Origin: Actinomycetota bacterium
GTDB taxonomy: Bacteria > Actinomycetota > Acidimicrobiia > Acidimicrobiales > Ilumatobacteraceae
Length of the DNA stretch: 64,000 nucleotides
Assembly: GCA_016871355.1 (NCBI GenBank)
Contig: VFZC01000001.1
Location: 1-64,000 of the forward strand
Reading direction: 5' to 3'
The notes beneath the pieces are model-generated. The model saw nothing but the letters and a program-made list of their open reading frames with translations. It ran no database searches and had not been told where the DNA came from. Each line of letters begins with the position of its first letter. Within the stretch, counting starts at the first letter, position 1. Positions 1 through 64,000 of this stretch are shown piece after piece. The translations under genes were made by a program, and so were the position numbers.

Positions 1-40
1 GCGTTCTCGGGCAGCAACCGCATCGGAACCGGACGCGAAC

Positions 41-1783
41 TCACATCTGCTCCGGTGCGTCAATGCCGAGCAGACCCAACCCGCGCTCCATCACGCGAGC
101 CGTGAGATCGCACAGCGCCAACCGCGACTCGCGAACGGCATCGTCGGCCTTCAGCACCGGGCAATGTTCGTAGAACGCGGTGAACGCAGTGGCGAGGTCG
201 TACAGGTACGTGCACAAGCGATGCGGGCTGTACTTCTCGATGGTGTCGGCCACCACCGAATCGAAACCGAGTACCGCCAGCGCGAGCGCCTTCTCTTGCG
301 CCTCCACGATGGTGGGCGTGACCGATCGCAGCGATGCACGATCGACGCCGGCGCGACGGAAGATGCTGCAAATACGAGCGTGCGCGTATTGCAGGTACGG
401 CGCGGTGTTGCCGTCGAACGACAACATGCGCTCCCAATCGAACACGTAGTCGCGAATGCGATCGGTCGACAGATCGGCGTACTTCACCGCACCGATCCCG
501 AGCATCCGAGCGATGACGGCCTTGTCGCCTTCGGGCAGCTCGGGATTCTTCTCGGCCACGGCATCCCCGGCGCGGGCCACGGCCTCTTCGAGCAATTCGA
601 CCAACTTCGGGGTCTCACCACTCCGGCTCTTCAACATCTTGCGATCGGATCCGAGCACCGAACCGAAGGCCACATGAACGGCCTCGGCTGGCTCGTTCAG
701 CCAACCGGCCATGCGCGCGACGTCGAAGACCATCGACAGGTGCTGCGCCTGCGGTGCGCCGACCACATAGAGAAGAAGGTCGGCGCCGATTCGCTCGATG
801 CGGTCGATCACACAGGCCAGGTCGCTGGTGGCGTAGTTGAACCCGCCCTGGCCCTTCTGCACGATGAGCGGCAACGGATCGCCGTCACGGTTGGTGTAAC
901 CGGGAGGGAACACGACCTCGGCACCATCGCTCTCGGCCAGTAGGCCCAACTTTCCGAGCCGTTCGAGCACCGACGACAAACCGTCGTTGTACGCACTCTC
1001 GCCCATGATGTCGTCGTCGGTGAGGCGCACGCCGAGCAGTGAATACACGAGGTTGAAGTACTCAGTGGACAACTGCACCAACAAGCGCCACAGACGGCGC
1101 GTCTCACCATCGCCACTCTGAAGCGCGACGACGCGCGCACGGGCCCGCTCCTTGAATTCGTCGGACGCATCGAACTTGGCTCGTGCCTCTTTATAGAAGC
1201 CGTCGAGATCACCCAACGACAAATGATCGGCCGCTTCGTCTTCACCGAGATCGACGAGGTGTTCGATGAGCATGCCGAATGGCGTGCCCCAGTCGCCGAT
1301 GTGGTTCTCACGAATCACACGATGACCCACGAATTCGAGCAGACGCACGAGCGCGTCGCCGATCACCGTGCTGCGCAAGTGACCGACGTGCATCTCCTTG
1401 GCCACGTTCGGCGCCGAGTAATCCACAATGACTGTTCGAGAGCGCGACGCCGTCGACACACCGAGTCGCTCGTCGGCGGCCACTTTGGCGAGTTCGTCAC
1501 CCAAGAACGCGTTGTCGAACACGATGTTGAGGAAGCCCGAACCGGCTACTTCGATCGACGAGCACACACCCGTGAGTTGCTTGGCTTGCACCAACACCGC
1601 GTCGGCAACTTCACGCGGCGACTTGCCCAGTTCTTTGGCCAGGGCCAGCGCACCGTTGGCCTGCGCGTCGGCGCGATCGGACGGACGCACCACCGGATCG
1701 ATGCCGGCTCGACCGGCCACCGCCTCGAAAGCTGGCGCGAGACACGCAGCGAGAGTCACGAGGGGGTCGGCCACGTGAATCAT
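41..1783 (-). CDS. argS: Arginyl-tRNA synthetase
   Basis: Class I aminoacyl-tRNA synthetase that charges tRNA-Arg in the cytoplasm. The 580-residue length suits the family. The N-terminal Arg-tRNA-synthetase additional domain covers about residues 1-90; the HIGH signature appears as HVGH at 132-135, after VDYSAPNVAKEMH; a KMSKS-like loop (DRKMLKSRSG) lies near 370-380; and the C-terminal DALR anticodon-binding domain contains the TAPYLQYAHAR stretch. The ATG at 1783 gives a full-length product. A tRNA-Arg gene starts 112 bases away on the other strand, a fitting neighbour. Very secure. Confidence 0.97.
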   Translation of the reverse strand: MIHVADPLVTLAACLAPAFEAVAGRAGIDPVVRPSDRADAQANGALALAKELGKSPREVADAVLVQAKQLTGVCSSIEVAGSGFLNIVFDNAFLGDELAKVAADERLGVSTASRSRTVIVDYSAPNVAKEMHVGHLRSTVIGDALVRLLEFVGHRVIRENHIGDWGTPFGMLIEHLVDLGEDEAADHLSLGDLDGFYKEARAKFDASDEFKERARARVVALQSGDGETRRLWRLLVQLSTEYFNLVYSLLGVRLTDDDIMGESAYNDGLSSVLERLGKLGLLAESDGAEVVFPPGYTNRDGDPLPLIVQKGQGGFNYATSDLACVIDRIERIGADLLLYVVGAPQAQHLSMVFDVARMAGWLNEPAEAVHVAFGSVLGSDRKMLKSRSGETPKLVELLEEAVARAGDAVAEKNPELPEGDKAVIARMLGIGAVKYADLSTDRIRDYVFDWERMLSFDGNTAPYLQYAHARICSIFRRAGVDRASLRSVTPTIVEAQEKALALAVLGFDSVVADTIEKYSPHRLCTYLYDLATAFTAFYEHCPVLKADDAVRESRLALCDLTARVMERGLGLLGIDAPEQM

Positions 1784-1857
1784 TGTGGCCGATCACGAGA
1801 AGATCAGCCCTGATCATTGGCCTGATCGCAACACGTCGCTCGCACGTCGAGCACGAA

Positions 1858-1884
1858 TCGACCGCGAACACACCGGGGTAGGCT
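1858..1884 (+). promoter_or_regulatory. Probable tRNA-Arg promoter
   Basis: TAGGCT at 1879-1884 fits the actinobacterial -10 pattern TANNNT and lies 10 bases before the mature tRNA. TCGACC at 1858-1863 is a weak -35 candidate with a 15-base spacer. The -10 is the better supported part. Confidence 0.45.
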
Positions 1885-1894
1885 CGGTCGCGTT

Positions 1895-1970
1895 GCCCAC
1901 GTAGCTCAGTGGATAGAGCGTCTGCCTCCGGAGCAGAAGGTCGTAGGTCCGATTCCTACCGTGGGCGCCA
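1895..1970 (+). tRNA. tRNA-Arg (anticodon CCG)
   Basis: A full cloverleaf can be drawn. The 7-bp acceptor stem pairs 1895-1901 with 1960-1966; the D arm has GCTC/GAGC; the anticodon loop is CTCCGGA with anticodon CCG (reads CGG); the T arm is GTAGG/CCTAC with TCCGATT in the loop. The discriminator base is G at 1967 and CCA is genome-encoded at 1968-1970. It is 76 bases long. Confidence 0.96.
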
Positions 1971-2126
1971 GTTCGGATCCTGAAAACCGCCCCTGAGCAG
2001 GGCAAAGGCAGTCCTCGACAATGTCTTGAGGATTTCTGCGAGAAAAGTGCAAGACCACGGACGGTCGTTCCTCTTGTCCGGTGTGAGGCCAACGGGGCCC
2101 CACACCAACCGAAAGGAACCACCGCC

Positions 2127-2957
2127 ATGAAGACCACCAAGTTCAACAACCTCCGCAAGGCCGCTCTCGCCACCGTGGCGACCGCCGCCCTCGTGGCCGG
2201 AACCGCCGCCTGTGGCGGCAAGAACGACACCGCAACCGAGGTGTCGGCCGACGACATCGTCGCCGCACTCCTCTCCGCCGCTCAGAACGGCGACAACGGA
2301 GCGATCGACGAGATCCTCGCCAACACCGATCCGGCGATGATCGCCGAAGTCGCCCCCGAGCTCGCCGGTCTCGTCGACTCGCCGGTCGCTCCGATCGTCG
2401 ACAACGCTCCGGCCGCGCAAGATGCTCCGGCTGACGACGTCGCGTCGGCTCCGGCCGCCGAAGCAGCACCGGTCGTCGAAGGCGAGCCAGAGCCGGAGCC
2501 CGCTCCCGCTCCCGAACCCGCTCCCGCTCCCGAACCCGCTCCCGAACCCGGTCGCCCGTCAGGTTCGAGTTCGGGCCCGGTCGTCACACTTCCCGGTGGC
2601 GCCTCGTTCGGCGGTGCGCTCCCCAACTATGCGTTGGTTCCTACGCCCGAGATCCTCATCTACACGTTCCAGAAGAGCGGCACGAAGATCAACGCTCGCG
2701 TGTTCGTGAACGCCAAGAGCAGCGCCGTCCTCGCCGAGATCGACAATGTGAAGATCAGCTACCTGTCACGCAACTCGATGGGACTCTTCCAGCCGATGAC
2801 GAAGACCGGCACCAAGCTCTCGACCGCCGGGACCGGCAGCACTTGGGCGATCGATGGAATGGGTGTGGGAGAAGGCGCCATGGTCACGATCACCGCCACC
2901 AACAAGGGTGGACGCACCGTCTCGGTGCCCGCCACGGTGCGGGTGATCACACTCTGA
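2127..2957 (+). CDS. Proline-rich secreted lipoprotein of unknown function
   Basis: A 276-residue protein I cannot assign to a family. It has a basic start, a hydrophobic stretch and a lipobox AGTAAC, with the lipidated Cys near residue 29, so it should be anchored on the outer face of the cytoplasmic membrane. Residues 30-110 are Ala/Asp/Glu-rich; about 113-140 hold EPEPAP-type repeats, a likely wall-spanning spacer; the C-terminal 110 residues look like a small beta-rich domain (alternating V/T/I strands, ending TVRVITL). A Shine-Dalgarno AAAGGA precedes the ATG. A strong terminator follows, so it is monocistronic. Function unknown. Confidence 0.8.
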   Translation: MKTTKFNNLRKAALATVATAALVAGTAACGGKNDTATEVSADDIVAALLSAAQNGDNGAIDEILANTDPAMIAEVAPELAGLVDSPVAPIVDNAPAAQDAPADDVASAPAAEAAPVVEGEPEPEPAPAPEPAPAPEPAPEPGRPSGSSSGPVVTLPGGASFGGALPNYALVPTPEILIYTFQKSGTKINARVFVNAKSSAVLAEIDNVKISYLSRNSMGLFQPMTKTGTKLSTAGTGSTWAIDGMGVGEGAMVTITATNKGGRTVSVPATVRVITL

Positions 2958-2992
2958 TCGAACACTCCAGCAACTGATCCTCCCCCAGAGGT

Positions 2993-3022
2993 AATGACGG
3001 CCCGGGCAACCGGGCCGTCATT
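2993..3022 (+). terminator. Strong hairpin after the lipoprotein gene
   Basis: A perfect 13-bp inverted repeat (2993-3005 with 3010-3022) with a GCAA tetraloop. It is GC-rich in the core with AAT/ATT at the ends. It lies between convergent genes and can serve both strands. No long T-run follows. Confidence 0.8.
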
Positions 3023-3052
3023 CGCCTCGTACGGAAAAACTCGACGAGCGCG

Positions 3053-3520
3053 TCAGAGCGCTGACTTCACGGCAGCGGCGATGGCCGCACCGTCGGCCCC
3101 CGCGCCCACGCGTTCTTTCACGGCCTTGATGACCACACCCATTGCCTTCGGACCGGTCTGACCGTTGGCGGCGGCCTTGGCCACCTCCTCACTCACGACG
3201 GCGTTCAACTGTGCTTCGTCCATCGCAGCCGGCAAATAGCGCTCGATAATCGCGATCTCGCCGCGCTCCTTCACGGCCAACTCGGTGCGGCCGGCCTGCT
3301 CGAACACCTCGGCCGATTCGAGACGCTTCTTCGACTCGGAACGCAACACCCCGATCACCTGCTCGTCGGAAAGCGTGACGGCTTCCTTGCCCGCTACTTC
3401 GGCGTTCATGACGGCGGCCAACATCATGCGAATGGTCGACTTGGCGAGATCGTCGCCGGCCTTCATCGCCGCGGTGAGGTCGTTCTGCATGCGGTTCTTC
3501 AACGATTCGGGCTGGCTCAT
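3053..3520 (-). CDS. GatB/YqeY domain protein
   Basis: A 155-residue free-standing YqeY domain, the alpha-helical domain also found at the C-terminus of the GatB subunit of tRNA amidotransferases. The family pattern is clear: LKNRMQNDLTAAMKAGD at the start, then RMMLAAVMNAEVAG, QVIGVLRSESKKRLESAE, ERYLPAAMDEAQL and GPKAMGVVIKAVKERVGAGADG near the end. Length matches the family (about 150). The cellular role of free YqeY proteins is not settled; a link to tRNA-dependent amidation is often assumed. CAGAAT lies 6 bases before the ATG, so the transcript may be leaderless. Confidence 0.9.
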   Translation of the reverse strand: MSQPESLKNRMQNDLTAAMKAGDDLAKSTIRMMLAAVMNAEVAGKEAVTLSDEQVIGVLRSESKKRLESAEVFEQAGRTELAVKERGEIAIIERYLPAAMDEAQLNAVVSEEVAKAAANGQTGPKAMGVVIKAVKERVGAGADGAAIAAAVKSAL

Positions 3521-3563
3521 GCCCCCATTCTGACGCTGTTCGCACCGCTAGCCTCATTCAGTT

Positions 3564-4178
3564 GTGAATCAGGTCAAGAACCGCCTCGCCGCTATCTCAC
3601 TCCTCGATCGGGCCATTCGCCTCGTCGACGACGCCACCATCGTCGCGCGTTACACCGCGCTCGACGACGAGGCCAAGGACGGTTTCCAGCACCTGCTCGG
3701 CGTGAAGGGTCAGAACCCCGACGACGCTGCCATCGTGTCGGCGGCTCGCACCGCCGCCGCCAAGGGCCGCATCAACGGCGACCTCGAGCGCATCGCCCTC
3801 GTACTCACCGACGCCTGTTTGGCTGATTGCATCGAGGCTCTCGGTAGCGCCGCCGACGATCCGAGCGAAGGTCAGTTGCGCGACGCTCTTCCCGGAGTGA
3901 TCGACAAGCACGGCCTGCCCCTCACCCGAGTGATGCTGGCGTCGGTCGTGTGCGGCGAGGCCGTGGCCTCCCCCATCATCATCCGCTTCCTGAAGCACGA
4001 CGACGACTGGAAGTTGCCGCCGGCACCCACCGTCACCACCGCACCAGTCGTCCTCGAGAAAGAAGACAGCCCCGAGCGCGAAGCGCTGAAGGCCGAGCGC
4101 AAGGCGCGCAAGGCAGCCGAACAAGAAGCCGCGCGTCGTCGTCGCGAGCAGTCGGCCCAAGCCCGCCGCCGCGGCTGA
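3564..4178 (+). CDS. Conserved-looking hypothetical protein
   Basis: A 204-residue protein I do not recognise. Residues 1-150 appear mostly alpha-helical, with no signal peptide or membrane segment. The last 50 residues are strongly charged (EREALKAERKARKAAEQEA, then Arg-rich), probably a coiled or disordered basic tail that could touch nucleic acid or ribosomes. The start is GTG at 3564; TAGCCT at 3549-3554 gives a -10 nine bases upstream and there is no Shine-Dalgarno, so the 5' leader would be very short. It is divergent from the YqeY gene and convergent with the alkyltransferase fusion. Codon use matches its neighbours. Confidence 0.7.
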   Translation: MNQVKNRLAAISLLDRAIRLVDDATIVARYTALDDEAKDGFQHLLGVKGQNPDDAAIVSAARTAAAKGRINGDLERIALVLTDACLADCIEALGSAADDPSEGQLRDALPGVIDKHGLPLTRVMLASVVCGEAVASPIIIRFLKHDDDWKLPPAPTVTTAPVVLEKEDSPEREALKAERKARKAAEQEAARRRREQSAQARRRG

Positions 4179-4187
4179 CGCAACCCG

Positions 4188-5222
4188 CTACTTCTTGCGT
4201 CGGCGCAAGGCCGGCTCGTCGGGTACGCCCTCGTCGAGGCGCACTCCGGTGCTGTTCAAGAACATCGCCACCATCGTGTAGTTGCCCACGGTGGCCACCA
4301 CGTCGAGCACCTGCTCGGTGGAATACACCGATGTGAGCGCGTCCCACGTGTGATCGCTCAGAGTCTGATGTCGATGCAACTCGTCGGCGGCTTGCATGAG
4401 AAGACGATCATGGGCCGACCAGGACGGTGCGTCGGCACCACTCTTCACCGCCTCGATCTCGGCATCGCTGATTCCGCAATCGCGCGCAATCACGACGTGC
4501 TGACCCCATTCGTAACGCGAACCGCAGTTCCAGCCCGTGCGCAAGATGAGCAATTCGCGATCGCGCGGCGACAACGAGTTCTTCGACAACACGTGCGTGG
4601 CGAACACCAGCCACCGCTTGAGCATGTCGGGGTGATTACCCAACACACCGAAGATGTTCAGCGGATCACCACTCGGACCATTGAGACCTTTGGCGAACAA
4701 CTCACCGAGACGTGGGTCGTCAGCGGCTTTGCGCACGGGGAGCCGCGCCGCCGTCACGTCGCGCTCGTGATCGAGCAACCACACCTTCTTCTCCATGCCG
4801 CCGCTGTAGCCGGTGAGCGAACCATCCGAACCGATGATCCGATGGCACGGCACGATGATCGGCAACGGGTTACGACCATTGGCCGAACCGACCGCACGCG
4901 ACTTCTTCGCGTCACCGAGACGGCGCGCTTCTTCGCCGTACGAAATGGTCTCGCCGTATCCGATTCCTTCGATGACCTTCCACACCGACAACTGGAACGG
5001 TGTGCCCTGCGGTTCGAGTGGAATGTCGAACTCGCGACGCGTGCCCGCGAAGTATTCGGCCAACTGGGCGACGGCCCGCGCCAGGATCGGTGAGTCGCCT
5101 TCTTCGGCTTCGGGTGCGTCCACGGCCTCACCCGCGAACCGGATTTCGCGAAGCCCGGTGGATGAGGCCACCAGTGTGAGGGGCCCGAGCGGGCTCGGAA
5201 TCGTGCGTGTGATCAGGGCCAT
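4188..5222 (-). CDS. O6-alkylguanine-DNA alkyltransferase fused to a carboxymuconolactone decarboxylase-like domain
   Basis: A 344-residue two-domain protein. Residues 1-160 are a methylated-DNA-protein cysteine methyltransferase: the active-site motif PCHRIIG places the acceptor cysteine at 126, preceded by the helix-turn-helix region (YGETISYGEEARRLG) and the NGRNPLP stretch. It should remove alkyl groups from O6-guanine by suicide transfer. Residues about 170-344 resemble the carboxymuconolactone decarboxylase/AhpD-like fold (NHPDMLKRWLVFATHVL, LSPRDRELLILRTGWNCGSRYEWGQH, DRLLMQAADELH), with a single Cys where AhpD proteins have CxxC. The ATG at 5222 gives a normal Ogt N-terminus (MALITRTIPSPLGPL); an upstream in-frame codon lies within the neighbouring operator. 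The fusion is unusual and the job of the second domain is unknown. Confidence 0.88.
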   Translation of the reverse strand: MALITRTIPSPLGPLTLVASSTGLREIRFAGEAVDAPEAEEGDSPILARAVAQLAEYFAGTRREFDIPLEPQGTPFQLSVWKVIEGIGYGETISYGEEARRLGDAKKSRAVGSANGRNPLPIIVPCHRIIGSDGSLTGYSGGMEKKVWLLDHERDVTAARLPVRKAADDPRLGELFAKGLNGPSGDPLNIFGVLGNHPDMLKRWLVFATHVLSKNSLSPRDRELLILRTGWNCGSRYEWGQHVVIARDCGISDAEIEAVKSGADAPSWSAHDRLLMQAADELHRHQTLSDHTWDALTSVYSTEQVLDVVATVGNYTMVAMFLNSTGVRLDEGVPDEPALRRRKK

Positions 5223-5262
5223 GGCCCATCTTCGCCGTTCCCAACACGCGACTTGGCACGGG

Positions 5263-5289
5263 TTTGGTTGTAAGTTACAAATAACCAAA
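5263..5289. promoter_or_regulatory. Palindromic operator candidate before the MFS gene
   Basis: Two nested inverted repeats: TTGTAA-G-TTACAA at 5268-5280 (perfect 6+1+6) inside TTTGGTT/AACCAAA (5263-5269 with 5283-5289). It is AT-rich in otherwise GC-rich DNA and lies in the short space between the alkyltransferase fusion and the transporter start at 5297. It looks like a repressor site of TetR or MarR type; no such regulator gene is adjacent. Confidence 0.6.
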
Positions 5290-5296
5290 GGGACTC

Positions 5297-6814
5297 ATGA
5301 CGACCGACACCGCACCCGCATCCGGCCCCGGCACCTACACCAAGCGCCAGATCACGATCATGTTCGCCGGCATCATGTCGGGCCTCTCGCTGTCGGCTCT
5401 CGACGGCACCATCATCAACACCGCCCTGGCCACGATCGTCGGCGACCTGGGTGGAGTCACGGCCTACGCCTGGGTGGGCACGGCTTACCTCCTCACCTCC
5501 ACCATCGCCACGCCGCTCTTCGGCAAGTTGTCCGACCTCTACGGACGGCGACTGCTGTTCCAAATCGCCATCATCTCGTTCGTCGCCGCGTCGTTGCTGT
5601 GCGGTATCGCCCAAAACATGTGGCAGTTGGTGCTCGCCCGCGGCCTGCAAGGCATTGGTGGTGGCGGATTGTTCGCCATGGCGTTCACCATCGTGGGTGA
5701 CATCGTGCCGCCGCGCGAACGCGGTCGTTATGTCGGCGTGATCACGAGCGTGTTCACGATGGCGAGTGTGGTCGGTCCGCTCATCGGCGGCTTCATCGTC
5801 GACAACACCTCCTGGCGTTGGATCTTCTTCATCAATCTCCCCATCGGCACCGCAGCGCTGTTGGTCGTCAACTACAGCCTCAAGTTGCCGTTCACCAGAC
5901 GTCCGAGTCAGGTCGACCTGCGCGGGGCCTTCCTCCTCACCACCTCGGTCAGCGCTCTCATCCTCGGAGTCAGTTGGTCGGGCGAAGAGTTCGGCTGGTT
6001 CAGCGTGGCCACCCTCGCGTTACTCACCACAGCGGTCGTCCTCGGGTTCGCTTTCGTGTGGTGGGAAATCCGCGCACCCGAACCCATCATTCCCATGTCG
6101 CTCATGAACAACGACGTGATCCGGGCCGTGATCCCGATGATGATCTGTGCGGGCGCAATCATGTACGGCGCCAACGCGTTCGTGCCGTTGTACCTCCAAG
6201 CCGTGACCGGTGTGTCGGCCACCAACTCGGGTCTCCTTCTCACTCCGCTGGCCGTGGCCGTCGCCATCTCGGCCACGTGGGTTGGTCGCCGCACGGCGAA
6301 GACCGGCTCGTACAAGCCGTGGCCGTTCGTTGGTGGATTCATCATGCTCGCCGCGATGATCGTGCTCAGCACCCTTGGCAAAGAGGACGGCTACCTCTAC
6401 GTTGCGCTCATCGGGTCAGCACTCATGGGATTCGGTGTGGGTGGCGTAATGCCCACCGGATCGCTGGCTGCCCAGAACGCAGTTCCCCAGAGCGAGATCG
6501 GGACCGCGTCATCCACTGTGCTCTTCATGCGTTCACTCGGTGGAGTCGTTGGTCTCGGGGCGTACGGCGCGGTGTTCAGTTCGCAGATCAACGACAAGAT
6601 CGATCCGAGTCTCGTTCAACGTCCTCGCGCGATTTCCGACCTGCCCACCGAACAGAAATTGCAGGCGCTCGACGTGATGTCGACGGCCATCACGACGGTG
6701 TTCAAAGCGGCGATTCCGGTGGCGGCTCTCGTCGTGATCACCGGTTGGCTGCTTCCGGCCAAGCCGCTACGTGGTGCCGAGCAATCACGCAGCGACAGCA
6801 GCGCGGCCCACTGA
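5297..6814 (+). CDS. MFS drug/proton antiporter, DHA2 (14-TM) family
   Basis: A 505-residue multidrug-type exporter of the EmrB/QacA class in the cytoplasmic membrane. Hydrophobic stretches fit 14 membrane helices. Recognisable family signatures include [13 protein letters not shown] in TM1, the loop [11 protein letters not shown] after TM2, [17 protein letters not shown] in TM4 and [35 protein letters not shown] (motif C region, TM5-6). ATG at 5297 has a good Shine-Dalgarno (AAGGGA). The palindrome just upstream suggests repression relieved by a substrate. It overlaps the convergent MFS gene by 30 bases. Substrate cannot be told from sequence. Confidence 0.93.
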
Positions 6815-7978
6815 CTGGTTTCGGTACCAGACCAAGATCAGGAAGCCAGCAGCCGCGAACGCGGCACCGCCCACGAAGGTCGAACGTTTACCGAATGCTT
6901 CGCCGAGCACGCCCAGCGACAATCCACCCACGGCCGAACCGATTTCGAAGAACGCGGTGAAACTGGCCACCACGGCCACACGACGAGTGTCGTCCACCCG
7001 CTGAACGCTCATCGCCAACAGCGACGGATACAAGAACGACATGCCGAAGCCCATGAGCACGGTTCCGACCCAGATGCCGGCTTCGTTCGCCATGATCGCC
7101 ACCGTGCCGGTGCCGAACGTGAGACACACCAACGCGAACATCACCGTGCGTTTGAGGCCGAGTCGTTCGGGCCAGCGCGCGCCCACCAAACGGATCACCA
7201 GACACAAGATGCTGTAGAGCGTGAAGAACGCGGCCGAACCACCCAGGCCGAGTTGTTTGGCGAAGCCCGGAACGAACGAACTGAACGCCGTCCACGACAC
7301 GATGCCGCCGGCGAGGATCATCCCGGGGATCACCGCTTCACGCTGCATCCACGATACTTTGTGCTTCTCGATGTTCGGGCGTTCTCCCACCCAACGCGGC
7401 GCCGACAACGACACCACGGCCGCCACGGCGGCGAAGATCGTCATCAACCAGAACACCGCGTCGAAGCGTCCGGCGTCGAGACCGCGCGCCGTGCTCGCCA
7501 CTTCGCCCATCACCAATTCACCGATGATCGGGCCGACCGCCAAACCACCGAACACCGACAGCGAGAGATAACTCGCGGCTTCGGCACGGCGAGAGTCGGG
7601 GCTCAACTCCACCACCACAGTCGACGCGCCGACGAACAGACCGGCCTCGCCGATTCCCATCAGCGCGCGCAACGGAAGTAACTGCCAAGCTTCGTTCACG
7701 AACAAGTGGCCGAGTCCGGCCACCACGCTCAGGGTCGAACCCCACACCATCATCGACCGACGACCGAAACGGTTGCCGATCCAGGTGATGCCCGGGCGCG
7801 CGGCAACAGCGGCGACACTGAACGCGACCGCGGTGGCACCGACCATGGCCTCGCCCGAGCCCATGCCGTTCTCGACGAACACCGGCAACACCGGAATGAG
7901 TACGCCGACGCACACGTAGTACGCCAGTGTCGCCCCCATCACCAAGAGGAATCGGGGCGTCACCATGCGGTTGGTCAA
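6785..7978 (-). CDS. MFS transporter (12-TM)
   Basis: A 397-residue membrane transporter with about 12 hydrophobic helices. After TM2 it has a [10 protein letters not shown] loop, the MFS motif A position, and it shows the usual internal two-fold layout. Substrate unknown. The longest start is TTG at 7978, which overlaps the upstream acyl-CoA dehydrogenase stop by four bases (TTGA) and suggests translational coupling; ATG at 7966 is the alternative. Together with the dehydrogenase it forms a two-gene unit, so an exporter or importer for a lipid or acyl compound is possible but unproven. Confidence 0.88.
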
Positions 7979-9210
7979 CCTACTGACGGCTCCTTCGGAA
8001 GACCGAGCACGCGCTCACCCACGATGTTGCGCTGAATCTGGCTCGTGCCGCCCCAGATGGTTTCGGAGCGACTGAAGAAGAACGACGACATCATCGGGCT
8101 CACCGGATAGCCAGCACGACGACGCTCGCGCGCCACGCCGGGCCACGATGCGCCGGTCGGACCAGCGTCGACGAGCATCGACGCTGCCCCGAAGATGTCG
8201 AGGGCGAGTTCCATGGCCGCCTTGTGCATCTCCGACCAGTACATCTTGTTGGAGGCACCGAGGGCGGCTACGCCGAGATCCTTCGTGTTGTTGAGAGTCG
8301 CCGTGAGCGAACGCAAACCGTTGATCCGAAGGATCTGGATCTTGGTGTAGTACTGCATGAGACGCTGACGAATGTCGTCACGCTTGATCGCACCGTTGTC
8401 GGTGGCGGCGCGCACCATCATCTTGTACTCCTCTTCGAAACGGCGGTAGCCCGTGGTGGCGCTCATGCCACGCTCGAACGCGAGGGTAGAGTTGGCAACC
8501 TTCCAACCGTTGTTGACGCCACCCACCACGTTATCCTTGGGGCAACGAGCGTTGGTGAAGAACACCTCGCAGAACTCGGCGGTGCCGTCGGGCTGCGTGA
8601 TGCCGCGAACTTCGACGCCTTCCTGACGCATCGGCACGAGGAGATACGAGATGCCCTTGTGCTTGGGGGCTTCGGCGTCGGTGCGCGTGAGCAAGAAGCA
8701 GTAGTCGGCGTGATGGCCACCGGTGGTCCATACCTTCTGGCCGTTGATGATCCACTCGTCGCCGTCGAGGATGGCCGACGTCTTCAGCGACGCGAGGTCG
8801 GAACCCGAGTTGGGCTCGGAGAAGCCCTGGCACCAACGGGTCTTGCCCAAGAGGATGTTGGGAAGGAACTCCTTCTTCTGCTCTTCGGTTCCCCACTGCA
8901 GAAGTGTGGGGCCCACGAGTGTGTCGCCGAAGAAGTCGGCGCGCAGCGGAGCCTTCACACGAGCGAACTCTTCCGACAGCACCACACCATGCATCGTGCT
9001 GAGGCCCTTGCCGCCGTACTCCTTGGGCCACGTCGCGCAGATCCAGCCGCCCTCGTACAGCTTGCGCGGCCAGTTCTCGTTGAAGTCCTTGCGCGCTTCC
9101 GGGCTCAGGTCGAAACCGGGTTCACCCCAGCCCTTGGGCAAGTTGGCAACCAGCCACTCGCGGATCTCGGCGCGGAACGCTTCGGCTTCGGGCGAATAGT
9201 TCATGTCCAT
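7975..9210 (-). CDS. Acyl-CoA dehydrogenase
   Basis: An FAD-dependent acyl-CoA dehydrogenase of about 411 residues that desaturates an acyl-CoA and passes electrons to ETF (etfAB are in this window at 21.6-23.3 kb). The family is clear from YSPEAEAFRAEIREWL at the start, the signature CQGFSEPNSGSDLASL with the following GDEWIINGQKVWTTGGHHADYC, and the C-terminal GGTSQIQRNIVGERVLGLP. ATG at 9210 gives the standard N-terminus; ATG 9219 and GTG 9225 are longer choices. The C-terminal 'TIWGGTSQIQ' region matches medium- and long-chain or steroid side-chain enzymes; the substrate is not determinable. Confidence 0.93.
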   Translation of the reverse strand: MDMNYSPEAEAFRAEIREWLVANLPKGWGEPGFDLSPEARKDFNENWPRKLYEGGWICATWPKEYGGKGLSTMHGVVLSEEFARVKAPLRADFFGDTLVGPTLLQWGTEEQKKEFLPNILLGKTRWCQGFSEPNSGSDLASLKTSAILDGDEWIINGQKVWTTGGHHADYCFLLTRTDAEAPKHKGISYLLVPMRQEGVEVRGITQPDGTAEFCEVFFTNARCPKDNVVGGVNNGWKVANSTLAFERGMSATTGYRRFEEEYKMMVRAATDNGAIKRDDIRQRLMQYYTKIQILRINGLRSLTATLNNTKDLGVAALGASNKMYWSEMHKAAMELALDIFGAASMLVDAGPTGASWPGVARERRRAGYPVSPMMSSFFFSRSETIWGGTSQIQRNIVGERVLGLPKEPSVG

Positions 9211-9265
9211 GAGCGTCATTCTCACCGCTCGACACCCGGCGTTTCGAACTCGCTCGGTGGTTTCC

Positions 9266-9309
9266 GTTCACAGACCATTCACACGCCCTGAACAGGCCCG
9301 TGACCGGGG
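9266..9309 (+). promoter_or_regulatory. PHO-box-like 11-base repeats (four units)
   Basis: Four consecutive 11-base units at 9266, 9277, 9288 and 9299 begin GTTCAC, ATTCAC, CTGAAC and CGTGAC. The first two match the direct-repeat PHO box bound by actinobacterial PhoP/RegX3-type regulators. The gap from the end of unit 2 (9287) to the -10 hexamer at 9315 is exactly 27 bases, the same as at pstS and at the phoU-senX3-regX3 promoter in this window. Units 3-4 extend over the presumed -35 region. Confidence 0.65.
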
Positions 9310-9314
9310 CTTCG

Positions 9315-9320
9315 TACCAT
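9315..9320 (+). promoter_or_regulatory. -10 element for the orphan winged-helix gene
   Basis: TACCAT seven bases before the ATG at 9328, with no Shine-Dalgarno: a leaderless-type promoter, preceded by the PHO-box-like repeats. Confidence 0.6.
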
Positions 9321-9327
9321 TCCAGCG

Positions 9328-9600
9328 ATGACCGATCCGACCGCTCAATCGAGGCCGAACCTCGGGCCGAACGAGGTGTCGGTTCTCCGTGTCCTCCTCG
9401 ATGCGAACGGCAAAGTGATCAGCCGCCAGGAAATCGCTCGCCGGGCCAACCTCCGTGACTTGGGCGATCGACGCACCGACTCGCTGATCGTTGCTGTCCG
9501 ACGGGCCCTCGGCGCCGAGGCGATTCGGACGGTGCGAGGCCGCGGCTGGATGTTGGAACTCGGGTTCCGCGACTCGGCCCGACGGCTGATCGACAGCTGA
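9328..9600 (+). CDS. Stand-alone OmpR-type winged-helix DNA-binding protein
   Basis: A 90-residue protein that is essentially only the Trans_reg_C winged-helix domain of OmpR/PhoB response regulators: LGPNEVSVLRVLLDANGKVISRQEIARRANL, then RRTDSLIVAVRRALGAEAIRTVRGRGWML, which matches recognition helix plus wing. There is no receiver domain, so it cannot be switched by phosphorylation on its own. It sits 168 bases upstream of the ammonium cluster and has PHO-box-like repeats with the same spacing as the pst and phoU promoters. It may therefore link phosphate status to nitrogen uptake; this is inference. The start is fixed by the leaderless -10. Confidence 0.8.
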   Translation: MTDPTAQSRPNLGPNEVSVLRVLLDANGKVISRQEIARRANLRDLGDRRTDSLIVAVRRALGAEAIRTVRGRGWMLELGFRDSARRLIDS

Positions 9601-9632
9601 CTTCCGTCTGGCGGTCAGCGCCGAACAACATG

Positions 9633-9686
9633 GTCATCGAGCCGAAACAATTCGAGGACTCCTGGTTAACAAAGGATCCCTATTTT
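9633..9686 (+). promoter_or_regulatory. GlnR-like box and -10 before amt1
   Basis: Pentamers spaced by six bases: GTCAT (9633), GAAAC (9644), AGGAC (9655) and TTAAC (9666). This has the 5-6-5-6-5-6-5 layout of the actinobacterial GlnR box, with AC recurring every 11 bases. TATTTT at 9681-9686 is a fitting -10. A long leader follows to the ATG at 9769. Confidence 0.55.
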
Positions 9687-9768
9687 CGGAGGTGGATGGC
9701 GCCAGCGCTGCCGCACTCCCGCTGAATAGAAGTCAGCGACCTCATTCACCCCTACCAAGGAGAAGTCA

Positions 9769-11509
<1,741 letters not shown>

Positions 11510-11553
11510 TCCCGGCTCACCGCCGGACCCCATCTCCGGGGGGAGAGGCAAGC

Positions 11554-11628
11554 GACCGTCCGTGGGCGGTCAAAACGGAAAGGACCGCTTTCGGGCGGTC
11601 TCCGCGGAAGGGACCGCCTTCGGGCGGT
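11554..11628 (+). repeat. Three tandem 29-base hairpin repeats
   Basis: Three units start at 11554, 11583 and 11612, an exact 29-base period. Each has GACCG, then a short loop, then CGGTC or GGCGGT, forming a 5-6 bp stem; an 11-base linker with CGGAA or GGAA follows the first two units. Loops differ while stems keep pairing. They fill the space between glnK1 and the GlnR-like box of amt2. A terminator/attenuator or RNA-stability array is likely. Confidence 0.8.
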
Positions 11629-11642
11629 ACTTTTCGCGTCTC

Positions 11643-11669
11643 GGCACACGCACGAAACAATCACGAAAC
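11643..11669 (+). promoter_or_regulatory. GlnR-like box before amt2
   Basis: GGCAC (11643), GAAAC (11654) and GAAAC (11665) are separated by six bases each, matching the GlnR box gTnAC-n6-GaAAC pattern. The GAAACAAT core is shared with the amt1 box. It suggests amt2-glnK2 has its own nitrogen-controlled promoter. No clear -10 is visible. Confidence 0.55.
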
Positions 11670-11715
11670 ATTGATCCAGGAACGTTCTTTCGTCCCTACA
11701 CGAAAGGAATCCTCC

Positions 11716-12915
11716 ATGGAACCTGCATCCCTCACGTGGGTCCTGGTCTCAGCAGCCCTCGTGCTGTTCATGACACCGGGTCTCGCGTTCTTCTACGGCG
11801 GTATGGACCGCGGCCGGAACGTTCTCAACATGCTGATGATGAACCTCTACTGCGTGTTGATCATCCCGGTCGTCTGGATGGTCCTCGGTTACTCGCTGTC
11901 GCAAGGCGGTAGCGGTAACTGGATCGGCAACTTCGACTGGTTCTTCTTGAAGGACATCGGAGTGCTCGAGGACAACGGTGGACAGTTGGCCACCATCGCC
12001 TTCCTTGGCATGTTCGCCGCCATCACACCCGCTCTCATCTCCGGCGCCGTGGCCGACCGCATGAAGTTCTCCGCCTGGGCGATCTTCGTACCGGTGTGGT
12101 CGCTCCTGGTCTACGTACCCGTGTTCAAGTGGGTGTACGGGGGCTGGCTCGGTGATCGCGGTTCGCTCGACTTCGCCGGTGGTACCGCCATCCACGTGAA
12201 CGCAGGTATCGCTGCACTCGCCGCCGTGCTCGTGCTCGGCAAGCGCAAGGGTTGGCCGCAGGAAGGTCATCCGCCGCACTCGATGCCGCTCGTCATGATC
12301 GGTACCGGCATCCTGTGGTTCGGTTGGTTCGGCTTCAACGCCGGCTCATCTCTCGCCGCGAGCGGTCAGGCCGCGCAGGCGTTCATGAACACCTTCCTCG
12401 CCGCGGCCGCTGCTGGTCTCGTGTGGGTCATCACCGAATGGCTCCGTGACGGCAAGCCCACCAACCTCGGCGCAGCGTCGGGCATCGTGTCCGGTCTGGT
12501 GGCCATCACCCCGGCCGCTGGATACGTGTCGGGTGGAGCACCGCTCGCCATTGGCGGAATCGCCGGACTCGTGTGCTGCTACGCGGTGAAGTTGAAGAGC
12601 AAGGCCGGTTACGACGACGCACTCGACGTGGTGGGTGTCCACCTCGTGGGTGGTCTCGTCGGATCACTGCTCATCGGCTTCTTCGCCAACCCCGAGTTCT
12701 TCGATGGTTCGTTCGGGGAAGGACTCTTCTACGGCGGTGGTGCTGGTCTCCTCGGAGAGCAGGCTCTCGCCAACCTGGCCGCCATGGTGTGGTCGTTCAT
12801 CATCACCTTTGGCATCATGTTGGTGCTGAAGAAGACCATAGGAGTCCGCGTCAGCCCGCAAGACGAGGCCGACGGACTCGACTACAGCCAGCACGCCGAG
12901 TCGGCGTACCACTGA
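11716..12915 (+). CDS. amt: Ammonium transporter (second Amt)
   Basis: A 399-residue Amt channel lacking the cleaved signal peptide of copy 1. ATG at 11716, preceded by GAAAGGAA, gives the usual start MEPASLTWVLVSAALVLFM. Typical features are TPGLAFFYGGMDRGRNVLNMLMMN, DFAGGTAIHVNAGIAAL with the first pore His and ALDVVGVHLVGGLVGSLL with the second. About 11 helices. It is followed 15 bases later by glnK2. It is clearly divergent in protein sequence from Amt1, so this is not a recent tandem copy. Confidence 0.95.
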   Translation: MEPASLTWVLVSAALVLFMTPGLAFFYGGMDRGRNVLNMLMMNLYCVLIIPVVWMVLGYSLSQGGSGNWIGNFDWFFLKDIGVLEDNGGQLATIAFLGMFAAITPALISGAVADRMKFSAWAIFVPVWSLLVYVPVFKWVYGGWLGDRGSLDFAGGTAIHVNAGIAALAAVLVLGKRKGWPQEGHPPHSMPLVMIGTGILWFGWFGFNAGSSLAASGQAAQAFMNTFLAAAAAGLVWVITEWLRDGKPTNLGAASGIVSGLVAITPAAGYVSGGAPLAIGGIAGLVCCYAVKLKSKAGYDDALDVVGVHLVGGLVGSLLIGFFANPEFFDGSFGEGLFYGGGAGLLGEQALANLAAMVWSFIITFGIMLVLKKTIGVRVSPQDEADGLDYSQHAESAYH

Positions 12916-13269
<354 letters not shown>

Positions 13270-13338
13270 CCGTGCGGGTCATGAGCTGATCGGCATCGCC
13301 GCCGACAGCGCGGAGGGTTCTCCTCTCCGGTAGGGGCA

Positions 13339-13390
13339 GTCCCCGGATCGACGACGAAGGCGGCACACGCTGAGTCGGCGGTCCGGGGAC
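13339..13390 (+). terminator. Inverted repeat at the end of the ammonium cluster
   Basis: A 9-bp perfect repeat, GTCCCCGGA (13339-13347) with TCCGGGGAC (13382-13390), separated by 34 bases. It lies between convergent glnK2 and the molybdenum hydroxylase gene. The long loop makes it a weaker terminator candidate. Confidence 0.45.
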
Positions 13391-13425
13391 GTTCTGCGTT
13401 ACGGGAAGTCGGTACTTCGGGGAGC

Positions 13426-15708
13426 TCAGCGAGCGGCGCGAATCGCCGACCACACGCGCTGAGGTGTGCACGGAAGGTCGACGTGACGCACGCCGAGGTG
13501 CGACAACGCGTCCACCACGGCGTTCTGGACGGCAGGTGTGGCACCGATGGTGCCGCTCTCGCCGATTCCCTTGGCCCCGAGATCGTTGAGCGGCGTGGGC
13601 GACTCGAGGTGCACCGTCACGAACGACGGGAACTCGGCCGCCGACGGAAAGCCGTAGTCGGCGAAGTTACCCGTGAGCGGATTGCCGTCGTCGTCGTACA
13701 CCACTTCTTCGAACAACGCCTGGGCGGCACCTTGCACCAAGCCGCCGTGCACCTGACCCTCGGCGAGCAGCGGATTGAGGATGCGGCCAGCGTCGTCGAC
13801 GGCCACGAGAGAACGCAGCACCACCTTGCCGGTCTCGGTGTCGACCTCCACCACCGCGACGTGCGCACCACTCGGGAACGTGCCGTCGGCTTGAGCGAAG
13901 TCGCCGATGGCGCTCAACTGCTCGGGCTCGGCGTTGTCGACGACCTGCGACCACGTGACCGACACCGCGGGCGTGCCCGCGACGTGGAACACGCCATCGG
14001 ACACCACCACATCGGCCACGTCGGCCTCGAGCAAGCGTGCGGCGATGTCGCGAGCACGATCGACCACGGTGCCAGCGGCCCGCCACACGTTGGTCCCACC
14101 CAACTGCAAGGACCGCGACGCACCCGACACTTCACTGTGCGGGACGATGTCGGTGTCACCGTGCAACACGGTGATGTCGTCGAGCCGAAGTCCGAGTCGA
14201 TCGGCGGCGAGCATGGCCCAGGCGGTGCGGTGGCCCTGTCCGTACGGCGTGGTTCCCGTGACCACAGTGGCGCGCACCGCACCATTGTCACCTTCGTGCA
14301 CCGTGACCGATCCATATTCGCCACCAGCCGACGCCGCTGTGATCTCCACGTACGAACACACACCGATACCAAGCACGACTGTGTCGCCAGCGGCGCGACG
14401 GCGGGCTTGCTCGGCTCGCAACGCGGTGTAGTCGGCCGCGTCGAGCACGAGGTCGAGCGCCTTCGCGTACTGACCACTGTCGTAGGTAGTGCCCACCGCG
14501 TTCTTGAAGGGAAATCGATCGGGCGCGATCACGTTGCGTCGACGAACTTCGGCGGCGTCCATGCCGATCTCGGCCGCGAAGAGATCGACGACGCGCTCGA
14601 TGGCGGCGGCCGCTTCGGGCCGACCGGCTCCGCGGTACGCGATGGTGGGCACGGTGTTGGTGAGCACCGACGACGCCGTAAACGCCACGCTCGGAATGTC
14701 GTACGTTCCCGTGGCCATACGCCGTGTGAGCACGGGCAAAAACGCGCCGAAGCGCGGCCACGCCCCCGAGTCCTGCACGACGTCGAGCGAATACGCGAGC
14801 AGACGGCCATCGCGTGTACCACCCAGCTTCACGTACTGAACCTGCGCGCGTCCGTGACCGAGACCGTTCATGCTCTCGGTACGCGTCTCGGTGTAACGCA
14901 CGGGTCGGTCGTGCTTCTTGGCCAACCACGGCAACAAGATGTCTTCGGGGTAGTTGAACGCCTTGGCGCCGAAACCGCCGCCCACGTCCGGAACGATCAC
15001 GCGCACTTGTTCGGTTGGCAGTCCGTACATCTCGCAGATGGGAGCGCGAACCGAGTGCGCACCCTGACACGCCTGCCAATGCGTGAGACGGCGCACGCCG
15101 TTCGCGTCGGATGCTTCCCAGCGACTGGCGGCCACCCGCGGTTCGAGCGGGCTTGGCGCGAGACGTTGGTTGACGACGCGCGCTTCGATCACCACCTCGC
15201 AGGCCGAGAAGTCGGCGTCGCGACCATTCGGGATCTTCACCACCGTGTTGGTGCCGAAGTCGGGGAACAACACCACCTGGTCCGACTTGGCCTCTTCCAT
15301 ATCGACCACCACCGGCAACGGGTCGTAGTCGACGATCACTTGCTCGACCGCGTCGACCGCCTGCGCGCGCGTCTCGGCCACCACGGCCACGATGGGTTCA
15401 CCCACGTAACGCACGACATCGGATGCCAACACGGGGCGACGAATCTGCGCGGGCAACATCGGATGATCGTTGGGGACCAGGCCGTAGCCATCGGCGTCCA
15501 CGTCGGCGAACGTGTGCACACCGAGAACACCGGGCATGGCTCGCGCGTCGTCGATATCGACCGACACGATGCGGGCGTGGGCCACCGTGGACCTCACGTA
15601 CACCACATGGGCCGCCCCGGGCAGAACGAGGTTGTCGATGTAGGTGCCCTTGCCCGTCAACAGGTCGGGGTCCTCGGTTCGCAGCACTCGTTCGCCGATG
15701 ATCCCCAC
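13426..15708 (-). CDS. Molybdenum hydroxylase large subunit (xanthine dehydrogenase/CoxL family)
   Basis: A 760-residue molybdopterin-cytosine-dinucleotide-binding subunit of the aldehyde oxidase/xanthine dehydrogenase family. The usual start MGIIGERVLRTEDPDLLTGKGTYIDNL is obtained from GTG at 15708. The alpha-domain has DYDPLPVVVDMEEA. The active-site loop reads AYRGAGR, as in form II CoxL-like proteins and not the AYRCSFR of true CO dehydrogenase. The C-terminal GAKGIGESGTIG supplies the catalytic Glu. No FeS small subunit or FAD medium subunit is adjacent, which such enzymes normally need. It is divergent from the FrhB-like gene. Substrate unknown. Confidence 0.9.
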   Translation of the reverse strand: MGIIGERVLRTEDPDLLTGKGTYIDNLVLPGAAHVVYVRSTVAHARIVSVDIDDARAMPGVLGVHTFADVDADGYGLVPNDHPMLPAQIRRPVLASDVVRYVGEPIVAVVAETRAQAVDAVEQVIVDYDPLPVVVDMEEAKSDQVVLFPDFGTNTVVKIPNGRDADFSACEVVIEARVVNQRLAPSPLEPRVAASRWEASDANGVRRLTHWQACQGAHSVRAPICEMYGLPTEQVRVIVPDVGGGFGAKAFNYPEDILLPWLAKKHDRPVRYTETRTESMNGLGHGRAQVQYVKLGGTRDGRLLAYSLDVVQDSGAWPRFGAFLPVLTRRMATGTYDIPSVAFTASSVLTNTVPTIAYRGAGRPEAAAAIERVVDLFAAEIGMDAAEVRRRNVIAPDRFPFKNAVGTTYDSGQYAKALDLVLDAADYTALRAEQARRRAAGDTVVLGIGVCSYVEITAASAGGEYGSVTVHEGDNGAVRATVVTGTTPYGQGHRTAWAMLAADRLGLRLDDITVLHGDTDIVPHSEVSGASRSLQLGGTNVWRAAGTVVDRARDIAARLLEADVADVVVSDGVFHVAGTPAVSVTWSQVVDNAEPEQLSAIGDFAQADGTFPSGAHVAVVEVDTETGKVVLRSLVAVDDAGRILNPLLAEGQVHGGLVQGAAQALFEEVVYDDDGNPLTGNFADYGFPSAAEFPSFVTVHLESPTPLNDLGAKGIGESGTIGATPAVQNAVVDALSHLGVRHVDLPCTPQRVWSAIRAAR

Positions 15709-15764
15709 GACTGATCCCTTCCCCGGCCCCGGCCCCGGCTGGGCCGGTGAGCCGAACCCAAGCG

Positions 15765-15770
15765 TAGATT
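15765..15770 (+). promoter_or_regulatory. -10 element for the FrhB-like gene
   Basis: TAGATT seven bases before the ATG at 15778, without a Shine-Dalgarno: a leaderless-type promoter. Confidence 0.5.
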
Positions 15771-15777
15771 GATCCTC

Positions 15778-16962
15778 ATGACGATGACCGAGTCTTCTCC
15801 CAAGGCCGAACGCTGGACCGCTCAGTGGAAAGAGCTCTACGAAGAGGTCATCACCACGGGTTTGTGCACCGGTTGCGCGGGTTGCGTGGTCACGTGTCCG
15901 CACGACGTGATCGGTTACGAACACGAAGAGGGCAAGTACAAGCCGTTCCATCTCGAAGAAGAGCTCGGCGAATCGAACTGTCTGCACGGCGAGAAGGGCT
16001 GCACCACCTGCACCCGCGCCTGCCCACGCTTCCGTTCGTGGGAGTCGGCCGCCGACATGCATCTATTCGGACGCATCCGTCAACCCGATGAGATGGCCGG
16101 CATCTGGCGTCAACTTCTTCTCACCCGCGCCTCCGACAAGACCGCCCACGAGAAGGGCCAGGACGGCGGCTTCGTCTCGGCGATGCTCATCTGGTTGATC
16201 GAGAACAACTACATCGAGGCCGCGCTCGTGAGCGGTGTCGAACCGTTCGATGCGTGGAAGGCCAAGCCGGTTCTCGCACGCACCAAAGAAGACGTGTTGG
16301 CCACCGCTGGCTCGCGCTACACCTATTGTGCCAATCCGCTCGCGTTGCGCGACGCGAAGGAGCAGGGTCTGAGCAAACTCGCACTGGTGGGTATGGGCTG
16401 CCAGACCTCGTCGCCCCCGGTCATGTGGGATCGCAAGGCCGGCAAGGTGAGCAAGCCGTTCTTGTTCAACATCGGACTCCTCTGCTCGAAGACCTTCGAT
16501 GACGCGATCTTCCCCGAGTTGTTCGAGGCCAAGTACGGCTTGAAGAAGCAGGACATGGTCAAGATGAATATCAAGGGCGTGTTCCAGATCTGGATGAAGG
16601 ACGGCTCGTACCACGAGATCGACTTGAAGGAATGCCACCAGTGGACTCGCGAGGGCTGCAAGAGCTGCCCCGACTTCGCGGCCGAACACTCCGACATCGC
16701 CACCGGCGGCATCGGCAAGGACAACGACTGGACGCTCACGATCGTGCGCACCGAACTCGGTGAAGAAGTGATCAACCGCATGATCAAGGACGGCGTGATC
16801 GAAGCGCGTCCGGCCCAGGAAGACGAAGTAGCCATGAAGCTGCTCCGCACGCTCAGCATCGTGAGCCGTCGCCGCTGGCCCGAGTGGGCCGACAAGGATC
16901 CGTCGGTCGGTGTTCCGCCGCCCAAGAAGAAGGCGGACGGTTCGGCTCCGGCCGCGCACTGA
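15778..16962 (+). CDS. Coenzyme F420 hydrogenase/dehydrogenase beta subunit (FrhB) family protein
   Basis: A 394-residue iron-sulfur flavoprotein of the FrhB family. Near residue 30 a ferredoxin-like motif CTGCAGCVVTCP provides cluster ligands; a second group CLHGEKGCTTCTRACP follows; a further conserved pair is in CHQWTREGCKSCPDFAAEHSDIATGG. The middle contains GQDGGFVSAML and LALVGMGCQTSS, typical of the FrhB N- and C-domains. Members transfer electrons between F420, flavin and a partner. No hydrogenase genes are present, so the partner is unknown. Starts ATG 15778 or ATG 15784. The esterase gene follows two bases after its stop. Confidence 0.9.
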   Translation: MTMTESSPKAERWTAQWKELYEEVITTGLCTGCAGCVVTCPHDVIGYEHEEGKYKPFHLEEELGESNCLHGEKGCTTCTRACPRFRSWESAADMHLFGRIRQPDEMAGIWRQLLLTRASDKTAHEKGQDGGFVSAMLIWLIENNYIEAALVSGVEPFDAWKAKPVLARTKEDVLATAGSRYTYCANPLALRDAKEQGLSKLALVGMGCQTSSPPVMWDRKAGKVSKPFLFNIGLLCSKTFDDAIFPELFEAKYGLKKQDMVKMNIKGVFQIWMKDGSYHEIDLKECHQWTREGCKSCPDFAAEHSDIATGGIGKDNDWTLTIVRTELGEEVINRMIKDGVIEARPAQEDEVAMKLLRTLSIVSRRRWPEWADKDPSVGVPPPKKKADGSAPAAH

Positions 16963-16964
16963 TC

Positions 16965-17876
16965 ATGCCGCTGCATCCGCAGTCCGCGTCGTTGCTCGCC
17001 GCCATGGAGGCGTTGGGCGCACCTCCGCTCGAAACGCAAGAAGCCGCCAAAGCACGCGCGGGCTTCAACGCCATGACCATCCCGTCGAACGAGGCGATTC
17101 ACGAGATGCGCGATCTCGACGCCGACGGCGTTGCGGTTCGGCTGTATCGCCCGAACGATCGCACCGATCTCGGTCTGCTCGTCTACTACCACGGTGGTGG
17201 ATGGGTGTTCGGCAACATCGATAGTCACGACGACGTCTGTCGAAAGTTGGCCAATCACATGGGCCACGCGGTGCTGAGCGTCGACTACCGACTCGCACCC
17301 GAGCATCCGTTCCCGGCTCCGCTCATGGACTGCGTCAACGCGTTGCGGTGGGCGCACACCAATGCCGCGTCACTCGGTGTCGACGCGTCGCGTCTCGCCG
17401 TGGGCGGCGATTCGGCTGGTGGCAACTTGGCCGCGGTGGTCGCGCAACTGCAGCCAGTGCCCCTCAAGTTCCAGATGCTCATCTATCCGGTCACCGACGC
17501 GCGTCGCGGCTCGCAGAGCTACATCGACAACGCCAATGGCTACCGACTCACTGCGGCCGGCATGAAGTGGTTCTGCGATCACTACCTCAGCGGCGGCCAG
17601 GGCGCACCCGACGATCCGCGCGTGTCACCGTTGTGCGCCGCCGACTCGGCCCTCGCTGCCTCGCCGCCGGCCATCGTGATCACCGCCGAGTACGACCCGC
17701 TGCGCGACGAAGGCGAGGAGTACGCGTTGCGACTCGTCGACAACGGCGTGCACTGCTCGCTCACCCGCTACTACGGCCAGATCCACGGTTTCTTCTCGAT
17801 GAGCTCGTTCGTCGACGATGGCGGCCATGCGATCGCCCACGCCGCTTTCGCGGTCAAGCAAGCACTCGAACGTTAA
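16965..17876 (+). CDS. Alpha/beta hydrolase (hormone-sensitive-lipase-type esterase)
   Basis: A 303-residue carboxylesterase of the HSL family (alpha/beta hydrolase fold-3). The oxyanion motif HGGGW and the nucleophile elbow GDSAGG are present; the acid is probably Asp in EYDPLRDEGEEYA and the catalytic His in GQIHGF. Start ATG at 16965, two bases after the FrhB-like stop, so the two are co-transcribed and probably coupled. It overlaps the convergent uracil-DNA glycosylase gene by four bases. Substrates are likely short-chain esters. Confidence 0.93.
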   Translation: MPLHPQSASLLAAMEALGAPPLETQEAAKARAGFNAMTIPSNEAIHEMRDLDADGVAVRLYRPNDRTDLGLLVYYHGGGWVFGNIDSHDDVCRKLANHMGHAVLSVDYRLAPEHPFPAPLMDCVNALRWAHTNAASLGVDASRLAVGGDSAGGNLAAVVAQLQPVPLKFQMLIYPVTDARRGSQSYIDNANGYRLTAAGMKWFCDHYLSGGQGAPDDPRVSPLCAADSALAASPPAIVITAEYDPLRDEGEEYALRLVDNGVHCSLTRYYGQIHGFFSMSSFVDDGGHAIAHAAFAVKQALER

Positions 17877-18559
17877 AGACCAGCGAGTTCGACGGCGCGA
17901 TCGAACACCGCATCGAACATCGGCTCGGTGAGCCGACCCGTGAACGTGTTCTGCTGGCTCGGATGGAACGAGCACACGAGCCACCGGCCCGACGGTGACC
18001 GAACCTCGGCACCGTGCCCGAACTTCGGACGCGGGCGCACGCCGAACTCGGCGCAAGCCGCTTCGTACGCGAAGTTTCCGAGACACACCACCACGCGCAG
18101 TTTCGACAAGGCATCGATCTCGCGACGCAGAAACGTTCGACAGACATCACGCTCGGATGGCTCGGGTTTGTTGTCGGGTGGCGCACACTTCACCGCCGAG
18201 GTGACCCACGCACCTCTCAACTTCAAGCCGTCGCCGCGATGTGTGGAGGTGGGCTGGTTGGCCAGGCCGACGCGATGCATCGCGCGATACAGCCAGTCGC
18301 CGCTGCGATCGCCGGTGAAGATGCGACCGGTGCGGTTAGCACCGTGGGCCGCTGGCGCGAGGCCGAGAACCAGAATGCGCGCTGACGGATCGCCGAAGCC
18401 CGGGACACCGCGACCCCAGTAGTCCTCGTCGCGATACGAGGCTCGTTTCTCGCTGGCCGCCTGCTCACGCCACTCGACCAAGCGCGGGCAACGTCGACAC
18501 GAACACACGTCATCGTGAAGTGCGGCCAGAACCTGAGACGGACGAGACGATGCGGGCAT
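17873..18559 (-). CDS. udgB: Type-5 uracil-DNA glycosylase (UdgB)
   Basis: A 228-residue iron-sulfur uracil-DNA glycosylase of family 5, which removes uracil and some other deaminated bases. Cluster-type cysteines occur at 19-24 (CSCRRC) and further in VKCAPP and VVCLGN. Motif 1 is GLAPAAHGANRTGRIFTGD, which has Ala in place of the catalytic Asp/Asn of other families, as expected for UdgB. Motif 2 is CSFHPSQQNTFTGRL. The ATG at 18559 gives a normal N-terminus; longer frames run into the divergent neighbour. The intergenic space to that gene is only 24 bases. Confidence 0.93.
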   Translation of the reverse strand: MPASSRPSQVLAALHDDVCSCRRCPRLVEWREQAASEKRASYRDEDYWGRGVPGFGDPSARILVLGLAPAAHGANRTGRIFTGDRSGDWLYRAMHRVGLANQPTSTHRGDGLKLRGAWVTSAVKCAPPDNKPEPSERDVCRTFLRREIDALSKLRVVVCLGNFAYEAACAEFGVRPRPKFGHGAEVRSPSGRWLVCSFHPSQQNTFTGRLTEPMFDAVFDRAVELAGL

Positions 18560-18583
18560 GCCACCACTAGGTTGGCACCCGCC

Positions 18584-19243
18584 ATGGCCAGCCGGAAGTC
18601 CGCACGCACTGCTCCCCCGGCGTCCACGCTCGTTCTGTTCGTCCGCCACGGACAAACCCCCACCACCGGCAAGTTGCTTCCCGGCCGCGCCGCCGGACTT
18701 CACCTGGCCGAGGTCGGTGTCGAACAAGCGCGAACCGCCGCCGAGCGCATCGCCGCCATCAAGAAAGTGGATGCGGTGTACGCGTCACCGCTCGAGCGCG
18801 CCAAGGAAACCGCGGCACCCATCTCCAAGGCGCTTGGTCTGCGCACATCGGTCGATCGCGGACTTCTCGAATGCGACTTCGGCGACTGGACCGGCGCCGA
18901 ACTCAAAAAACTCATGAAGTTACCCGAGTGGGGCACGGTGCAGAAGTCGCCGTCGTCGTTCCGCTTCCCCAACGGTGAGAGTTTCACCGAGATGCAAACA
19001 CGCATGGTGTCGGCGGTCCACGCACTGTGTGCCAAGCACCCAGGCGGAACCATCGTGTGCGTGTCGCACGCCGACCCCATCAAGGCTGCGGTGGCCCACG
19101 CCATGGGGACGCACCTCGACTTGTTCCAGCGCATCGTCATCAGCACCTGTTCGGTGTCGGCGGTGGCCTACACCGGCGCCGGACCCATCGTGCTCACCGT
19201 CAACTCCACCGGCGGGTCACTCGCCGAACTTCGCCCGAGTTGA
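18584..19243 (+). CDS. Histidine phosphatase family protein (MSMEG_4193-like)
   Basis: A 219-residue phosphoglycerate-mutase-like phosphatase. The RHG motif LFVRHGQTPTTGKLLPG holds the phosphorylated His; YASPLERAKETAAPI, LLECDFGDWTG and VSHADPIKAAVAHAMG supply the remaining catalytic residues. It matches the actinobacterial MSMEG_4193 phosphomutase-like family, which is followed by DUF3090 and SCO1664 genes in many actinobacteria, as here. Start ATG 18584; a TAGGTT hexamer lies 10 bases upstream. Stop and next ATG are one base apart. Natural substrate unknown. Confidence 0.9.
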   Translation: MASRKSARTAPPASTLVLFVRHGQTPTTGKLLPGRAAGLHLAEVGVEQARTAAERIAAIKKVDAVYASPLERAKETAAPISKALGLRTSVDRGLLECDFGDWTGAELKKLMKLPEWGTVQKSPSSFRFPNGESFTEMQTRMVSAVHALCAKHPGGTIVCVSHADPIKAAVAHAMGTHLDLFQRIVISTCSVSAVAYTGAGPIVLTVNSTGGSLAELRPS

Positions 19244-19244
19244 C

Positions 19245-19793
19245 ATGAGCGACTCGGTCGAATTCGAACACGTCGACGTGTTCACCACCGGAGCACTGGG
19301 TGCCCCGGGTCGTCGCGTCTTCTACCTGCAGGCTCGCGCGGGCAACCGCGTCGCCAGCGTGCGCTGCGAGAAACAACAGGCCGCCGCCATCGCGCAGTAC
19401 TTGCGCCGCGCCCTGGCTCACCTTCCCATCATCGAAGGGGGCCGGTTCCCCGAGTCGATGGCCCTCACTCCGCCGGACGACGAACCGTTCGTGCTCGGAT
19501 CGGTGGGCCTCGAGTTCCGTAAGGAGTCCGATCTGTTCACACTCGTGTTGCGCGAGTTCGACACCGACGACGTGACCGACGAAGACGAAGACGGTGACGA
19601 CGACAGTGACGACTTGTTCGGTGATGACGACGAGGTGGATGAAGGACGCACCGTGCGCGTGTCGATCACGCGCAATCAGGCCCTGGCGTTCTGCGATCAC
19701 ACCGACAAGATCGTGGCCGCCGGCCGACCCGACTGCGAGTACTGCAAGCGGCCGGTCGACCCCGACGGGCACTTCTGCCCGCGCATGAACTGA
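19245..19793 (+). CDS. DUF3090 family protein
   Basis: A 182-residue protein of the DUF3090 family: FYLQARAGNRVASVRCEKQQAAAIAQYL near the start, a long acidic stretch (DDVTDEDEDGDDDSDDLFGDDD) in the middle and a C-terminal CEYCKRPVDPDGHFCPR zinc-ribbon-like pattern of four Cys/His. Function unknown. It overlaps the SCO1664-like start by one base (TGATG), so translation is coupled. The acidic insert is longer than I expect for the family. Confidence 0.88.
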   Translation: MSDSVEFEHVDVFTTGALGAPGRRVFYLQARAGNRVASVRCEKQQAAAIAQYLRRALAHLPIIEGGRFPESMALTPPDDEPFVLGSVGLEFRKESDLFTLVLREFDTDDVTDEDEDGDDDSDDLFGDDDEVDEGRTVRVSITRNQALAFCDHTDKIVAAGRPDCEYCKRPVDPDGHFCPRMN

Positions 19794-20485
19794 TGGACCC
19801 CATCCACGTACTGACCGAGGGAGACATCGAGGTCGAGGGCCGCATGCCCTACTCGAGCAACGCCACCTTCCTCGTTCACGTGCGTCAGGGAGATGCGCAC
19901 ATTCGCGCCATCTACAAGCCGTTGCGCGGCGAACGGCCGCTCTGGGACTTTCCGCCTGGCCTCTACAAACGCGAGGTGGCGGCTTACCGATTGTCGTTGG
20001 CCATGGGTCTCGACAACGTGCCGCCCACCATCGAGCGCGAGGGTCCGTACGGTGTGGGTTCGTTGCAGCTGTTCGTCGACGCCGACTTCGCCGAGCACTA
20101 CTTCACCCTCTTCGAGACGCGGCCCGATTTGCACGATCAATTCCGCGCCATGGCGGCGTTCGACGTGATCGCCAACAACACCGACCGCAAGAGCGGACAC
20201 TGCCTCATCGACGCCGATAGTCATGTGTGGGGCATCGACAATGGACTCTGCTTCGCGGCCGACTTCAAACTGCGCACGGTCATCTGGGAATTCGGCGGCG
20301 AGATGATGAGCGACGACCTACGGGCCCGCGTACAACGAGTGGCCGACAGCCCACCCCTCGACGTGACAACTCTCCTCTTCAACGACGAAGCCGACGCGCT
20401 CGTCGAGCGAGCGTCCCTGCTCGCGCAGGGTGGCGCCTTCCCCATCGACGCCAGCGGACACCGCTACCCCTGGCCGATGGTGTAG
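19793..20485 (+). CDS. SCO1664 family protein (kinase-like fold)
   Basis: A 230-residue protein of the SCO1664 family, distantly like phosphatidylinositol 3/4-kinases and HipA. The catalytic-loop-like segment FDVIANNTDRKSGHCLID and the following VWGIDNGLCF resemble the D-x-N and D-N-G metal-binding motifs; an early IYKPLRGERPLWDFP supplies an ATP-binding Lys. Substrate unknown. Third gene of the conserved trio; one-base overlap with DUF3090. In several actinobacteria this cluster lies next to mshC, which is not seen here. Confidence 0.88.
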   Translation: MDPIHVLTEGDIEVEGRMPYSSNATFLVHVRQGDAHIRAIYKPLRGERPLWDFPPGLYKREVAAYRLSLAMGLDNVPPTIEREGPYGVGSLQLFVDADFAEHYFTLFETRPDLHDQFRAMAAFDVIANNTDRKSGHCLIDADSHVWGIDNGLCFAADFKLRTVIWEFGGEMMSDDLRARVQRVADSPPLDVTTLLFNDEADALVERASLLAQGGAFPIDASGHRYPWPMV

Positions 20486-20495
20486 AGAAGTCGTC

Positions 20496-21518
20496 GTGAT
20501 CGTCGACGACGAACTCGATGGGCTCATCGCACGGGCCGACCTCGACGGCCTGGTGCGCTTGATCGACGCTCGTTGCACCACGCGTGACTGGGACAGTCTC
20601 GTGCGCGTTCGCAATCGATCGCGCGCGGCACTCGAATCAGGTCGTCAGATCTGGCCAGCGGCCACCCTTGCCGAACACCGACTCGCCTTGTTGGCCGACC
20701 CCGAACACGCCGCTCTCGTTCTCGACGAAGACAGCGGCCGTTTCGCCATCGGCCCGCTCACCGAAGTGGTGGCACAGAACCACACGTGGTCGCAACTGGC
20801 ACCGCATCTTCCGGTCGGTCCACGTCGATCGTTCGTGGCGTACGAGCGTGCACTGCGCGGTGACTCGATCACCGACGACGTGTTCGCGGCCCTCGACATT
20901 CCGATCGCGTTGTGCGATTGGGAGACCGAGTACTCGCTGCCCACGTATCACGACGTCGGAGTGGAAGCACCCTCACCGGCCGACACCTGGACCCACGAAT
21001 GGTCGACCGTGTCGACCATCGCCAGTGCCGAAATCGTCGACGACTCGTGGGTGTCCGATGCGTTCCGATCGCTCGTCGAGCCCTGGACGTCGTCCTCCAA
21101 TGGTCGAGCCGAATCGATCGTGGTCGACGGCGGACCCGGAGCCGCCCTCGGTGCCCTCGGACTCTCCACCGCGCAGTTGGCTCCTCTCACTCCGGTGGAA
21201 GCACTCGACTGGCTCGTGTGGTGCGGATCGTCGGGCGGGGCACACGGTCGCCGTCGCGGTACGGCCTCGGGTCGGTTCTCGGCCTGGTGGATGCTGGCCG
21301 CTCTCGGTGGCTTGGTGGACGACTGGGACGAACTGCGCGACACCGGCGAACTGAGCACACTGCTCGGAGAATTACTGCACGGCGCCACCTGGTGGCGATT
21401 CCACGACGGAGCGCGCCCGCACGCCTACGAGATGAGCATCGTGGTGGAAGTGCTCGAAAACGACGAGAGCGCAACGCCTCTCAGCGTTGCGCTCCTCGCT
21501 CGCGATCACCCGGGGTGA
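20496..21518 (+). CDS. Hypothetical protein, fourth gene of the phosphatase-DUF3090-SCO1664 unit
   Basis: A 340-residue protein I do not recognise. It starts with a charged helix pair (DDELDGLIARADLDGLVRLIDARC), contains several tryptophans, an unusual Gly-rich segment (GGPGAALGALGL), a GGAHGRRRG loop and a WWMLAALGGL hydrophobic helix that looks buried, not membrane-spanning. GTG at 20496 lies 10 bases after the SCO1664-like stop with AGAGAAG upstream. It ends inside a hairpin terminator. Likely co-transcribed with the trio, so a shared pathway is possible. Confidence 0.7.
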   Translation: MIVDDELDGLIARADLDGLVRLIDARCTTRDWDSLVRVRNRSRAALESGRQIWPAATLAEHRLALLADPEHAALVLDEDSGRFAIGPLTEVVAQNHTWSQLAPHLPVGPRRSFVAYERALRGDSITDDVFAALDIPIALCDWETEYSLPTYHDVGVEAPSPADTWTHEWSTVSTIASAEIVDDSWVSDAFRSLVEPWTSSSNGRAESIVVDGGPGAALGALGLSTAQLAPLTPVEALDWLVWCGSSGGAHGRRRGTASGRFSAWWMLAALGGLVDDWDELRDTGELSTLLGELLHGATWWRFHDGARPHAYEMSIVVEVLENDESATPLSVALLARDHPG

Positions 21519-21551
21519 TCGAACCGATGTGATGGCTCGGTGACGAGCCGT
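21503..21551. terminator. Double hairpin between convergent genes
   Basis: The first hairpin pairs CGATCACC (21503-21510) with GGTGATCG (21514-21521), 8 bp perfect, and spans the stop codon of the upstream gene. The second pairs GGCTCG (21534-21539) with CGAGCC (21544-21549) around a GTGA tetraloop, extendable by an outer G-T and A-T pair. Together they can end transcription from both sides (hypothetical gene and etfA). Confidence 0.65.
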
Positions 21552-21558
21552 CGATTGA

Positions 21559-22521
21559 TCAGCGGCCCTGCAAAGCCTCGATGAGCTTGGGCAGAACCTT
21601 GTGCACGTCACCCACGATGCCGAGATCGGCAATGCCGAAGATCGGGGCTTCCTTGTCCTTGTTGATGGCGATGATGTTCTTGGAACCCTTCATGCCCACC
21701 ATGTGCTGCGTGGCACCCGAGATGCCGGCCGCGATGTACACGCTCGGCTTCACGACCTTGCCGGTCTGGCCCACCTGATACGAGTAGGGCACCCAGCCGG
21801 CGTCGACGATCGCGCGCGACGCACCCGGTGCACCCTTCAGGATCTTGGCCAGGCTCTCGATGAGCTCGTACTTCGCGCTCTCGCCCAAACCACGACCACC
21901 CGACACCACGATGTCGGCTTCGTCGAGCTTGGGTCCGCTCGTCTCTTCGACGTGCGTGGCGGTGACCTTCGCACCACCGGTGGCACCGAGATCGGGCACC
22001 GACACCGCAACGACCGATGCGGCACCGCCACCCGACGTTTCGGGAGCGAACGACTTCGGACGGAACGCGGCGAGATACGGGGCCGAGCCCGTGAACGTGG
22101 ACGTGACGAGTGTGTTGCCACCGAAGATCGGCGTCGTGACCGACACCGAATCGCCCGACACCGAGATGTCGATGTTGTTGGTGAGCACCGTGCGATCGAC
22201 CTTCACCGACAGACGCGCCATCACGTCTCGGCCTTCATAGGTCTGCGGGAAGAGCACGAGATCGGGAGCGTCGCCACCGTCGATGGTGGCCTTCATCGCC
22301 GACGCAACAGCCGCACCGGCGAGGTTCGAGCCGTAATCGACGCCATACACCTTGGTGGCGCCGTACGAACCGACCGCAGCCGCGATGGCGTTGCCGTCAC
22401 CGGCCACCCACACGCTGATCGAACCACCGAGGCTGCGCGCCTTGGTGATGAGTTCGAGCGAGCCCGAGGTGGGAGCGCCGTTGGAAGCCTGAGCGAAGAC
22501 CCAAATGTTGTTGATTGCCAT
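21559..22521 (-). CDS. etfA: Electron transfer flavoprotein alpha subunit
   Basis: A 320-residue FixB/EtfA protein that binds FAD and, with EtfB, accepts electrons from acyl-CoA dehydrogenases. The family FAD signature is visible as [41 protein letters not shown], followed by [24 protein letters not shown]; the N-terminal half is the adenine-nucleotide-binding-like domain. It lies 20 bases downstream of etfB. It likely serves the acyl-CoA dehydrogenase at 8-9 kb among others. Confidence 0.95.
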
Positions 22522-22541
22522 GTCGAATCCCTTCCTGCGAC

Positions 22542-23318
22542 TCAGATGACCTTGAGGCCCTCGAGGAAGGCCACGATCTTGCCGAACGACTCACCGTCGT
22601 CTTCGATGATCTCGCCAGCGGCGCGTGCTTCGGCCTGCGCGACGTTGCTGATGGTCTGGCCAGCGCCAGCCCAACCGACCGGAGTGATACCGAGATCGGA
22701 CGCCTTCACTTCGTCGACCGGCTTCGACTTGGCGGCCATGATGCCCTTGAACGACGGGTACCGCGGCTCGACCACACCAGCGGTCACCGAGATGAGCGCA
22801 GGCAACGAGCACGTGACTTCGTCGTAACCGGCTTCGGTCTGACGATCGGCCTTGAGCGTGCCACCATCGATCGCCACCTTCTTGGCGAAGGTGACCGACG
22901 GAAGACCGAGAACTTCGGCCATCTGCTCGGGCACGGTGCCGGTGTAACCATCGCTCGACTCGGTGGCGGCGATCACGAGATCGGCTCCACCCAGACGCTG
23001 CACCGCGGCGGCGAGCACCTTGGCGGTGGTGAGGGCATCGGAACCCTGCAGCGCCGGATCGGACACGAGCACGGCCTTGGCCGCACCCATGGCGAGCGCG
23101 GTACGCAGACCAGCGGTCTCGGAGTTCGGTGCCATGGACACGAGACTCACTTCTCCGCCGCCCGCCGCGTCGACCAACTGCAGAGCCATCTCAACGCCAT
23201 AAGCATCGGACTCGTCGAGGATGAGCTTGCCGTCGCGCTTCAACGTGTTGGAGGACGAATCGAGCGCACCGGGGGTGGCGGGGTCGGGGATCTGCTTCAC
23301 ACAGACGATCACTTTCAT
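22542..23318 (-). CDS. etfB: Electron transfer flavoprotein beta subunit
   Basis: A 258-residue EtfB (FixA) that binds AMP and pairs with EtfA. MKVIVCVKQIPDP at the start is diagnostic; DAYGVEMALQLVDAAGGGEVSLVSMAPNSE and ATESSDGYTGTVPEQMAEVLGLPSVTF are family blocks. The ATG at 23318 fixes the start. CAGAAT lies 6 bases upstream of it and no Shine-Dalgarno is seen, so the etfBA transcript may be leaderless. Confidence 0.95.
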   Translation of the reverse strand: MKVIVCVKQIPDPATPGALDSSSNTLKRDGKLILDESDAYGVEMALQLVDAAGGGEVSLVSMAPNSETAGLRTALAMGAAKAVLVSDPALQGSDALTTAKVLAAAVQRLGGADLVIAATESSDGYTGTVPEQMAEVLGLPSVTFAKKVAIDGGTLKADRQTEAGYDEVTCSLPALISVTAGVVEPRYPSFKGIMAAKSKPVDEVKASDLGITPVGWAGAGQTISNVAQAEARAAGEIIEDDGESFGKIVAFLEGLKVI

Positions 23319-23426
23319 GTGGGCATTCTGCTCGCTTGTGCTTGCGTTCACACAACCGGTCGGGGACGCTGCGAGCAGGCGTGACGCACGACCGAGGCCT
23401 GGTAGCGGCTGGTACGGTCGGGGCCG

Positions 23427-24395
23427 ATGCGGATCCTGCTGGTGGTCAATTCGTTCGCATCGTCGGTGACCGCCCGCAACACCGTGATCGTCCACCGCGA
23501 GTTGTCCCGCGACCACGACGTCCAGGTGGTGGAAACCAACCGCCGAGGCCACGCCACACGCTTCGCCCAGGACGCCGCCCACCGGGGTCTCGACCTCGTG
23601 ATCTCGTTCGGCGGCGACGGCACTCTCAATGAGGTGGCCACCGGAGTGGCCGGGACCGACACCGCCCTCGGGGTCCTGCCCGGGGGAAGCACCAACGTGT
23701 TCGCCCGCACCATTGGCCTGCCCAACGACCCGGTGGCGGCGGCTCCCCTCCTTGTGGCCGGATTGCGCGACCCCGAACAGTCGATTCGGCCCATCGGGCT
23801 CGGGCGCGCGAACGGGCGGTTCTTCTGCTTCCACACCGGCGTGGGTTACGACGCCGCGGTCGTGCGCACGGTGGAAGAGCGCGCGTACTTGAAACGATGG
23901 GCCGGCCATCCGCTCTTCATCTACGCCGCCGTGCACACCTGGCTCACGCGCTACGACCGCGAGCAGCCGCACTTCCGCGTGGCCGCCGACGGTTCGATCG
24001 GCGGATTCGGAACCGACGCCACACCGTCGGGAAGTGGTCGCATCGTGTACGACGGCTACTTCACGATCGTGATGAACACCAATCCGTATTCTTTCCTCGG
24101 CAATCGTCCGCTCGATCTCTCACCCAACGCCACCCTCGACAAGCCACTGGTGGCCGTCACGTTCCGCACGATGTCGGCAGTGGCGATCTTGTCGTCGTTG
24201 ACGGGTGCGCTGCGCGGTGGCGGAATCACTCCCAACGAGAACGTGTCGGTGTTCGACGGTGTGCACGAGTTGGTGGTCGAGCACGAGACGCCGTTCCCGT
24301 ATCAGGTGGACGGCGACTACTTGGGTGAGACGAACCTGCTCAACTTCCACCACGTGCCCGAGGCCGTTCGACTGTTGTTTCCGCCCAGCGCGTAG
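23427..24395 (+). CDS. Diacylglycerol kinase-family lipid kinase
   Basis: A 322-residue soluble lipid kinase of the DagK/YegS catalytic family. The start MRILLVVNSFASS, the signature ISFGGDGTLNEVATGV and the ALGVLPGGSTNVFARTIGLP block define the ATP-binding catalytic domain; the C-terminal beta domain follows, ending NFHHVPEAVRLLFPP. It probably phosphorylates diacylglycerol or a related lipid at the membrane face. TACGGT lies eight bases upstream of the ATG. The next gene is a convergent glycerophosphodiesterase, also lipid related, one base apart. Confidence 0.9.
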   Translation: MRILLVVNSFASSVTARNTVIVHRELSRDHDVQVVETNRRGHATRFAQDAAHRGLDLVISFGGDGTLNEVATGVAGTDTALGVLPGGSTNVFARTIGLPNDPVAAAPLLVAGLRDPEQSIRPIGLGRANGRFFCFHTGVGYDAAVVRTVEERAYLKRWAGHPLFIYAAVHTWLTRYDREQPHFRVAADGSIGGFGTDATPSGSGRIVYDGYFTIVMNTNPYSFLGNRPLDLSPNATLDKPLVAVTFRTMSAVAILSSLTGALRGGGITPNENVSVFDGVHELVVEHETPFPYQVDGDYLGETNLLNFHHVPEAVRLLFPPSA

Positions 24396-24396
24396 T

Positions 24397-25083
24397 TCAG
24401 AGTCGGGCGAGGCCCACATCGGGCAGGTTGGTGCAGATGCCGTCGATCTCCCACACCATGAGTTCGCTCATACGTTCGGGGTCGTCACACGTCCAGGTGT
24501 TCACGTCGAGGCCGACGGCGTGGCAACGCTGAATGAGATCACGCGTCAACGTGCCGTGCCACGGGTGCAGAGCGGTGTGACCCTTCGCGGCCAGATCGTT
24601 CACCACACTCGTGATGGCATCGGGCTCGATGGTGACCGTGAGCCACGCGGTGCGAATGGTCGGGCGCAACTCGCGACAGCGATCGATCGTCTCGCGACGG
24701 AACGACGAGATGAGCCACGCACGATCACCTTCGATACGACGGGCGAGCAACGCGATGGTCTCGTTGGCGATCGTGTCGGTCGGATCGAAGTCGGGTTCGG
24801 AGGAATCGTTCTTGATCTCGACGTTCACCCACAACGGACTGCACGCGTCGAGAGCTTCGTCGAGCGTGGGTACGTGATCGGGAAGATCGCGATGGTCGCA
24901 CTGCGCGATCACTCGACCGTCGGCGAGCGTGGGGTTGTGATGCACCACGAGCACGCCGTCGCGAGTGCGTCGAACGTCGAGTTCGACGGCGTGAGCACCC
25001 ATCGTCGCGGCGCGCCGAAAGGCCGCCAGGGTGTTCTCGACCTCGACCTTCGACGCCCCCCGGTGCGCGATGATCGACGTCAC
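24397..25083 (-). CDS. Glycerophosphodiester phosphodiesterase
   Basis: A 228-residue GDPD-family TIM-barrel enzyme that hydrolyses glycerophosphodiesters to glycerol-3-phosphate and an alcohol. SIIAHRGASKVEVENTLAAF holds the catalytic HRG and the metal-binding Glu; VELDVRRTRDGVLVVHH supplies ExD and the second catalytic His; VNVEIK follows. No signal peptide, so it should be cytoplasmic. GTG at 25083 is chosen because it directly precedes TSIIAHRG; an upstream frame adds a non-homologous stretch. GAATCT lies 6 bases before it. Confidence 0.92.
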   Translation of the reverse strand: MTSIIAHRGASKVEVENTLAAFRRAATMGAHAVELDVRRTRDGVLVVHHNPTLADGRVIAQCDHRDLPDHVPTLDEALDACSPLWVNVEIKNDSSEPDFDPTDTIANETIALLARRIEGDRAWLISSFRRETIDRCRELRPTIRTAWLTVTIEPDAITSVVNDLAAKGHTALHPWHGTLTRDLIQRCHAVGLDVNTWTCDDPERMSELMVWEIDGICTNLPDVGLARL

Positions 25084-25342
25084 GGAAGAAGATTCCCACA
25101 CCTGGTGACAAGGTGAAACACGAAGCGATTTTCGCTCCTCGGGCCGGCCGGCGAATCCCGTCGGTGTCATTCACAAGAGAACGACGCAGGTGGAAAACCT
25201 CCTGGTCATAGGGCTTTGTCCTGGTTCAAAAAAGTCCGAAGTTCCTCTTGCCACCGCCTCACCCTTTTGCCACTCTTGAACGAGTGCCGGACCACGGTCC
25301 GGCCGTCAGCCCCGAAACCCCTCCTACTGCCTGGAGCACACT
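25084..25342. other. Divergent intergenic region before whiB1
   Basis: 259 bases between the glycerophosphodiesterase and the WhiB gene, one of the longest gene-free stretches. It has an A-run around 25229, no tRNA and no CRP-like TGTGA-n6-TCACA site. GGAG about six bases before the whiB GTG at 25343 suggests an ordinary leadered mRNA. I see no other structured element. Confidence 0.4.
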
Positions 25343-25657
25343 GTGTCGATCCTCGCCTCATCCCTCGCCCTTGGTTCTGCCGATTACTCCTGGCGCAACG
25401 AAGCGGACTGCAGGGACACCGATCCCGAATTGTTCTTTCCCGTCGGGACCACGGGGCAAGCGTTGTTGCAGATCGACAAGGCCAAAGAAGTCTGCGACGA
25501 ATGTCCGGTGAAGGTGAAGTGTCTCGACTTCGCGATCGAGACCAACCAGGACTCCGGCATCTGGGGCGGCACCTCCGAAGAAGAGCGTCGCGACATTCGC
25601 CGGCAGTTCGCCGCCATCAAGAAGGCGCAGAACGCGGCCCGCGCCGCCGCTTCCTGA
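25343..25657 (+). CDS. whiB1: WhiB-family iron-sulfur transcription factor (WhiB1-like)
   Basis: A 104-residue Wbl protein. Four cluster cysteines at 23, 51, 54 and 60 (CDECPVKVKC) bind a [4Fe-4S] cluster; the GIWGG turn and the basic tail (EEERRDIRRQFAAIKKAQ) are the DNA/sigma contact region. The convergent neighbour is a PdtaS-like kinase, exactly as for whiB1 (Rv3219) and pdtaS (Rv3220c) in Mycobacterium tuberculosis, hence the WhiB1 assignment. In mycobacteria WhiB1 is essential, sensitive to NO and binds the primary sigma factor. Confidence 0.9.
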   Translation: MSILASSLALGSADYSWRNEADCRDTDPELFFPVGTTGQALLQIDKAKEVCDECPVKVKCLDFAIETNQDSGIWGGTSEEERRDIRRQFAAIKKAQNAARAAAS

Positions 25658-25675
25658 TTCGTCGCTGATCGCGCG

Positions 25676-27151
25676 TCAGCGCGGCAGTCGCAACTCGACC
25701 ACGGTGCCGCGGTGATTGCCGTCGATGCCCACCGACATGAAGTCGTGATGTGATGCGGGACGCATGGAGATCGAACCGTTGAGTTCGGTGGTCACCAACG
25801 TACGCACGATCGACAAACCGAGACCGGTGGCGGCATCGAGATCGAACGACGGGTCGAGGCCCATGCCGTCGTTCACGACGGTGATGTGCATCTCGTCGTC
25901 GTCGCCACCCAGAACCACCACCACGGTGCCGCCGTCGCTGCCCTCGGGGAACCCGTGATCGACGGCGTTCTGCAGAAGCTCGGTGAGCACCACCGACAAC
26001 GGAGTGGCCACGGTGGCCGGCAGACGTCCGCCGTCGCCCTGCACCGTGAATCGCACCGGGCGATCGGGTGACTGCAAACCTTCTTCGGCCAAGCGCAACA
26101 ACGGACGCACGATCTCCACGAACGCCACGTCTTCGCCCGGCTCGCGCGACAGCGTTTCGTGCACGAGTGCGATGGTGCGGATACGACGCACGCTCTCTTG
26201 CACCGCGGCCTTGGCCTCCGGCGACGTGAGTCGGCGCGCCTGCAGACGGAGCAACGACGAAATGGTCTGCAAGTTGTTCTTCACGCGGTGGTGAATCTCG
26301 CGAATGGTCGCGTCCTTGGAGAGCAGGAGGCGATCGCGGCGACGAAGTTCGGTCACATCGCGCAACAACATCACCGCGCCGGTCACCACACCGCCGGCGA
26401 GGATGGGAATGACGCGCACGAGCAGCGTCACGTCGGCGGTCTGATCGAACTCTTCGATGATCGGTTCGTGACGCTCGAAGGCCTGACGAATGGGGCTGTC
26501 GGCGAAACCGAGTTCGCTGAGGGTTTGCCCCACCGCGTTGGCGCTGATGCCCACGCGATGAAGCGCCGACACGGCATTGGGAGACGCGTAACGAACGACG
26601 GCGTTCTCGTCGAGCACCACCGCGCCGTCACCCACGCGCGGGGCGGCGCTCAGGTCGGCCACACGTCCCGAGAACGGGAAAGCGCCCTCGGTGATCATCT
26701 CGGCGAAGCGTTGGAAGATGGAGAGATAGGTGCGCTCGAGTTCTCCCGGTTGACGACTGGTCTTCGACGACCATTCACGCGTGAGCACCGCAATGGGCCC
26801 GTTCTCGCCGCGGACCGGAATGGCCAGCACGTGCACCGAGTCGTCGATGCCCGCCATGTCGAGCTCGTCCTGGATCATCGACGCCGAGGAGTGAGCGGCC
26901 GACAGCAAAAGCGATTCGTCGGCGCCAGCTTCCTCTTCGACGAGGTCGGACTGGTAGATCGTCTGACCGGTGGCCGGTCGTACCTGCGCACCGATGATCC
27001 AGCGACCATCGTGATCGCGGACGTACAGAATCATGTCGGCAAAGCACAGGTCGGCGAGCATTCCCCACTCGCTGATCAATTGCTGGAGATGGGCCCCGTC
27101 CTCTTTGGAGAGGTCGGTGTGCTGCCGAACGATCTCGGCGAGAGTTGCCAT
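25676..27151 (-). CDS. pdtaS: PdtaS-like sensor histidine kinase
   Basis: A 491-residue soluble kinase. An N-terminal GAF-like domain (about 1-160) is followed by a PAS domain (about 170-280, VVLDENAVVRYASPNAVSALHRVG), a HisKA_2 dimerisation domain with IREIHHRVKNNLQTISSLLRLQARR carrying the phospho-accepting His, and an HATPase (LLQNAVDHGF, GLGLSIVRTLV). No membrane segment. In mycobacteria PdtaS phosphorylates PdtaR, an ANTAR antiterminator; no PdtaR gene is in this window. Convergent to whiB1, conserved with mycobacteria. CAGACT lies 6 bases before the ATG. Confidence 0.93.
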   Translation of the reverse strand: MATLAEIVRQHTDLSKEDGAHLQQLISEWGMLADLCFADMILYVRDHDGRWIIGAQVRPATGQTIYQSDLVEEEAGADESLLLSAAHSSASMIQDELDMAGIDDSVHVLAIPVRGENGPIAVLTREWSSKTSRQPGELERTYLSIFQRFAEMITEGAFPFSGRVADLSAAPRVGDGAVVLDENAVVRYASPNAVSALHRVGISANAVGQTLSELGFADSPIRQAFERHEPIIEEFDQTADVTLLVRVIPILAGGVVTGAVMLLRDVTELRRRDRLLLSKDATIREIHHRVKNNLQTISSLLRLQARRLTSPEAKAAVQESVRRIRTIALVHETLSREPGEDVAFVEIVRPLLRLAEEGLQSPDRPVRFTVQGDGGRLPATVATPLSVVLTELLQNAVDHGFPEGSDGGTVVVVLGGDDDEMHITVVNDGMGLDPSFDLDAATGLGLSIVRTLVTTELNGSISMRPASHHDFMSVGIDGNHRGTVVELRLPR

Positions 27152-27190
27152 ACGACGAGTCTGCCTGATGGAGGGCCGACGGTCAGAGAA

Positions 27191-27424
27191 TCAGGAGCCG
27201 AACCCCATACGGCGGTCCTTGTCGGTGGAACCGATCTCGATGAACGCGATCTTGGCCGAGGACACGCCCACCTGGCGACCCTTCTTGTCGGAGAGCCACA
27301 GAACGTCGACGGCTCCGGACAGCGCGGCCTCGACCTTGGTCTTCGTGGCCTCGAGTTCGTCATCGGCCATGTCGAGAGTGACCTCGCGACCCACGTTGCT
27401 CACGACGATTCGAACTTCCACCAT
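27191..27424 (-). CDS. DUF3107 family protein
   Basis: A 77-residue actinobacterial protein of the DUF3107 family: MVEVRIVVSNVGREVTLDMADDELEAT at the start and ends with SSAKIAFIEIG. Small alpha/beta fold, cytoplasmic, function unknown. A good Shine-Dalgarno (GGAGGT) precedes the ATG. It lies between the SufR-like regulator and pdtaS, all on the same strand with gaps of about 40 bases, so co-transcription is possible. Confidence 0.88.
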   Translation of the reverse strand: MVEVRIVVSNVGREVTLDMADDELEATKTKVEAALSGAVDVLWLSDKKGRQVGVSSAKIAFIEIGSTDKDRRMGFGS

Positions 27425-27464
27425 GACCTCCTACGACCCCGCAGACGCTACCGCGTCTGGTTCA

Positions 27465-28190
27465 TCAGAAGGTCGTCGAGCAGAACGAATCGCCCTGCGG
27501 GAGCGACGCGTCGATCGACACATCGGCGTCGCCGTACAGCGCGCCGAGCATCCCCTTCACCATGCCGCGGTCGACCGCACACACCACCGGATTCTCCATC
27601 GCCACGTCACCGAACGGACAGTGGTTATTGATGATCCGCAATTGGTTGTTGCGCTTCTCGGCGTGCGCGGCGAAACCGTGCGCCGTGAGCGCATCGGCCA
27701 CAGCCTGAATCGCCGAACGCAAGCTGCGCTGCCCAGCAGCCAAGTCGGTGCCCGTGAGTGCGGCGGCCATCGCACGTCCGTACTCCTGGCCCACTTCTTC
27801 GGCGATGCGCTCGGCCTGATCGTGCGGCAACAGAGCGAGTGTCTTGCCGAGCAGACTCAACACCAGATCGTCACTACGCACCGGAACATCACCCAAGGTC
27901 ACGTCGGCCGACGCGGTGTAGCGCTTCGACGGACGGCCCGCACCGCTACCGGCTGTGCGCGGCACGCCCACTTCCACGTATCCGCCGGCCGCCAACTTGT
28001 CGAGGTGGTGGCGCGCCACGTTGGGGTGCAGGTCGAACTCGGTGGCCACCTCGGCCGCGGTCACACCGTGGTCGGAGCCCCGCACGAAGAGGTAGATGGC
28101 CCGCCGCGTGGGGTCACCGAACGCGTTGGTGATCGCCGACACAGTGGCCGTGAACGATCCCGAGGTCGGGCGAGCGGTGCTGGTGGACAC
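27465..28190 (-). CDS. SufR-like helix-turn-helix regulator with cysteine cluster
   Basis: A 241-residue regulator of the ArsR/DeoR-like COG2345 group that includes SufR. The N-terminal winged helix covers about 15-85 (FGDPTRRAIYLFV, TAAEVATEFDLHPNVARHHLDKLAAGGYV). The C-terminal part holds a cysteine set in NNHCPFGDVAMENPVVCAVDRGMV and a last Cys in DSFCSTTF, matching the cluster-binding region of iron-sulfur sensors of this group. It is divergent from an Mrp/ApbC iron-sulfur carrier. A palindrome beside its own -10 suggests autoregulation. GTG at 28190 is supported by a leaderless -10. Confidence 0.82.
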   Translation of the reverse strand: MSTSTARPTSGSFTATVSAITNAFGDPTRRAIYLFVRGSDHGVTAAEVATEFDLHPNVARHHLDKLAAGGYVEVGVPRTAGSGAGRPSKRYTASADVTLGDVPVRSDDLVLSLLGKTLALLPHDQAERIAEEVGQEYGRAMAAALTGTDLAAGQRSLRSAIQAVADALTAHGFAAHAEKRNNQLRIINNHCPFGDVAMENPVVCAVDRGMVKGMLGALYGDADVSIDASLPQGDSFCSTTF

Positions 28191-28196
28191 GGGGGT

Positions 28197-28215
28197 ATTC
28201 TACCTATGCGCATAG
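28197..28215 (-). promoter_or_regulatory. -10 and palindromic operator of the SufR-like gene
   Basis: On the minus strand TAGAAT (28202-28197) lies six bases before the GTG. Two bases further upstream is the perfect 12-bp palindrome CTATGCGCATAG (28204-28215), placed between -35 and -10 where a repressor would block polymerase. The same palindrome lies 45 bases upstream of mrp, so both genes could be controlled. Confidence 0.65.
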
Positions 28216-28260
28216 TGCAAATTCCGGCGCACCAACACCACCACCTGGGAGCCCCCACCC

Positions 28261-29406
28261 ATGTCAGTCACTCGTGAGCAGGTCGTCGACGCGTTGCGAC
28301 CCGTCGAAGACCCCGAACTCCACCGCTCGATCGTCGACATCGGCATGTTGCGCGACGTCGACGTGTCGCCCGACGGCACCATCGGCATTCTGATCGCCCT
28401 CACCGTTGCCGGCTGTCCGCTGCGCAACGAGATCTCTAATCGCGTGAACAACGCCGTTGCTCCCCTGCCGGGTGTCGCCAAGGTGAATCTCGATTTCACC
28501 GTGATGACCGACGACGAGCGTGCCGAACTGCGCACCAAGTTGCACGGCGACCCGGCTGCCACGGCCGGACAGGGTCAGGCTCACGGCCACGCCGAAGGTC
28601 GCGCCATTCCGTTCGCTCAACCCGGTTCGAAAACCCGCCCGCTCCTCATCTCGTCGGGCAAGGGCGGCGTGGGCAAGTCGAGCGTCACCACCAACCTCGC
28701 CGTCGCGCTGGCCGCGCAAGGACACAAGGTGGGCGTGGTCGACGCCGACATCTACGGCTTCTCCATTCCGCGCATGCTCGGTGCCGACCGCGATCCGGTC
28801 GTGATCGATCGCATGCTGTTGCCACCCGAGTCGTACGGCGTGCGCTGCATCTCCATCGGCTACTTCGTTCCCGACGGCCAAGCCGTCGTGTGGCGCGGAC
28901 CCATGCTTCACAAGGCGCTCGAGCAGTTCCTCACCGACGTGTACTGGGACGAGCCCGACTTCTTGCTCATCGACATGCCGCCCGGCACCGGCGACATCGC
29001 GTTGTCGCTCAGCCAGTACCTCCCGCGCGGTGAAGTCTTCGTGGTCACCACCCCGCAGCCGGCCGCACAGAAAGTTGCGCGTTTGTCAGCCGCCATGGCC
29101 GAGAAGGTCAATCTGCCCGTGAAGGGCGTGATCGAGAACATGTCGTGGTTCACCGGTGACGACGGCAAGAAGTACGAGTTGTTCGGACGCGGCGGCGGCA
29201 AAGAACTCGCCGACGAACTCGGCGTCCCGCTCCTCGGTCGCCTACCGCTCGTACCGCAACTGCGCGAAGGTGGCGACGATGGACGCCCGATCGCGGCCGT
29301 GGCCCCCGACAGCGAGGCCGGCAAGATCTTCCATCAGATGGCCGCGACGATCGCCAAGGACATGAAGCCGAAGAAGATCTTCAGCAAGTTCTTGAAGGTG
29401 AACTGA
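28261..29406 (+). CDS. mrp: Mrp/ApbC family iron-sulfur cluster carrier ATPase
   Basis: A 381-residue protein with an N-terminal MIP18/DUF59 domain (residues 1-90, VVDALRPVEDPELHRSIVDIGM) and a P-loop NTPase (about 120-360). The deviant Walker A is SSGKGGVGKSS, switch motifs are VDADIYGFSIPRMLG and IDMPPGTGD. The CxxC cluster-binding pair common in ApbC is not obvious in the C-terminal part. It should assemble or transfer FeS clusters. Its neighbourhood with a SufR-like sensor supports that. A Shine-Dalgarno-like GGGAG is upstream. Confidence 0.93.
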   Translation: MSVTREQVVDALRPVEDPELHRSIVDIGMLRDVDVSPDGTIGILIALTVAGCPLRNEISNRVNNAVAPLPGVAKVNLDFTVMTDDERAELRTKLHGDPAATAGQGQAHGHAEGRAIPFAQPGSKTRPLLISSGKGGVGKSSVTTNLAVALAAQGHKVGVVDADIYGFSIPRMLGADRDPVVIDRMLLPPESYGVRCISIGYFVPDGQAVVWRGPMLHKALEQFLTDVYWDEPDFLLIDMPPGTGDIALSLSQYLPRGEVFVVTTPQPAAQKVARLSAAMAEKVNLPVKGVIENMSWFTGDDGKKYELFGRGGGKELADELGVPLLGRLPLVPQLREGGDDGRPIAAVAPDSEAGKIFHQMAATIAKDMKPKKIFSKFLKVN

Positions 29407-29407
29407 C

Positions 29408-30019
29408 TCAGTCGTTCCAGAAGCGCTGCTCGCGGAACGGGTCGGCGTACATGTGATACCCGTTGCGCTCCCAGAATCCGGGGGCGTCCGACGAACGAAG
29501 TTCGAGCCCGCGCACCCACTTCGCGCTCTTCCAGAAGTACAGATGCGGGATCACGATACGCACCGGTCCACCGTGCTCGGCATCGATCTCTTCGCCCTCG
29601 TACGCGTAAGCGACCAATGCTTCATCGGTCGTGATGTCTTGCAACGGCACGTTGGTCGTGTAGCCGAATTCGGCGTGTTCCATCACGTGCGTGGCTTCAG
29701 GTTTGGCTCCAGCCAACGCGAACAAGTCGCGAACACGAACGCCGGTCCAGGTGGTGTCGAACTTGCTCCACTTGGTGACGCAATGAATGTCGAAGGTGAG
29801 CGACACCGAAGGCAAGGCCTTGAGCTGATCGAGGTCGAGCGTGATGGGTTCGTTCACCAAACCGAAAATCGTGAGGTTCCATTCACCCGGTGCGTACGTG
29901 GGCACGTCACCAACATGAAGAACAGGGAAACGATCGGTCAGATATTGGCCCGGAGGTAAACGGCGGGTGTCGTAACCCTTGGCCGCTGCCTCTTGACGAT
30001 TGCGATCGAAGAAACCCAT
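29408..30019 (-). CDS. Sulfite-oxidase-fold molybdopterin oxidoreductase
   Basis: A 203-residue protein with the oxidoreductase molybdopterin-binding domain of the sulfite oxidase/MsrP (YedY) group. NLTIFGLVNEPITLDLDQLKALP and DIHCVTKWSKFDTTWTGVRVRDLF include the Cys that ligates molybdenum; VPLQDITTDEALVAYAYEGEEID and PVRIVIPHLYFWKSAKWVRGLEL follow. No Tat signal or membrane segment is seen, so it is probably cytoplasmic, unlike MsrP. The ATG at 30019 fits; CAGACT lies six bases upstream. Convergent with mrp, one base apart. Confidence 0.9.
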   Translation of the reverse strand: MGFFDRNRQEAAAKGYDTRRLPPGQYLTDRFPVLHVGDVPTYAPGEWNLTIFGLVNEPITLDLDQLKALPSVSLTFDIHCVTKWSKFDTTWTGVRVRDLFALAGAKPEATHVMEHAEFGYTTNVPLQDITTDEALVAYAYEGEEIDAEHGGPVRIVIPHLYFWKSAKWVRGLELRSSDAPGFWERNGYHMYADPFREQRFWND

Positions 30020-30067
30020 GTCGTCAGTCTGTCGGATGGGAAATGGTGGCGCGTGACCAAGCGCCAC

Positions 30068-30073
30068 TAAGTT
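30068..30073 (+). promoter_or_regulatory. -10 element for the SixA-like gene
   Basis: TAAGTT seven bases before the GTG at 30081, no Shine-Dalgarno; leaderless type. It favours GTG 30081 over TTG 30072, which would overlap the hexamer. Confidence 0.5.
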
Positions 30074-30080
30074 GCTGGGC

Positions 30081-30563
30081 GTGGCGAGCGACACCTTGTA
30101 TCTCGTGCGGCACGCGAAGGCGGGCGAACGCGCCAAGTGGGAGGGCGACGACACGTTGCGCCCACTCTCCAAGAAAGGCTGGCGGCAAGCCGAAGCACTG
30201 GCTGTGCGACTCGCACCACTCGTGTCATCGTCATCCGTCCTCGTGTCGAGTCCGTACGTACGTTGCCGGCAAACACTCGAACCACTCGATCGAACCGTCA
30301 CTCTCGGCATTCGCGAGGACTCGCGGCTGGCCGAGGGTTACGACCGTGACGGCGCCCTCGAACTCATCAACTCGCTTCCGACCGGTTCGGTGTTGTGCAG
30401 TCACGGCGACGTGATTCCCGATGTGATGGCGGCGCTGCAACGTCGTGGCACCGAGATCGTCACCGACCCCGATTGGCGCAAGGCCACCGTGTGGGTGCTG
30501 TCACGAGCGGGCGACTTGGTGGAGACAGCGGCCTGTTGGCCACCGCCTCCCGACGGCGACTGA
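30081..30563 (+). CDS. SixA-like histidine phosphatase
   Basis: A 160-residue histidine phosphatase. LYLVRHAKAGERAKWEGDD is the SixA-type RHA(K) motif in place of RHG; PLSKKGWRQAEALAVRL, VSSPYVRCRQTLEPL and LCSHGDVIPDVM complete the active site. SixA-type enzymes dephosphorylate phosphohistidine in signalling or PTS proteins; no partner is evident. It is 4 bases from the convergent ccmI. Confidence 0.88.
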   Translation: MASDTLYLVRHAKAGERAKWEGDDTLRPLSKKGWRQAEALAVRLAPLVSSSSVLVSSPYVRCRQTLEPLDRTVTLGIREDSRLAEGYDRDGALELINSLPTGSVLCSHGDVIPDVMAALQRRGTEIVTDPDWRKATVWVLSRAGDLVETAACWPPPPDGD

Positions 30564-30567
30564 CCGA

Positions 30568-31326
30568 TTAGGGCTGTGACGTCGTGGTGCTCGCGACCGC
30601 GGCGTCGATGTCACCCGACAAGTTCTCCACCAGCGCGGCCACTTCGGCGGGCGGATTCGACGACAAGCATTGATCGACTTCTCCCTTGGCCGCCTCGGCG
30701 TCCTGCAAGAAGCGGAAGAACGCGATACCGAGGAAGCAGTGCGCATCGGGATACTCGGGATCGGCGATGGTGGCCTGCCGCAAGAGCACGAGTCCGGACT
30801 GGAATCGATCGCGCACCTGTTCGTCGGATGACTCGGTGTCCTGGGTGGCCGAAATGATGGTGAGCCAGCCGAAGTACGAGAGCGCTTCCACGTTGTCGGG
30901 TTCGACCGCGAGCACCTGTGAATACAGATCGAGGGCGGTGGGAATCTCCTGCATGCCGACGGAGCGCGCCTGAACCAGAAGAGAACTCACACTCCCGTCG
31001 CCGATCGACCCGGTCATCGTCTGTCCGGGCAAGCGTTCGCCCGCATTGCGCGCCACCAAGACACCCGCTGTGATCGCCACCACCAGCACGACGAGCGAAC
31101 CGATCACCACTCGCCACGGCGACGACGCCCGGACCGACTTCTTCGGTGCATCAGCTTCCCGCAAGCGGCGAATCGCGTCAGCGGCCCGCGCGGTGTACGA
31201 ATCCTTGAGCGAGGCGTAATCGGCGTCGTCGACATCGCCCGCCGCCCGTTCACGTTCGAGGTCGGCCAGCGACGACAACAAGAACGCGCGCTCTTCTTCG
31301 AGGGCCGAGCGTTCGTCAGGAGTCAC
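30568..31326 (-). CDS. ccmI: CcmI-like cytochrome c maturation protein (TPR)
   Basis: A 252-residue membrane protein at the end of the ccm operon. The N-terminal segment ALEEERAFLLSSLADLERERAAGDVDDADYASLKDSY resembles the CcmI/CycH N-terminal region, one membrane helix follows (VVIGSLVVLVVAITAGVLV, about 80-98), then a TPR-like extracytoplasmic part (LDLYSQVLAVEPDNVEALSYFGWL, DPEYPDAHCFLGIAFF). CcmI presents apocytochrome c to the haem ligase. GTG at 31326 overlaps ccmH by 11 bases. Confidence 0.82.
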   Translation of the reverse strand: MTPDERSALEEERAFLLSSLADLERERAAGDVDDADYASLKDSYTARAADAIRRLREADAPKKSVRASSPWRVVIGSLVVLVVAITAGVLVARNAGERLPGQTMTGSIGDGSVSSLLVQARSVGMQEIPTALDLYSQVLAVEPDNVEALSYFGWLTIISATQDTESSDEQVRDRFQSGLVLLRQATIADPEYPDAHCFLGIAFFRFLQDAEAAKGEVDQCLSSNPPAEVAALVENLSGDIDAAVASTTTSQP

Positions 31327-31804
31327 GCTGCGCCTCACGCATGGCTTCGAACACGATGCGCTCGTCGTCGACCGACGCGTGAACGGCTCCCTCACGACGC
31401 CAACGACGGAACACGATCACCAGTCCCACGACGGCCACCACCGCCACCGCCACCGGGAGCGCCCAGGCCACGGCGTCGAGACCCGTGGACCGCGGCACCA
31501 AGAGCACGTCTTCGCCGAAACTCGATTCGATCGACTTCACGATCTCGTCGTCGGTGAGTTGACCGGCCGACACGAGACGCGCGACTTCTTTCTTGATCGA
31601 GACCGAGGCGCTTCCGCGCGACTCGAACACGCTCTCGCCGTCACAGGTGGGGCAGGCCAAACGCTGCGACACCGCATCGATGCGTTCTTGCGGAGTGGAG
31701 GGGCTGGAATCGCGTTGAATTCCGACCACGAGGAACACCACGAAGACGAAGAGGATGACCAACCAGCCCGGTGCCGACTTGATGCGCTTGCGCATGGTGG
31801 TCAT
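31316..31804 (-). CDS. ccmH: Cytochrome c maturation thiol oxidoreductase CcmH
   Basis: A 162-residue CcmH/CcdA-partner-type protein. Membrane helix at about 14-29, then the redox motif RLACPTCDGESVFES with cysteines 51 and 54, then SVSIKKEVARLVSAGQLTDDEIVKSIESSFGEDVLL, and a second membrane helix (ALPVAVAVVAVVGLVIV). It keeps the apocytochrome CXXCH cysteines reduced. ATG at 31804 overlaps the upstream stop (ATGA). Confidence 0.93.
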   Translation of the reverse strand: MTTMRKRIKSAPGWLVILFVFVVFLVVGIQRDSSPSTPQERIDAVSQRLACPTCDGESVFESRGSASVSIKKEVARLVSAGQLTDDEIVKSIESSFGEDVLLVPRSTGLDAVAWALPVAVAVVAVVGLVIVFRRWRREGAVHASVDDERIVFEAMREAQRDS

Positions 31805-32355
31805 GCCGCACCACCCGACATCATCTGCAAAGTCGCGCCGAGAATCTCGGCTGTCACCTGTCCGGTGAAACGTTCGACCACCACACCGGTGGGGCTGATG
31901 ATCCAGGTCTCCGGAACCTTCGCCACGCCGAACACCACCGAGATCTGACTGTCGTCGTCGCGAACGATGGGCCAGTCGCCGCCGTTGTCGGTGAAGAACT
32001 TGCGAACCGCGTCCTCGTCGTCGTCGTTGACCACGGTGAAGAATTCGACACCCAACGTGCCATCGGCGCGCTGCGCCTCCACGAACTTCACCAACTCGGG
32101 GTGCTCGCGCTTGCACGGCACACACGTGGAGTTGAAGAAGTTGAGAACCACCCACGATCCACGCCGACGCGACAAATCGAACGTGTCGCCGTCGTACGTG
32201 GTGCTCACCACCGCCGGGGCCGGCTTCATGATGAGCGGAGAATCAGCCGTCTCCGTCGAGCGACCAGCCGCCACCGCCAGCACGGCGATGAAGCCACCGA
32301 GCACGACGATGATCGCCACCGCGACGATCGGACCGATGCGACGTCGTTCAGACAC
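31801..32355 (-). CDS. ccmG: Thioredoxin-like CcmG/ResA protein
   Basis: A 184-residue membrane-anchored thioredoxin. N-terminal helix about 9-30, then the thioredoxin fold with the active site FNSTCVPCKREHPE (Cys 78 and 81) and the cis-Pro loop KVPETWIISPTGVVVERFTG. It supplies electrons to CcmH for apocytochrome reduction. GTG at 32355 overlaps ccmF by eight bases. Confidence 0.93.
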   Translation of the reverse strand: MSERRRIGPIVAVAIIVVLGGFIAVLAVAAGRSTETADSPLIMKPAPAVVSTTYDGDTFDLSRRRGSWVVLNFFNSTCVPCKREHPELVKFVEAQRADGTLGVEFFTVVNDDDEDAVRKFFTDNGGDWPIVRDDDSQISVVFGVAKVPETWIISPTGVVVERFTGQVTAEILGATLQMMSGGAA

Positions 32356-34306
32356 GAGCGTCGAGTCCTTCCGACACTGGGGCCTGCGGGCGACGACGTT
32401 GGCCCGGGAACGCCGACAGAACCGTGCCCAGACCGAGCAGGCCACCGCCGATCCAGAGCCACAGAATGAGGGGCTTGACGAACACCTTGATACGCGCTTC
32501 GGTGTCGTCGGGGCGAACGTTGCCTTCGAGTGTGAGGTACAAGTCGTGGCGGAAGCCGGTCTTCACGCTCGGCGTGCCGATGTCCATCCCCTGCTTGATG
32601 TACTTGCTACGCGCCGGCTCGTACACCGGGCCACCGTCGATACGCACCTGGGCCTTCAACGACGACTTCACGGGGTCGTTCTCGAGCACGAGACCTTCGA
32701 ACGTGAACGTGTGGCCCGAGAACTCGACCGTGTCGCCCACCTCCATCACGAACTCCTGGCTGCGGGTGTACGCACCCGACGACGCCAGCGCCACCGAGAT
32801 CACGATCACGCCGAGGTGCACGATCATGCCGCCGTTCGCGCGTCCCACGAATCCGCGCCAGCCCTGGCGTCGTGTGGCCAAAGCGACCTGACGCAGCGCC
32901 GACCCGGCCGCGAATCCGCCGAGCGCGAACGCGAGCAACGGTGCCCAACCGTCGTTGCCGCTGATCACCGCATACGCCAGCGCTGCCACACCGAGACAGG
33001 CCGGCCAGAAGAGGCGATCGCGCAAGATCTCGCCACTGGCCTTGCGCCACGGAAGAACCGGTGCGATGGCCATGAGGAAGAGCATGGTGAGACCGATGGG
33101 TTTGGTCATGCGATCGAAGAACGGCTGACCGACCACCAAGCGGCGATCTTGCAGTGCCTCGACCACGAGCGGGAACACCGTCCCGAGCAGAACGACGAAC
33201 GCGAACAGACTGAACAGAACGTTGTTGGCGAGGAATGCACCCTCGCGGCTGATGGGCGAGTCGATCGAACCGGGCGAACGCAGGCGATCGCCACGCCACC
33301 CGATGAGCAGGACGGCTGCAATCACGATGATCGAGAAGAACACCAGGAGCCACGGGCCAACTTGGCCTTCGCTGAAGGCGTGCACGCTGTTGATGACACC
33401 CGAGCGGGTGAGGAAGGTGCCCAAGATCGTGAGGCTGAACGTGGCGATCACCAGGCTCAGGTTCCAGACGCGCAGCATGCCGCGACGTTCTTGAACGAGC
33501 ACCGAGTGCAAGTACGCGGTACCGGTGAGCCAGGGAAGGAACGACGCGTTCTCCACCGGATCCCACGCCCACACACCGCTCCAGCCCAGCACTTCGTAAC
33601 TCCACCAGCCGCCGAGGATGATGCCGAGCGTGAGGAAGCCCCACGAGTAGAGGGTCCAACGGCGCGTCTCGAGCAGCCAACCCTCACCCAACCGACCGGT
33701 GATGAGCGCGGCCACCGCAAAGGCGAACGGCACCGTGAACCCGACGTAACCCAAATAGAGGATCGGCGGGTGGAACATGACGAGGATGTGGTTCTGCAAC
33801 AGCGGGTTGGGGCCGGTTCCGTCGGTGACACCGGTGGGGCCGACGGCAAACGGGTTGGCCGGGCCGAACGTGAGAAGGAAGAAGAAGAGCGAGACCACGA
33901 ACATCACGACCATCGCCCAACCGAGGAGCACGTCGTCGCGGCGTGAACGGAATTTGCGCGCCACCGCAGCGGTGAACCCGGTGAGGATGAGCACCCACAT
34001 GAGGAGCGAACCCTCGAGTGCACTCCACAGCGCCGCGACGTTGTACAGCGCCGGCGTGTCGCGCGAACCCACCTGCTGCACGTACGCGAGTGAGAAGTCG
34101 CGGGTGATGATCGCGCGCTCCATGATCACGAAGGCGAGGACGGCGGCGCCGAACGCCGCATACGCGTAGTAGGCCGACGAACGCAGCGCCTTCAGATTGT
34201 TCTGACGGATACCCGCGATCGTGATTCCGATACCGAAGAGGCAGACGAGGAGACCGAGAAGAATCGCACCGCGCCCGACGGCGGCGTTCAGGCTGGCGCC
34301 GAGCAT
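32348..34306 (-). CDS. ccmF: Haem lyase subunit CcmF
   Basis: A 652-residue polytopic protein of the haem-handling family. The WWD domain is present: LGGWWSYEVLGWSGVWAWDPVENASFLPWL. About 15 hydrophobic helices, a conserved TLGTFLTRSGVINSVHAF segment, and a large periplasmic-type domain near the C-terminus (EFVMEVGDTVEFSGHTFTFEGL). CcmF ligates haem from CcmE to apocytochrome c. Overlaps ccmE by 19 bases. Confidence 0.96.
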   Translation of the reverse strand: MLGASLNAAVGRGAILLGLLVCLFGIGITIAGIRQNNLKALRSSAYYAYAAFGAAVLAFVIMERAIITRDFSLAYVQQVGSRDTPALYNVAALWSALEGSLLMWVLILTGFTAAVARKFRSRRDDVLLGWAMVVMFVVSLFFFLLTFGPANPFAVGPTGVTDGTGPNPLLQNHILVMFHPPILYLGYVGFTVPFAFAVAALITGRLGEGWLLETRRWTLYSWGFLTLGIILGGWWSYEVLGWSGVWAWDPVENASFLPWLTGTAYLHSVLVQERRGMLRVWNLSLVIATFSLTILGTFLTRSGVINSVHAFSEGQVGPWLLVFFSIIVIAAVLLIGWRGDRLRSPGSIDSPISREGAFLANNVLFSLFAFVVLLGTVFPLVVEALQDRRLVVGQPFFDRMTKPIGLTMLFLMAIAPVLPWRKASGEILRDRLFWPACLGVAALAYAVISGNDGWAPLLAFALGGFAAGSALRQVALATRRQGWRGFVGRANGGMIVHLGVIVISVALASSGAYTRSQEFVMEVGDTVEFSGHTFTFEGLVLENDPVKSSLKAQVRIDGGPVYEPARSKYIKQGMDIGTPSVKTGFRHDLYLTLEGNVRPDDTEARIKVFVKPLILWLWIGGGLLGLGTVLSAFPGQRRRPQAPVSEGLDARV

Positions 34307-34815
34307 CCAGTACCTTCCGGACTGTCGAGCTCGTTCTCGACACGATCGGGGTTGTCGGCTTTGTACTCGTTGGAGTGCTTCACTTCGATGCGATCGCCCG
34401 AGAACGTCTCACCCTGCAAGGTGCCGTGTACGACGACCGGGATGCACTCCTTGAAGATGCCCCCGGGGTCACCTTCGTAACGAACGTTCAAGGAGACGTC
34501 GTTGAACGTGATGGAGAACGCTGTGACGGTGCCGTCGTCGACAACGGATCCGCGATCGACCGTTCCCTGCACCCGCAAACGCCGGCCGGTCTCACAGCCA
34601 TCCTTGGCCCCGATTTCGTCGACGTTGCAGTAGTAGTCGATGGCCGAGGTGAGGAACTGCGTGACGATCACACCCGCCGACGCGATGACCACACCCAGAA
34701 CGACGATGGGCACCCATTTGCGCTGGCCCCGACGTGAGCGGGACGGAGCCACGTCGCGCGGCGACAGATCGAGTCCGGCATCACCCGACGGAGCGCCGAG
34801 CGAATCGTCGTTCAC
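34288..34815 (-). CDS. ccmE: Haem chaperone CcmE
   Basis: A 175-residue membrane-anchored OB-fold haem chaperone. One N-terminal helix (34-54), then RLRVQGTVDRGSV, the OB-fold, and the haem-binding motif KHSNEY with His147 and Tyr151 (HxxxY). The His form is the bacterial type; some archaeal and actinobacterial proteins have Cys instead. A pair of cysteines (YYCNVDEIGAKDGC) soon after the membrane helix is unusual. GTG at 34815 overlaps ccmD by four bases. Confidence 0.92.
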   Translation of the reverse strand: MNDDSLGAPSGDAGLDLSPRDVAPSRSRRGQRKWVPIVVLGVVIASAGVIVTQFLTSAIDYYCNVDEIGAKDGCETGRRLRVQGTVDRGSVVDDGTVTAFSITFNDVSLNVRYEGDPGGIFKECIPVVVHGTLQGETFSGDRIEVKHSNEYKADNPDRVENELDSPEGTGCSAPA

Positions 34816-34946
34816 GACCACGGGCGATCCTCGGGGCGGATGTCGCGTGCGGCCGAGCGTGACCGGCGCAGAACCGCGAACGAGAACAAGCCGATGCTCG
34901 CGAACGTGACCACGTAGCTGGCGATGATGAAGCCGGCGTCCTTCAC
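34812..34946 (-). CDS. ccmD: Small membrane protein CcmD
   Basis: A 44-residue protein, easily missed. One membrane helix (GFIIASYVVTFASIGLFSFAVL) followed by a basic-acidic tail (RRSRSAARDIRPEDRPWS). Size, topology and position between ccmC and ccmE match CcmD, which helps release holo-CcmE from CcmABC. GTG at 34946 overlaps the ccmC stop (GTGA) and its own stop overlaps the ccmE start (GTGA). Confidence 0.88.
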   Translation of the reverse strand: MKDAGFIIASYVVTFASIGLFSFAVLRRSRSAARDIRPEDRPWS

Positions 34947-35689
34947 GACACACCCGCCTCGGTGCGACGAGCGGCCAACGCACGGTCGAGACCGGTGTCG
35001 TCGAGCATGTCTTCGAGGGTGAGGGCGCGCTGACGGTGCAGGAGCATCCACACGTACATCAACGTGAACACGATGACGCCGAGGAAGAGCGTGAACAGCA
35101 TGAGGCCGTCCATGGTGACATCGGTGTTGCCGGCCACGCTGGCCTCTTGATGCAACGAATTCCAGATTTCAACCGAGAAGTGCACCAGCGGAATCTCGAG
35201 GACCGCCAGCAACGCGAGCACCGCACTGCGACGCGCGCGCTGATGGTGCGTGCCACCGAGATTGCGCACGGCGAGATAGCCGATGTAGGTGACGAACAAG
35301 AACGCCGTGGTGGTGAGGCGGGCGTCCCAGGTCCAGAACGTGCCCCAGGTGAGACGACCCCAGAGGCTGCCGGTCACCAATGAGATACCCATGAACAGCA
35401 CGCCGATTTCGGCCGAGGCCCCGGCGATGCGATCCCAAGTGAGCGAACGCGTGCGGCGCCACAGATACATGGCCGACGACAACGCGGTGACGATGAACGC
35501 GAGGTACGCGAGCCATGCGCCGGGCACGTGCGCGTACATGATGCGTACGGTCTCGCCCTGATTGACGTCGGCCGGCGTCACGAACAAGCCGAAGATCACC
35601 AGCCAAACGATGCCGGCGATGGTGACGATGCCCAAACCCCGCGTGAAGGGCGTGCCGGTGACACGGTCGCGCGCGACTCGTGTGGTCAT
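34943..35689 (-). CDS. ccmC: Haem exporter/transfer protein CcmC
   Basis: A 248-residue membrane protein with six helices. The WWD-like motif WGRLTWGTFWTWDARLTTTAFLFVTYIGY and conserved histidines (YAHVPGAW; LVHFSVEIWNSLHQ) identify CcmC, which attaches haem to CcmE. ATG at 35689. Its 3' end overlaps ccmD. Confidence 0.95.
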   Translation of the reverse strand: MTTRVARDRVTGTPFTRGLGIVTIAGIVWLVIFGLFVTPADVNQGETVRIMYAHVPGAWLAYLAFIVTALSSAMYLWRRTRSLTWDRIAGASAEIGVLFMGISLVTGSLWGRLTWGTFWTWDARLTTTAFLFVTYIGYLAVRNLGGTHHQRARRSAVLALLAVLEIPLVHFSVEIWNSLHQEASVAGNTDVTMDGLMLFTLFLGVIVFTLMYVWMLLHRQRALTLEDMLDDTGLDRALAARRTEAGVS

Positions 35690-35709
35690 CGGGGGCTCCT
35701 TTTCGGGGG

Positions 35710-36396
35710 TCAATCGTCGACCAGTGGCCCGAAGGCCACCGCGCCTACGACACTGAACAACACGGCGAACACGGCGAGCAAACCGAGCCAGGGCCAGCCC
35801 TCGCTCACGTCGATGCCGTTGGTGCCGAAGGCCGACTCGGTTGCCCGTGTCGCTCCGATCAGCACCGGTGCCACCACCGGCAACAGCAGCAGCGGGAGCA
35901 GGGTTTCCCGGCCTTTGGCACCAGCAGCAAGACCTCCGTAGAGCGTACCCACGCTCGCCAAACCCACGGTGGCGAGGATGGCGGTGGTGACCAACAGCAC
36001 GCCTCCGGACGCCGACACATCGGCGCGGTAGAGCACCACCGAGGCACCCACGAGCACCGCCTCGAGTGCGATGAGTTGTGTGGCCAGAGCAAGTGTCTTG
36101 CCGAGGAAGATCCCCATGGGGTCGACACCGGCCGCCCGCAGTGCTTCGAGGGCACCGTCGGTGGTCTCGAGCGCGAACGAACGCGCCACGATGAACAACA
36201 CGCTGAAGATGGTGGCCAACCACACCAGACCCGGAGCCACTCGTTCGAGCACGGCGTCGCTGTCGAGAGCGAATGCGAACAGAATCATCACCAAGGCAGC
36301 GAACGGAATCACCTGATTCGCGATCACCCGACTGCGTAACTCGATGCGCAGATCCTTCGCGGCGATCGTCTTGGCGGTGCGCAACATCGACTTCAC
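35710..36396 (-). CDS. ccmB: ABC-type haem maturation permease CcmB
   Basis: A 228-residue permease with six hydrophobic helices and the CcmB-typical start AKTIAAKDLRIELRSRVIANQVIPFAALVMILFAF, followed by VARSFALETTDGALEALRAAGVDPMGIFLGK. GTG at 36396 overlaps the ccmA stop (GTGA); ATG 36387 is the alternative. With CcmA it uses ATP to release haem-loaded CcmE. Confidence 0.93.
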   Translation of the reverse strand: MKSMLRTAKTIAAKDLRIELRSRVIANQVIPFAALVMILFAFALDSDAVLERVAPGLVWLATIFSVLFIVARSFALETTDGALEALRAAGVDPMGIFLGKTLALATQLIALEAVLVGASVVLYRADVSASGGVLLVTTAILATVGLASVGTLYGGLAAGAKGRETLLPLLLLPVVAPVLIGATRATESAFGTNGIDVSEGWPWLGLLAVFAVLFSVVGAVAFGPLVDD

Positions 36397-37085
36397 GCCG
36401 CACCCCCCGACACCGGAACCACCTGACCGGCCACCACACGAACATGACGGGTGGCGAGCGAGCCGGCGCGCTCGAGTTCGTGGCTCGCCACCATGATCGT
36501 CGCACCGGCGGCCGCGGCCGCGCGCAGCACCGAATCGAGTTCGTCGCGACCTTCGGCGTCGAGGCCGGCGTGGGGTTCGTCGAGCAACCACAGCGACGCG
36601 CGGCGAGCGACCAACGATGCCAGCGCCGTTCGTCGACGTTGACCGGCCGACAGACGAGCCACCGGCAGGTCGGACAGGCGCCCGTCGAGCCCCATGCGTT
36701 GCATCGCCGTCGCGATCTCGGCTGACGATGCGCCCACGGTGGAACCCCAGAAGCGCACGTTCTCGGCCACCGACAGATCGGAATACAGGCCGTTGTGATG
36801 ACCGATCAATCCGACGTGACGGCGCACTGCATCGCGCTCGGTCGACACGTCGAGTCCGAGCACGCTCGCGCGTCCACGTTCGATGGGCACGAGTCCGGCA
36901 CACGCGCGCAACAAGGTGGTCTTGCCAGCTCCGTTGGGCCCGCTCAACAAGACGATCTCGCCGCGATCGACCGTGAGCGACGCACCGGCCAGCGCCGGAA
37001 ACGCACCGAGTACCACCACGACGTCGCGCACGTCGACCACATGGTCGAAACGACCGCTGCGAAGTTCGGCGGGGACATCGGTCAT
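36393..37085 (-). CDS. ccmA: ABC-type haem maturation ATPase CcmA
   Basis: A 230-residue ABC ATPase. Walker A GPNGAGKTT, signature ARLSAGQRRR, Walker B LWLLDEPHAGLD and the switch His in VASHELE. First gene of the ccmABCDEFGHI operon. ATG at 37085 is the first good start; TAGCGT lies 10 bases upstream on the minus strand, inside the mirrored repeat shared with the sortase promoter. Confidence 0.94.
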   Translation of the reverse strand: MTDVPAELRSGRFDHVVDVRDVVVVLGAFPALAGASLTVDRGEIVLLSGPNGAGKTTLLRACAGLVPIERGRASVLGLDVSTERDAVRRHVGLIGHHNGLYSDLSVAENVRFWGSTVGASSAEIATAMQRMGLDGRLSDLPVARLSAGQRRRTALASLVARRASLWLLDEPHAGLDAEGRDELDSVLRAAAAAGATIMVASHELERAGSLATRHVRVVAGQVVPVSGGAA

Positions 37086-37094
37086 GACCGTTCC

Positions 37095-37140
37095 GACGCT
37101 ATCCGCCGACCCTGCTGAGCAGGGGTGGAGGGATAGCGTC
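37095..37140. promoter_or_regulatory. Mirrored divergent promoters of ccmA and sortase
   Basis: GACGCTATCC (37095-37104) and GGATAGCGTC (37131-37140) form a perfect 10-bp inverted repeat. Each arm contains a -10 hexamer TAGCGT facing outward: 37101-37096 for ccmA and 37134-37139 for the sortase. Between them is a second hairpin, CCCTGC-TGA-GCAGGG (37110-37124). The whole can fold as a cruciform. Confidence 0.65.
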
Positions 37141-37148
37141 GACACGCA

Positions 37149-38219
37149 GTGGAATCCGTCGAGACGAGCCGTCCCCGCACGCCCGTGCAGCGCGACTGGT
37201 ACTGGTTCCTCGGTCGTCTCGGTCAGACGCTCATCACTCTGGGCATCTTGATGTTCCTCTTCGTGGGCTACCAACTGTGGGGAACCGGTATCGAGGAATC
37301 ACAGGCCCAGGATCGGTTGGCCTCGCAGTTCCAACGGCGCAACACCCAAGCCATCGTCACGGTTCCGAGTTCGAGCGACGAAGCAAGCAGTTCGATTCCG
37401 AACGACACCACCGACGGCACCGCGCCCATCGTCGTCGACGAAGGTGACGCGATCGCCGTCATCGACATTCCGAAGATCGGAGTCACCAAGTACGTGGTGG
37501 CTGGCGTGGCCGCTGACGATCTGAAGAAGGGTCCGGGTCACTTTCCGTCCACTCCCCAACCCGGACACCTCGGCAACATGGCCATCGCCGGCCACCGCAC
37601 CACCTACGGCGAACCGTTCCGCAACATCGACCAACTCGAGTTGGGTGACACGATCACCGTCACCGACATCCAGGGTCGTGAGTTCACGTATGTGGTCGAC
37701 TCGCAACAGATCGTCGGACCGAGTGATTCGTACGTGGTGGCGACCACCGATCCGAGCGTCGCTCGACTCACTCTCACCACCTGCCACCCCGAGTTCTCGG
37801 CGAGCGAACGGCTCATCGTCTCGGCCGTTCTCGACACCGCCGTGAGTGCACCGGTCGACGACAAACCATTCGTGTACGCCAAATTCGTGGATGCCGACGA
37901 GCGGCGTCCTCTCCCCAGCGATAATTCGATCGTCGTCGACGACGGCAGTGACGCCGGATCGAGCATCGAAGACACCGATACCGCCGTGAACGTGGCCGAC
38001 GAATACGACACCTTCAGCCGGGGCTGGTTCTCCGACTCGGCGGCTTGGCCCCACGTGATCGGCTGGGTGGCCGTTCAAGCAATCGTCGTCGCGCTCGGCT
38101 GGTACGTCGCGCAGCGGAGTCGCCGCTGGATCGGTGTCGCCACCGCCGTCCTACCGTTCTTCGTCGTTCTGTACTTCGTGTTCCAGAACGTGAACCGGCT
38201 ACTTCCGCCCAATCTCTGA
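37149..38219 (+). CDS. Class E sortase
   Basis: A 356-residue membrane-bound transpeptidase. An N-terminal helix (about 25-45) anchors it; the sortase barrel has catalytic His149 (AIAGHRTTYG), Cys212 (LTLTTCHPEFSASERL) and Arg221. TLTTC with HPEFSASERL is typical of class E enzymes of high-GC Gram-positives, which attach LAXTG-type proteins to the wall. A C-terminal tail contains a Ser/Asp-rich linker and two more hydrophobic helices (WVAVQAIVVALGWYVAQ; VLPFFVVLYFVFQ). No substrate gene or pilin is adjacent. GTG start at 37149. Confidence 0.93.
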   Translation: MESVETSRPRTPVQRDWYWFLGRLGQTLITLGILMFLFVGYQLWGTGIEESQAQDRLASQFQRRNTQAIVTVPSSSDEASSSIPNDTTDGTAPIVVDEGDAIAVIDIPKIGVTKYVVAGVAADDLKKGPGHFPSTPQPGHLGNMAIAGHRTTYGEPFRNIDQLELGDTITVTDIQGREFTYVVDSQQIVGPSDSYVVATTDPSVARLTLTTCHPEFSASERLIVSAVLDTAVSAPVDDKPFVYAKFVDADERRPLPSDNSIVVDDGSDAGSSIEDTDTAVNVADEYDTFSRGWFSDSAAWPHVIGWVAVQAIVVALGWYVAQRSRRWIGVATAVLPFFVVLYFVFQNVNRLLPPNL

Positions 38220-38256
38220 CGTCGTCGACGTCCGCCTGACGTCGTCAACGTCCTTC
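38217..38256. repeat. Two tandem 20-base units at a convergent gene junction
   Basis: Units 38217-38236 and 38237-38256 both begin TGACGTCGTC(G/A)ACGTCC. The first starts at the sortase stop codon and the second covers the stop codon of the opposite enoyl-CoA hydratase gene. Each unit is nearly self-complementary (GACGTC twice), so it can also form a hairpin. Probably a small tandem duplication. Confidence 0.6.
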
Positions 38257-38979
38257 GAATCGCGGGGGGCGCTTCTCCATGAATGCGCGTCGTCCTTCGT
38301 CGGCGTCGGCACTGGCCCAGGCGGCCAGACGTGCGGCTTCCACCTCGGCCACCGAGAACGACGCCGCCGCACCATCACCGAGCATCGACTCGAGGGCCAT
38401 CTTGTGCGCCTGAATCGTGAGCGGAGCCAACTGCGACAACTCGCGCGCCCACTCGAAGGCCGATGCGACATCACCCAACCGGTGCACGAACGATCCGAAC
38501 AGTTTCTCTGCTGCGACAGCTTCACCCGTGAGCAACATGAAGCGCGCCGCGCTCCAACCGGCTTCGTGACCCACGCGAGCGACGGTCCACCGATCGACGG
38601 CCAAACCCAACTTCGCGGCCGGAACTCCGAACTTGCTCGATGGCGTTGCAACCCGAACATCGCAGGCAGCGGCCAACTGCGTACCGGCTCCGAGCGCGGG
38701 TCCGTCGATGGCCGCGATGGTGATGCCGGGCTGACGACCGAAACCGCGCAGAACGTCCAACAGCGTGTCGGTGAACTCCCCTACTTCCACACCGGCCAGA
38801 TCGGCACCGCTACAAAACGCCGGCGGCGCGCCCGACAACACGACGACTCGCGCGCTTCGAGCTTCGCTTTGTGCTTGCGCCATCTCACGCAGCGTTGCGA
38901 GGTCGACCGCGTTTCGTTTCTCGGGACGATCGATCACGATCGAACACACGGCATCGAACCACTCGACACGAACGGACAC
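38245..38979 (-). CDS. Enoyl-CoA hydratase/isomerase family protein (copy 1)
   Basis: A 244-residue crotonase-fold protein. The oxyanion-hole segment PPAFCSGADLAG and the second block AAIDGPALGAGTQLAAACDVRVAT are typical. In place of the second catalytic Glu of classic hydratases it reads AKLGLAVDRWTVARVGHEAG, so the activity may not be hydration. C-terminus EKRPPRFEGR is the common crotonase end. GTG 38979 is six bases after a TACGGT -10. Confidence 0.9.
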   Translation of the reverse strand: MSVRVEWFDAVCSIVIDRPEKRNAVDLATLREMAQAQSEARSARVVVLSGAPPAFCSGADLAGVEVGEFTDTLLDVLRGFGRQPGITIAAIDGPALGAGTQLAAACDVRVATPSSKFGVPAAKLGLAVDRWTVARVGHEAGWSAARFMLLTGEAVAAEKLFGSFVHRLGDVASAFEWARELSQLAPLTIQAHKMALESMLGDGAAASFSVAEVEAARLAAWASADADEGRRAFMEKRPPRFEGR

Positions 38980-38985
38980 GTTCGT

Positions 38986-39002
38986 ACCGTAGTCGCTAGG
39001 GT
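38986..39002. promoter_or_regulatory. Back-to-back -10 elements of two divergent genes
   Basis: Minus-strand TACGGT (38991-38986) is six bases before GTG 38979; plus-strand TAGGGT (38997-39002) is six bases before GTG 39009. Only five bases separate the hexamers, so each promoter's -35 region lies inside the other gene's first codons. Both are leaderless type. Confidence 0.6.
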
Positions 39003-39008
39003 TCGAGC

Positions 39009-39272
39009 GTGACCTCGTCGCCCACCGATCCGGTTCGTGCACGCCGGCAGCGCATCTCGTCGCTCGTTCTCATCGCCAATCGCATCGGCTATCTGCTGTA
39101 CGCGTTGGCCATCGCTCTGTTCGTGATGGCGTTCGCGTTCGGCTTCAACGGTGTTCTGGTCACGCTCGTCACGATCAGCCTGGTGGTGGGTTCGATTCTC
39201 CTGGCCCCCGCCATCGTCCTTGGCTACGCCGTGAAGGCGGCCGAGAGGGAAGACCGCGAACGCGGACTCTGA
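39009..39272 (+). CDS. Small two-helix membrane protein
   Basis: An 87-residue protein with two hydrophobic helices (about 28-46 and 49-73) and charged ends (VRARRQRISS; EREDRERGL). I do not recognise a family. GTG at 39009 is supported by the leaderless -10. A TetR-family gene follows 22 bases later on the same strand. Confidence 0.75.
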   Translation: MTSSPTDPVRARRQRISSLVLIANRIGYLLYALAIALFVMAFAFGFNGVLVTLVTISLVVGSILLAPAIVLGYAVKAAEREDRERGL

Positions 39273-39294
39273 GAGCCGATACCTTGGGGTCCGT

Positions 39295-39882
39295 ATGGCG
39301 ATGAGACTTCCGGCGGCCGAGCGACGTGAGCAGTTGCTCGCGGTGGCCCTGGAGGTGTTCGCGCGAGAGGGATTTCACCTCACGTCCATGAACGACGTGG
39401 CCGAAGCCGCGGGCATCACCAAACCCGTGCTGTATCAGCACTTCACCTCCAAGCGTGAGTTGTACTTGGCGGTCATCGAAGAGGCCGGAGTTCGCCTCAT
39501 CAACGCCATCACCGATCCGCACATCGCGTCGTCGTCGGGCCGTCAGCGCACCGAACTCGGTTTTCGCGCCTACTTCGACTGGATCGCCAACGATCACGAC
39601 GCGTTCTCACTTCTGTTCGGCGGCGGCTCGCGCCGCGACTCCGAGTTCAGCGAAGTGGTGCGCGGCTTCACGTCGAAGATCGCCGATGCCATCGAACCGC
39701 TCATCACCGCCGACATCGACCCCGACCATCGACGCAATCTCGCCTACGCGATCGTCGGCATGACCGAAGCGGTGTCACGGCGACTCATCGACCGCGGTGA
39801 CACGTTCGACCCCACGCTCGTCGCCCGACAAGTGAGCGATCTGGCCTGGGCCGGTCTACGCGCCGCTCAGCGGCACAGCTAA
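39295..39882 (+). CDS. TetR-family transcriptional regulator
   Basis: A 195-residue repressor. The N-terminal helix-turn-helix is REQLLAVALEVFAREGFHLTSMNDVAEAAGITKPVLYQHFTSKRELYLAVIEEAG; the C-terminal ligand domain is helical (AYFDWIANDHDAFSLLFGGG). ATG at 39295; TACCTT lies nine bases upstream. Its targets are not evident; the gene next to it on the same strand is a small membrane protein. Confidence 0.93.
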   Translation: MAMRLPAAERREQLLAVALEVFAREGFHLTSMNDVAEAAGITKPVLYQHFTSKRELYLAVIEEAGVRLINAITDPHIASSSGRQRTELGFRAYFDWIANDHDAFSLLFGGGSRRDSEFSEVVRGFTSKIADAIEPLITADIDPDHRRNLAYAIVGMTEAVSRRLIDRGDTFDPTLVARQVSDLAWAGLRAAQRHS

Positions 39883-39888
39883 CGCGCT

Positions 39889-40518
39889 CTACGCGACACG
39901 CTTCAACACGCGCAAACTTCCGGTGGCCGACTCGTCGACGAACCGACCGCTCGACAACGCCGGAAGATAGATCTGCTCGTACGGCGGTCGCCCGCCATCG
40001 GCCGGATCGGGAAACACGTCGTGAATGGCGAGATAGCCACCAGGCGCAACGTGCGGTGTCCAGAGTTCGTAGTCGAGGCGAGCCGGCTCGACACCGTGCC
40101 CGCCGTCGATGAAGAGGAACGCGAGCGGTGTGGTCCAGTGGCGCGCCACCAACGGTGACGGGCCCACCACAGCGATCACGACCTTCTCGAGATCGGCCTT
40201 CCAGATGGCGTGGCGGAAATGCGGGAGCGTGTCCATGAGACCCACCGCCGGATCGACGAGTGATTCGTCGTGCCATTCCCACCCGGCCTGGTTCTCTTCC
40301 GAACCACGGTGGTGATCGACGGCGAAGAGCACGGTCCCCGACCGCTCGGCCGCATCACCCAACCACACCGTGGAGCGTCCGCAATACGAGCCGACTTCGA
40401 GGAATGGTTGGCCGGGCATCTCGGCGCCGGCGCGCATCGCCGCCGCATGGAGGGCATCGCCCTCTTCAGCGGGCATGAAACCGTTGGTGGAGAGCGCGAC
40501 CTCGCGCCTGATCACCAC
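39889..40518 (-). CDS. Class I SAM-dependent methyltransferase
   Basis: A 209-residue methyltransferase. Motif I is PFLEVGSYCGRSTVWLGDA, followed by VLFAVDHHRGS; the acidic FLFIDGGHGVEPARLDYELWTPHVAPGGYLAIHDVF resembles class-I O-methyltransferases of the macrocin/cephalosporin-hydroxylase group, where that Asp and His bind metal. GTG at 40518 or 40515 overlaps the nitroreductase stop (GTGA), so the two genes are translationally coupled. Substrate unknown. Confidence 0.85.
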   Translation of the reverse strand: MVIRREVALSTNGFMPAEEGDALHAAAMRAGAEMPGQPFLEVGSYCGRSTVWLGDAAERSGTVLFAVDHHRGSEENQAGWEWHDESLVDPAVGLMDTLPHFRHAIWKADLEKVVIAVVGPSPLVARHWTTPLAFLFIDGGHGVEPARLDYELWTPHVAPGGYLAIHDVFPDPADGGRPPYEQIYLPALSSGRFVDESATGSLRVLKRVA

Positions 40519-41171
40519 TGATCCCAGTGGATGATCGAATCAGCCGACGGACGTGCCGCCGCCTTGAAGTCGGTGCCCTTGGTGAACGCAAGGGGCGACA
40601 AGCAAACCTGCTGCACCGACTCGAACGGAATACCGAGGATGTCGGCGACCTGCTGCTCCATCATGAGGTGAACAGTGGTCCACGCGGTACCCAATCCACG
40701 AGCACGCGCGGCGAGCATGAAACTCCACATGGCCGGCAGCACGTTGCCCATGAGCGATGACGTCATCATGCCGGGCGTACCGTCGGCGCGAACACCCATG
40801 TTGCACGCGATCACCAGAGCCGGAGCGTCACCCATGTGCTCACCGAGGAAGTCGGCCGAGTCGGCCGAACGCTGCTGCTGCGCGTTGGCACCGGCTTCAC
40901 CCTTGTCGATCGAACGGATGTACACGCCGTCCATCGACTGGTAGATGGAATAGCACTGCTTGTACACGTCGCCGATGGCCTTGCGCTTGGCCGGATCCTT
41001 CACGATCACGAACTGCATAGTCATGTTGTTCGAGCCCGACGGCGACTGCATGGCGACGGAGACGCATTCGCGGATCAACTCGTCGGGAACCGGGCGGCTG
41101 AAGTCGAGGCGCTTGCGCACGGCGCGCGTGGTGGACAGGAGTTGATCGGGATCCAGAGGGAGAAGAGCCAT
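40512..41171 (-). CDS. Nitroreductase family protein
   Basis: A 219-residue FMN-dependent oxidoreductase: TTRAVRKRLDFSRPVPDELIRECVSVAMQSPSGSNNMTMQFVIVKD at the start and LMGNVLPAMWSFMLAARARGLGTAWTTVHLMMEQQVADILGIP in the middle are clear family blocks. Related actinobacterial enzymes may use F420 or FMN. ATG 41171 with a TAGGGT -10 six bases upstream. Coupled to the methyltransferase downstream, suggesting joint action. Confidence 0.9.
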   Translation of the reverse strand: MALLPLDPDQLLSTTRAVRKRLDFSRPVPDELIRECVSVAMQSPSGSNNMTMQFVIVKDPAKRKAIGDVYKQCYSIYQSMDGVYIRSIDKGEAGANAQQQRSADSADFLGEHMGDAPALVIACNMGVRADGTPGMMTSSLMGNVLPAMWSFMLAARARGLGTAWTTVHLMMEQQVADILGIPFESVQQVCLSPLAFTKGTDFKAAARPSADSIIHWDQW

Positions 41172-41177
41172 GTGGCG

Positions 41178-41183
41178 ACCCTA
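41178..41183 (-). promoter_or_regulatory. -10 element for the nitroreductase gene
   Basis: Minus-strand TAGGGT, six bases before ATG 41171, no Shine-Dalgarno; leaderless type. Confidence 0.6.
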
Positions 41184-41237
41184 TCCCTGGGTACCGCGGG
41201 CGGTTTCTGTCGAACCCACACGTGGCCCGAGTCCTGG

Positions 41238-41266
41238 TCGTGCCAACACGCGTCGTCGTGCCAACA
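41238..41266. repeat. Direct repeat upstream of the thioesterase gene
   Basis: TCGTGCCAACA occurs at 41238-41248 and 41256-41266, 18 bases start to start. It lies between the divergent nitroreductase and thioesterase starts, a position suited to a regulator site. Confidence 0.45.
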
Positions 41267-41273
41267 TAGTCGT

Positions 41274-42125
41274 ATGTCCGACGCCCTCCAGAGTCTGATC
41301 GGCCTGCTCGACCTCGAGCCCATCGAGGTCAACATCTTCCGCGGCCCCTCGGCCGACGAAGAGCGCATCCGGGTGTTCGGCGGTCAGGTGGCTGGCCAAG
41401 CGCTGGTCGCGGCCACGCGCACGGTCGACGACAAGGACCGTCGGGTCCACTCGCTCCACGCCTACTTCCTGCGCCCCGGCGACCCCACCGCGCCGATCCT
41501 CTACGAGGTCGACCGCATTCGTGACGGGCGCAGTTTCACCACACGCCGCGTGGTGGCCATCCAGCACGGTCAGGCCATCTTCAACCTGCAGGCCAGCTTC
41601 CACTCACTCGAGGAGGGTCTGTCGCACCAAGACCCGATGCCCGACGTGCCGGCACCCGACACGCTGCCCGACTTCAAGACGCGCATGGCGCCGTACAAGG
41701 AGAAGATGGGCTCGTGGTACGACCGGCCACGACCGATCGACATCCGTTACGTCGATGGTGATCCGATGTCGCGTTCGCGGCAGAGCCGCGAACGTCAGAG
41801 CGTGTGGTTGCGCGCCGACGGTCAACTGCCCGACGATCCCACGCTGCACGCCTGCATCGTCACCTACGCCAGCGACATGACCCTTCTCGACACCACGTTG
41901 TTGCCACATGGTCTCAACTGGACCGACAACGTGCAGATGGCCAGCCTCGACCACGCGATGTGGTTCCACCGACCGTTCCGCGCCGACGACTGGTTGCTGT
42001 ACGACCAGCACACGCCCACCACGTCACACGCGCGTGGTCTGGCCACCGGTTCGATCTTCACGAGCGATGGCCAACTCGCCATCAGTGTGGTGCAAGAAGG
42101 ACTCATCCGTCGCGAACGTTCGTGA
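41274..42125 (+). CDS. tesB: Acyl-CoA thioesterase II (TesB family)
   Basis: A 283-residue double-hotdog thioesterase that hydrolyses acyl-CoA to free acid and CoA. Family blocks: FGGQVAGQALVAATRTV, RRVHSLHAYFLRPGDPTAPILYEVDRIRDGRSFTTRRVVAIQHG, LDHAMWFHRPFRADDWLLYDQHTPTTSHARGLATGSIF. The last Asp/Thr/Gln set provides the active site. ATG at 41274 after a CATAGT sequence. The lipoprotein dehydrogenase gene follows seven bases later. Confidence 0.95.
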   Translation: MSDALQSLIGLLDLEPIEVNIFRGPSADEERIRVFGGQVAGQALVAATRTVDDKDRRVHSLHAYFLRPGDPTAPILYEVDRIRDGRSFTTRRVVAIQHGQAIFNLQASFHSLEEGLSHQDPMPDVPAPDTLPDFKTRMAPYKEKMGSWYDRPRPIDIRYVDGDPMSRSRQSRERQSVWLRADGQLPDDPTLHACIVTYASDMTLLDTTLLPHGLNWTDNVQMASLDHAMWFHRPFRADDWLLYDQHTPTTSHARGLATGSIFTSDGQLAISVVQEGLIRRERS

Positions 42126-42132
42126 GCCTCAC

Positions 42133-43326
42133 ATGAAGCGCTCCACAAGTTCAAACGTTCTCGGTTTGGCTGTCATCGCGATTTCGCTCGCGGCCTGCGG
42201 TTCAGGCGGTGCCGACGACGTGACGGTCGATCCGTCGGTGGTGATTCCGATCGACACCGCAGTGTCGGTGACCAACCCCGACGAAACGACGGTCGCCTCC
42301 ACACCGACAACTCCGTCATTACTCGCCACTCTCGGCGCACCCGTCGAGGGCTGGAACCAGCCGGTCGATCTCGTGGTGTGGCGGTCGAGCGAAACGCACG
42401 TCGTCGAGCGACCCGGCGTGGTGCGTCGCCTGAACGACGACGGAACATCGGGAGCGATCCTCCTCGACATCTCCGACGCCACCAAGGCCGAAGGCGAACG
42501 CGGACTGTTGGGACTCGCGTATTCACTCGACGGAGCACATGCGTTCGTCAACTACACCGACCTGGTGGGCAGCACGATCGTGGCGCGATTCGACGTGCGC
42601 AGCGACGGAACCTTCGACGTCGACAGTCGCCGACAACTTCTCGCGATCGCCCAGCCCTATCGCAATCACAATGGTGGCGATCTCCTCGTCACACCCGATG
42701 GTGCCAACCTTCTCGTGTTCACCGGTGACGGCGGAGCCCGTGGTGACCCCGATCGATACGCGCTCGACCCCACGTCACTACTCGGCAAGATCATCCGCCT
42801 CGATCCGACCGCCGATGCACCCGAACCCGAGATCTGGTCAGTCGGCCTGCGTAATCCGTGGCGGGTGTCGGTCGACCCGGCCACCAACCGTCTCTGGATC
42901 GCCGACGTCGGTCAGAACGCAGTGGAAGAGATCAACGTGGTGGATCTCGCCGATCTGAAGGGAACGTCGTTCGGTTGGAGCGCGTACGAAGGCAAGCGCC
43001 CGTACAACGACGATCAACTCGAACGCCATTCCGCCTACCGATCGATCGAACCGGTTCTCGAGTACGAACACGAAGACGGTGATTGCTCGGTATCGGGCGG
43101 AACGGTCGTGCGCAACGACGACATCGCGGCCGTTGGTGACTGGTACGTGTTCTCCGACTTCTGCAGCGGAGTCGTGCGCGCGTTGTGCATGGACGGCGGC
43201 AACGAATGCGGGTTGGTGACCCTGGGCAAGGTGCCGTCGTCAGTGGGAGTTCTGAGCGATCACACCGGACGACCGTGGGTTCTGTCGCTCGACGGCTTCG
43301 TGGTGCCGGTCATCAGCGACCGGTGA
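42133..43326 (+). CDS. PQQ-type sugar dehydrogenase-like lipoprotein (glucose/sorbosone dehydrogenase family)
   Basis: A 397-residue lipoprotein with the six-bladed beta-propeller of the soluble glucose dehydrogenase/Hhip family. Lipobox SLAACG with the lipidated Cys near residue 22 anchors it outside the membrane. Blocks: ERGLLGLAYSLDG, YRNHNGGDLLVTPDGANLLVFTGDGGARGDP with the catalytic His, SVGLRNPWRVSVDPATNRLWIADVGQNAVEEIN, and EYEHEDGDCSVSGGTVVR. Sugar oxidation with PQQ is the family reaction; whether PQQ is made here is unknown. Ends 14 bases inside the convergent enoyl-CoA hydratase gene. Confidence 0.9.
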   Translation: MKRSTSSNVLGLAVIAISLAACGSGGADDVTVDPSVVIPIDTAVSVTNPDETTVASTPTTPSLLATLGAPVEGWNQPVDLVVWRSSETHVVERPGVVRRLNDDGTSGAILLDISDATKAEGERGLLGLAYSLDGAHAFVNYTDLVGSTIVARFDVRSDGTFDVDSRRQLLAIAQPYRNHNGGDLLVTPDGANLLVFTGDGGARGDPDRYALDPTSLLGKIIRLDPTADAPEPEIWSVGLRNPWRVSVDPATNRLWIADVGQNAVEEINVVDLADLKGTSFGWSAYEGKRPYNDDQLERHSAYRSIEPVLEYEHEDGDCSVSGGTVVRNDDIAAVGDWYVFSDFCSGVVRALCMDGGNECGLVTLGKVPSSVGVLSDHTGRPWVLSLDGFVVPVISDR

Positions 43327-44101
43327 ACTTGGGCGGACGCTTCTCGAGGAACGCGCGCACTCCTTCACGATGATCGGCGGTGGCGAACAATTCGCCGAGC
43401 GTGGTCGAGACCCAGACCCCGAGTTCACGCCAATCGGGATCGAGGGTGTTGCGCAAACCAGCCTTCAGACGGCGAACCGCGAGCGGCGGATTGGCGGCGA
43501 TGCGTCCGGCCAACGAAAGCGCCCCCGACAACAAATCGTTGTGCGGAACCACTCTCGACACCAGTCCGATGGCCAGCGCCTCGTCGGCGCCGATCACGTC
43601 GCCGGTGAACAGCAGTTCGGCCGCCTTCTCACGTCCGACCACCTGGGCCAGCCGACCCAGACCCGGTGCGTCCGACACCAGACCGCGCAACACGAAGAGC
43701 TCGCCGAACTTGGCCTTCTCCGATGCGATGCGAATGTCGGCCATGAGTGCGAGTTCCATGCCCCAGCCCACGGCGGCCCCGTTCACAGCGGCGATCACCG
43801 GCACGTCGGTGAACAACAGAGCGTCGGCGGCGGGTGTGAGGCGCGGGGTGCGGTCGGCCACCACCGGGGCCTTGCCCTCGGCTCCCCCACCCATCACCTG
43901 GCGTACGTCGTCGCCACTGCAGAAAGCCGGATCGGATCCGGTGATCACCAGACAACGCACGTCGGTGTCGGATGCCGCGCGGACCAAGCGCTCGAGTTCG
44001 GCGTACATCTCGAAGGTGAGCGCGTTGCGCGCGTCGGGCCGATCGAGTGTGATGATGCCGACGCGCTCGTCGGTGAGGTCGAAGCGGATCGGCGCGCTCA
44101 C
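43313..44101 (-). CDS. Enoyl-CoA hydratase/isomerase family protein (copy 2)
   Basis: A 262-residue crotonase-fold protein: RPDARNALTFEMYAEL, DPAFCSGDDVRQVMGGG (oxyanion hole), AAVNGAAVGWGMELALMADIRIASEKAKFGELFVLRGLVSD and the C-terminus LEKRPPKFTGR. Six bases downstream of mreB on the same strand but functionally unrelated. Substrate not determinable. Confidence 0.92.
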   Translation of the reverse strand: MSAPIRFDLTDERVGIITLDRPDARNALTFEMYAELERLVRAASDTDVRCLVITGSDPAFCSGDDVRQVMGGGAEGKAPVVADRTPRLTPAADALLFTDVPVIAAVNGAAVGWGMELALMADIRIASEKAKFGELFVLRGLVSDAPGLGRLAQVVGREKAAELLFTGDVIGADEALAIGLVSRVVPHNDLLSGALSLAGRIAANPPLAVRRLKAGLRNTLDPDWRELGVWVSTTLGELFATADHREGVRAFLEKRPPKFTGR

Positions 44102-44106
44102 GGCGG

Positions 44107-45111
44107 TCAGCGACGCTGGCCCATAAACATGCGCTTCAACGCGTCGTAGTTCTCAATGCAGTGACCAGCACCGAGCACCACGGCTTCGAGTGGCATGTTC
44201 GACATGCGAACCGGAACCTGGGTCTCGCGTTCGATGCGTTCGGCGAGACCGCGAAGCAGTCCGCCACCACCCACGAGATACATACCGCGCACGAGGAAGT
44301 CTTGAGCGAGTTCGGGCGGCGCCTTGGCCAGACAACGCACGACCGACTGAACGATCTGCGTGATCACGTCGTCGATCGCGTAGCGGATTTCTTCGGGAGT
44401 CAGCACGACGGTCTTGGGCAGACCTTGCATGAGATCGCGCCCACTCACTTCGGCTTCCACTTCGTCGGGCGTCTCGGCAGCCGAACCAATGGCCACCTTG
44501 ATCTCTTCCGCGGTGCGTTCGCCGATCGCGATGCCGTGTTCGCGACGCACGTAGTTCTGAATCGCGTTGTCGATGTCGAAGCTTCCGACGCGCACCGCTT
44601 CGAGTGCGACGATGCCGCCGAGACTGATGACCGCGGTCTCACTCGTGCCACCGCCGATGTCGATGACCATGTTGCCGACCGGTTCGTCGATAGGGAGGTT
44701 GGCTCCAATGGCCGCGGCCATGGGCTGCTCGATGAGCTGGGCGTCGGCGGCACCGGCCCGGCGAGCAGCGTCGGTGACGGCCCGGCGCTCCACCTCGGTG
44801 ATGGCCGACGGGACGCATATGACCACCTTGGGACGGGTGAACCGGCTCACGCCGACCCGCTGGAGAAGCAGACGAATCATCCGCTCGGTGACGTCGAAGT
44901 CGGTGATGGCACCCCCACGGAGGGGCCGCACGGCGACGATGTAGCCGGGGGTCCGGCCGATCATGTGCCAGGCCTCGTGGCCGGTGGCCAGAACCTCGCC
45001 GGTCTGGCGATTGAGGGCGATGACCGACGGCTCGTTGAGCACGATGCCGCGACCCTTCATGTAGACGAGGGTGTTGGCCGTGCCGAGGTCGATCGCTAGG
45101 TCACGCGCCAT
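44107..45111 (-). CDS. mreB: Rod shape-determining protein MreB
   Basis: A 334-residue actin-like protein. DLAIDLGTANTLVYMKGRGIVLNEPSVIAL (phosphate 1), VIDIGGGTSETAVISLGG (phosphate 2), connecting motifs and the GGGGLLRGLAERIERET adenosine segment are intact. It forms membrane-associated filaments that guide wall synthesis. mreC and mreD, usually next to mreB, are absent; instead a small membrane protein gene overlaps its start by 11 bases. Confidence 0.95.
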   Translation of the reverse strand: MARDLAIDLGTANTLVYMKGRGIVLNEPSVIALNRQTGEVLATGHEAWHMIGRTPGYIVAVRPLRGGAITDFDVTERMIRLLLQRVGVSRFTRPKVVICVPSAITEVERRAVTDAARRAGAADAQLIEQPMAAAIGANLPIDEPVGNMVIDIGGGTSETAVISLGGIVALEAVRVGSFDIDNAIQNYVRREHGIAIGERTAEEIKVAIGSAAETPDEVEAEVSGRDLMQGLPKTVVLTPEEIRYAIDDVITQIVQSVVRCLAKAPPELAQDFLVRGMYLVGGGGLLRGLAERIERETQVPVRMSNMPLEAVVLGAGHCIENYDALKRMFMGQRR

Positions 45112-45295
45112 CGTCGTCCTCTTCTAGGTGTTGCACTCGATCGATCACTTGCTGCCGCGCTTCGGGTGAGAGCGCATCGAGATGACGACGAAAATCATCG
45201 ACACCGTCGTTGCTCGTGGGAGTGCGACGACTCACGATGAGAACCACGAACACCAACGCGATGACGATGACGACGACGACGAGAGCGGCGGTCAC
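45101..45295 (-). CDS. Small single-helix membrane protein upstream of mreB
   Basis: A 64-residue protein with an N-terminal membrane helix (LVVVVIVIALVFVVLIV) and a charged cytoplasmic or external tail (VDDFRRHLDALSPEARQQVIDRVQHLEEDDD) that could be amphipathic. Start ATG at 45295, directly after the moaE stop; its end overlaps the mreB start. Unknown family, but coupling to mreB suggests a role with it at the membrane. Confidence 0.7.
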   Translation of the reverse strand: MTAALVVVVIVIALVFVVLIVSRRTPTSNDGVDDFRRHLDALSPEARQQVIDRVQHLEEDDDGA

Positions 45296-45799
45296 TCAGA
45301 CACCCGCCTCGTCGGACGACCGCACGCCTGACGGTTCGGTGACTTCGGTGGCACCCGTTCCCCACGCCGAACCACCGGCCCACTCTTCGCGCTTCCAGAT
45401 GGGAGCGGCGGCCTTGAGCGCGTCGATGGCGAAACGAGCCGCCGCGAATGCCTCCGGTCGGTGCGGGGCTGACACGACCACCAGCACCGAACTCTCGCCG
45501 AGGGCGAGCCGACCCACACGATGGATGAGAGCGATGCGCCCCAGGCCGGCCCAGCGAGCGCGCGTCTCGTCGGCGATAGCCCGAAACCGTGGCACGACTT
45601 CCTCGTCGTACGCCTCGTACTCGAGATGGGTGACACCGGTGCGCAACTCGCCGGCCTCTTCGGCGTGATCGCGCACGGTTCCGGAGAACACGACAACGGC
45701 TCCACAATCGGAACGAACCGCCCAGTCGTACACCGCTCCGACCGACAGTGGTTCTTCGGTGACGGCGAACCAGTGATCAGTCGTCTGCTCGGAGAACAC
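45296..45799 (-). CDS. moaE: Molybdopterin synthase catalytic subunit MoaE
   Basis: A 167-residue MoaE. EPLSVGAVYDWAVRSDCGAVVVFSGTVRD at the start, LEYEAYDEEVVPRFRAIADE, IALIHRVGRLALGESSVLVVVSAPHRPEAFAAARFAIDALKAAAPIWKRE with the conserved Lys. It converts precursor Z to molybdopterin with MoaD, which is not in the window. The cofactor would serve the molybdenum hydroxylase and sulfite-oxidase-fold proteins here. GTG 45799 with a TACCAT -10 six bases upstream. Confidence 0.94.
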   Translation of the reverse strand: MFSEQTTDHWFAVTEEPLSVGAVYDWAVRSDCGAVVVFSGTVRDHAEEAGELRTGVTHLEYEAYDEEVVPRFRAIADETRARWAGLGRIALIHRVGRLALGESSVLVVVSAPHRPEAFAAARFAIDALKAAAPIWKREEWAGGSAWGTGATEVTEPSGVRSSDEAGV

Positions 45800-45805
45800 G
45801 AAGCG

Positions 45806-45811
45806 ATGGTA
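45806..45811 (-). promoter_or_regulatory. -10 element for moaE
   Basis: Minus-strand TACCAT six bases before GTG 45799, no Shine-Dalgarno; leaderless type. It probably drives moaE, the small membrane gene and mreB. Confidence 0.6.
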
Positions 45812-45882
45812 TCGGTTGCCGCGTCGTGGTCGGGCGGGGGCGAACCCACTCGGTGCGGAATGATCACTAACCTCACACGGTC

Positions 45883-46668
45883 GTGGGCATCGACGAAAAC
45901 AATCCCGACCGCGAGTCGGCCTCGTCGGCTGGTTCGTACCCGGCCGCGCCGCTACCTCCGCACGAACGAACATGGCGTCACCCGTCCGAAGTCGGGCTCA
46001 CGCAAAGTGTCGTGGCGGCAAATCCTTCCTCGGTCGCCGAGGTAGGCCGAGGCGTCGTCGGCGTCTCGGTTCTCCTCGGAGTGTGTCTCGTGGTCGGACT
46101 CGTCATTCTCTCGCGTCCGTCCTCGGGCGAATCCGATGCCGCGACCGTCGTGCGCCTCACGAGCGCCGACCTCGCGTACGCACGCATCAGCGCCAACCGA
46201 GATGCGCAACCGCCGATGGCCGTGCGCGTGGGTGACTCCGACGTTCTCATCACCACGCAGTTGGCCGTAGGAGACGAAGAACAGATCGACGCGTTCATGG
46301 CCGACGGCGAGAAAGCGTCACTCGAGGTCGCCTACGTCGATCCGGTGTCATCCATCGCGGTGCTGGTGTCGGGTGACAACACCGCGAGACCTGGGGCCGC
46401 ACTTCCGTCACGAGCCGTCGATCTCGGTCAAGACGTGATCGTGCTCTCCGAAACTCCGCTTCGACTGCGCGTCGATTCGATCACCGGCCATGTGGCCATG
46501 CTCACATCCAACTCGTCGTTCGACCCGGCGGCCGTCGCCGAAGGTGCACCCGTCGTCGATCAATCCGGACAGTTGGTGGGCATCTGCACGCACATCGGCG
46601 AACGCCTCGCGATCGTGATGACCAACACGATCTCCGACGTGCTCGCCGATGTTTTCGCGAACGACTGA
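45883..46668 (+). CDS. Membrane-anchored trypsin-fold protein lacking the catalytic serine
   Basis: A 261-residue protein. The N-terminal part has PLPPHERTWRHPSEVG, a segment I associate with HtrA-like proteins of these bacteria; then a membrane helix (VGVSVLLGVCLVVGLVIL); then an extracellular domain whose end (AVAEGAPVVDQSGQLVGICTH) matches the GNSGGP-LVD-x-G-xVVGI region of trypsin-like proteases but with EGAP instead of SGGP. The nucleophile is thus missing; probably a binding or scaffold protein. GTG 45883, TAACCT nine bases upstream. Confidence 0.7.
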   Translation: MGIDENNPDRESASSAGSYPAAPLPPHERTWRHPSEVGLTQSVVAANPSSVAEVGRGVVGVSVLLGVCLVVGLVILSRPSSGESDAATVVRLTSADLAYARISANRDAQPPMAVRVGDSDVLITTQLAVGDEEQIDAFMADGEKASLEVAYVDPVSSIAVLVSGDNTARPGAALPSRAVDLGQDVIVLSETPLRLRVDSITGHVAMLTSNSSFDPAAVAEGAPVVDQSGQLVGICTHIGERLAIVMTNTISDVLADVFAND

Positions 46669-46683
46669 CGCGAACGGCTGACG
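46658..46683 (+). repeat. Tandem 13-base duplication at a gene end
   Basis: Two copies of CGAACG(A/G)CTGACG at 46658-46670 and 46671-46683, with a partial third copy after them. The first carries the stop codon (46666-46668) of the trypsin-fold gene. Probably a slippage duplication. Confidence 0.55.
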
Positions 46684-46696
46684 CGAGACTGGTCGA

Positions 46697-47737
46697 TCAG
46701 CGACCGCGGCGTCGAACGGCGAACAACACTCCGGCAATCACGTTCACGAGCACGAGCACCATCGCCACCAAGGCAATTTCCTGTTTGCGCTTCGGTGTGA
46801 GCATCGTCCACCATTTGGTTTCGGTGCCCTCCACGAAGGCTTGCTCATTGGTGACCGACGGAGCCCAGCCCTCGGCCCGCAACTTGCCGTTGGAGACCAG
46901 CCACGGCGACCGCACATAGGGCCGCAGACCAGGGGGAATGGGGCCGCGCTGGAACCGCCAGCGCAGGTCGGCCACGGTCTCGGCAACTCGGTCGGGTAAG
47001 CGCAGTCGCGGGGCCAATCCCCACAGCGATCGCACCCGAGAACCAGGAACGTGTCCATCGGGAGCCACATTGTAAATGCCCGACAGTCGTTTGTCGACGG
47101 CGAGTACTACCGCAGCCGCCAAGTCGTCGAGATGCAAGAACTGTGCCGGCACGTCGTCTTCACCGAGACGACCACCCATACCCGCGGCGAGAGCACGCAC
47201 CAGCGATGAGGTTCCGTCAGCGGCCATGGCCGGCACCGGACGCAGAACACACGTGGTGCGGCGTTCGTCGTCGTCACCCCAATCATCGACCATCTGCTCG
47301 ACCGTGGCCAACTGGCGCGCGAACGCGAAACCGAAGTCGGGTCGCACGGCGACGTCTTCGGTGAGCGGCACCGGATTGTTGGGCCACGCGCCGTACACCA
47401 TGGCCGACGACAACAGAACGATGTGCTTCACGTTGCGAGCCGACGCCGCTGCGAGCAACTCGGGTGTTCCGACCGCGGCACTGCGACCTCGTGTGGCGAG
47501 AGCGTCATGGTCGCCCGGAGCGAGATGCACGACGACGTCGATGTCACCGTCGACGAGAGCGGCCAGGTCGTCACCGCGACGGGCCTCGTGAACGTCGTAC
47601 GTATCGACGGTGCGAAGTCGCTCGACGACGCGACGGCCCAGCGGCCAGGTGGCACCGGTGACAACGATCGTGGTCAGCCCCGAGCGCGTTGCACGATCGG
47701 CGGGGCTTGCGCTGAGAGGCGGTGTGTCGAGTGACAT
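46697..47737 (-). CDS. NAD-dependent epimerase/dehydratase-like protein with C-terminal membrane helix
   Basis: A 346-residue extended SDR protein. The dinucleotide-binding motif is TTIVVTGATWPLGRRVVERL; VHLAPGDHDAL follows; VLLSSAMVYGAWPNNPVPLTED holds the Ser and a YG where YxxxK is expected, but the Lys four residues later is absent; instead FGFAFARQLATVEQM follows. A C-terminal helix (IALVAMVLVLVNVIAGVLF) anchors it. May be a divergent or non-catalytic member. ATG 47737; TACGGT seven bases upstream. Confidence 0.82.
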   Translation of the reverse strand: MSLDTPPLSASPADRATRSGLTTIVVTGATWPLGRRVVERLRTVDTYDVHEARRGDDLAALVDGDIDVVVHLAPGDHDALATRGRSAAVGTPELLAAASARNVKHIVLLSSAMVYGAWPNNPVPLTEDVAVRPDFGFAFARQLATVEQMVDDWGDDDERRTTCVLRPVPAMAADGTSSLVRALAAGMGGRLGEDDVPAQFLHLDDLAAAVVLAVDKRLSGIYNVAPDGHVPGSRVRSLWGLAPRLRLPDRVAETVADLRWRFQRGPIPPGLRPYVRSPWLVSNGKLRAEGWAPSVTNEQAFVEGTETKWWTMLTPKRKQEIALVAMVLVLVNVIAGVLFAVRRRGR

Positions 47738-47744
47738 TGGGAAG

Positions 47745-47750
47745 ACCGTA
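47745..47750 (-). promoter_or_regulatory. -10 element for the epimerase-like gene
   Basis: Minus-strand TACGGT seven bases before ATG 47737; leaderless type. Confidence 0.5.
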
Positions 47751-47795
47751 GTCGTGATTTCCCGGGGTCGAAAGCGGCGCATCACCGACCGGCCG

Positions 47796-47801
47796 TAGGC
47801 T
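47796..47801 (+). promoter_or_regulatory. -10 element for the DUF2342 gene
   Basis: TAGGCT six bases before ATG 47808, no Shine-Dalgarno; leaderless type. Confidence 0.6.
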
Positions 47802-47807
47802 CGCTCC

Positions 47808-49004
47808 ATGTCCGGTGACCTCCCCCGCCCTGGTGACGACGAGTCGCCATTCGGCGGCCTGCCGTTCTTCGGCGACATCATGAAGATGTTCGCTGGTCAA
47901 GGCCCGATCCAGTGGGACACCGCGCGACAGATCGCGCTTCTCACCGCAACCGAAGGTCGTTCGGAGAACAACCCCGATCCGGCCGCGCGCGTGGCGTTCG
48001 TCGATCTGGCCCGCATCGTGTCGCTACAGATCCAATCGGTGACCGGTCGACCCGACGCGTCTCTCGACGTCGAACCCAACGTCGTCACTCGGGCGATGTG
48101 GGTGCAGCGGACTCTCGACGACTACAAACCTCTCTTCACCGATCTGGCCACCGCATTGCAGTCGGGACAACCGACCACCGACGACGACTCGTCGTCCGAC
48201 CCGTTTGCCGCGATGTTCAGCCAACTCAGCGGCATGCTCGCGCCGGTGATGATGGGAATGACCGTGGGATCGATGGTGGGTCTCGTCGCGCGTCGAGCGT
48301 TCGGTCAGTACGACTTGCCGCTCCCCCGCGGTACCGGTGCGCCGATGTTCGTGATCGACAACATCGACTCGTTCGCCGACGACTGGAGTCTGCCCCGCGA
48401 CGACGTGCGCATGTGGACTCTCATCAACGAGTACTCGCTGCACACCGTGCTCGGCATCAGCCACATTCGCGAGCGATTCGACCGCCTCGTGCGCCGTCAC
48501 GCCGCTTCGTTCCGGCCGAACCCGTCGGCCATTTCCGACAAGCTGTCGTCTCTCGAGTCGGACGATCCGATGGCGATGATGCAGTCGCTGCAGAAGGTGT
48601 TCGCCGATCCCGAGGTGTTGCTCGGTGCCGTGCGCACGTCCGAGCAAGACGCACTGCAACCCGAACTCGACGTCATCCTCGCACTGGTGGTGGGTTGGGC
48701 CGACCACATCGCCGATCAGGTGGGTGCGCGCATTCTCGGCAATCCGGGACGCCTCGCCGAAGCCGCGCGACGTCGCCGCATCGAATCGGGTGACGACACG
48801 GCCTTCGTCGAGAAGTTGCTCGGCCTGCGCCTCAATCGCGCTCAGGTCGAGCGCGGCAAGTCGTTCATCACCGGTGTGATCGAGCGTGCTGGTGCCGATG
48901 GCCTGTCGCCACTGTTGCGGTCGGCGGAAGCGCTGCCCACCGTGGCCGAATTCGATGCGCCGGGCCTGTGGCTGGCCCGCCTCGACGTCAGTCCTCCGGC
49001 GTGA
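47808..49004 (+). CDS. DUF2342 (zincin-like) family protein with degenerate active site
   Basis: A 398-residue actinobacterial protein of the DUF2342 'zinc-dependent metalloprotease' family: PIQWDTARQIALLTA at the start, PLPRGTGAPMFVIDNIDSFADDW in the centre, LLGLRLNRAQVERGKSFITGVIERAG near the end. In active members an HExxH motif is expected after the central block; here the corresponding helix reads RMWTLINEYSLHTVLGISH, so the first His is replaced by Asn and the last by Leu. Probably not a zinc protease. Some relatives are linked with F420 genes. Overlaps the convergent MFS gene by 17 bases. Confidence 0.8.
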   Translation: MSGDLPRPGDDESPFGGLPFFGDIMKMFAGQGPIQWDTARQIALLTATEGRSENNPDPAARVAFVDLARIVSLQIQSVTGRPDASLDVEPNVVTRAMWVQRTLDDYKPLFTDLATALQSGQPTTDDDSSSDPFAAMFSQLSGMLAPVMMGMTVGSMVGLVARRAFGQYDLPLPRGTGAPMFVIDNIDSFADDWSLPRDDVRMWTLINEYSLHTVLGISHIRERFDRLVRRHAASFRPNPSAISDKLSSLESDDPMAMMQSLQKVFADPEVLLGAVRTSEQDALQPELDVILALVVGWADHIADQVGARILGNPGRLAEAARRRRIESGDDTAFVEKLLGLRLNRAQVERGKSFITGVIERAGADGLSPLLRSAEALPTVAEFDAPGLWLARLDVSPPA

Positions 49005-50337
49005 ACCGCCGACGCACGTAGTTGCGCAGTTTCGGGACCTCCACCGAGCCCTTCGCCAATTGCGACAGGCTGAACCAGTAGGCCGTCGCACCGGCGAAAC
49101 CGATACCGCCGACCACCCCGAAGCCGACGATGCCGGGGAGATCGAGAGCCACCGGTACGAGTCCGGCACCCACCCACATCAATTGGAATCGTGTCGCGAA
49201 GTTGGCCAGCGCACGACCACGGTTCGCGTCGGGCGCATCGCGCTGCACGATGGTCTCGAACGCCATGTTGCCGATCGCGGCGGCGAAGTTCACCAGGGCC
49301 GCCGCGAGCAGAGCCACCAGTGTGGTTGGCAACACCGCCGCGAACACTCCCGCCATACCGATGATCGTCAAACCCACGATGAGCAGTGACTCGACGCGCG
49401 GAAAACGACGCAGCGACCTCGCGCTCAAGTTGCCCAGCAGCGTTCCGACCGCGGCGAGCGACACCGCCACCCCGAACCAGAACGTTCCGAACTGCGGACC
49501 GAAGTGGTACTCGGTCTGACGCCAGAGGCCGTTCTCCGACAGACCGATCACCTGCGATCGTTGCGGATCGGCGAACCAGAACGCCAGATGGAAGAACAGA
49601 AAACCGACGCTGGCGCGAATGAGCCCCTGAGCCGTGGACGCCACGATCACACCCACCTGACGCAGCTCCGCGATCTCGAGTTCGGCCGGTTCGTCGCGGG
49701 CCACCGAACGCTTGGGCAACCGCAGCGCCTGAGTGGTGGCCAGCACGAAGATGATCGCGCCGAACATGAGCGTGGTCTGAGCCGAGATCAGGCTCAGCAC
49801 ACCGGCCGGTACGGCGGCGAGAAAACCCACGATGCCGGCCGTGACTCCCAACTTGGCGTTGGCTTCCACCAGGTCGGATTCGCTACGGGTGAGCGTCGGG
49901 AGCATGGCCGACTTCGAGACGCCATACGTCTTGTTGAGCACCATGGCCAAGAAGGCCAAGGGAAACAGGAACAACGAATCGAGTTGCCACACCATCAGAA
50001 CCATCACCATCGCGCGCAATGCGGCGATGAGCGTCACCAGCAAGCGGCGACCGCCGGGCATGCGATCGATCACCGGGCCGATGAATCGACCGAGCACCAC
50101 GAACGGGGCGAACGAAACGGCGAGAAAGAGAATGACGCGGCTGCGCGCTTCGCCGGGCGTGATCGACAAGAAGAGCGAATCGGCGAGCGCGACCGCCATC
50201 GACGCTTCACCGGCGGCCATCAAGGCGTGCACCCTCACCAACCGCGTGAACGGAGACCCCACCACACGGTGCTGATGCTTGGGCGGGACGTACGACTTGC
50301 CGCGCCCTCGACCGGGAAGCAGCCGCTCGTCACTCAC
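48988..50337 (-). CDS. MFS-like multi-helix transporter
   Basis: A 449-residue polytopic protein with about 12 helices. The first is near residue 45; a long basic cytoplasmic start (RLLPGRGRGKSYVPPKHQHR) precedes it; between helices 6 and 7 is a charged loop (RLPKRSVARDEPAELEIAELRQ). Resembles MFS permeases of unknown substrate common in actinobacteria. GTG 50337 is supported by a TAACAT -10 six bases upstream. Its C-terminus overlaps DUF2342. Confidence 0.82.
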   Translation of the reverse strand: MSDERLLPGRGRGKSYVPPKHQHRVVGSPFTRLVRVHALMAAGEASMAVALADSLFLSITPGEARSRVILFLAVSFAPFVVLGRFIGPVIDRMPGGRRLLVTLIAALRAMVMVLMVWQLDSLFLFPLAFLAMVLNKTYGVSKSAMLPTLTRSESDLVEANAKLGVTAGIVGFLAAVPAGVLSLISAQTTLMFGAIIFVLATTQALRLPKRSVARDEPAELEIAELRQVGVIVASTAQGLIRASVGFLFFHLAFWFADPQRSQVIGLSENGLWRQTEYHFGPQFGTFWFGVAVSLAAVGTLLGNLSARSLRRFPRVESLLIVGLTIIGMAGVFAAVLPTTLVALLAAALVNFAAAIGNMAFETIVQRDAPDANRGRALANFATRFQLMWVGAGLVPVALDLPGIVGFGVVGGIGFAGATAYWFSLSQLAKGSVEVPKLRNYVRRRFTPED

Positions 50338-50343
50338 GACACG

Positions 50344-50349
50344 ATGTTA
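50344..50349 (-). promoter_or_regulatory. -10 element for the MFS gene
   Basis: Minus-strand TAACAT six bases before GTG 50337; leaderless type. Confidence 0.55.
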
Positions 50350-50379
50350 GGTTCCGGGCCAGAAGTACCCGGGGACACG

Positions 50380-51087
50380 TCAGCGCGAACGCTCGTACTT
50401 GTAGCCGAGACCTCGGATCGTGACGATACGCGTGGGGTTCGCCGGATCGGACTCGATCTTCGACCGCAATCGTTTGATGTGAACGTCGAGGGTCTTGGTG
50501 TCGCCGACGTAGTCCATCCCCCAGATCCGGTCGATGATGTTCTCGCGCGACACCACCCGACCAGCGTTGGCGAGTAGCAAGTGAAGGAGTTCGAACTCCT
50601 TGAGAGGCATCAGCACGGCCGCGCCTCTCACGTTTACCCGGTGTTCGTCCGGGTCGAGCGACACATCGCCCACGGTCAAGGCACCGAACATCGACTCGGC
50701 TTCCTCCGGTGCCGACTCCTCGGAGATGCGACGCATCACGGCTCGCATACGAGCCACGAGTTCGCGCATGCGGTACGGCTTGGTCACATAATCGTCAGCG
50801 CCAACTTCGAGCCCCACGACCGTGTCGATTTCGGCTCCCTTGGCCGTGACCATGATGATGGGTACCCGAGTCTTCTTGCGAAGTTGACGACAGACGTCGA
50901 TTCCCGACATCTTCGGCAGCATCACGTCGAGAAGGACGACGTCAGGGCGGGCCTCGTCGAACTTCGTGAGTGCTTCGATACCATCGCGCGCCACGACGAC
51001 CCTGAAGCCCTCACGGCTGAGACCCACGGTGAGTGCGTCGACGAAACTCTCCTCGTCTTCCACCAAGAGAACTGTTTGAACTGCCAT
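50380..51087 (-). CDS. regX3: Phosphate response regulator (RegX3/PhoB/PhoP-like)
   Basis: A 235-residue OmpR-family regulator. The receiver domain has D11/E12 and the phospho-acceptor D54 (VLLDVMLPKMSG); the winged helix includes VNVRGAAVLMPLKEFELLHLLLANAGRVVSRENIIDRIWG and TKTLDVHIKRLRSKIE. It lies after senX3 in a unit with phoU and pst, so it should control the phosphate regulon by binding the PHO-box-like repeats seen here. Could equally be named phoP or phoB. Confidence 0.95.
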   Translation of the reverse strand: MAVQTVLLVEDEESFVDALTVGLSREGFRVVVARDGIEALTKFDEARPDVVLLDVMLPKMSGIDVCRQLRKKTRVPIIMVTAKGAEIDTVVGLEVGADDYVTKPYRMRELVARMRAVMRRISEESAPEEAESMFGALTVGDVSLDPDEHRVNVRGAAVLMPLKEFELLHLLLANAGRVVSRENIIDRIWGMDYVGDTKTLDVHIKRLRSKIESDPANPTRIVTIRGLGYKYERSR

Positions 51088-51101
51088 CGTGGAGTCCTCT
51101 C

Positions 51102-52274
51102 TCAGCCGGCTTCTGATAACGACGAAGCGACGGTCAGGCCGGGAGCGGCCGGAATACGCAGGGTGAACGTGGAGCCTTCGCCCTCGATGCTGCTCACGAG
51201 TACGTCTCCACCGTGGTTGTTGGCCACGTGGCGAACGATGGCCAGGCCCAGACCCGTGCCGCCCGTTTCACGTGAGCGAGCTCGATCGACGCGGTAGAAG
51301 CGCTCGAAGATCCGGTCGAGATCGCGCGACGGAATTCCCATTCCCTCGTCGCGTACTCGCATGTCGACGCTGAGCCCGTCGGTGCTGGCCGACACTTCCA
51401 CCAGCTTGCCGGACTCCGAGTACTTGACCGCGTTCTCCACCAGGTTGCCGAGAGCCGAAACGATCTGGCGTCGATCGCCGAGCACCTTGAGACGCTCGCC
51501 AGGCTCGAGCACCCGCAGGACCACGCCTCGTCGGTCGGCAAGAGTTCGCACGCGATCGACGGCCTCGGCGATCACCAAGCCGACAGCAATCGCTTCCTTG
51601 ATCGCCTCGCCGCCGAGTTCGATACGCGACAACTCGAGAAGATCGTCAATGGTGCGCCCGGCTCGTATGGATTCTTCGACCATCTTCGACGAGAGCCGCC
51701 GGATGACCTCAGGTTCGGTTTCATCGGCCAGAGCCTCGGCCAGAACAGCCAGCGCCCCGACCGGAGTCTTGAGTTCGTGGCTGATGTTGGCCACGAAGTC
51801 GGTGCGTACGGCATCGAGGCGTGAACGTTCGGTGATGTCTTCGATCGTCGCGAGTGCCCCACCCTCTTCGATGGGATAGGCGGCCACGAGAACCACACGA
51901 CTCGGCGGGCCGAACAATTCGATCACCTGGCGACGGTGTTCGCCCGACAACGCACCGCGGAGATGCACATCAACTGCCTCGTCGACCAGAACATCGGCGT
52001 GCAATGCCCCGGTCATTCCCGAAGCCACGCGGTTGCGGAACAAGACCTCGCCTTTGGCCGAGGCAACCACCACACCAACCGTGAGGGAGTCGAGTGCTGT
52101 ACGGATGAGAAGAGACTGGTTCTCGAAACGGGCTATCGCATCGTTGGTTCTCTCGGATGCGGCCTTTTCGAGATTGCGGGCTCGATTGTGAAAGCGCGAC
52201 TTCAAGAAGGGAACCGCGATCAACAAGGCGAGACCGAGGCCGACGATGACCCCCAGAACGAATGACATGCTCAC
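51102..52274 (-). CDS. senX3: Phosphate sensor histidine kinase (SenX3/PhoR-like)
   Basis: A 390-residue kinase. One N-terminal membrane helix (about 5-24), a linker helix, a PAS domain (about 55-150), HisKA with the phospho-accepting His166 (NISHELKTPVGAL), and HATPase blocks NLVENAVKYSESG and GTGLGLAIVRHVANNHGG. No periplasmic domain, so it senses phosphate through PstSCAB-PhoU contact. GTG 52274 overlaps the phoU stop (GTGA); ATG 52268 is the alternative. Confidence 0.94.
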   Translation of the reverse strand: MSMSFVLGVIVGLGLALLIAVPFLKSRFHNRARNLEKAASERTNDAIARFENQSLLIRTALDSLTVGVVVASAKGEVLFRNRVASGMTGALHADVLVDEAVDVHLRGALSGEHRRQVIELFGPPSRVVLVAAYPIEEGGALATIEDITERSRLDAVRTDFVANISHELKTPVGALAVLAEALADETEPEVIRRLSSKMVEESIRAGRTIDDLLELSRIELGGEAIKEAIAVGLVIAEAVDRVRTLADRRGVVLRVLEPGERLKVLGDRRQIVSALGNLVENAVKYSESGKLVEVSASTDGLSVDMRVRDEGMGIPSRDLDRIFERFYRVDRARSRETGGTGLGLAIVRHVANNHGGDVLVSSIEGEGSTFTLRIPAAPGLTVASSLSEAG

Positions 52275-52969
52275 TGACCCCCTGCCGGAGTTGGAGTCGG
52301 TCCATCAAGCAAACGCGGACGCGATGGGGGTTTGCTGCCGGTCACCAGGAATTCGACGAGGTCGGCAATGTTCACGGCATGATCGCCGATGCGCTCGTAG
52401 AAACGAGCCGTGATGGCCATCTGAATCGCCACGGAAAGCTCGAGTGAGGAGTCAGCGCTGCACTCGAAAATCGTCTGGATGAACTTCCTCTGCAGGTCGT
52501 CGAGGCGTTCGTCGAGCGTGCGCACCGAAGCCGCCAGCGCCGCGTCTTCGTTGGCATATGCCTCCACCGCGACCTGCATCTGCTGGCGCGAATGATCGCC
52601 CATTACCCGAATGAGCACCTGCAGCCGTTCGTCGAGGATCTGGCCGTGAATTCGGCGACTCACTTTGCAGAGGTTCGCCACGAGGTCGGCGGTGCGCTCG
52701 AGTTCGGCTGACAGCTTCATGATCACCAGGGCCCGGCGCAGATCGGTCGCGACCGGTGCCTGAAGAGCCATCAAGACGATGCTGTTCTCCTCGAGGTCGA
52801 GAGTGCGGGCATCGAACTCGTCGTCGGAAAGAATCTGATACTCGGCGCCTTCCAAATCTTGTTCGAGAAGGATGTTGGTGGTCCGAGGAATCGACTCGAC
52901 GATTCGCGCACCCAGTTGAAGAGCCTCGACGCGGAGTTCAGCCAGTTTCTCGGCAGCGAACCGGCTCAT
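52271..52969 (-). CDS. phoU: PhoU phosphate signalling protein (copy 1)
   Basis: A 232-residue PhoU with two three-helix PhoU repeats, each holding acidic metal-binding patches (DEFDARTLDLEENSIVLMALQAPVATDLRRALVIMKLSAELERTADLVAN; FYERIGDHAVNIADLVEFLVTG). It couples the Pst transporter to the kinase. ATG at 52969. It has its own promoter with PHO box and leads the phoU-senX3-regX3 unit. Confidence 0.94.
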   Translation of the reverse strand: MSRFAAEKLAELRVEALQLGARIVESIPRTTNILLEQDLEGAEYQILSDDEFDARTLDLEENSIVLMALQAPVATDLRRALVIMKLSAELERTADLVANLCKVSRRIHGQILDERLQVLIRVMGDHSRQQMQVAVEAYANEDAALAASVRTLDERLDDLQRKFIQTIFECSADSSLELSVAIQMAITARFYERIGDHAVNIADLVEFLVTGSKPPSRPRLLDGPTPTPAGGQ

Positions 52970-53026
52970 GGTCAATTCAGTTCCTGAAGGAGCAGACGAG
53001 GGTCGGTGTGATGGTCAACATCGCGA

Positions 53027-53081
53027 AAACTAGCCGAACAACGTGACGAACGAGTCGAAGTGAGGTGAATGGGAAGTGAAT
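53027..53081 (-). promoter_or_regulatory. PHO box and -10 of the phoU-senX3-regX3 unit
   Basis: On the minus strand two 11-base units, ATTCACTTCCC (53081-53071) and ATTCACCTCAC (53070-53060), form a direct-repeat PHO box. After exactly 27 bases comes TAGTTT (53032-53027), a -10 element. The transcript would have a leader of roughly 50 bases to ATG 52969. Suggests autoregulation by RegX3. Confidence 0.7.
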
Positions 53082-53096
53082 GCCTCCCGAACAGTG

Positions 53097-53849
53097 TCAC
53101 TCGCCGTCGGTCCCGGGAACCGCCCGACCGATTCCTCCGACCGGAGTCGGATCGACCAATCGGCGACGATGTCGCTCGGCTCCGAACTGTTCGGGGACCC
53201 AACCCGTCGCCTCGTAGCGGACCTTCTCACCCATGTTGACGGCGTGATCGCCGATCCGTTCGTAGAAGCGCGCAACGACCGCCAACTGAATGGCCACCTG
53301 AAGGTCGATCCGCCCGGCCGCGTGCGACTCGAGGATCGCTTGGATGAATTGGCGGTGAAGACCGTCGAGGAACGAGTCCATGTCGTCGATGGCCGCTGCA
53401 CGAGCCGAGTCGACCTCGGCATAGGCACTGGTCGCCTCACTGAAGAGCAGCCGAGCCTGATCGGACATCTTGAGAACCAGGCTCCTCAAACGCGGATCGA
53501 ACTCGTGCCCGTGGATGCGACGTGCTGCCTTGCAAATATTCACCGCCAGATCGGCTGATCGCTCGAGTTCGGCGCAGATCTTCAGAGCCGCCACGACGCG
53601 GCGGAGCTCACCGGCCACCGGCGCCTGAAGCGCGAGGATCTGGATGCAGCGTTCTTCGATCTCGAGAGTCCGAGCGTCGACCTCGTCGTCGGCCAGGATC
53701 ATCTTCTCGGCGTCGACCAAGTTCTGGTCGAGAAGAATGGTGGTCGCACGCGGAATGTTCTCGACGATGGACGCCGAGATCCGGACCAGCTCTTGGCGAA
53801 CCTCGTCGAGCTCGCGATGAAAGTTCTTGCGTGCTTCTTCAGTGGGCAT
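53097..53849 (-). CDS. phoU: PhoU phosphate signalling protein (copy 2)
   Basis: A 250-residue PhoU with the same two-repeat layout (DEVDARTLEIEERCIQILALQAPVAGELRRVVAALKICAELERSADLAVN; FYERIGDHAVNMGEKVRYEATG) and a longer C-terminal tail. It is five bases after pstB, so belongs to the pst operon. Copies 1 and 2 are only moderately alike, so they may have different partners (transporter versus kinase). Confidence 0.94.
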   Translation of the reverse strand: MPTEEARKNFHRELDEVRQELVRISASIVENIPRATTILLDQNLVDAEKMILADDEVDARTLEIEERCIQILALQAPVAGELRRVVAALKICAELERSADLAVNICKAARRIHGHEFDPRLRSLVLKMSDQARLLFSEATSAYAEVDSARAAAIDDMDSFLDGLHRQFIQAILESHAAGRIDLQVAIQLAVVARFYERIGDHAVNMGEKVRYEATGWVPEQFGAERHRRRLVDPTPVGGIGRAVPGTDGE

Positions 53850-53854
53850 TCACA

Positions 53855-54664
53855 TCACCCGAACCTTCCGGTCACGTAGGCCTCGGTCCGCTCATCGGAC
53901 GGACGCGAGAACATCTTCTGGGTGAGATCGAACTCGACCAGCACACCAGTACGACGGTCACTCTCGTTGTTCACTTCGGTCGTGAAGAAGGCGGTCCGGT
54001 CGGAAACTCGAGCCGCCTGCTGCATATTGTGCGTCACGATGATGATCGTGAAGTCACGCTTGATCTCCTGCATGAGGTCTTCGATGCGCGCGGTGGCGAT
54101 GGGGTCGAGAGCCGAGCAGGGCTCGTCCATGAGGATCACGTCGGGTTCGACCGCGATGCATCGTGCGATGCACAAGCGCTGCTGCTGACCACCGGAGAGA
54201 CCCATCGCTGAAGCCTTCAGACGATCCTTCACCTCGTCCCAGAGCGCAGCCCGCTTCAGCGACGACTCGACGATCTCGTCGAGTTCGTTCTTCTTCTTGA
54301 TCCCGTTGAGGCGTGGACCGAACGCCAAGTTGTCGTAGATGCTCTTGGGGAAGGGGTTGGGCTTCTGAAACACCATTCCCACTCGCCGCCGCACCTCCAC
54401 GGCGTCGACAGCCTTGTCGTACAGATTGATGCCGTGGTACTCGACAGAACCTTCGACACGGGCCGATGGAATGAGATCGTTCATCCGATCGAAGCAACGA
54501 AGGACCGTCGACTTGCCACAGCCGGAAGGGCCGATGAACGCCGTGATCTCCTGACCACGAACATCGAGGTTGACGTCACGTACTGCGCGGAAATCGCCGT
54601 AGTAGACGGCGAGGCCACGGGTCCGAAAGACCGGAACCTGGTCGGTCTCGGCTGCTTCGGTCAT
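53855..54664 (-). CDS. pstB: Phosphate ABC transporter ATPase PstB
   Basis: A 269-residue ABC ATPase: Walker [24 protein letters not shown]-loop [16 protein letters not shown], signature [16 protein letters not shown], Walker [16 protein letters not shown], switch [13 protein letters not shown]. All are PstB-typical. ATG 54664 with Shine-Dalgarno AAAGGTG. Drives phosphate uptake. Confidence 0.97.
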
Positions 54665-54729
54665 GTTCACCTTTCTACTGTTTTCACTGGAACGGAGCGG
54701 GGTCAGGGCACTTGCGAGTTCGGGCATCG

Positions 54730-55677
54730 TCACCACCTGCTCTCGAAGCGGTTACGCAGCCAAATGGCCAGGCCGTTGATGATGATCACGAGCACCAACA
54801 GGATCAACGATGCGGCGCCAGTGACGGCCTGGAAGTCGGCGCCCGTCTGCCGGGCGTACGAGAAGATGGCCACCGGCATCGAGGTGAATCCGCCTTCGGT
54901 GATCTGTTGCCAGATGCTCTGGTTGCCCGTCCGGAGAAGGCCGGTGATACCACCGACGAGCAGAAGAGGTGCCGCTTCGCCCGCTGCCCGCGACAGCGCG
55001 AGGACGGTTCCGGTGAGGATGCCGGGGGCCGCCGATGGGAGCACATGCGACCGTACGGCCTCCCACTTGGTGGCGCCGACACCGAGGGCTCCCTCGCGAA
55101 TCGATTGCGGGACCGCGCGCAGGGCTTCGGATGCCGTGATGATGACGACGGGAAGCACGAGGGTTGCCAACGTGAGGCCACCGGCAATCACTGTGCGGCC
55201 ACCGGTGAGGCCGCCGGCGAACTTCACGAAGATCGTCAGTCCGAGAATTCCGTAAACGATCGAAGGAACGCCGGCGAGATTCCGCACGTTGATTCGAATG
55301 AGACGCGCGATACGAGACTGCCCCGCGTACTCCTCGAGGTAGATCGCACACGCGATACCAAGTGGGAACGCCACGATGGCGACGATGATCGCGAGTGTGA
55401 GGGTGCCGCGAATCGCCTGCCAGACGCCAGCTTCGGCGGCGTTCGACGCATCGAGACCCGAGCTCAAGAAGTCGCCGAGTCGACCATCGAGGACCGGCCA
55501 GGCACGATCGACCAGATTGACGACGAGGGCAACGAGGATCAGCAACGACAATCCGAGCGCCGACAGCAGGATCCACTCCACAATCCGGCCCCGAACGTCG
55601 CGGCGTGCGCCGGTGAGTCGTTCGGTGAGCGAGGCAGCACTCTGAGCGCCGAACCGATCGGGAGTCGCAATGCTCAT
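54730..55677 (-). CDS. pstA: Phosphate ABC transporter permease PstA
   Basis: A 315-residue permease with six helices and the PstA EAA-type loop [35 protein letters not shown] 55677 follows one base after the pstC stop. The 65-base gap to pstB is the longest inside the transporter genes after pstS-pstC. Confidence 0.96.
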
Positions 55678-55678
55678 C

Positions 55679-56614
55679 TCAGTACTCCTCCCGCACCTTG
55701 CGCACGAGTCGATCACCGATCATGTTCAGAACGAGAGTGATCACGAAGAGAAGAAACCCGATGAAGAAGAGACTCTGGAACGCGAGGCCACTGCCGGCGA
55801 CCTGATCGCTTCCGAAGCCGAGTGCAGCCATGGCCGCCGTCATGGTTTGTCCGGGCTGGAAAGGATCAGTGGAAAAGAGGCCACCACCCACCGCACCGGC
55901 CGCGATCGCCACCACCATCGTTTCGCCGATGGCCCGTGAGATACCCAGAATGAGCGCCGCCACGATTCCTGAGATGGCGGCTGGAAACACCACTCGGAAC
56001 GTGGTCGACACTCTGCGCGCGCCGAGTCCGTAGGACGCTTCGCGAAGAGCCATGGGAACCGCCCGAAGAGCATCCTCGGAAACGGAAGCGATGATCGGAA
56101 TCGTGAGAATGCCGACGGCAACGCCGGCTGCGGCGACGTTGAAGGCCTTGTTCGAACCACCAACGAGTGCGGTGATGATGTTCGGGTTGATGAACGAGAT
56201 GGCGAAGTAGCCGAGAACCACGCTCGGAATTCCGGCCAACACTTCGATGATCGGCTTGAGAACCCGCCGCACTCGCGGGGCCGCGAACTCGGAGAGATAG
56301 ATGGCGACGCCGAGTCCGAGCGGAACGGCGATCAGCATGGCGATTCCGGTGACCATCAGAGTGCCGAGAATCAACGTCTTGATGTCGAAGATTCCTCGTC
56401 GGGGGAACCAACCGATGTTCCACAAGTCGCCCTTGGGAACATCGATGAAGAACCCCCAGGCATCCTTGACGAGGGTGTAGATGATGAGAATTGAGATGGC
56501 GAGAGTTGCGACTGCAGCGGCTGAGAAGATCAGGCGCATCCGGGTATCGGCGCGTCGTCGCGCCGGAGCCAGTCGAAGCGATCCGATCTCCCAGCGGTTG
56601 GTATCCGAACTCAC
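55679..56614 (-). CDS. pstC: Phosphate ABC transporter permease PstC
   Basis: A 311-residue permease with six helices and the EAA-type loop ALREASYGLGARRVSTTFRVVFPAAISGIVAALILGISRAIGETM. GTG 56614 gives a sensible length; an in-frame upstream codon adds a segment overlapping the intercistronic hairpin. Confidence 0.95.
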   Translation of the reverse strand: MSSDTNRWEIGSLRLAPARRRADTRMRLIFSAAAVATLAISILIIYTLVKDAWGFFIDVPKGDLWNIGWFPRRGIFDIKTLILGTLMVTGIAMLIAVPLGLGVAIYLSEFAAPRVRRVLKPIIEVLAGIPSVVLGYFAISFINPNIITALVGGSNKAFNVAAAGVAVGILTIPIIASVSEDALRAVPMALREASYGLGARRVSTTFRVVFPAAISGIVAALILGISRAIGETMVVAIAAGAVGGGLFSTDPFQPGQTMTAAMAALGFGSDQVAGSGLAFQSLFFIGFLLFVITLVLNMIGDRLVRKVREEY

Positions 56615-56638
56615 GCGACGATTCCTGACGGGAGATGT

Positions 56639-56674
56639 AGTTGTGTGCCGCCCGCGAACGGACGGCACACAACT
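56639..56674 (-). terminator. Stem-loop between pstS and pstC
   Basis: A 12-bp perfect stem pairs 56639-56650 with 56663-56674; inside, after one mismatch, CCG-CGAA-CGG extends the hairpin. No T-run. Likely a 3' stabiliser or partial terminator that lets pstS mRNA exceed the permease and ATPase mRNA. Confidence 0.7.
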
Positions 56675-56724
56675 GATTCATCAAACTGTGGGAGGAAGAG
56701 TGACATCCTCGATGATCAACCGGA

Positions 56725-57795
56725 TCAGCGAGCAGCCCAGGCTGCGCGCGTCGCTTCCAAATCAGCCGCAGCCAACGGCACGTAGGGAACTTGACCCTCG
56801 CCGGTGCCGATGACAGACATGCCTTCGTCGGTCAGATAGAAGTCGACGAACGCCGCCAGTGCCGCGCTGTCGGCCAACTTGCTCTTGCTGATGTAGATGT
56901 ACAGGCTGCGCGCCACCGGATAGTCGCCCGAAGCAATCGAATCCGGGCTCGGCTCGACGCATCCGTTGCCACCGTCGACCTGCAGCGGCTTCACGACATC
57001 GAGATTCTCTTCGACGAATGCAAAACCGACCCAGCCGAGCGACGTGTCATTGGCGGCGATGCCTTCGATGATCACGTTGTCGTTCGGGCTGGCGGTGTAG
57101 TCGGGGCGCGGAGCATCGTCTTCGATGCCGAGCTCCTTGGCGATCTTGCCGAACACGATCTCGACGAACGAGTCGAAGGTGCCCGACTCCTCACCAGGCG
57201 CAGTGACCGTCAGCGGAGCATCCGGGTATGGCGCGTGGATCTTGCCGAACTTGCCGGCCAGGGTCGCGTCGAGTTCGACGGCAGCATCACTCGCGTCACT
57301 CCAGTTGTTGCGACCGATTGCGTCAGGTCCGAGCAGTGCCCACAAATCGGTGAAACTCAGGCATTCGACGGCGCTGTTCTTGGCCGAGGTGATGACCGAC
57401 AAGCCATCGATCGCAACTTTCAATTCGACGTACTCGATGCCGGCATCGGCACACGTAGCGGCTTCTTCGTCCTTGATCTTGCGCGAAGCGTTCGAGACGT
57501 CGGTCTCGCCCGCGCAGAACTTGGCGAAGCCGTCACCGGTTCCGGGGCCTTCCACCTGGATGGCCACGTTCGGATTGGCATCGCTGAACAACTTGGCCAC
57601 GGCGGCCGTGATGGGCTCGACGGTGGATGAGCCCGAGATGAAGATGGAACCTTCGAGACTGCCTTCAACCGGGGCGGTCGACGCCTCGGTGGCATCGGTC
57701 GAGGGCGCCTGGCTCGAGTCGTCGTCGCCACCGCAGGCGGCGAGCGGGAGGACGACGGCCAGGGCGGCCGCCAGTGTCCAACGGGTACGGGTCAT
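56725..57795 (-). CDS. pstS: Phosphate-binding lipoprotein PstS
   Basis: A 356-residue substrate-binding protein. Lipobox LPLAACG with the lipidated Cys at about 21; FISGSSTVEPITAAVAKLFSDANPNVAIQVEGPGTGDGFAKFCAGETDVSNASR is the phosphate-binding core; EESGTFDSFVE follows. It delivers phosphate to PstCA. ATG 57795 with Shine-Dalgarno AAGGAGA. First gene of pstSCAB-phoU. Confidence 0.96.
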   Translation of the reverse strand: MTRTRWTLAAALAVVLPLAACGGDDDSSQAPSTDATEASTAPVEGSLEGSIFISGSSTVEPITAAVAKLFSDANPNVAIQVEGPGTGDGFAKFCAGETDVSNASRKIKDEEAATCADAGIEYVELKVAIDGLSVITSAKNSAVECLSFTDLWALLGPDAIGRNNWSDASDAAVELDATLAGKFGKIHAPYPDAPLTVTAPGEESGTFDSFVEIVFGKIAKELGIEDDAPRPDYTASPNDNVIIEGIAANDTSLGWVGFAFVEENLDVVKPLQVDGGNGCVEPSPDSIASGDYPVARSLYIYISKSKLADSAALAAFVDFYLTDEGMSVIGTGEGQVPYVPLAAADLEATRAAWAAR

Positions 57796-57835
57796 GATTC
57801 TCCTTGGGGGTTGTCTCGACGGACGGGACGACCGA

Positions 57836-57890
57836 ACCGTAGGAAATCAACCTGTCGTTCACCTTGATGAAAGGTTAACGGGAGATGAAC
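57836..57890 (-). promoter_or_regulatory. PHO box and -10 of the pst operon
   Basis: On the minus strand GTTCATCTCCC (57890-57880) and GTTAACCTTTC (57879-57869) form the 11-base direct repeat of a PHO box. Exactly 27 bases later is TACGGT (57841-57836), a -10 element. The geometry is identical to the phoU-senX3-regX3 and winged-helix promoters. Confidence 0.75.
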
Positions 57891-57942
57891 TTCCATCTAG
57901 AAGGGACATTCGTCCCCGAGCAATTCACAATCAACTCCAGGA

Positions 57943-60018
57943 TCAGACCGGACGACGTCCGCGGCGGGTCTGCTGGTGGGACGCCCACTCGTACATCCGT
58001 CGCTGCGGGTGCGGCTCGAAGTCGGCCGGTCCGACCCGCTTCCAGCTGCCGTCGGGCTGGAGATCGAAGGCCGGGGCCTGCGGATCGAGAAGCACCGCCA
58101 GGGTGTGGTCGAGCCACTCCTGATGGCGCGGATTGGTGAGCGGCGTGAGCACCTCCACCCGGCCGTCGAGGTTGCGACCCATGAGGTCGGCCGACCCGAT
58201 GAGATGCAGCGGCAGTCCGTCGCCCTGTCCGTTGGCGAATCGGTAGATGCGCGAGTGCTCGAGATACCGGCCCAACACCGATCGCACCCGGATGTTCTCC
58301 GACAGACCCGGCACCCCAGCGCGCAAACAGCAGATTCCGCGAACCACGAGATCGATGCGGGCCCCTTTCTGGCTGGCCGCGTACAACTCGTCGATGATGC
58401 CCGGATCGGCCACCGAATTGGCCTTGAGGGTGATGTGGCCGCGATCCCCCATCTCGCCTTCGCGACGGATGAGATCGACCAGACGAGGACGGAGATCTTC
58501 GGGGGCCACCACGAGACGGCGGTACTTCACGTCGCGGCTGTAACCCGTGAGGTGGTTGAAGAGTTGCGCCGCGTCGGACGTGATGTCGGGTTCACAGGTG
58601 ATGTAACCGAAGTCTTCGTACAAGCGCGAGGTTCGGGAGTTGTAGTTGCCGGTGCCGAGATGCACGTAGCGGCGGAGACCATCCAGATCTTCGCGCACGA
58701 CCATCACACACTTGGCGTGCGTCTTCAGCCCGACCAAGCCGTACACAACGTGCACTCCGGCTCGTTCGAACGCTTTGGCCCAGGTGACGTTCACGGCTTC
58801 GTCGAAACGGGCTTTCAACTCGACCAGTACCGCGACCTGCACGCCGCGCTCGGCGGCCCGAATGAGATGTCGGGCGATCGGACTGTCACCGCTCGTGCGG
58901 TACAAGGTCATCTTGATGCTCTGTACGCGGGGGTCGTCGGCTGCTTGCGACAAGAACTCCTCCACCGAGCTGGCGAAACTCTCGTACGGATGATGAACGA
59001 GCAGCGCTCGTTCACGCACCACCGAGAAGATCGAACGCTCGTCGGCTTCGGCAGCCGCGAGACGACCAGCCGTGACCGGGACCCACTGATCGTCCTTCAA
59101 CTCCGGGCGATCGAGCGCGTGCACCTGCCACAAACACGTCAGATCGAGCGGGCCGCGAACCCAAGTGACGTCATCGCGGTGCAATTCGAGTTCGTCGAGC
59201 AGCAAGTCGACCATCGCCGGCGACGCATTCTCTTCGACTTCGAGTCGAACGGCTCGACCGAATCGTCGGCGACGCAACTCGGTCTCGACAGCGGTCAGAA
59301 GATCGTCGGCATCCTCGTCTTCGAGCGTGAGGTCGGTGTTGCGCGTGACGCGGAAGGCGACGGCGTCAGCAACCTCCATGCCCGGGAACAACGAGCCGAT
59401 GTGCGTTTCGATGATCACGTCCACCGGAACGAACCGCTCGCCACTCGGCAGAGCCAGAAGACGCGGAAACACCGTGGGCACTTTCACGCGCGCGAAACGC
59501 TCGTCGCCGGTCTTCGGATCGCGCACCATGACGGCGAGACTGAGAGCCAAGTTCGACACGTACGGGAACGGGTGAGCCGGATCGACCGCCAGTGGCGTGA
59601 GAACCGGGAAGATGCGTTCGTCGTAGTAGTCGCGCGCGAAGGCGCGCTCGGACTCGGTGAGATCGGCCCACGAACACAACGCGATGCCATGCGAGCGCAG
59701 GGCCGGCTCGACGTGGTCGAGGAAGATCGTCTGCTGCCGAGCCGCCAACTCGGCCACCCGCAACACCACGCGGTCGAGTTGGCGAGAAGGTGTGAGGCCG
59801 TCGGGAAGCGGAGCCGAGACTCCGGCTGCCTGCTGATCGCGCATGGCCGCTACGCGCACTTGGAAGAACTCGTCGAGATTCGACGAGAAGATGGCGAGGA
59901 ACTTGGCCCGCTCGAGCAACGGCACACCGGGCTCGGTGGCCATGCTGAGGACGCGCTCATTGAAGTCGAGCCAGCTCAGTTCGCGATTGACGAAGCGATC
60001 AGGTGACCCCGCGTCCAT
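57943..60018 (-). CDS. ppk: Polyphosphate kinase 1
   Basis: A 691-residue PPK1 that reversibly makes polyphosphate from ATP. N-domain FVNRELSWLDFNERVLSMA; head domain; the phosphorylated His lies in the first phospholipase-D-like block (VHLGTGNYNSRTSRLYEDFGYIT), the other in NGLPLHLIGSADLMGRNLDGRVEVLTP-like C-terminal block. ATG 60018 with a TACGCT -10 six bases upstream. Adjacent to the pst block and preceded by a PHO-box-like repeat. Confidence 0.96.
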   Translation of the reverse strand: MDAGSPDRFVNRELSWLDFNERVLSMATEPGVPLLERAKFLAIFSSNLDEFFQVRVAAMRDQQAAGVSAPLPDGLTPSRQLDRVVLRVAELAARQQTIFLDHVEPALRSHGIALCSWADLTESERAFARDYYDERIFPVLTPLAVDPAHPFPYVSNLALSLAVMVRDPKTGDERFARVKVPTVFPRLLALPSGERFVPVDVIIETHIGSLFPGMEVADAVAFRVTRNTDLTLEDEDADDLLTAVETELRRRRFGRAVRLEVEENASPAMVDLLLDELELHRDDVTWVRGPLDLTCLWQVHALDRPELKDDQWVPVTAGRLAAAEADERSIFSVVRERALLVHHPYESFASSVEEFLSQAADDPRVQSIKMTLYRTSGDSPIARHLIRAAERGVQVAVLVELKARFDEAVNVTWAKAFERAGVHVVYGLVGLKTHAKCVMVVREDLDGLRRYVHLGTGNYNSRTSRLYEDFGYITCEPDITSDAAQLFNHLTGYSRDVKYRRLVVAPEDLRPRLVDLIRREGEMGDRGHITLKANSVADPGIIDELYAASQKGARIDLVVRGICCLRAGVPGLSENIRVRSVLGRYLEHSRIYRFANGQGDGLPLHLIGSADLMGRNLDGRVEVLTPLTNPRHQEWLDHTLAVLLDPQAPAFDLQPDGSWKRVGPADFEPHPQRRMYEWASHQQTRRGRRPV

Positions 60019-60024
60019 GTGATC

Positions 60025-60030
60025 AGCGTA
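60025..60030 (-). promoter_or_regulatory. -10 element for ppk
   Basis: Minus-strand TACGCT six bases before ATG 60018; leaderless type. Confidence 0.6.
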
Positions 60031-60067
60031 CGGTCGCCGTCGAAGCGGTACGCCTAGAGGGCTGGTG

Positions 60068-60089
60068 GTTCACCAGAAATTCAGCGCAC
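60068..60089 (+). promoter_or_regulatory. PHO-box-like repeat upstream of ppk
   Basis: Two 11-base units, GTTCACCAGAA (60068) and ATTCAGCGCAC (60079), resemble the PHO box but run opposite to ppk and end 37 bases from its -10, not 27. Weaker than the other boxes. Confidence 0.4.
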
Positions 60090-60105
60090 CGTGAGTGCGC
60101 CAACG

Positions 60106-60375
60106 TCAGACGGCTTCTTCGTCGAAGCCGAGATCCCACTCGACCGTGATGTTCTCGCGCTCGGCATCGCGCATGATGCGCTCGCGATTGCGCTTGAACT
60201 GCGGGTCGTTGTAGGGCAAGAGCACCAAGCGAGCCAGGGCCCGGGTACGGAACTCCTCCACCAGGGCGCGATCGCCGTAGTCGCCCACCACGTCCCAGTG
60301 CGGCGACACCGGGCCGAGGAACACCACGCGGACGTGGGCTCGGGGCGGTTCGTTGGTCACTTGGACGTCGGACAT
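60106..60375 (-). CDS. Small hypothetical protein
   Basis: An 89-residue acidic-basic protein with no membrane segment: HVRVVFLGPVSPHWDVVGDYGDRALVEEF, then RLVLLPYNDPQFKRNRERIMRDAERENITVEWDLGFDEE. I recognise no family. A strong Shine-Dalgarno (GAAGGAGA) precedes ATG 60375. It lies upstream of ppk on the same strand; the 87-base gap carries the ppk promoter. Confidence 0.75.
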   Translation of the reverse strand: MSDVQVTNEPPRAHVRVVFLGPVSPHWDVVGDYGDRALVEEFRTRALARLVLLPYNDPQFKRNRERIMRDAERENITVEWDLGFDEEAV

Positions 60376-60622
60376 CGGTTCTCCTTCGGGCCTTCACAAA
60401 AGTGCAGGTCGCAGACACGCTACCGGCGGGCCCGAGATGTGGAAACGGACACAAACGTCCTGTTCAGGGCGTCCTGACTAGAACCCGGCACACCCGACTG
60501 CTTGAATGGCCGTGGCCGGGAACTCGGGGCCGAGGGAGAACGTCAAAGCCCTCGGAGCCGATCGAACGGCTTCTCAGCGGGCGAAGCGGGCGGAAACCAA
60601 CTTCGCACAAGGAGACAACGAA

Positions 60623-60904
60623 ATGACGGAGACCAACGGCCTCGAACACCTCATCGACGAGGACTCCGCGACCGGCTGGATGGCGCGCGGCGCTTGTCGT
60701 GCGTACCCGCCCAACATGTTCTTCCCGAGCGATGGTGTGGGTGTCGACCGGGCGCGCAAGATCTGCGCCACCTGTCCAGTGACTGCACCCTGCCTCGACT
60801 ACGCCCTCGAGAACCACATCGATCACGGCGTGTGGGGAGGCTGCTCCGAGCGTGAGCGACGTCGCATCGCCAAGCGTCGACGCCTCACGTTGCACACGGC
60901 CTGA
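60623..60904 (+). CDS. WhiB-family transcription factor (WhiB2/WhmD-like)
   Basis: A 93-residue Wbl protein. Cluster cysteines at 25, 48, 51 and 57 (CATCPVTAPC), the GVWGG turn and the basic tail SERERRRIAKRRR are present. The N-terminal acidic stretch (EHLIDEDSATGWMARGACRAYPPNMFFP) resembles WhiB2, which acts in cell division and septation in mycobacteria; the subclass call is tentative. ATG 60623 has Shine-Dalgarno AAGGAGA; about 247 gene-free bases upstream hold its promoter. Confidence 0.9.
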   Translation: MTETNGLEHLIDEDSATGWMARGACRAYPPNMFFPSDGVGVDRARKICATCPVTAPCLDYALENHIDHGVWGGCSERERRRIAKRRRLTLHTA

Positions 60905-60914
60905 CGCCTCGACA

Positions 60915-60932
60915 GACGGCCGAGAGGCCGTC
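60915..60932. terminator. Hairpin between whiB and tatA
   Basis: A 7-bp perfect stem, GACGGCC (60915-60921) with GGCCGTC (60926-60932), and a GAGA tetraloop, between convergent genes. Confidence 0.7.
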
Positions 60933-60946
60933 GGGTGGACAGCCGA

Positions 60947-61126
60947 CTACTTGTCGGCGGGCTGGTCGGAGTCGGGCTTCGAGCCATCGGCCAAGCCCTT
61001 CTTGAACTCCTTCTGGGCCTGACCCAGGTTGCGCGCCAACTTGGGGATCTGCGATCCACCGAAGAGCACGAGGATCACCACGAGAACCACGATCACTTCG
61101 GGTCCGTCAAACAAGCCAGCGAACAT
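60947..61126 (-). CDS. tatA: Twin-arginine translocase subunit TatA
   Basis: A 59-residue protein. It begins MFAGLFDGPEVIVVLVVILV; the membrane helix is followed by the TatA hinge FGGSQIPKLARNLGQAQKEFKKGL, with Phe-Gly, Pro and amphipathic helix as in TatA/E, and an acidic tail (DGSKPDSDQPADK). It forms the Tat export pore; tatC is not in the window. ATG 61126 has a TAGCCT -10 six bases upstream. Short enough to be skipped by length cut-offs. Confidence 0.92.
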   Translation of the reverse strand: MFAGLFDGPEVIVVLVVILVLFGGSQIPKLARNLGQAQKEFKKGLADGSKPDSDQPADK

Positions 61127-61132
61127 GCGGCC

Positions 61133-61138
61133 AGGCTA
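61133..61138 (-). promoter_or_regulatory. -10 element for tatA
   Basis: Minus-strand TAGCCT six bases before ATG 61126; leaderless type. Confidence 0.6.
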
Positions 61139-61229
61139 GCACTGCCCGAGCCGAAGGTTTCCTCGGCCCCAAGTTTTCGGGCCCCACCGTGTCGCACCTG
61201 GTCCGCGCACGGCCTGGCAAAGTGACCTC

Positions 61230-62045
61230 GTGCTCGAATGCGTGGTGAACGTGAGCGAAGGTCGCGACCGCGAGGCGCTGGCCCACCTCGAGGCCGCCTG
61301 TGGCCCCGATCTGCTCGATCGTCACTCCGACGCACATCACCATCGCAGTGTGTTCACACTCGGGGGCGAAGAGGCTCCGCGCCGCCTCGCGCGTGCAGCG
61401 GTCGAGTTGCTCACCATCCACACGCACGACGGTGCGCATCCACGACTCGGTGTGGTGGACGTCGTGCCGTTCGTTCCTCTGCACGGTTCCACGATCGACG
61501 ACGCACGTCGTGCGCGCGACGAATTCGCGTCGTGGGTGGCTCACGAGTTGCACGTGCCGGCGTTCGTGTACGGCCCCGTCGGCTCCGAAGAGACGCAACT
61601 CCCCGACATTCGGCGCACGGCATGGATCGAACGACGTCCCGATCTCGGGCCGACCACACCGCACTCCACGGCGGGTTCGGTGTGCGTCGGTGCACGCGAA
61701 CTTCTCGTGGCCTACAACGTCTGGCTCGATCGTTCGGTCGATCGCGACACGTTGAAACGTGTTGCCGACGATGTTCGCGGTGACGGAATCAGAACGTTGC
61801 CACTCGTGCTCGACGGACGACCGCAAGTGAGCATGAACCTCGTCGAGCCACTGCGCGTGGGTCCCGATGTCGCATTCGATCGAGTGACGACATCGTGCGA
61901 AGCGCACGCTGCACGCGTCGATTGCGGCGAACTGGTGGGTTTGCTTCCGCGAGCGATCGTCGAACGAATCGATGCTCAGCGTTGGCAACGACTCGATGTG
62001 TCGCTGGACAGAACGATCGAGGCGCGGCTCGAACGCGCGCGGTGA
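61230..62045 (+). CDS. Glutamate formimidoyltransferase-like protein (FTCD N-domain family)
   Basis: A 271-residue protein like the formiminotransferase half of FTCD. CVVNVSEGRDREALAHLEAACG, DRHSDAHHHRSVFTLGG and THDGAHPRLGVVDVVPFVPLHG carry the catalytic His and substrate residues of the N-subdomain; PQVSMNLVEPLRVGPDVAFDRV begins the C-subdomain. There is no cyclodeaminase domain, and no other histidine-degradation gene nearby. The C-terminal part looks slightly shortened. It may act on folate one-carbon units. GTG 61230; abuts the convergent whiB. Confidence 0.85.
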   Translation: MLECVVNVSEGRDREALAHLEAACGPDLLDRHSDAHHHRSVFTLGGEEAPRRLARAAVELLTIHTHDGAHPRLGVVDVVPFVPLHGSTIDDARRARDEFASWVAHELHVPAFVYGPVGSEETQLPDIRRTAWIERRPDLGPTTPHSTAGSVCVGARELLVAYNVWLDRSVDRDTLKRVADDVRGDGIRTLPLVLDGRPQVSMNLVEPLRVGPDVAFDRVTTSCEAHAARVDCGELVGLLPRAIVERIDAQRWQRLDVSLDRTIEARLERAR

Positions 62046-62303
62046 TCAGGCGGTGGCGGTGCGACGACCGGCCTGGGCACGCTGACGACGCAGACGACGA
62101 CGCTCACGCTCGGAGAGGCCGCCCCAGATACCGAACTTCTCGCCGTTGACGAGCGCATACTCGAGGCATTCGTTGCGAACGACGCAGCCGCGGCAGACCT
62201 CCTTGGCCTCGCGGGTGGAAGCCCCCCGCTCGGGGAAGAAGAGGTCGGGGTCGACGCCGAGGCAGTTCGCCTCGTCCTGCCAGTTCTGCTCGTTCTCACT
62301 CAT
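62046..62303 (-). CDS. WhiB-family transcription factor (third in window)
   Basis: An 85-residue Wbl protein with cluster cysteines at 14, 37, 40 and 46 (CRGCVVRNEC), the GIWGG turn and a basic C-terminus (SERERRRLRRQRAQAGRR). Start MSENEQNWQDEANCLG from ATG 62303. Resembles WhiB7/WhiB4-length proteins, but no AT-hook RGRP is visible, so it is not WhiB7. Stop codon abuts the convergent formiminotransferase-like gene. Confidence 0.9.
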   Translation of the reverse strand: MSENEQNWQDEANCLGVDPDLFFPERGASTREAKEVCRGCVVRNECLEYALVNGEKFGIWGGLSERERRRLRRQRAQAGRRTATA

Positions 62304-62470
62304 GCGGCTGCCTCGCCATCTCGGCCTGACGGCCGTTTTGCCGGCACCTCGGGGCGCCGGAACTACATCAGTGTCATTCTGGCTCGCCGCGGGCGATATG
62401 TGCAAGAGGAAACTTTACGAAAGCCCAGCCTGCGGGCCTGAGCGATCCGCGACCACGGCCCGGCGACGTG

Positions 62471-63022
62471 TTAACGGGGGTCGAAATACGGGTTGTGAGC
62501 CGGCTGCCCCGACCGCCAGCGCGCCACCGTGGCCGGGACGTCATCGGCCGCCAACGACTGCCCGCCCTGGCGCAGCGCAGCCAGCGTGGCCTCCCGGTTG
62601 TTGCGGTACACCGCCGTTGCGTTCGGGGCCAGCGGATTCACCCACACGGCCACGATGATGGCATATTTCCCCAGGTCAGAGGGGGTGAAACGTTCGTCGG
62701 CGAAGGCCGCGACACCCTCGGCCACCCCGGCCTGGGCGGCACCCCACGTGAGCTCACCGTGGTGGTCGCCGGCGATGGTCGCCTTGTTCACGAACAGTGT
62801 GGGTGGCTCGCAGGGCACCCCCGGCTCGTACACGCACAGAAACGGGGTGTGACCCGGTGACGGCGTGGCCAGAGCGGTGGCCAAGGCCGTGCCCACCGGA
62901 CCATCGCGATGGCCGAGAAGAGTATTGATGTGCGCGGCGTCGGCACCCGATCCGCTGAATCCCTCGCCGATTTCGACATCGTTCACGCCATTGTTCACGG
63001 CTTTGTTCACGAGAGCGCTCAC
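62471..63022 (-). CDS. fae: Formaldehyde-activating enzyme (Fae)-like protein
   Basis: A 183-residue protein of the Fae family. The segment VEIGEGFSGSGADAAHINTLLGHRDGPVG closely follows the Fae active-site region, with the catalytic His at 31 in AHIN; PSPGHTPFLCVYEPGVPCEPPTLFVNKATI and WGAAQAGVAEGVAAF, then YAIIVAVWVNPLAPNATAVYRNNREATLAAL, cover the rest. Fae condenses formaldehyde with tetrahydromethanopterin in methylotrophs and methanogens; the carrier in an actinobacterium is uncertain. The C-terminus is about 20 residues longer than the core. GTG 63022 overlaps the oxygenase stop (GTGA); a GTG at residue 13 is an alternative. Confidence 0.85.
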   Translation of the reverse strand: MSALVNKAVNNGVNDVEIGEGFSGSGADAAHINTLLGHRDGPVGTALATALATPSPGHTPFLCVYEPGVPCEPPTLFVNKATIAGDHHGELTWGAAQAGVAEGVAAFADERFTPSDLGKYAIIVAVWVNPLAPNATAVYRNNREATLAALRQGGQSLAADDVPATVARWRSGQPAHNPYFDPR

Positions 63023-63813
63023 GACGTTGCTCCGGCCGGCAGGCGCCCGTAGCGCGACAACTTGAGCGCCTCGGACGAATCGGTGCCCGGTTTGGTGTCG
63101 TACGCCAACAGCGCCACGTAGCGCGGAGTGGGGCCTTCGATCGTGGTGACGCGATGCATGCTCCAGCGGCCGTTGAACAACATGAGGGTTCCGGGAGTCA
63201 TCGGTTCGGTGCGTACGAGATGCGGCGCACTGTCGTCGAGCACGGCAGCCACCGCGTCGTAGTTCGGGTCGTCAGCGGTTCGGAGTTGTTTCGCATTGTC
63301 GAAATCGCCGCCGCGGTCGGACGACTGCAGCGCGAGCGACACCACGAAATCAGCCATGTCGAAGTGCCAACACAGCGCGTCACCGTCGCGCATGACCGAC
63401 AAGTTGAGCGCACCGAACCGATCGGCGTACCGGTGCATCACGTCGAGACCGAGACAACGACGCACGAAATCGAGCATCGGATCCCACTCGTACAGACGGC
63501 GCAACGCACTGTCGGATGGGAACTGGTCGTACGCCACCACCTCGACCTGACTGTGCACGAGGGTGCGCTGAGGATGTCCTTCGGGGTACGCGGCGTCGGG
63601 CTGGGTGAGATACGGGGTGGACGACGAGTGCGAACGGAATGCGAGTGACTCGAGCCGACGGGCCTCGTCGACCATGGTGTTCACGGCCGCCGCGGTGAGG
63701 AATCCCGGCAAGACGCACACACCCTCGCTGTCGAACTGGGTGCGGCACGATGCGATCAGCGCGTCGTCGTCGAGTGCGTACCGAGAACCGTCGATCATCT
63801 CGGCCGGGGTCAT
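63019..63813 (-). CDS. 2-oxoglutarate/Fe(II)-dependent oxygenase-like protein
   Basis: A 264-residue protein with the double-stranded beta-helix signs of 2OG oxygenases: CWHFDMADFVVSL supplies the HxD pair (His150, Asp152), GRWSMHRV the distal His220 and TPRYVALLAYD the Arg231 for 2-oxoglutarate. It starts with DDALIASCRTQFDSEGVCVLPGFL, like phytanoyl-CoA-type members. It also resembles the BesD/HalD group, but halogenases have Gly instead of the Asp, so hydroxylation or demethylation is expected. Substrate unknown. It is translationally coupled to the Fae-like gene. ATG 63813, TACTCT six bases upstream. Confidence 0.8.
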   Translation of the reverse strand: MTPAEMIDGSRYALDDDALIASCRTQFDSEGVCVLPGFLTAAAVNTMVDEARRLESLAFRSHSSSTPYLTQPDAAYPEGHPQRTLVHSQVEVVAYDQFPSDSALRRLYEWDPMLDFVRRCLGLDVMHRYADRFGALNLSVMRDGDALCWHFDMADFVVSLALQSSDRGGDFDNAKQLRTADDPNYDAVAAVLDDSAPHLVRTEPMTPGTLMLFNGRWSMHRVTTIEGPTPRYVALLAYDTKPGTDSSEALKLSRYGRLPAGATS

Positions 63814-63819
63814 GGGCGA

Positions 63820-63850
63820 AGAGTAGCGGCCCGAGGCGATGACCTACTCT
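63820..63850. promoter_or_regulatory. Mirrored divergent promoters of the oxygenase-fae unit and deoD
   Basis: AGAGTA (63820-63825) is the minus-strand -10 TACTCT, six bases before ATG 63813; TACTCT (63845-63850) is the plus-strand -10, six bases before ATG 63857. The two are identical hexamers 19 bases apart, so each -10 lies where the other promoter's -35 should be. Both leaderless. Confidence 0.65.
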
Positions 63851-63856
63851 CGGTAC

Positions 63857-64000
63857 ATGCCCATTCACTTGAGAGCCGAGAACGGCGACTACGCATCCGC
63901 AGTGCTGTGTCCGGGTGACCCGCGACGCGCCAAGTACATCGCCGAGACGTTCTTCGATCCGGGCGCTCGTTGCGTCAACGAGGAGCGCGGCATGCTCGGG
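63857..64000 (+). CDS. deoD: DeoD-type purine nucleoside phosphorylase (5' part)
   Basis: First 48 codons of a gene running off the window. [32 protein letters not shown] and [10 protein letters not shown] match the N-terminus of hexameric purine nucleoside phosphorylase, including the phosphate-binding GDPRR loop. It splits purine nucleosides with phosphate. ATG 63857 is supported by the TACTCT -10. Confidence 0.9.

Follow-up and report, generated by a model that had tools for sequence, protein, structure and literature searches.

The gene pair at the end of the window

The window, i.e. the whole 64,000-nucleotide stretch of DNA analysed here (contig VFZC01000001.1, from an actinobacterium of the family Ilumatobacteraceae, class Acidimicrobiia), carries at its end two minus-strand genes, one for an Fe(II)/2-oxoglutarate (2OG) oxygenase, hereafter OXY, and one for a protein resembling the formaldehyde-activating enzyme Fae. 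The original prediction, in which the oxygenase stop codon overlapped the GTG start of the Fae-like gene, was borne out, as both ORFs were found on the minus strand and share the 4 nucleotides GTGA. The features of the locus are the following:

61230..62045, plus strand: formiminotransferase-like (FTCD-like) gene (PF07837, 125.1 bits), convergent with the WhiB gene and a neighbour only
62046..62405, minus strand: WhiB-family gene (PF02467, 92.5 bits), a neighbour outside the module
62471..63022, minus strand: Fae-like gene, 183 aa, GTG start
62732..62734, minus strand: Gln97 of the Fae-like protein, equivalent to Fae Gln88; Gln in 85/85 Fae-like rows and 13/13 rows from outside the class
62930..62932, minus strand: His31 of the Fae-like protein, equivalent to Fae His22; His in 85/85 Fae-like rows and 13/13 rows from outside the class
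63019..63022, minus strand: GTGA, 4-nt overlap of the OXY stop and the Fae-like start, from the ORF coordinates
63019..63813, minus strand: OXY, a 264-aa Fe(II)/2OG oxygenase of the same kind as BesD, HalD and Hydrox, with a hydroxylase-type site
63121..63123, minus strand: Arg231 of OXY, invariant, aligned (HalB alignment) with the succinate/2OG-holding Arg of BesD
63154..63156, minus strand: His220 of OXY, third Fe ligand, invariant in all groups compared
63358..63360, minus strand: Asp152 of OXY, second Fe ligand, invariant in all groups compared
63364..63366, minus strand: His150 of OXY, first Fe ligand of the HxD motif, invariant in all groups compared and aligned with the HxD of Hydrox

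The pair is not due to chance, because the dN/dS ratios are low (0.06-0.14 for OXY and 0.08-0.29 for Fae, three window-to-relative pairs each) and the 4-nt overlap recurs in relatives. The GTGA start of the Fae-like gene is common to the window and its nearest relatives, L017 and L018. The exact start is uncertain, because residues 1-13 of the ORF form a low-confidence leader in the predicted model (pLDDT <50) and a 12-nt repeat provides additional in-frame GTGs. This repeat, at positions 62977-63011, is made of three imperfect copies (GTGAAC units) with an in-frame GTG in each, and is missing from L018. Upstream of OXY lies a divergent ORF starting at 63857, the counterpart of which at locus L028 is of the PNP family.

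Families and active-site residues of the two proteins

Both proteins score above Pfam gathering cut-offs, with 33.7 bits for OXY against PF23169 (HalD, cut-off 26) and 127.6 bits for the Fae-like protein against PF08714 (Fae, cut-off 27). By structure comparison, OXY has the fold of BesD, HalB and Hydrox (6nie, 7u6j, 7jsd), at 11-15% identity. Judged from its sequence, it is an Fe/2OG oxygenase closest to these three proteins, with the HxD...H site of a hydroxylase. The residue that holds succinate/2OG in BesD, to which Arg231 corresponds, is R218 (excerpts of PMC13244439). Like the lysine hydroxylase Hydrox, OXY keeps the Fe-binding Asp, whereas the amino-acid halogenases BesD and HalA-HalD have Gly at this position (compare Hydrox D142G; excerpts of PMC13244439); the Gly or Ala that marks radical halogenases is thus absent from OXY, in which Asp152 is invariant. 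The lysine-binding residues of BesD include E123, H137 and D143 (excerpts of PMC13244439). At these positions, placed by their distance from the aligned HxD motif and in a comparison that leaves out R77, D239 and W241, OXY has F133, L147 and M153, so that it lacks three of the lysine-binding residues of BesD and Hydrox and does not look like a lysine hydroxylase or halogenase. Among proteins of solved structure, its closest relatives hydroxylate or halogenate amino acids, and none is a demethylase.

Eighteen OXY genes are shorter, with matches of 708-723 bases (L059, L061-L063, L065, L066, L068, L070-L076, L080-L082 and L087). In one aligned short OXY (L005, the same gene as L070), 24 residues are missing around window residues 66-90, and Fae still adjoins it. 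There is also a second OXY subfamily, 32-40% identical (L199-L206 and Pantoea/Klebsiella plasmids), which is common on Pantoea plasmids, often adjoins genes annotated as M14/DUF2817 peptidases and differs at several residues conserved in the Fae-linked subfamily.

Structure comparison shows that the Fae-like protein adopts the fold of Fae; in the structure alignment it is 29% identical to Fae of Methylobacterium extorquens (PDB 1y5y/1y60). It misses the NCBIfam equivalog TIGR03126 (114.5 bits, cut-off 118.05). In Fae, His22 (numbered with the Met counted) is the acid catalyst and Gln88 moves upon cofactor binding. The claim that the active-site residue His31 is retained could be upheld, since it aligns with M. 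extorquens His22 and is invariant among the 85 Fae-like rows compared. In another, alphaproteobacterial Fae group, 78% have Glu at the catalytic His position. The Fae-like rows depart from canonical Fae at many of its conserved positions, the consistent changes being D24N, Q79H, Q82L, M83T, F84W, F119W and W122P.

In a quick tree, the Fae-like branch is separate from the M. extorquens clade (86 rows against 24 others, SH-aLRT 95), and a second quick tree repeats the split (54 Fae-like against 24 other rows, SH-aLRT 97). All 13 rows from outside the class fall on the side of the window protein. The first tree kept 110 rows from 164 loci with a match, after fragments, rows of identical sequence and a hand-made list of loci fetched a second time had been dropped; dropping L002-L027 also removed a few genomes seen nowhere else, and L003, L006, L012 and L024 were restored in the second tree.

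The Fae-like protein differs from canonical Fae both in lying outside the M. extorquens clade and in occurring in genomes where mch, a marker of the methanopterin pathway, was not found. The check for methanopterin C1 genes that had been proposed was run with this marker, which was found in none of 49 genomes, 47 of them with Fae-like matches and 33 (12 + 21) with a tool-estimated completeness of 90% or more and contamination of 5% or less. In the same search, 13 of 16 alphaproteobacterial Fae genomes, used as a control, were positive, with one fragment.

One Fae-like gene without OXY (L026/L136, in the single-contig 5.0 Mb genome G060) has Arg at the catalytic His, and its NK motif is gone; it has apparently decayed or been re-purposed.

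Co-inheritance and genomic contexts

Among the window and its close relatives, a PF08714 match was found in 27 of 100 genomes (own genome included), and OXY adjoins Fae in 26 of these 27 loci, the exception being L026. A genome scan with the OXY alignment, from which 80 of 148 relatives were kept as named loci, placed Fae beside OXY in 62 of the 80, directly downstream on the same strand in 61 and divergently in one (L099). The overlap is exactly 4 nt in 46 of the 61 same-strand loci and 1-4 nt in 50, and the distance from the OXY stop to the Fae start is between -14 and +13 nt in all 61, the Fae start nearest the OXY stop being taken, a choice that favours short distances. Outside the genus of the window, OXY is still beside Fae in 7 of 8 loci, with differing flanks. 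The translationally coupled pair described in the original prediction is therefore conserved well beyond the genus.

Co-occurrence was assessed by searching one set of 296 Acidimicrobiia genomes with both the OXY and the Fae alignment. Fae was found in 40, OXY in 49 and a strong OXY match (>214 bits, a threshold chosen after the scores were known) in 37; 34 genomes have both Fae and strong OXY (Fisher p 5.6e-35, kinship uncorrected). Counting all 49 OXY matches likewise leaves 34 of the 40 Fae genomes with OXY (p 8.6e-27, kinship uncorrected). The two genes are adjacent in 25 of the 34 double-positive genomes and non-adjacent in nine, in which other genes stand beside OXY (flanks of eight of the nine, G152 being left out). 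Six class genomes have Fae without OXY (G060, G183, G229, G247, G310 and G328, the matches of G247 and G310 being partial), and three have strong OXY without Fae (G055, G190 and G272, G055 being a very long branch in the OXY tree). The OXY/Fae-like pair is thus kept together by evolution and co-inherited with and without linkage. In the unlinked cases, Fae is followed in six genomes, from two families, by an acyl-CoA-dehydrogenase-like gene; a third family has such a gene, 40-43% identical to the Fae-side one, after OXY in four genomes, and an SDR gene follows OXY in two. In a Rhodospirillales MAG, a 797-aa ORF two ORFs away from OXY (L106:2672-5062) fuses an acyl-CoA-dehydrogenase-like part (tblastn) to a class III CoA-transferase.

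Beyond the Acidimicrobiia, Fae-like matches occur in eight Actinomycetota genomes, none of them with OXY within 1.5 kb of the Fae-like gene, and on Streptomyces clavuligerus plasmids. Together with the 40 class genomes, these occurrences make the earlier statement that Fae is unusual in an actinobacterium too strong. The Alphaproteobacteria were not useful as an independent repeat of the co-occurrence: 36 of 289 genomes are OXY-positive, strongly so only G365 and G504 (~326 bits, the other 34 at 236 bits or less), and the Fae matches belong to other Fae branches, except one of those of G365. Seven contigs titled Bifidobacterium breve (L032, L055, L056, L066, L069, L075 and L076) have OXY and Fae that group with Acidimicrobiia rows, and their titles are probably mislabelled public records.

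Transport and aldehyde-dehydrogenase (ALDH) genes were seen around several of these loci. In G365 (Rhodospirillales), the order is LacI regulator, FAD oxidase, FGGY kinase, Fe-ADH, solute-binding protein (SBP) of family 5, OXY and permease, followed by a 304-aa gene, an ABC ATPase and the Fae-like gene, all running in one direction from the SBP through the Fae-like gene. An SBP 66% identical to that of G365 precedes OXY in G504, and a glycine-betaine-type ABC transporter follows OXY at L100. Two contexts hold a Fae-like gene without OXY: G328 shows a glycine-betaine-type ABC transporter, the Fae-like gene, an enolase-superfamily gene and an ALDH, and a S. clavuligerus plasmid shows a glycine betaine ABC transporter, fae, an oxidoreductase and a succinate-semialdehyde dehydrogenase. 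Caballeronia shows fae, an aldo/keto reductase and a succinate-semialdehyde dehydrogenase. An ALDH is present in 10 of the 12 Fae contexts read (absent from L221 and L165), and the ALDHs of three Burkholderiales and one Ensifer loci are 56-59% identical to the Fae-side ALDH of G882; ALDHs are common genes, and the Fae contexts were picked after first looks. What recurs, in genomes without mch found, is the uptake of solutes, an enzyme that oxidises or rearranges, the handling of aldehydes and a Fae with the catalytic His. Neighbouring ORFs were picked by their length and GC3 under a simple rule that gave some wrong frames, and the profile scan returned no family for two ORFs of L085 and for L155:5975-7337.

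Proposed function and alternative explanations

We tentatively favour the possibility that OXY demethylates a small solute and that the formaldehyde is taken up by the Fae-like protein and bound to a non-methanopterin carrier, probably folate; we infer the OXY substrate, the formaldehyde release and the carrier from genomic context and residues. OXY would oxidise a methyl carbon or a carbon alpha to a heteroatom in a small zwitterionic or anionic metabolite, the first candidate being an N-methyl amino acid or a betaine, and the hydroxylated product would collapse to an amine or alcohol and formaldehyde. The Fae-like protein, co-translated from the same message, would then condense formaldehyde with tetrahydrofolate (THF) to 5,10-methylene-THF or, less likely, with another nucleophile. 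THF is the most likely carrier because mch was not found. In favour of this reading are the linked and unlinked co-inheritance of the two genes, the transporter and ALDH genes around Fae-like loci, the Fe and 2OG residues of OXY and the retained His and Gln of the Fae-like rows. In Acidimicrobiia, OXY would be the source of formaldehyde, and capture on a non-methanopterin carrier may be the simplest function common to the Fae-like contexts. A more specific version, which we regard as unlikely, makes the Fae-like protein a dedicated THF-dependent condensing enzyme coupled to a new BesD-fold 2OG demethylase, by which, in actinobacteria, the methyl groups of dissolved osmolytes or N-methyl amino acids would pass directly to methylene-THF with no free formaldehyde.

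A precedent for a 2OG demethylase of this kind is provided by the nucleoside demethylases FJS and PHYHD1, which remove the methyl group as formaldehyde; these are phytanoyl-CoA-dioxygenase-like, whereas OXY is BesD-like, and the excerpts of PMC12709175 mention no Fae partner for them. Excerpts of PMC11748545 list Fae homologues outside the methanopterin pathway as of unknown function, and, with those of PMC5023235, suggest that non-canonical homologues act with THF or as sensors. Methyloversatilis fae2 and fae3 mutants grow normally (excerpts of PMC5023235), and, of the Methylotuvimicrobium genes, fae3 failed to complement a fae mutant, whereas complementation by fae1-2 was confined to plates (excerpts of PMC11748545). 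The OXY-linked branch resembles Fae-like Groups 2-4 and Fae2 and Fae3 in being non-canonical, a comparison made by description only, but those excerpts name a conserved partner for none of them, whereas the OXY-linked branch has OXY. No paper linking Fae to a 2OG oxygenase was among the matches listed in open-licence PMC, which is weak evidence of absence. OXY gives a little-understood Fae branch a consistent partner, and since this partner is co-inherited even without adjacency, one non-methanopterin Fae branch becomes testable.

The formaldehyde reading calls for caution mainly because OXY swaps Fae for a lyase. Also against it are the nature of the closest solved relatives of OXY, the separate branch and altered positions of the Fae-like protein, its TIGR03126 score, the mutant and complementation results for non-canonical Fae homologues, and the genomes that have one gene of the pair without the other. 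In the ten of the 18 Fae-less OXY loci in which the next gene was scanned, a PF00206 lyase directly follows OXY in six, with a seventh present as a fragment at a contig end (L095). These lyases are closest to aspartate ammonia-lyase, below every cut-off shown. A search for Fae elsewhere in the genomes of 17 of the 18 loci (L089 was left out, its OXY being identical to that of the Fae-positive G259) gave four positives, one of them a weak match, and 13 negatives. None of the seven genomes with the OXY-lyase pairing has a Fae-like match, so that OXY works without Fae in them. Lyase-linked and Fae-linked rows interleave in a quick OXY tree of 91 rows, and the alignment contains no position that is conserved in both groups and separates them; OXY sites alike across the partner groups suggest a single reaction, for which formaldehyde release would not be required.

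On this evidence OXY could instead C-hydroxylate an amino acid, dicarboxylic or branched, and its partner would then split or dehydrate the product. In Acidimicrobiia the Fae-like protein would serve as that lyase, and elsewhere an aspartase-like lyase or methylaspartate ammonia-lyase would do so, with an ALDH and mesaconyl-CoA-type steps; free formaldehyde would be beside the point. Further agreement comes from L107, which has an ALDH, 56% identical to that of L101, and a methylaspartate ammonia-lyase (337.4, cut-off 286.15), and from two Binataceae loci in which MaoC/mesaconyl-CoA-hydratase-like and HpcH/HpaI genes follow the lyase. We nevertheless hold this explanation to be rather doubtful, as the His and Gln of formaldehyde condensation are kept in every Fae-like row compared, and lyase activity of this kind is not known for any member of the Fae family. 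The Asn after the Ser-Thr of aspartase has a functional role, and its replacement by Ala in the alignment of the OXY-linked lyases also weighs against the C-hydroxylase explanation and makes a plain aspartase doubtful. The subfamily (~400 aa; L064, L067, L077, L079, L083 and L101), in which the carboxylate-binding loop is kept and Ala follows Ser-Thr, may cleave the C-N bond of substituted aspartates. One idea, suggested by L107, L067 and L079, is that valine or 3-methylaspartate is the OXY substrate. The swap between a Fae-like and an aspartase-like partner, with the conserved sites of OXY unchanged, offers a handle on that substrate.

It is improbable that the Fae-like protein senses or buffers formaldehyde, with a protective or regulatory role, and is not a metabolic enzyme. 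Its repeated 4-nt coupling to a single enzyme and the transporter and dehydrogenase contexts look metabolic, and the catalytic residues are kept, even though sensing has been proposed for Fae groups lacking an assigned function (excerpts of PMC11748545) and a protein of another family, EfgA, is a formaldehyde sensor (excerpts of PMC8153426). Very improbable is the continued use of methanopterin, imported or made via a pathway with missed markers: the canonical fold and catalytic residues would fit, many genomes are incomplete and mch was the sole marker searched, but it was found in none of the 49 genomes, including the 33 of high quality, in contrast to the alphaproteobacterial control.

In the window's family, malate dehydrogenase (mdh), acyltransferase, MTHFR and purH-type genes upstream form a conserved stretch with the pair, but the proposal that OXY and the Fae-like gene are accidental neighbours in such a region is refuted in practice, as the pair persists where these flanks change and co-occurs unlinked in nine class genomes. 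This housekeeping synteny, real within the family, was accordingly set aside as an explanation.

The WhiB gene, which separates the Fae-like and FTCD-like genes, is beside the pair in same-genus loci only. The FTCD-like gene is beside it in 17 of 19 loci of the window's genus and in none of 8 loci of other genera, and fails the NCBIfam glutamate formimidoyltransferase model TIGR02024 (137.2 bits, cut-off 221.25); the folate link originally hinted at from this neighbour was thus rejected as genus-level synteny only. Nucleoside demethylation, a candidate function drawn from the divergent PNP gene, was likewise rejected as a general explanation, since PNP matches, each of at least 78% identity, occur in just 17 of the 80 loci.
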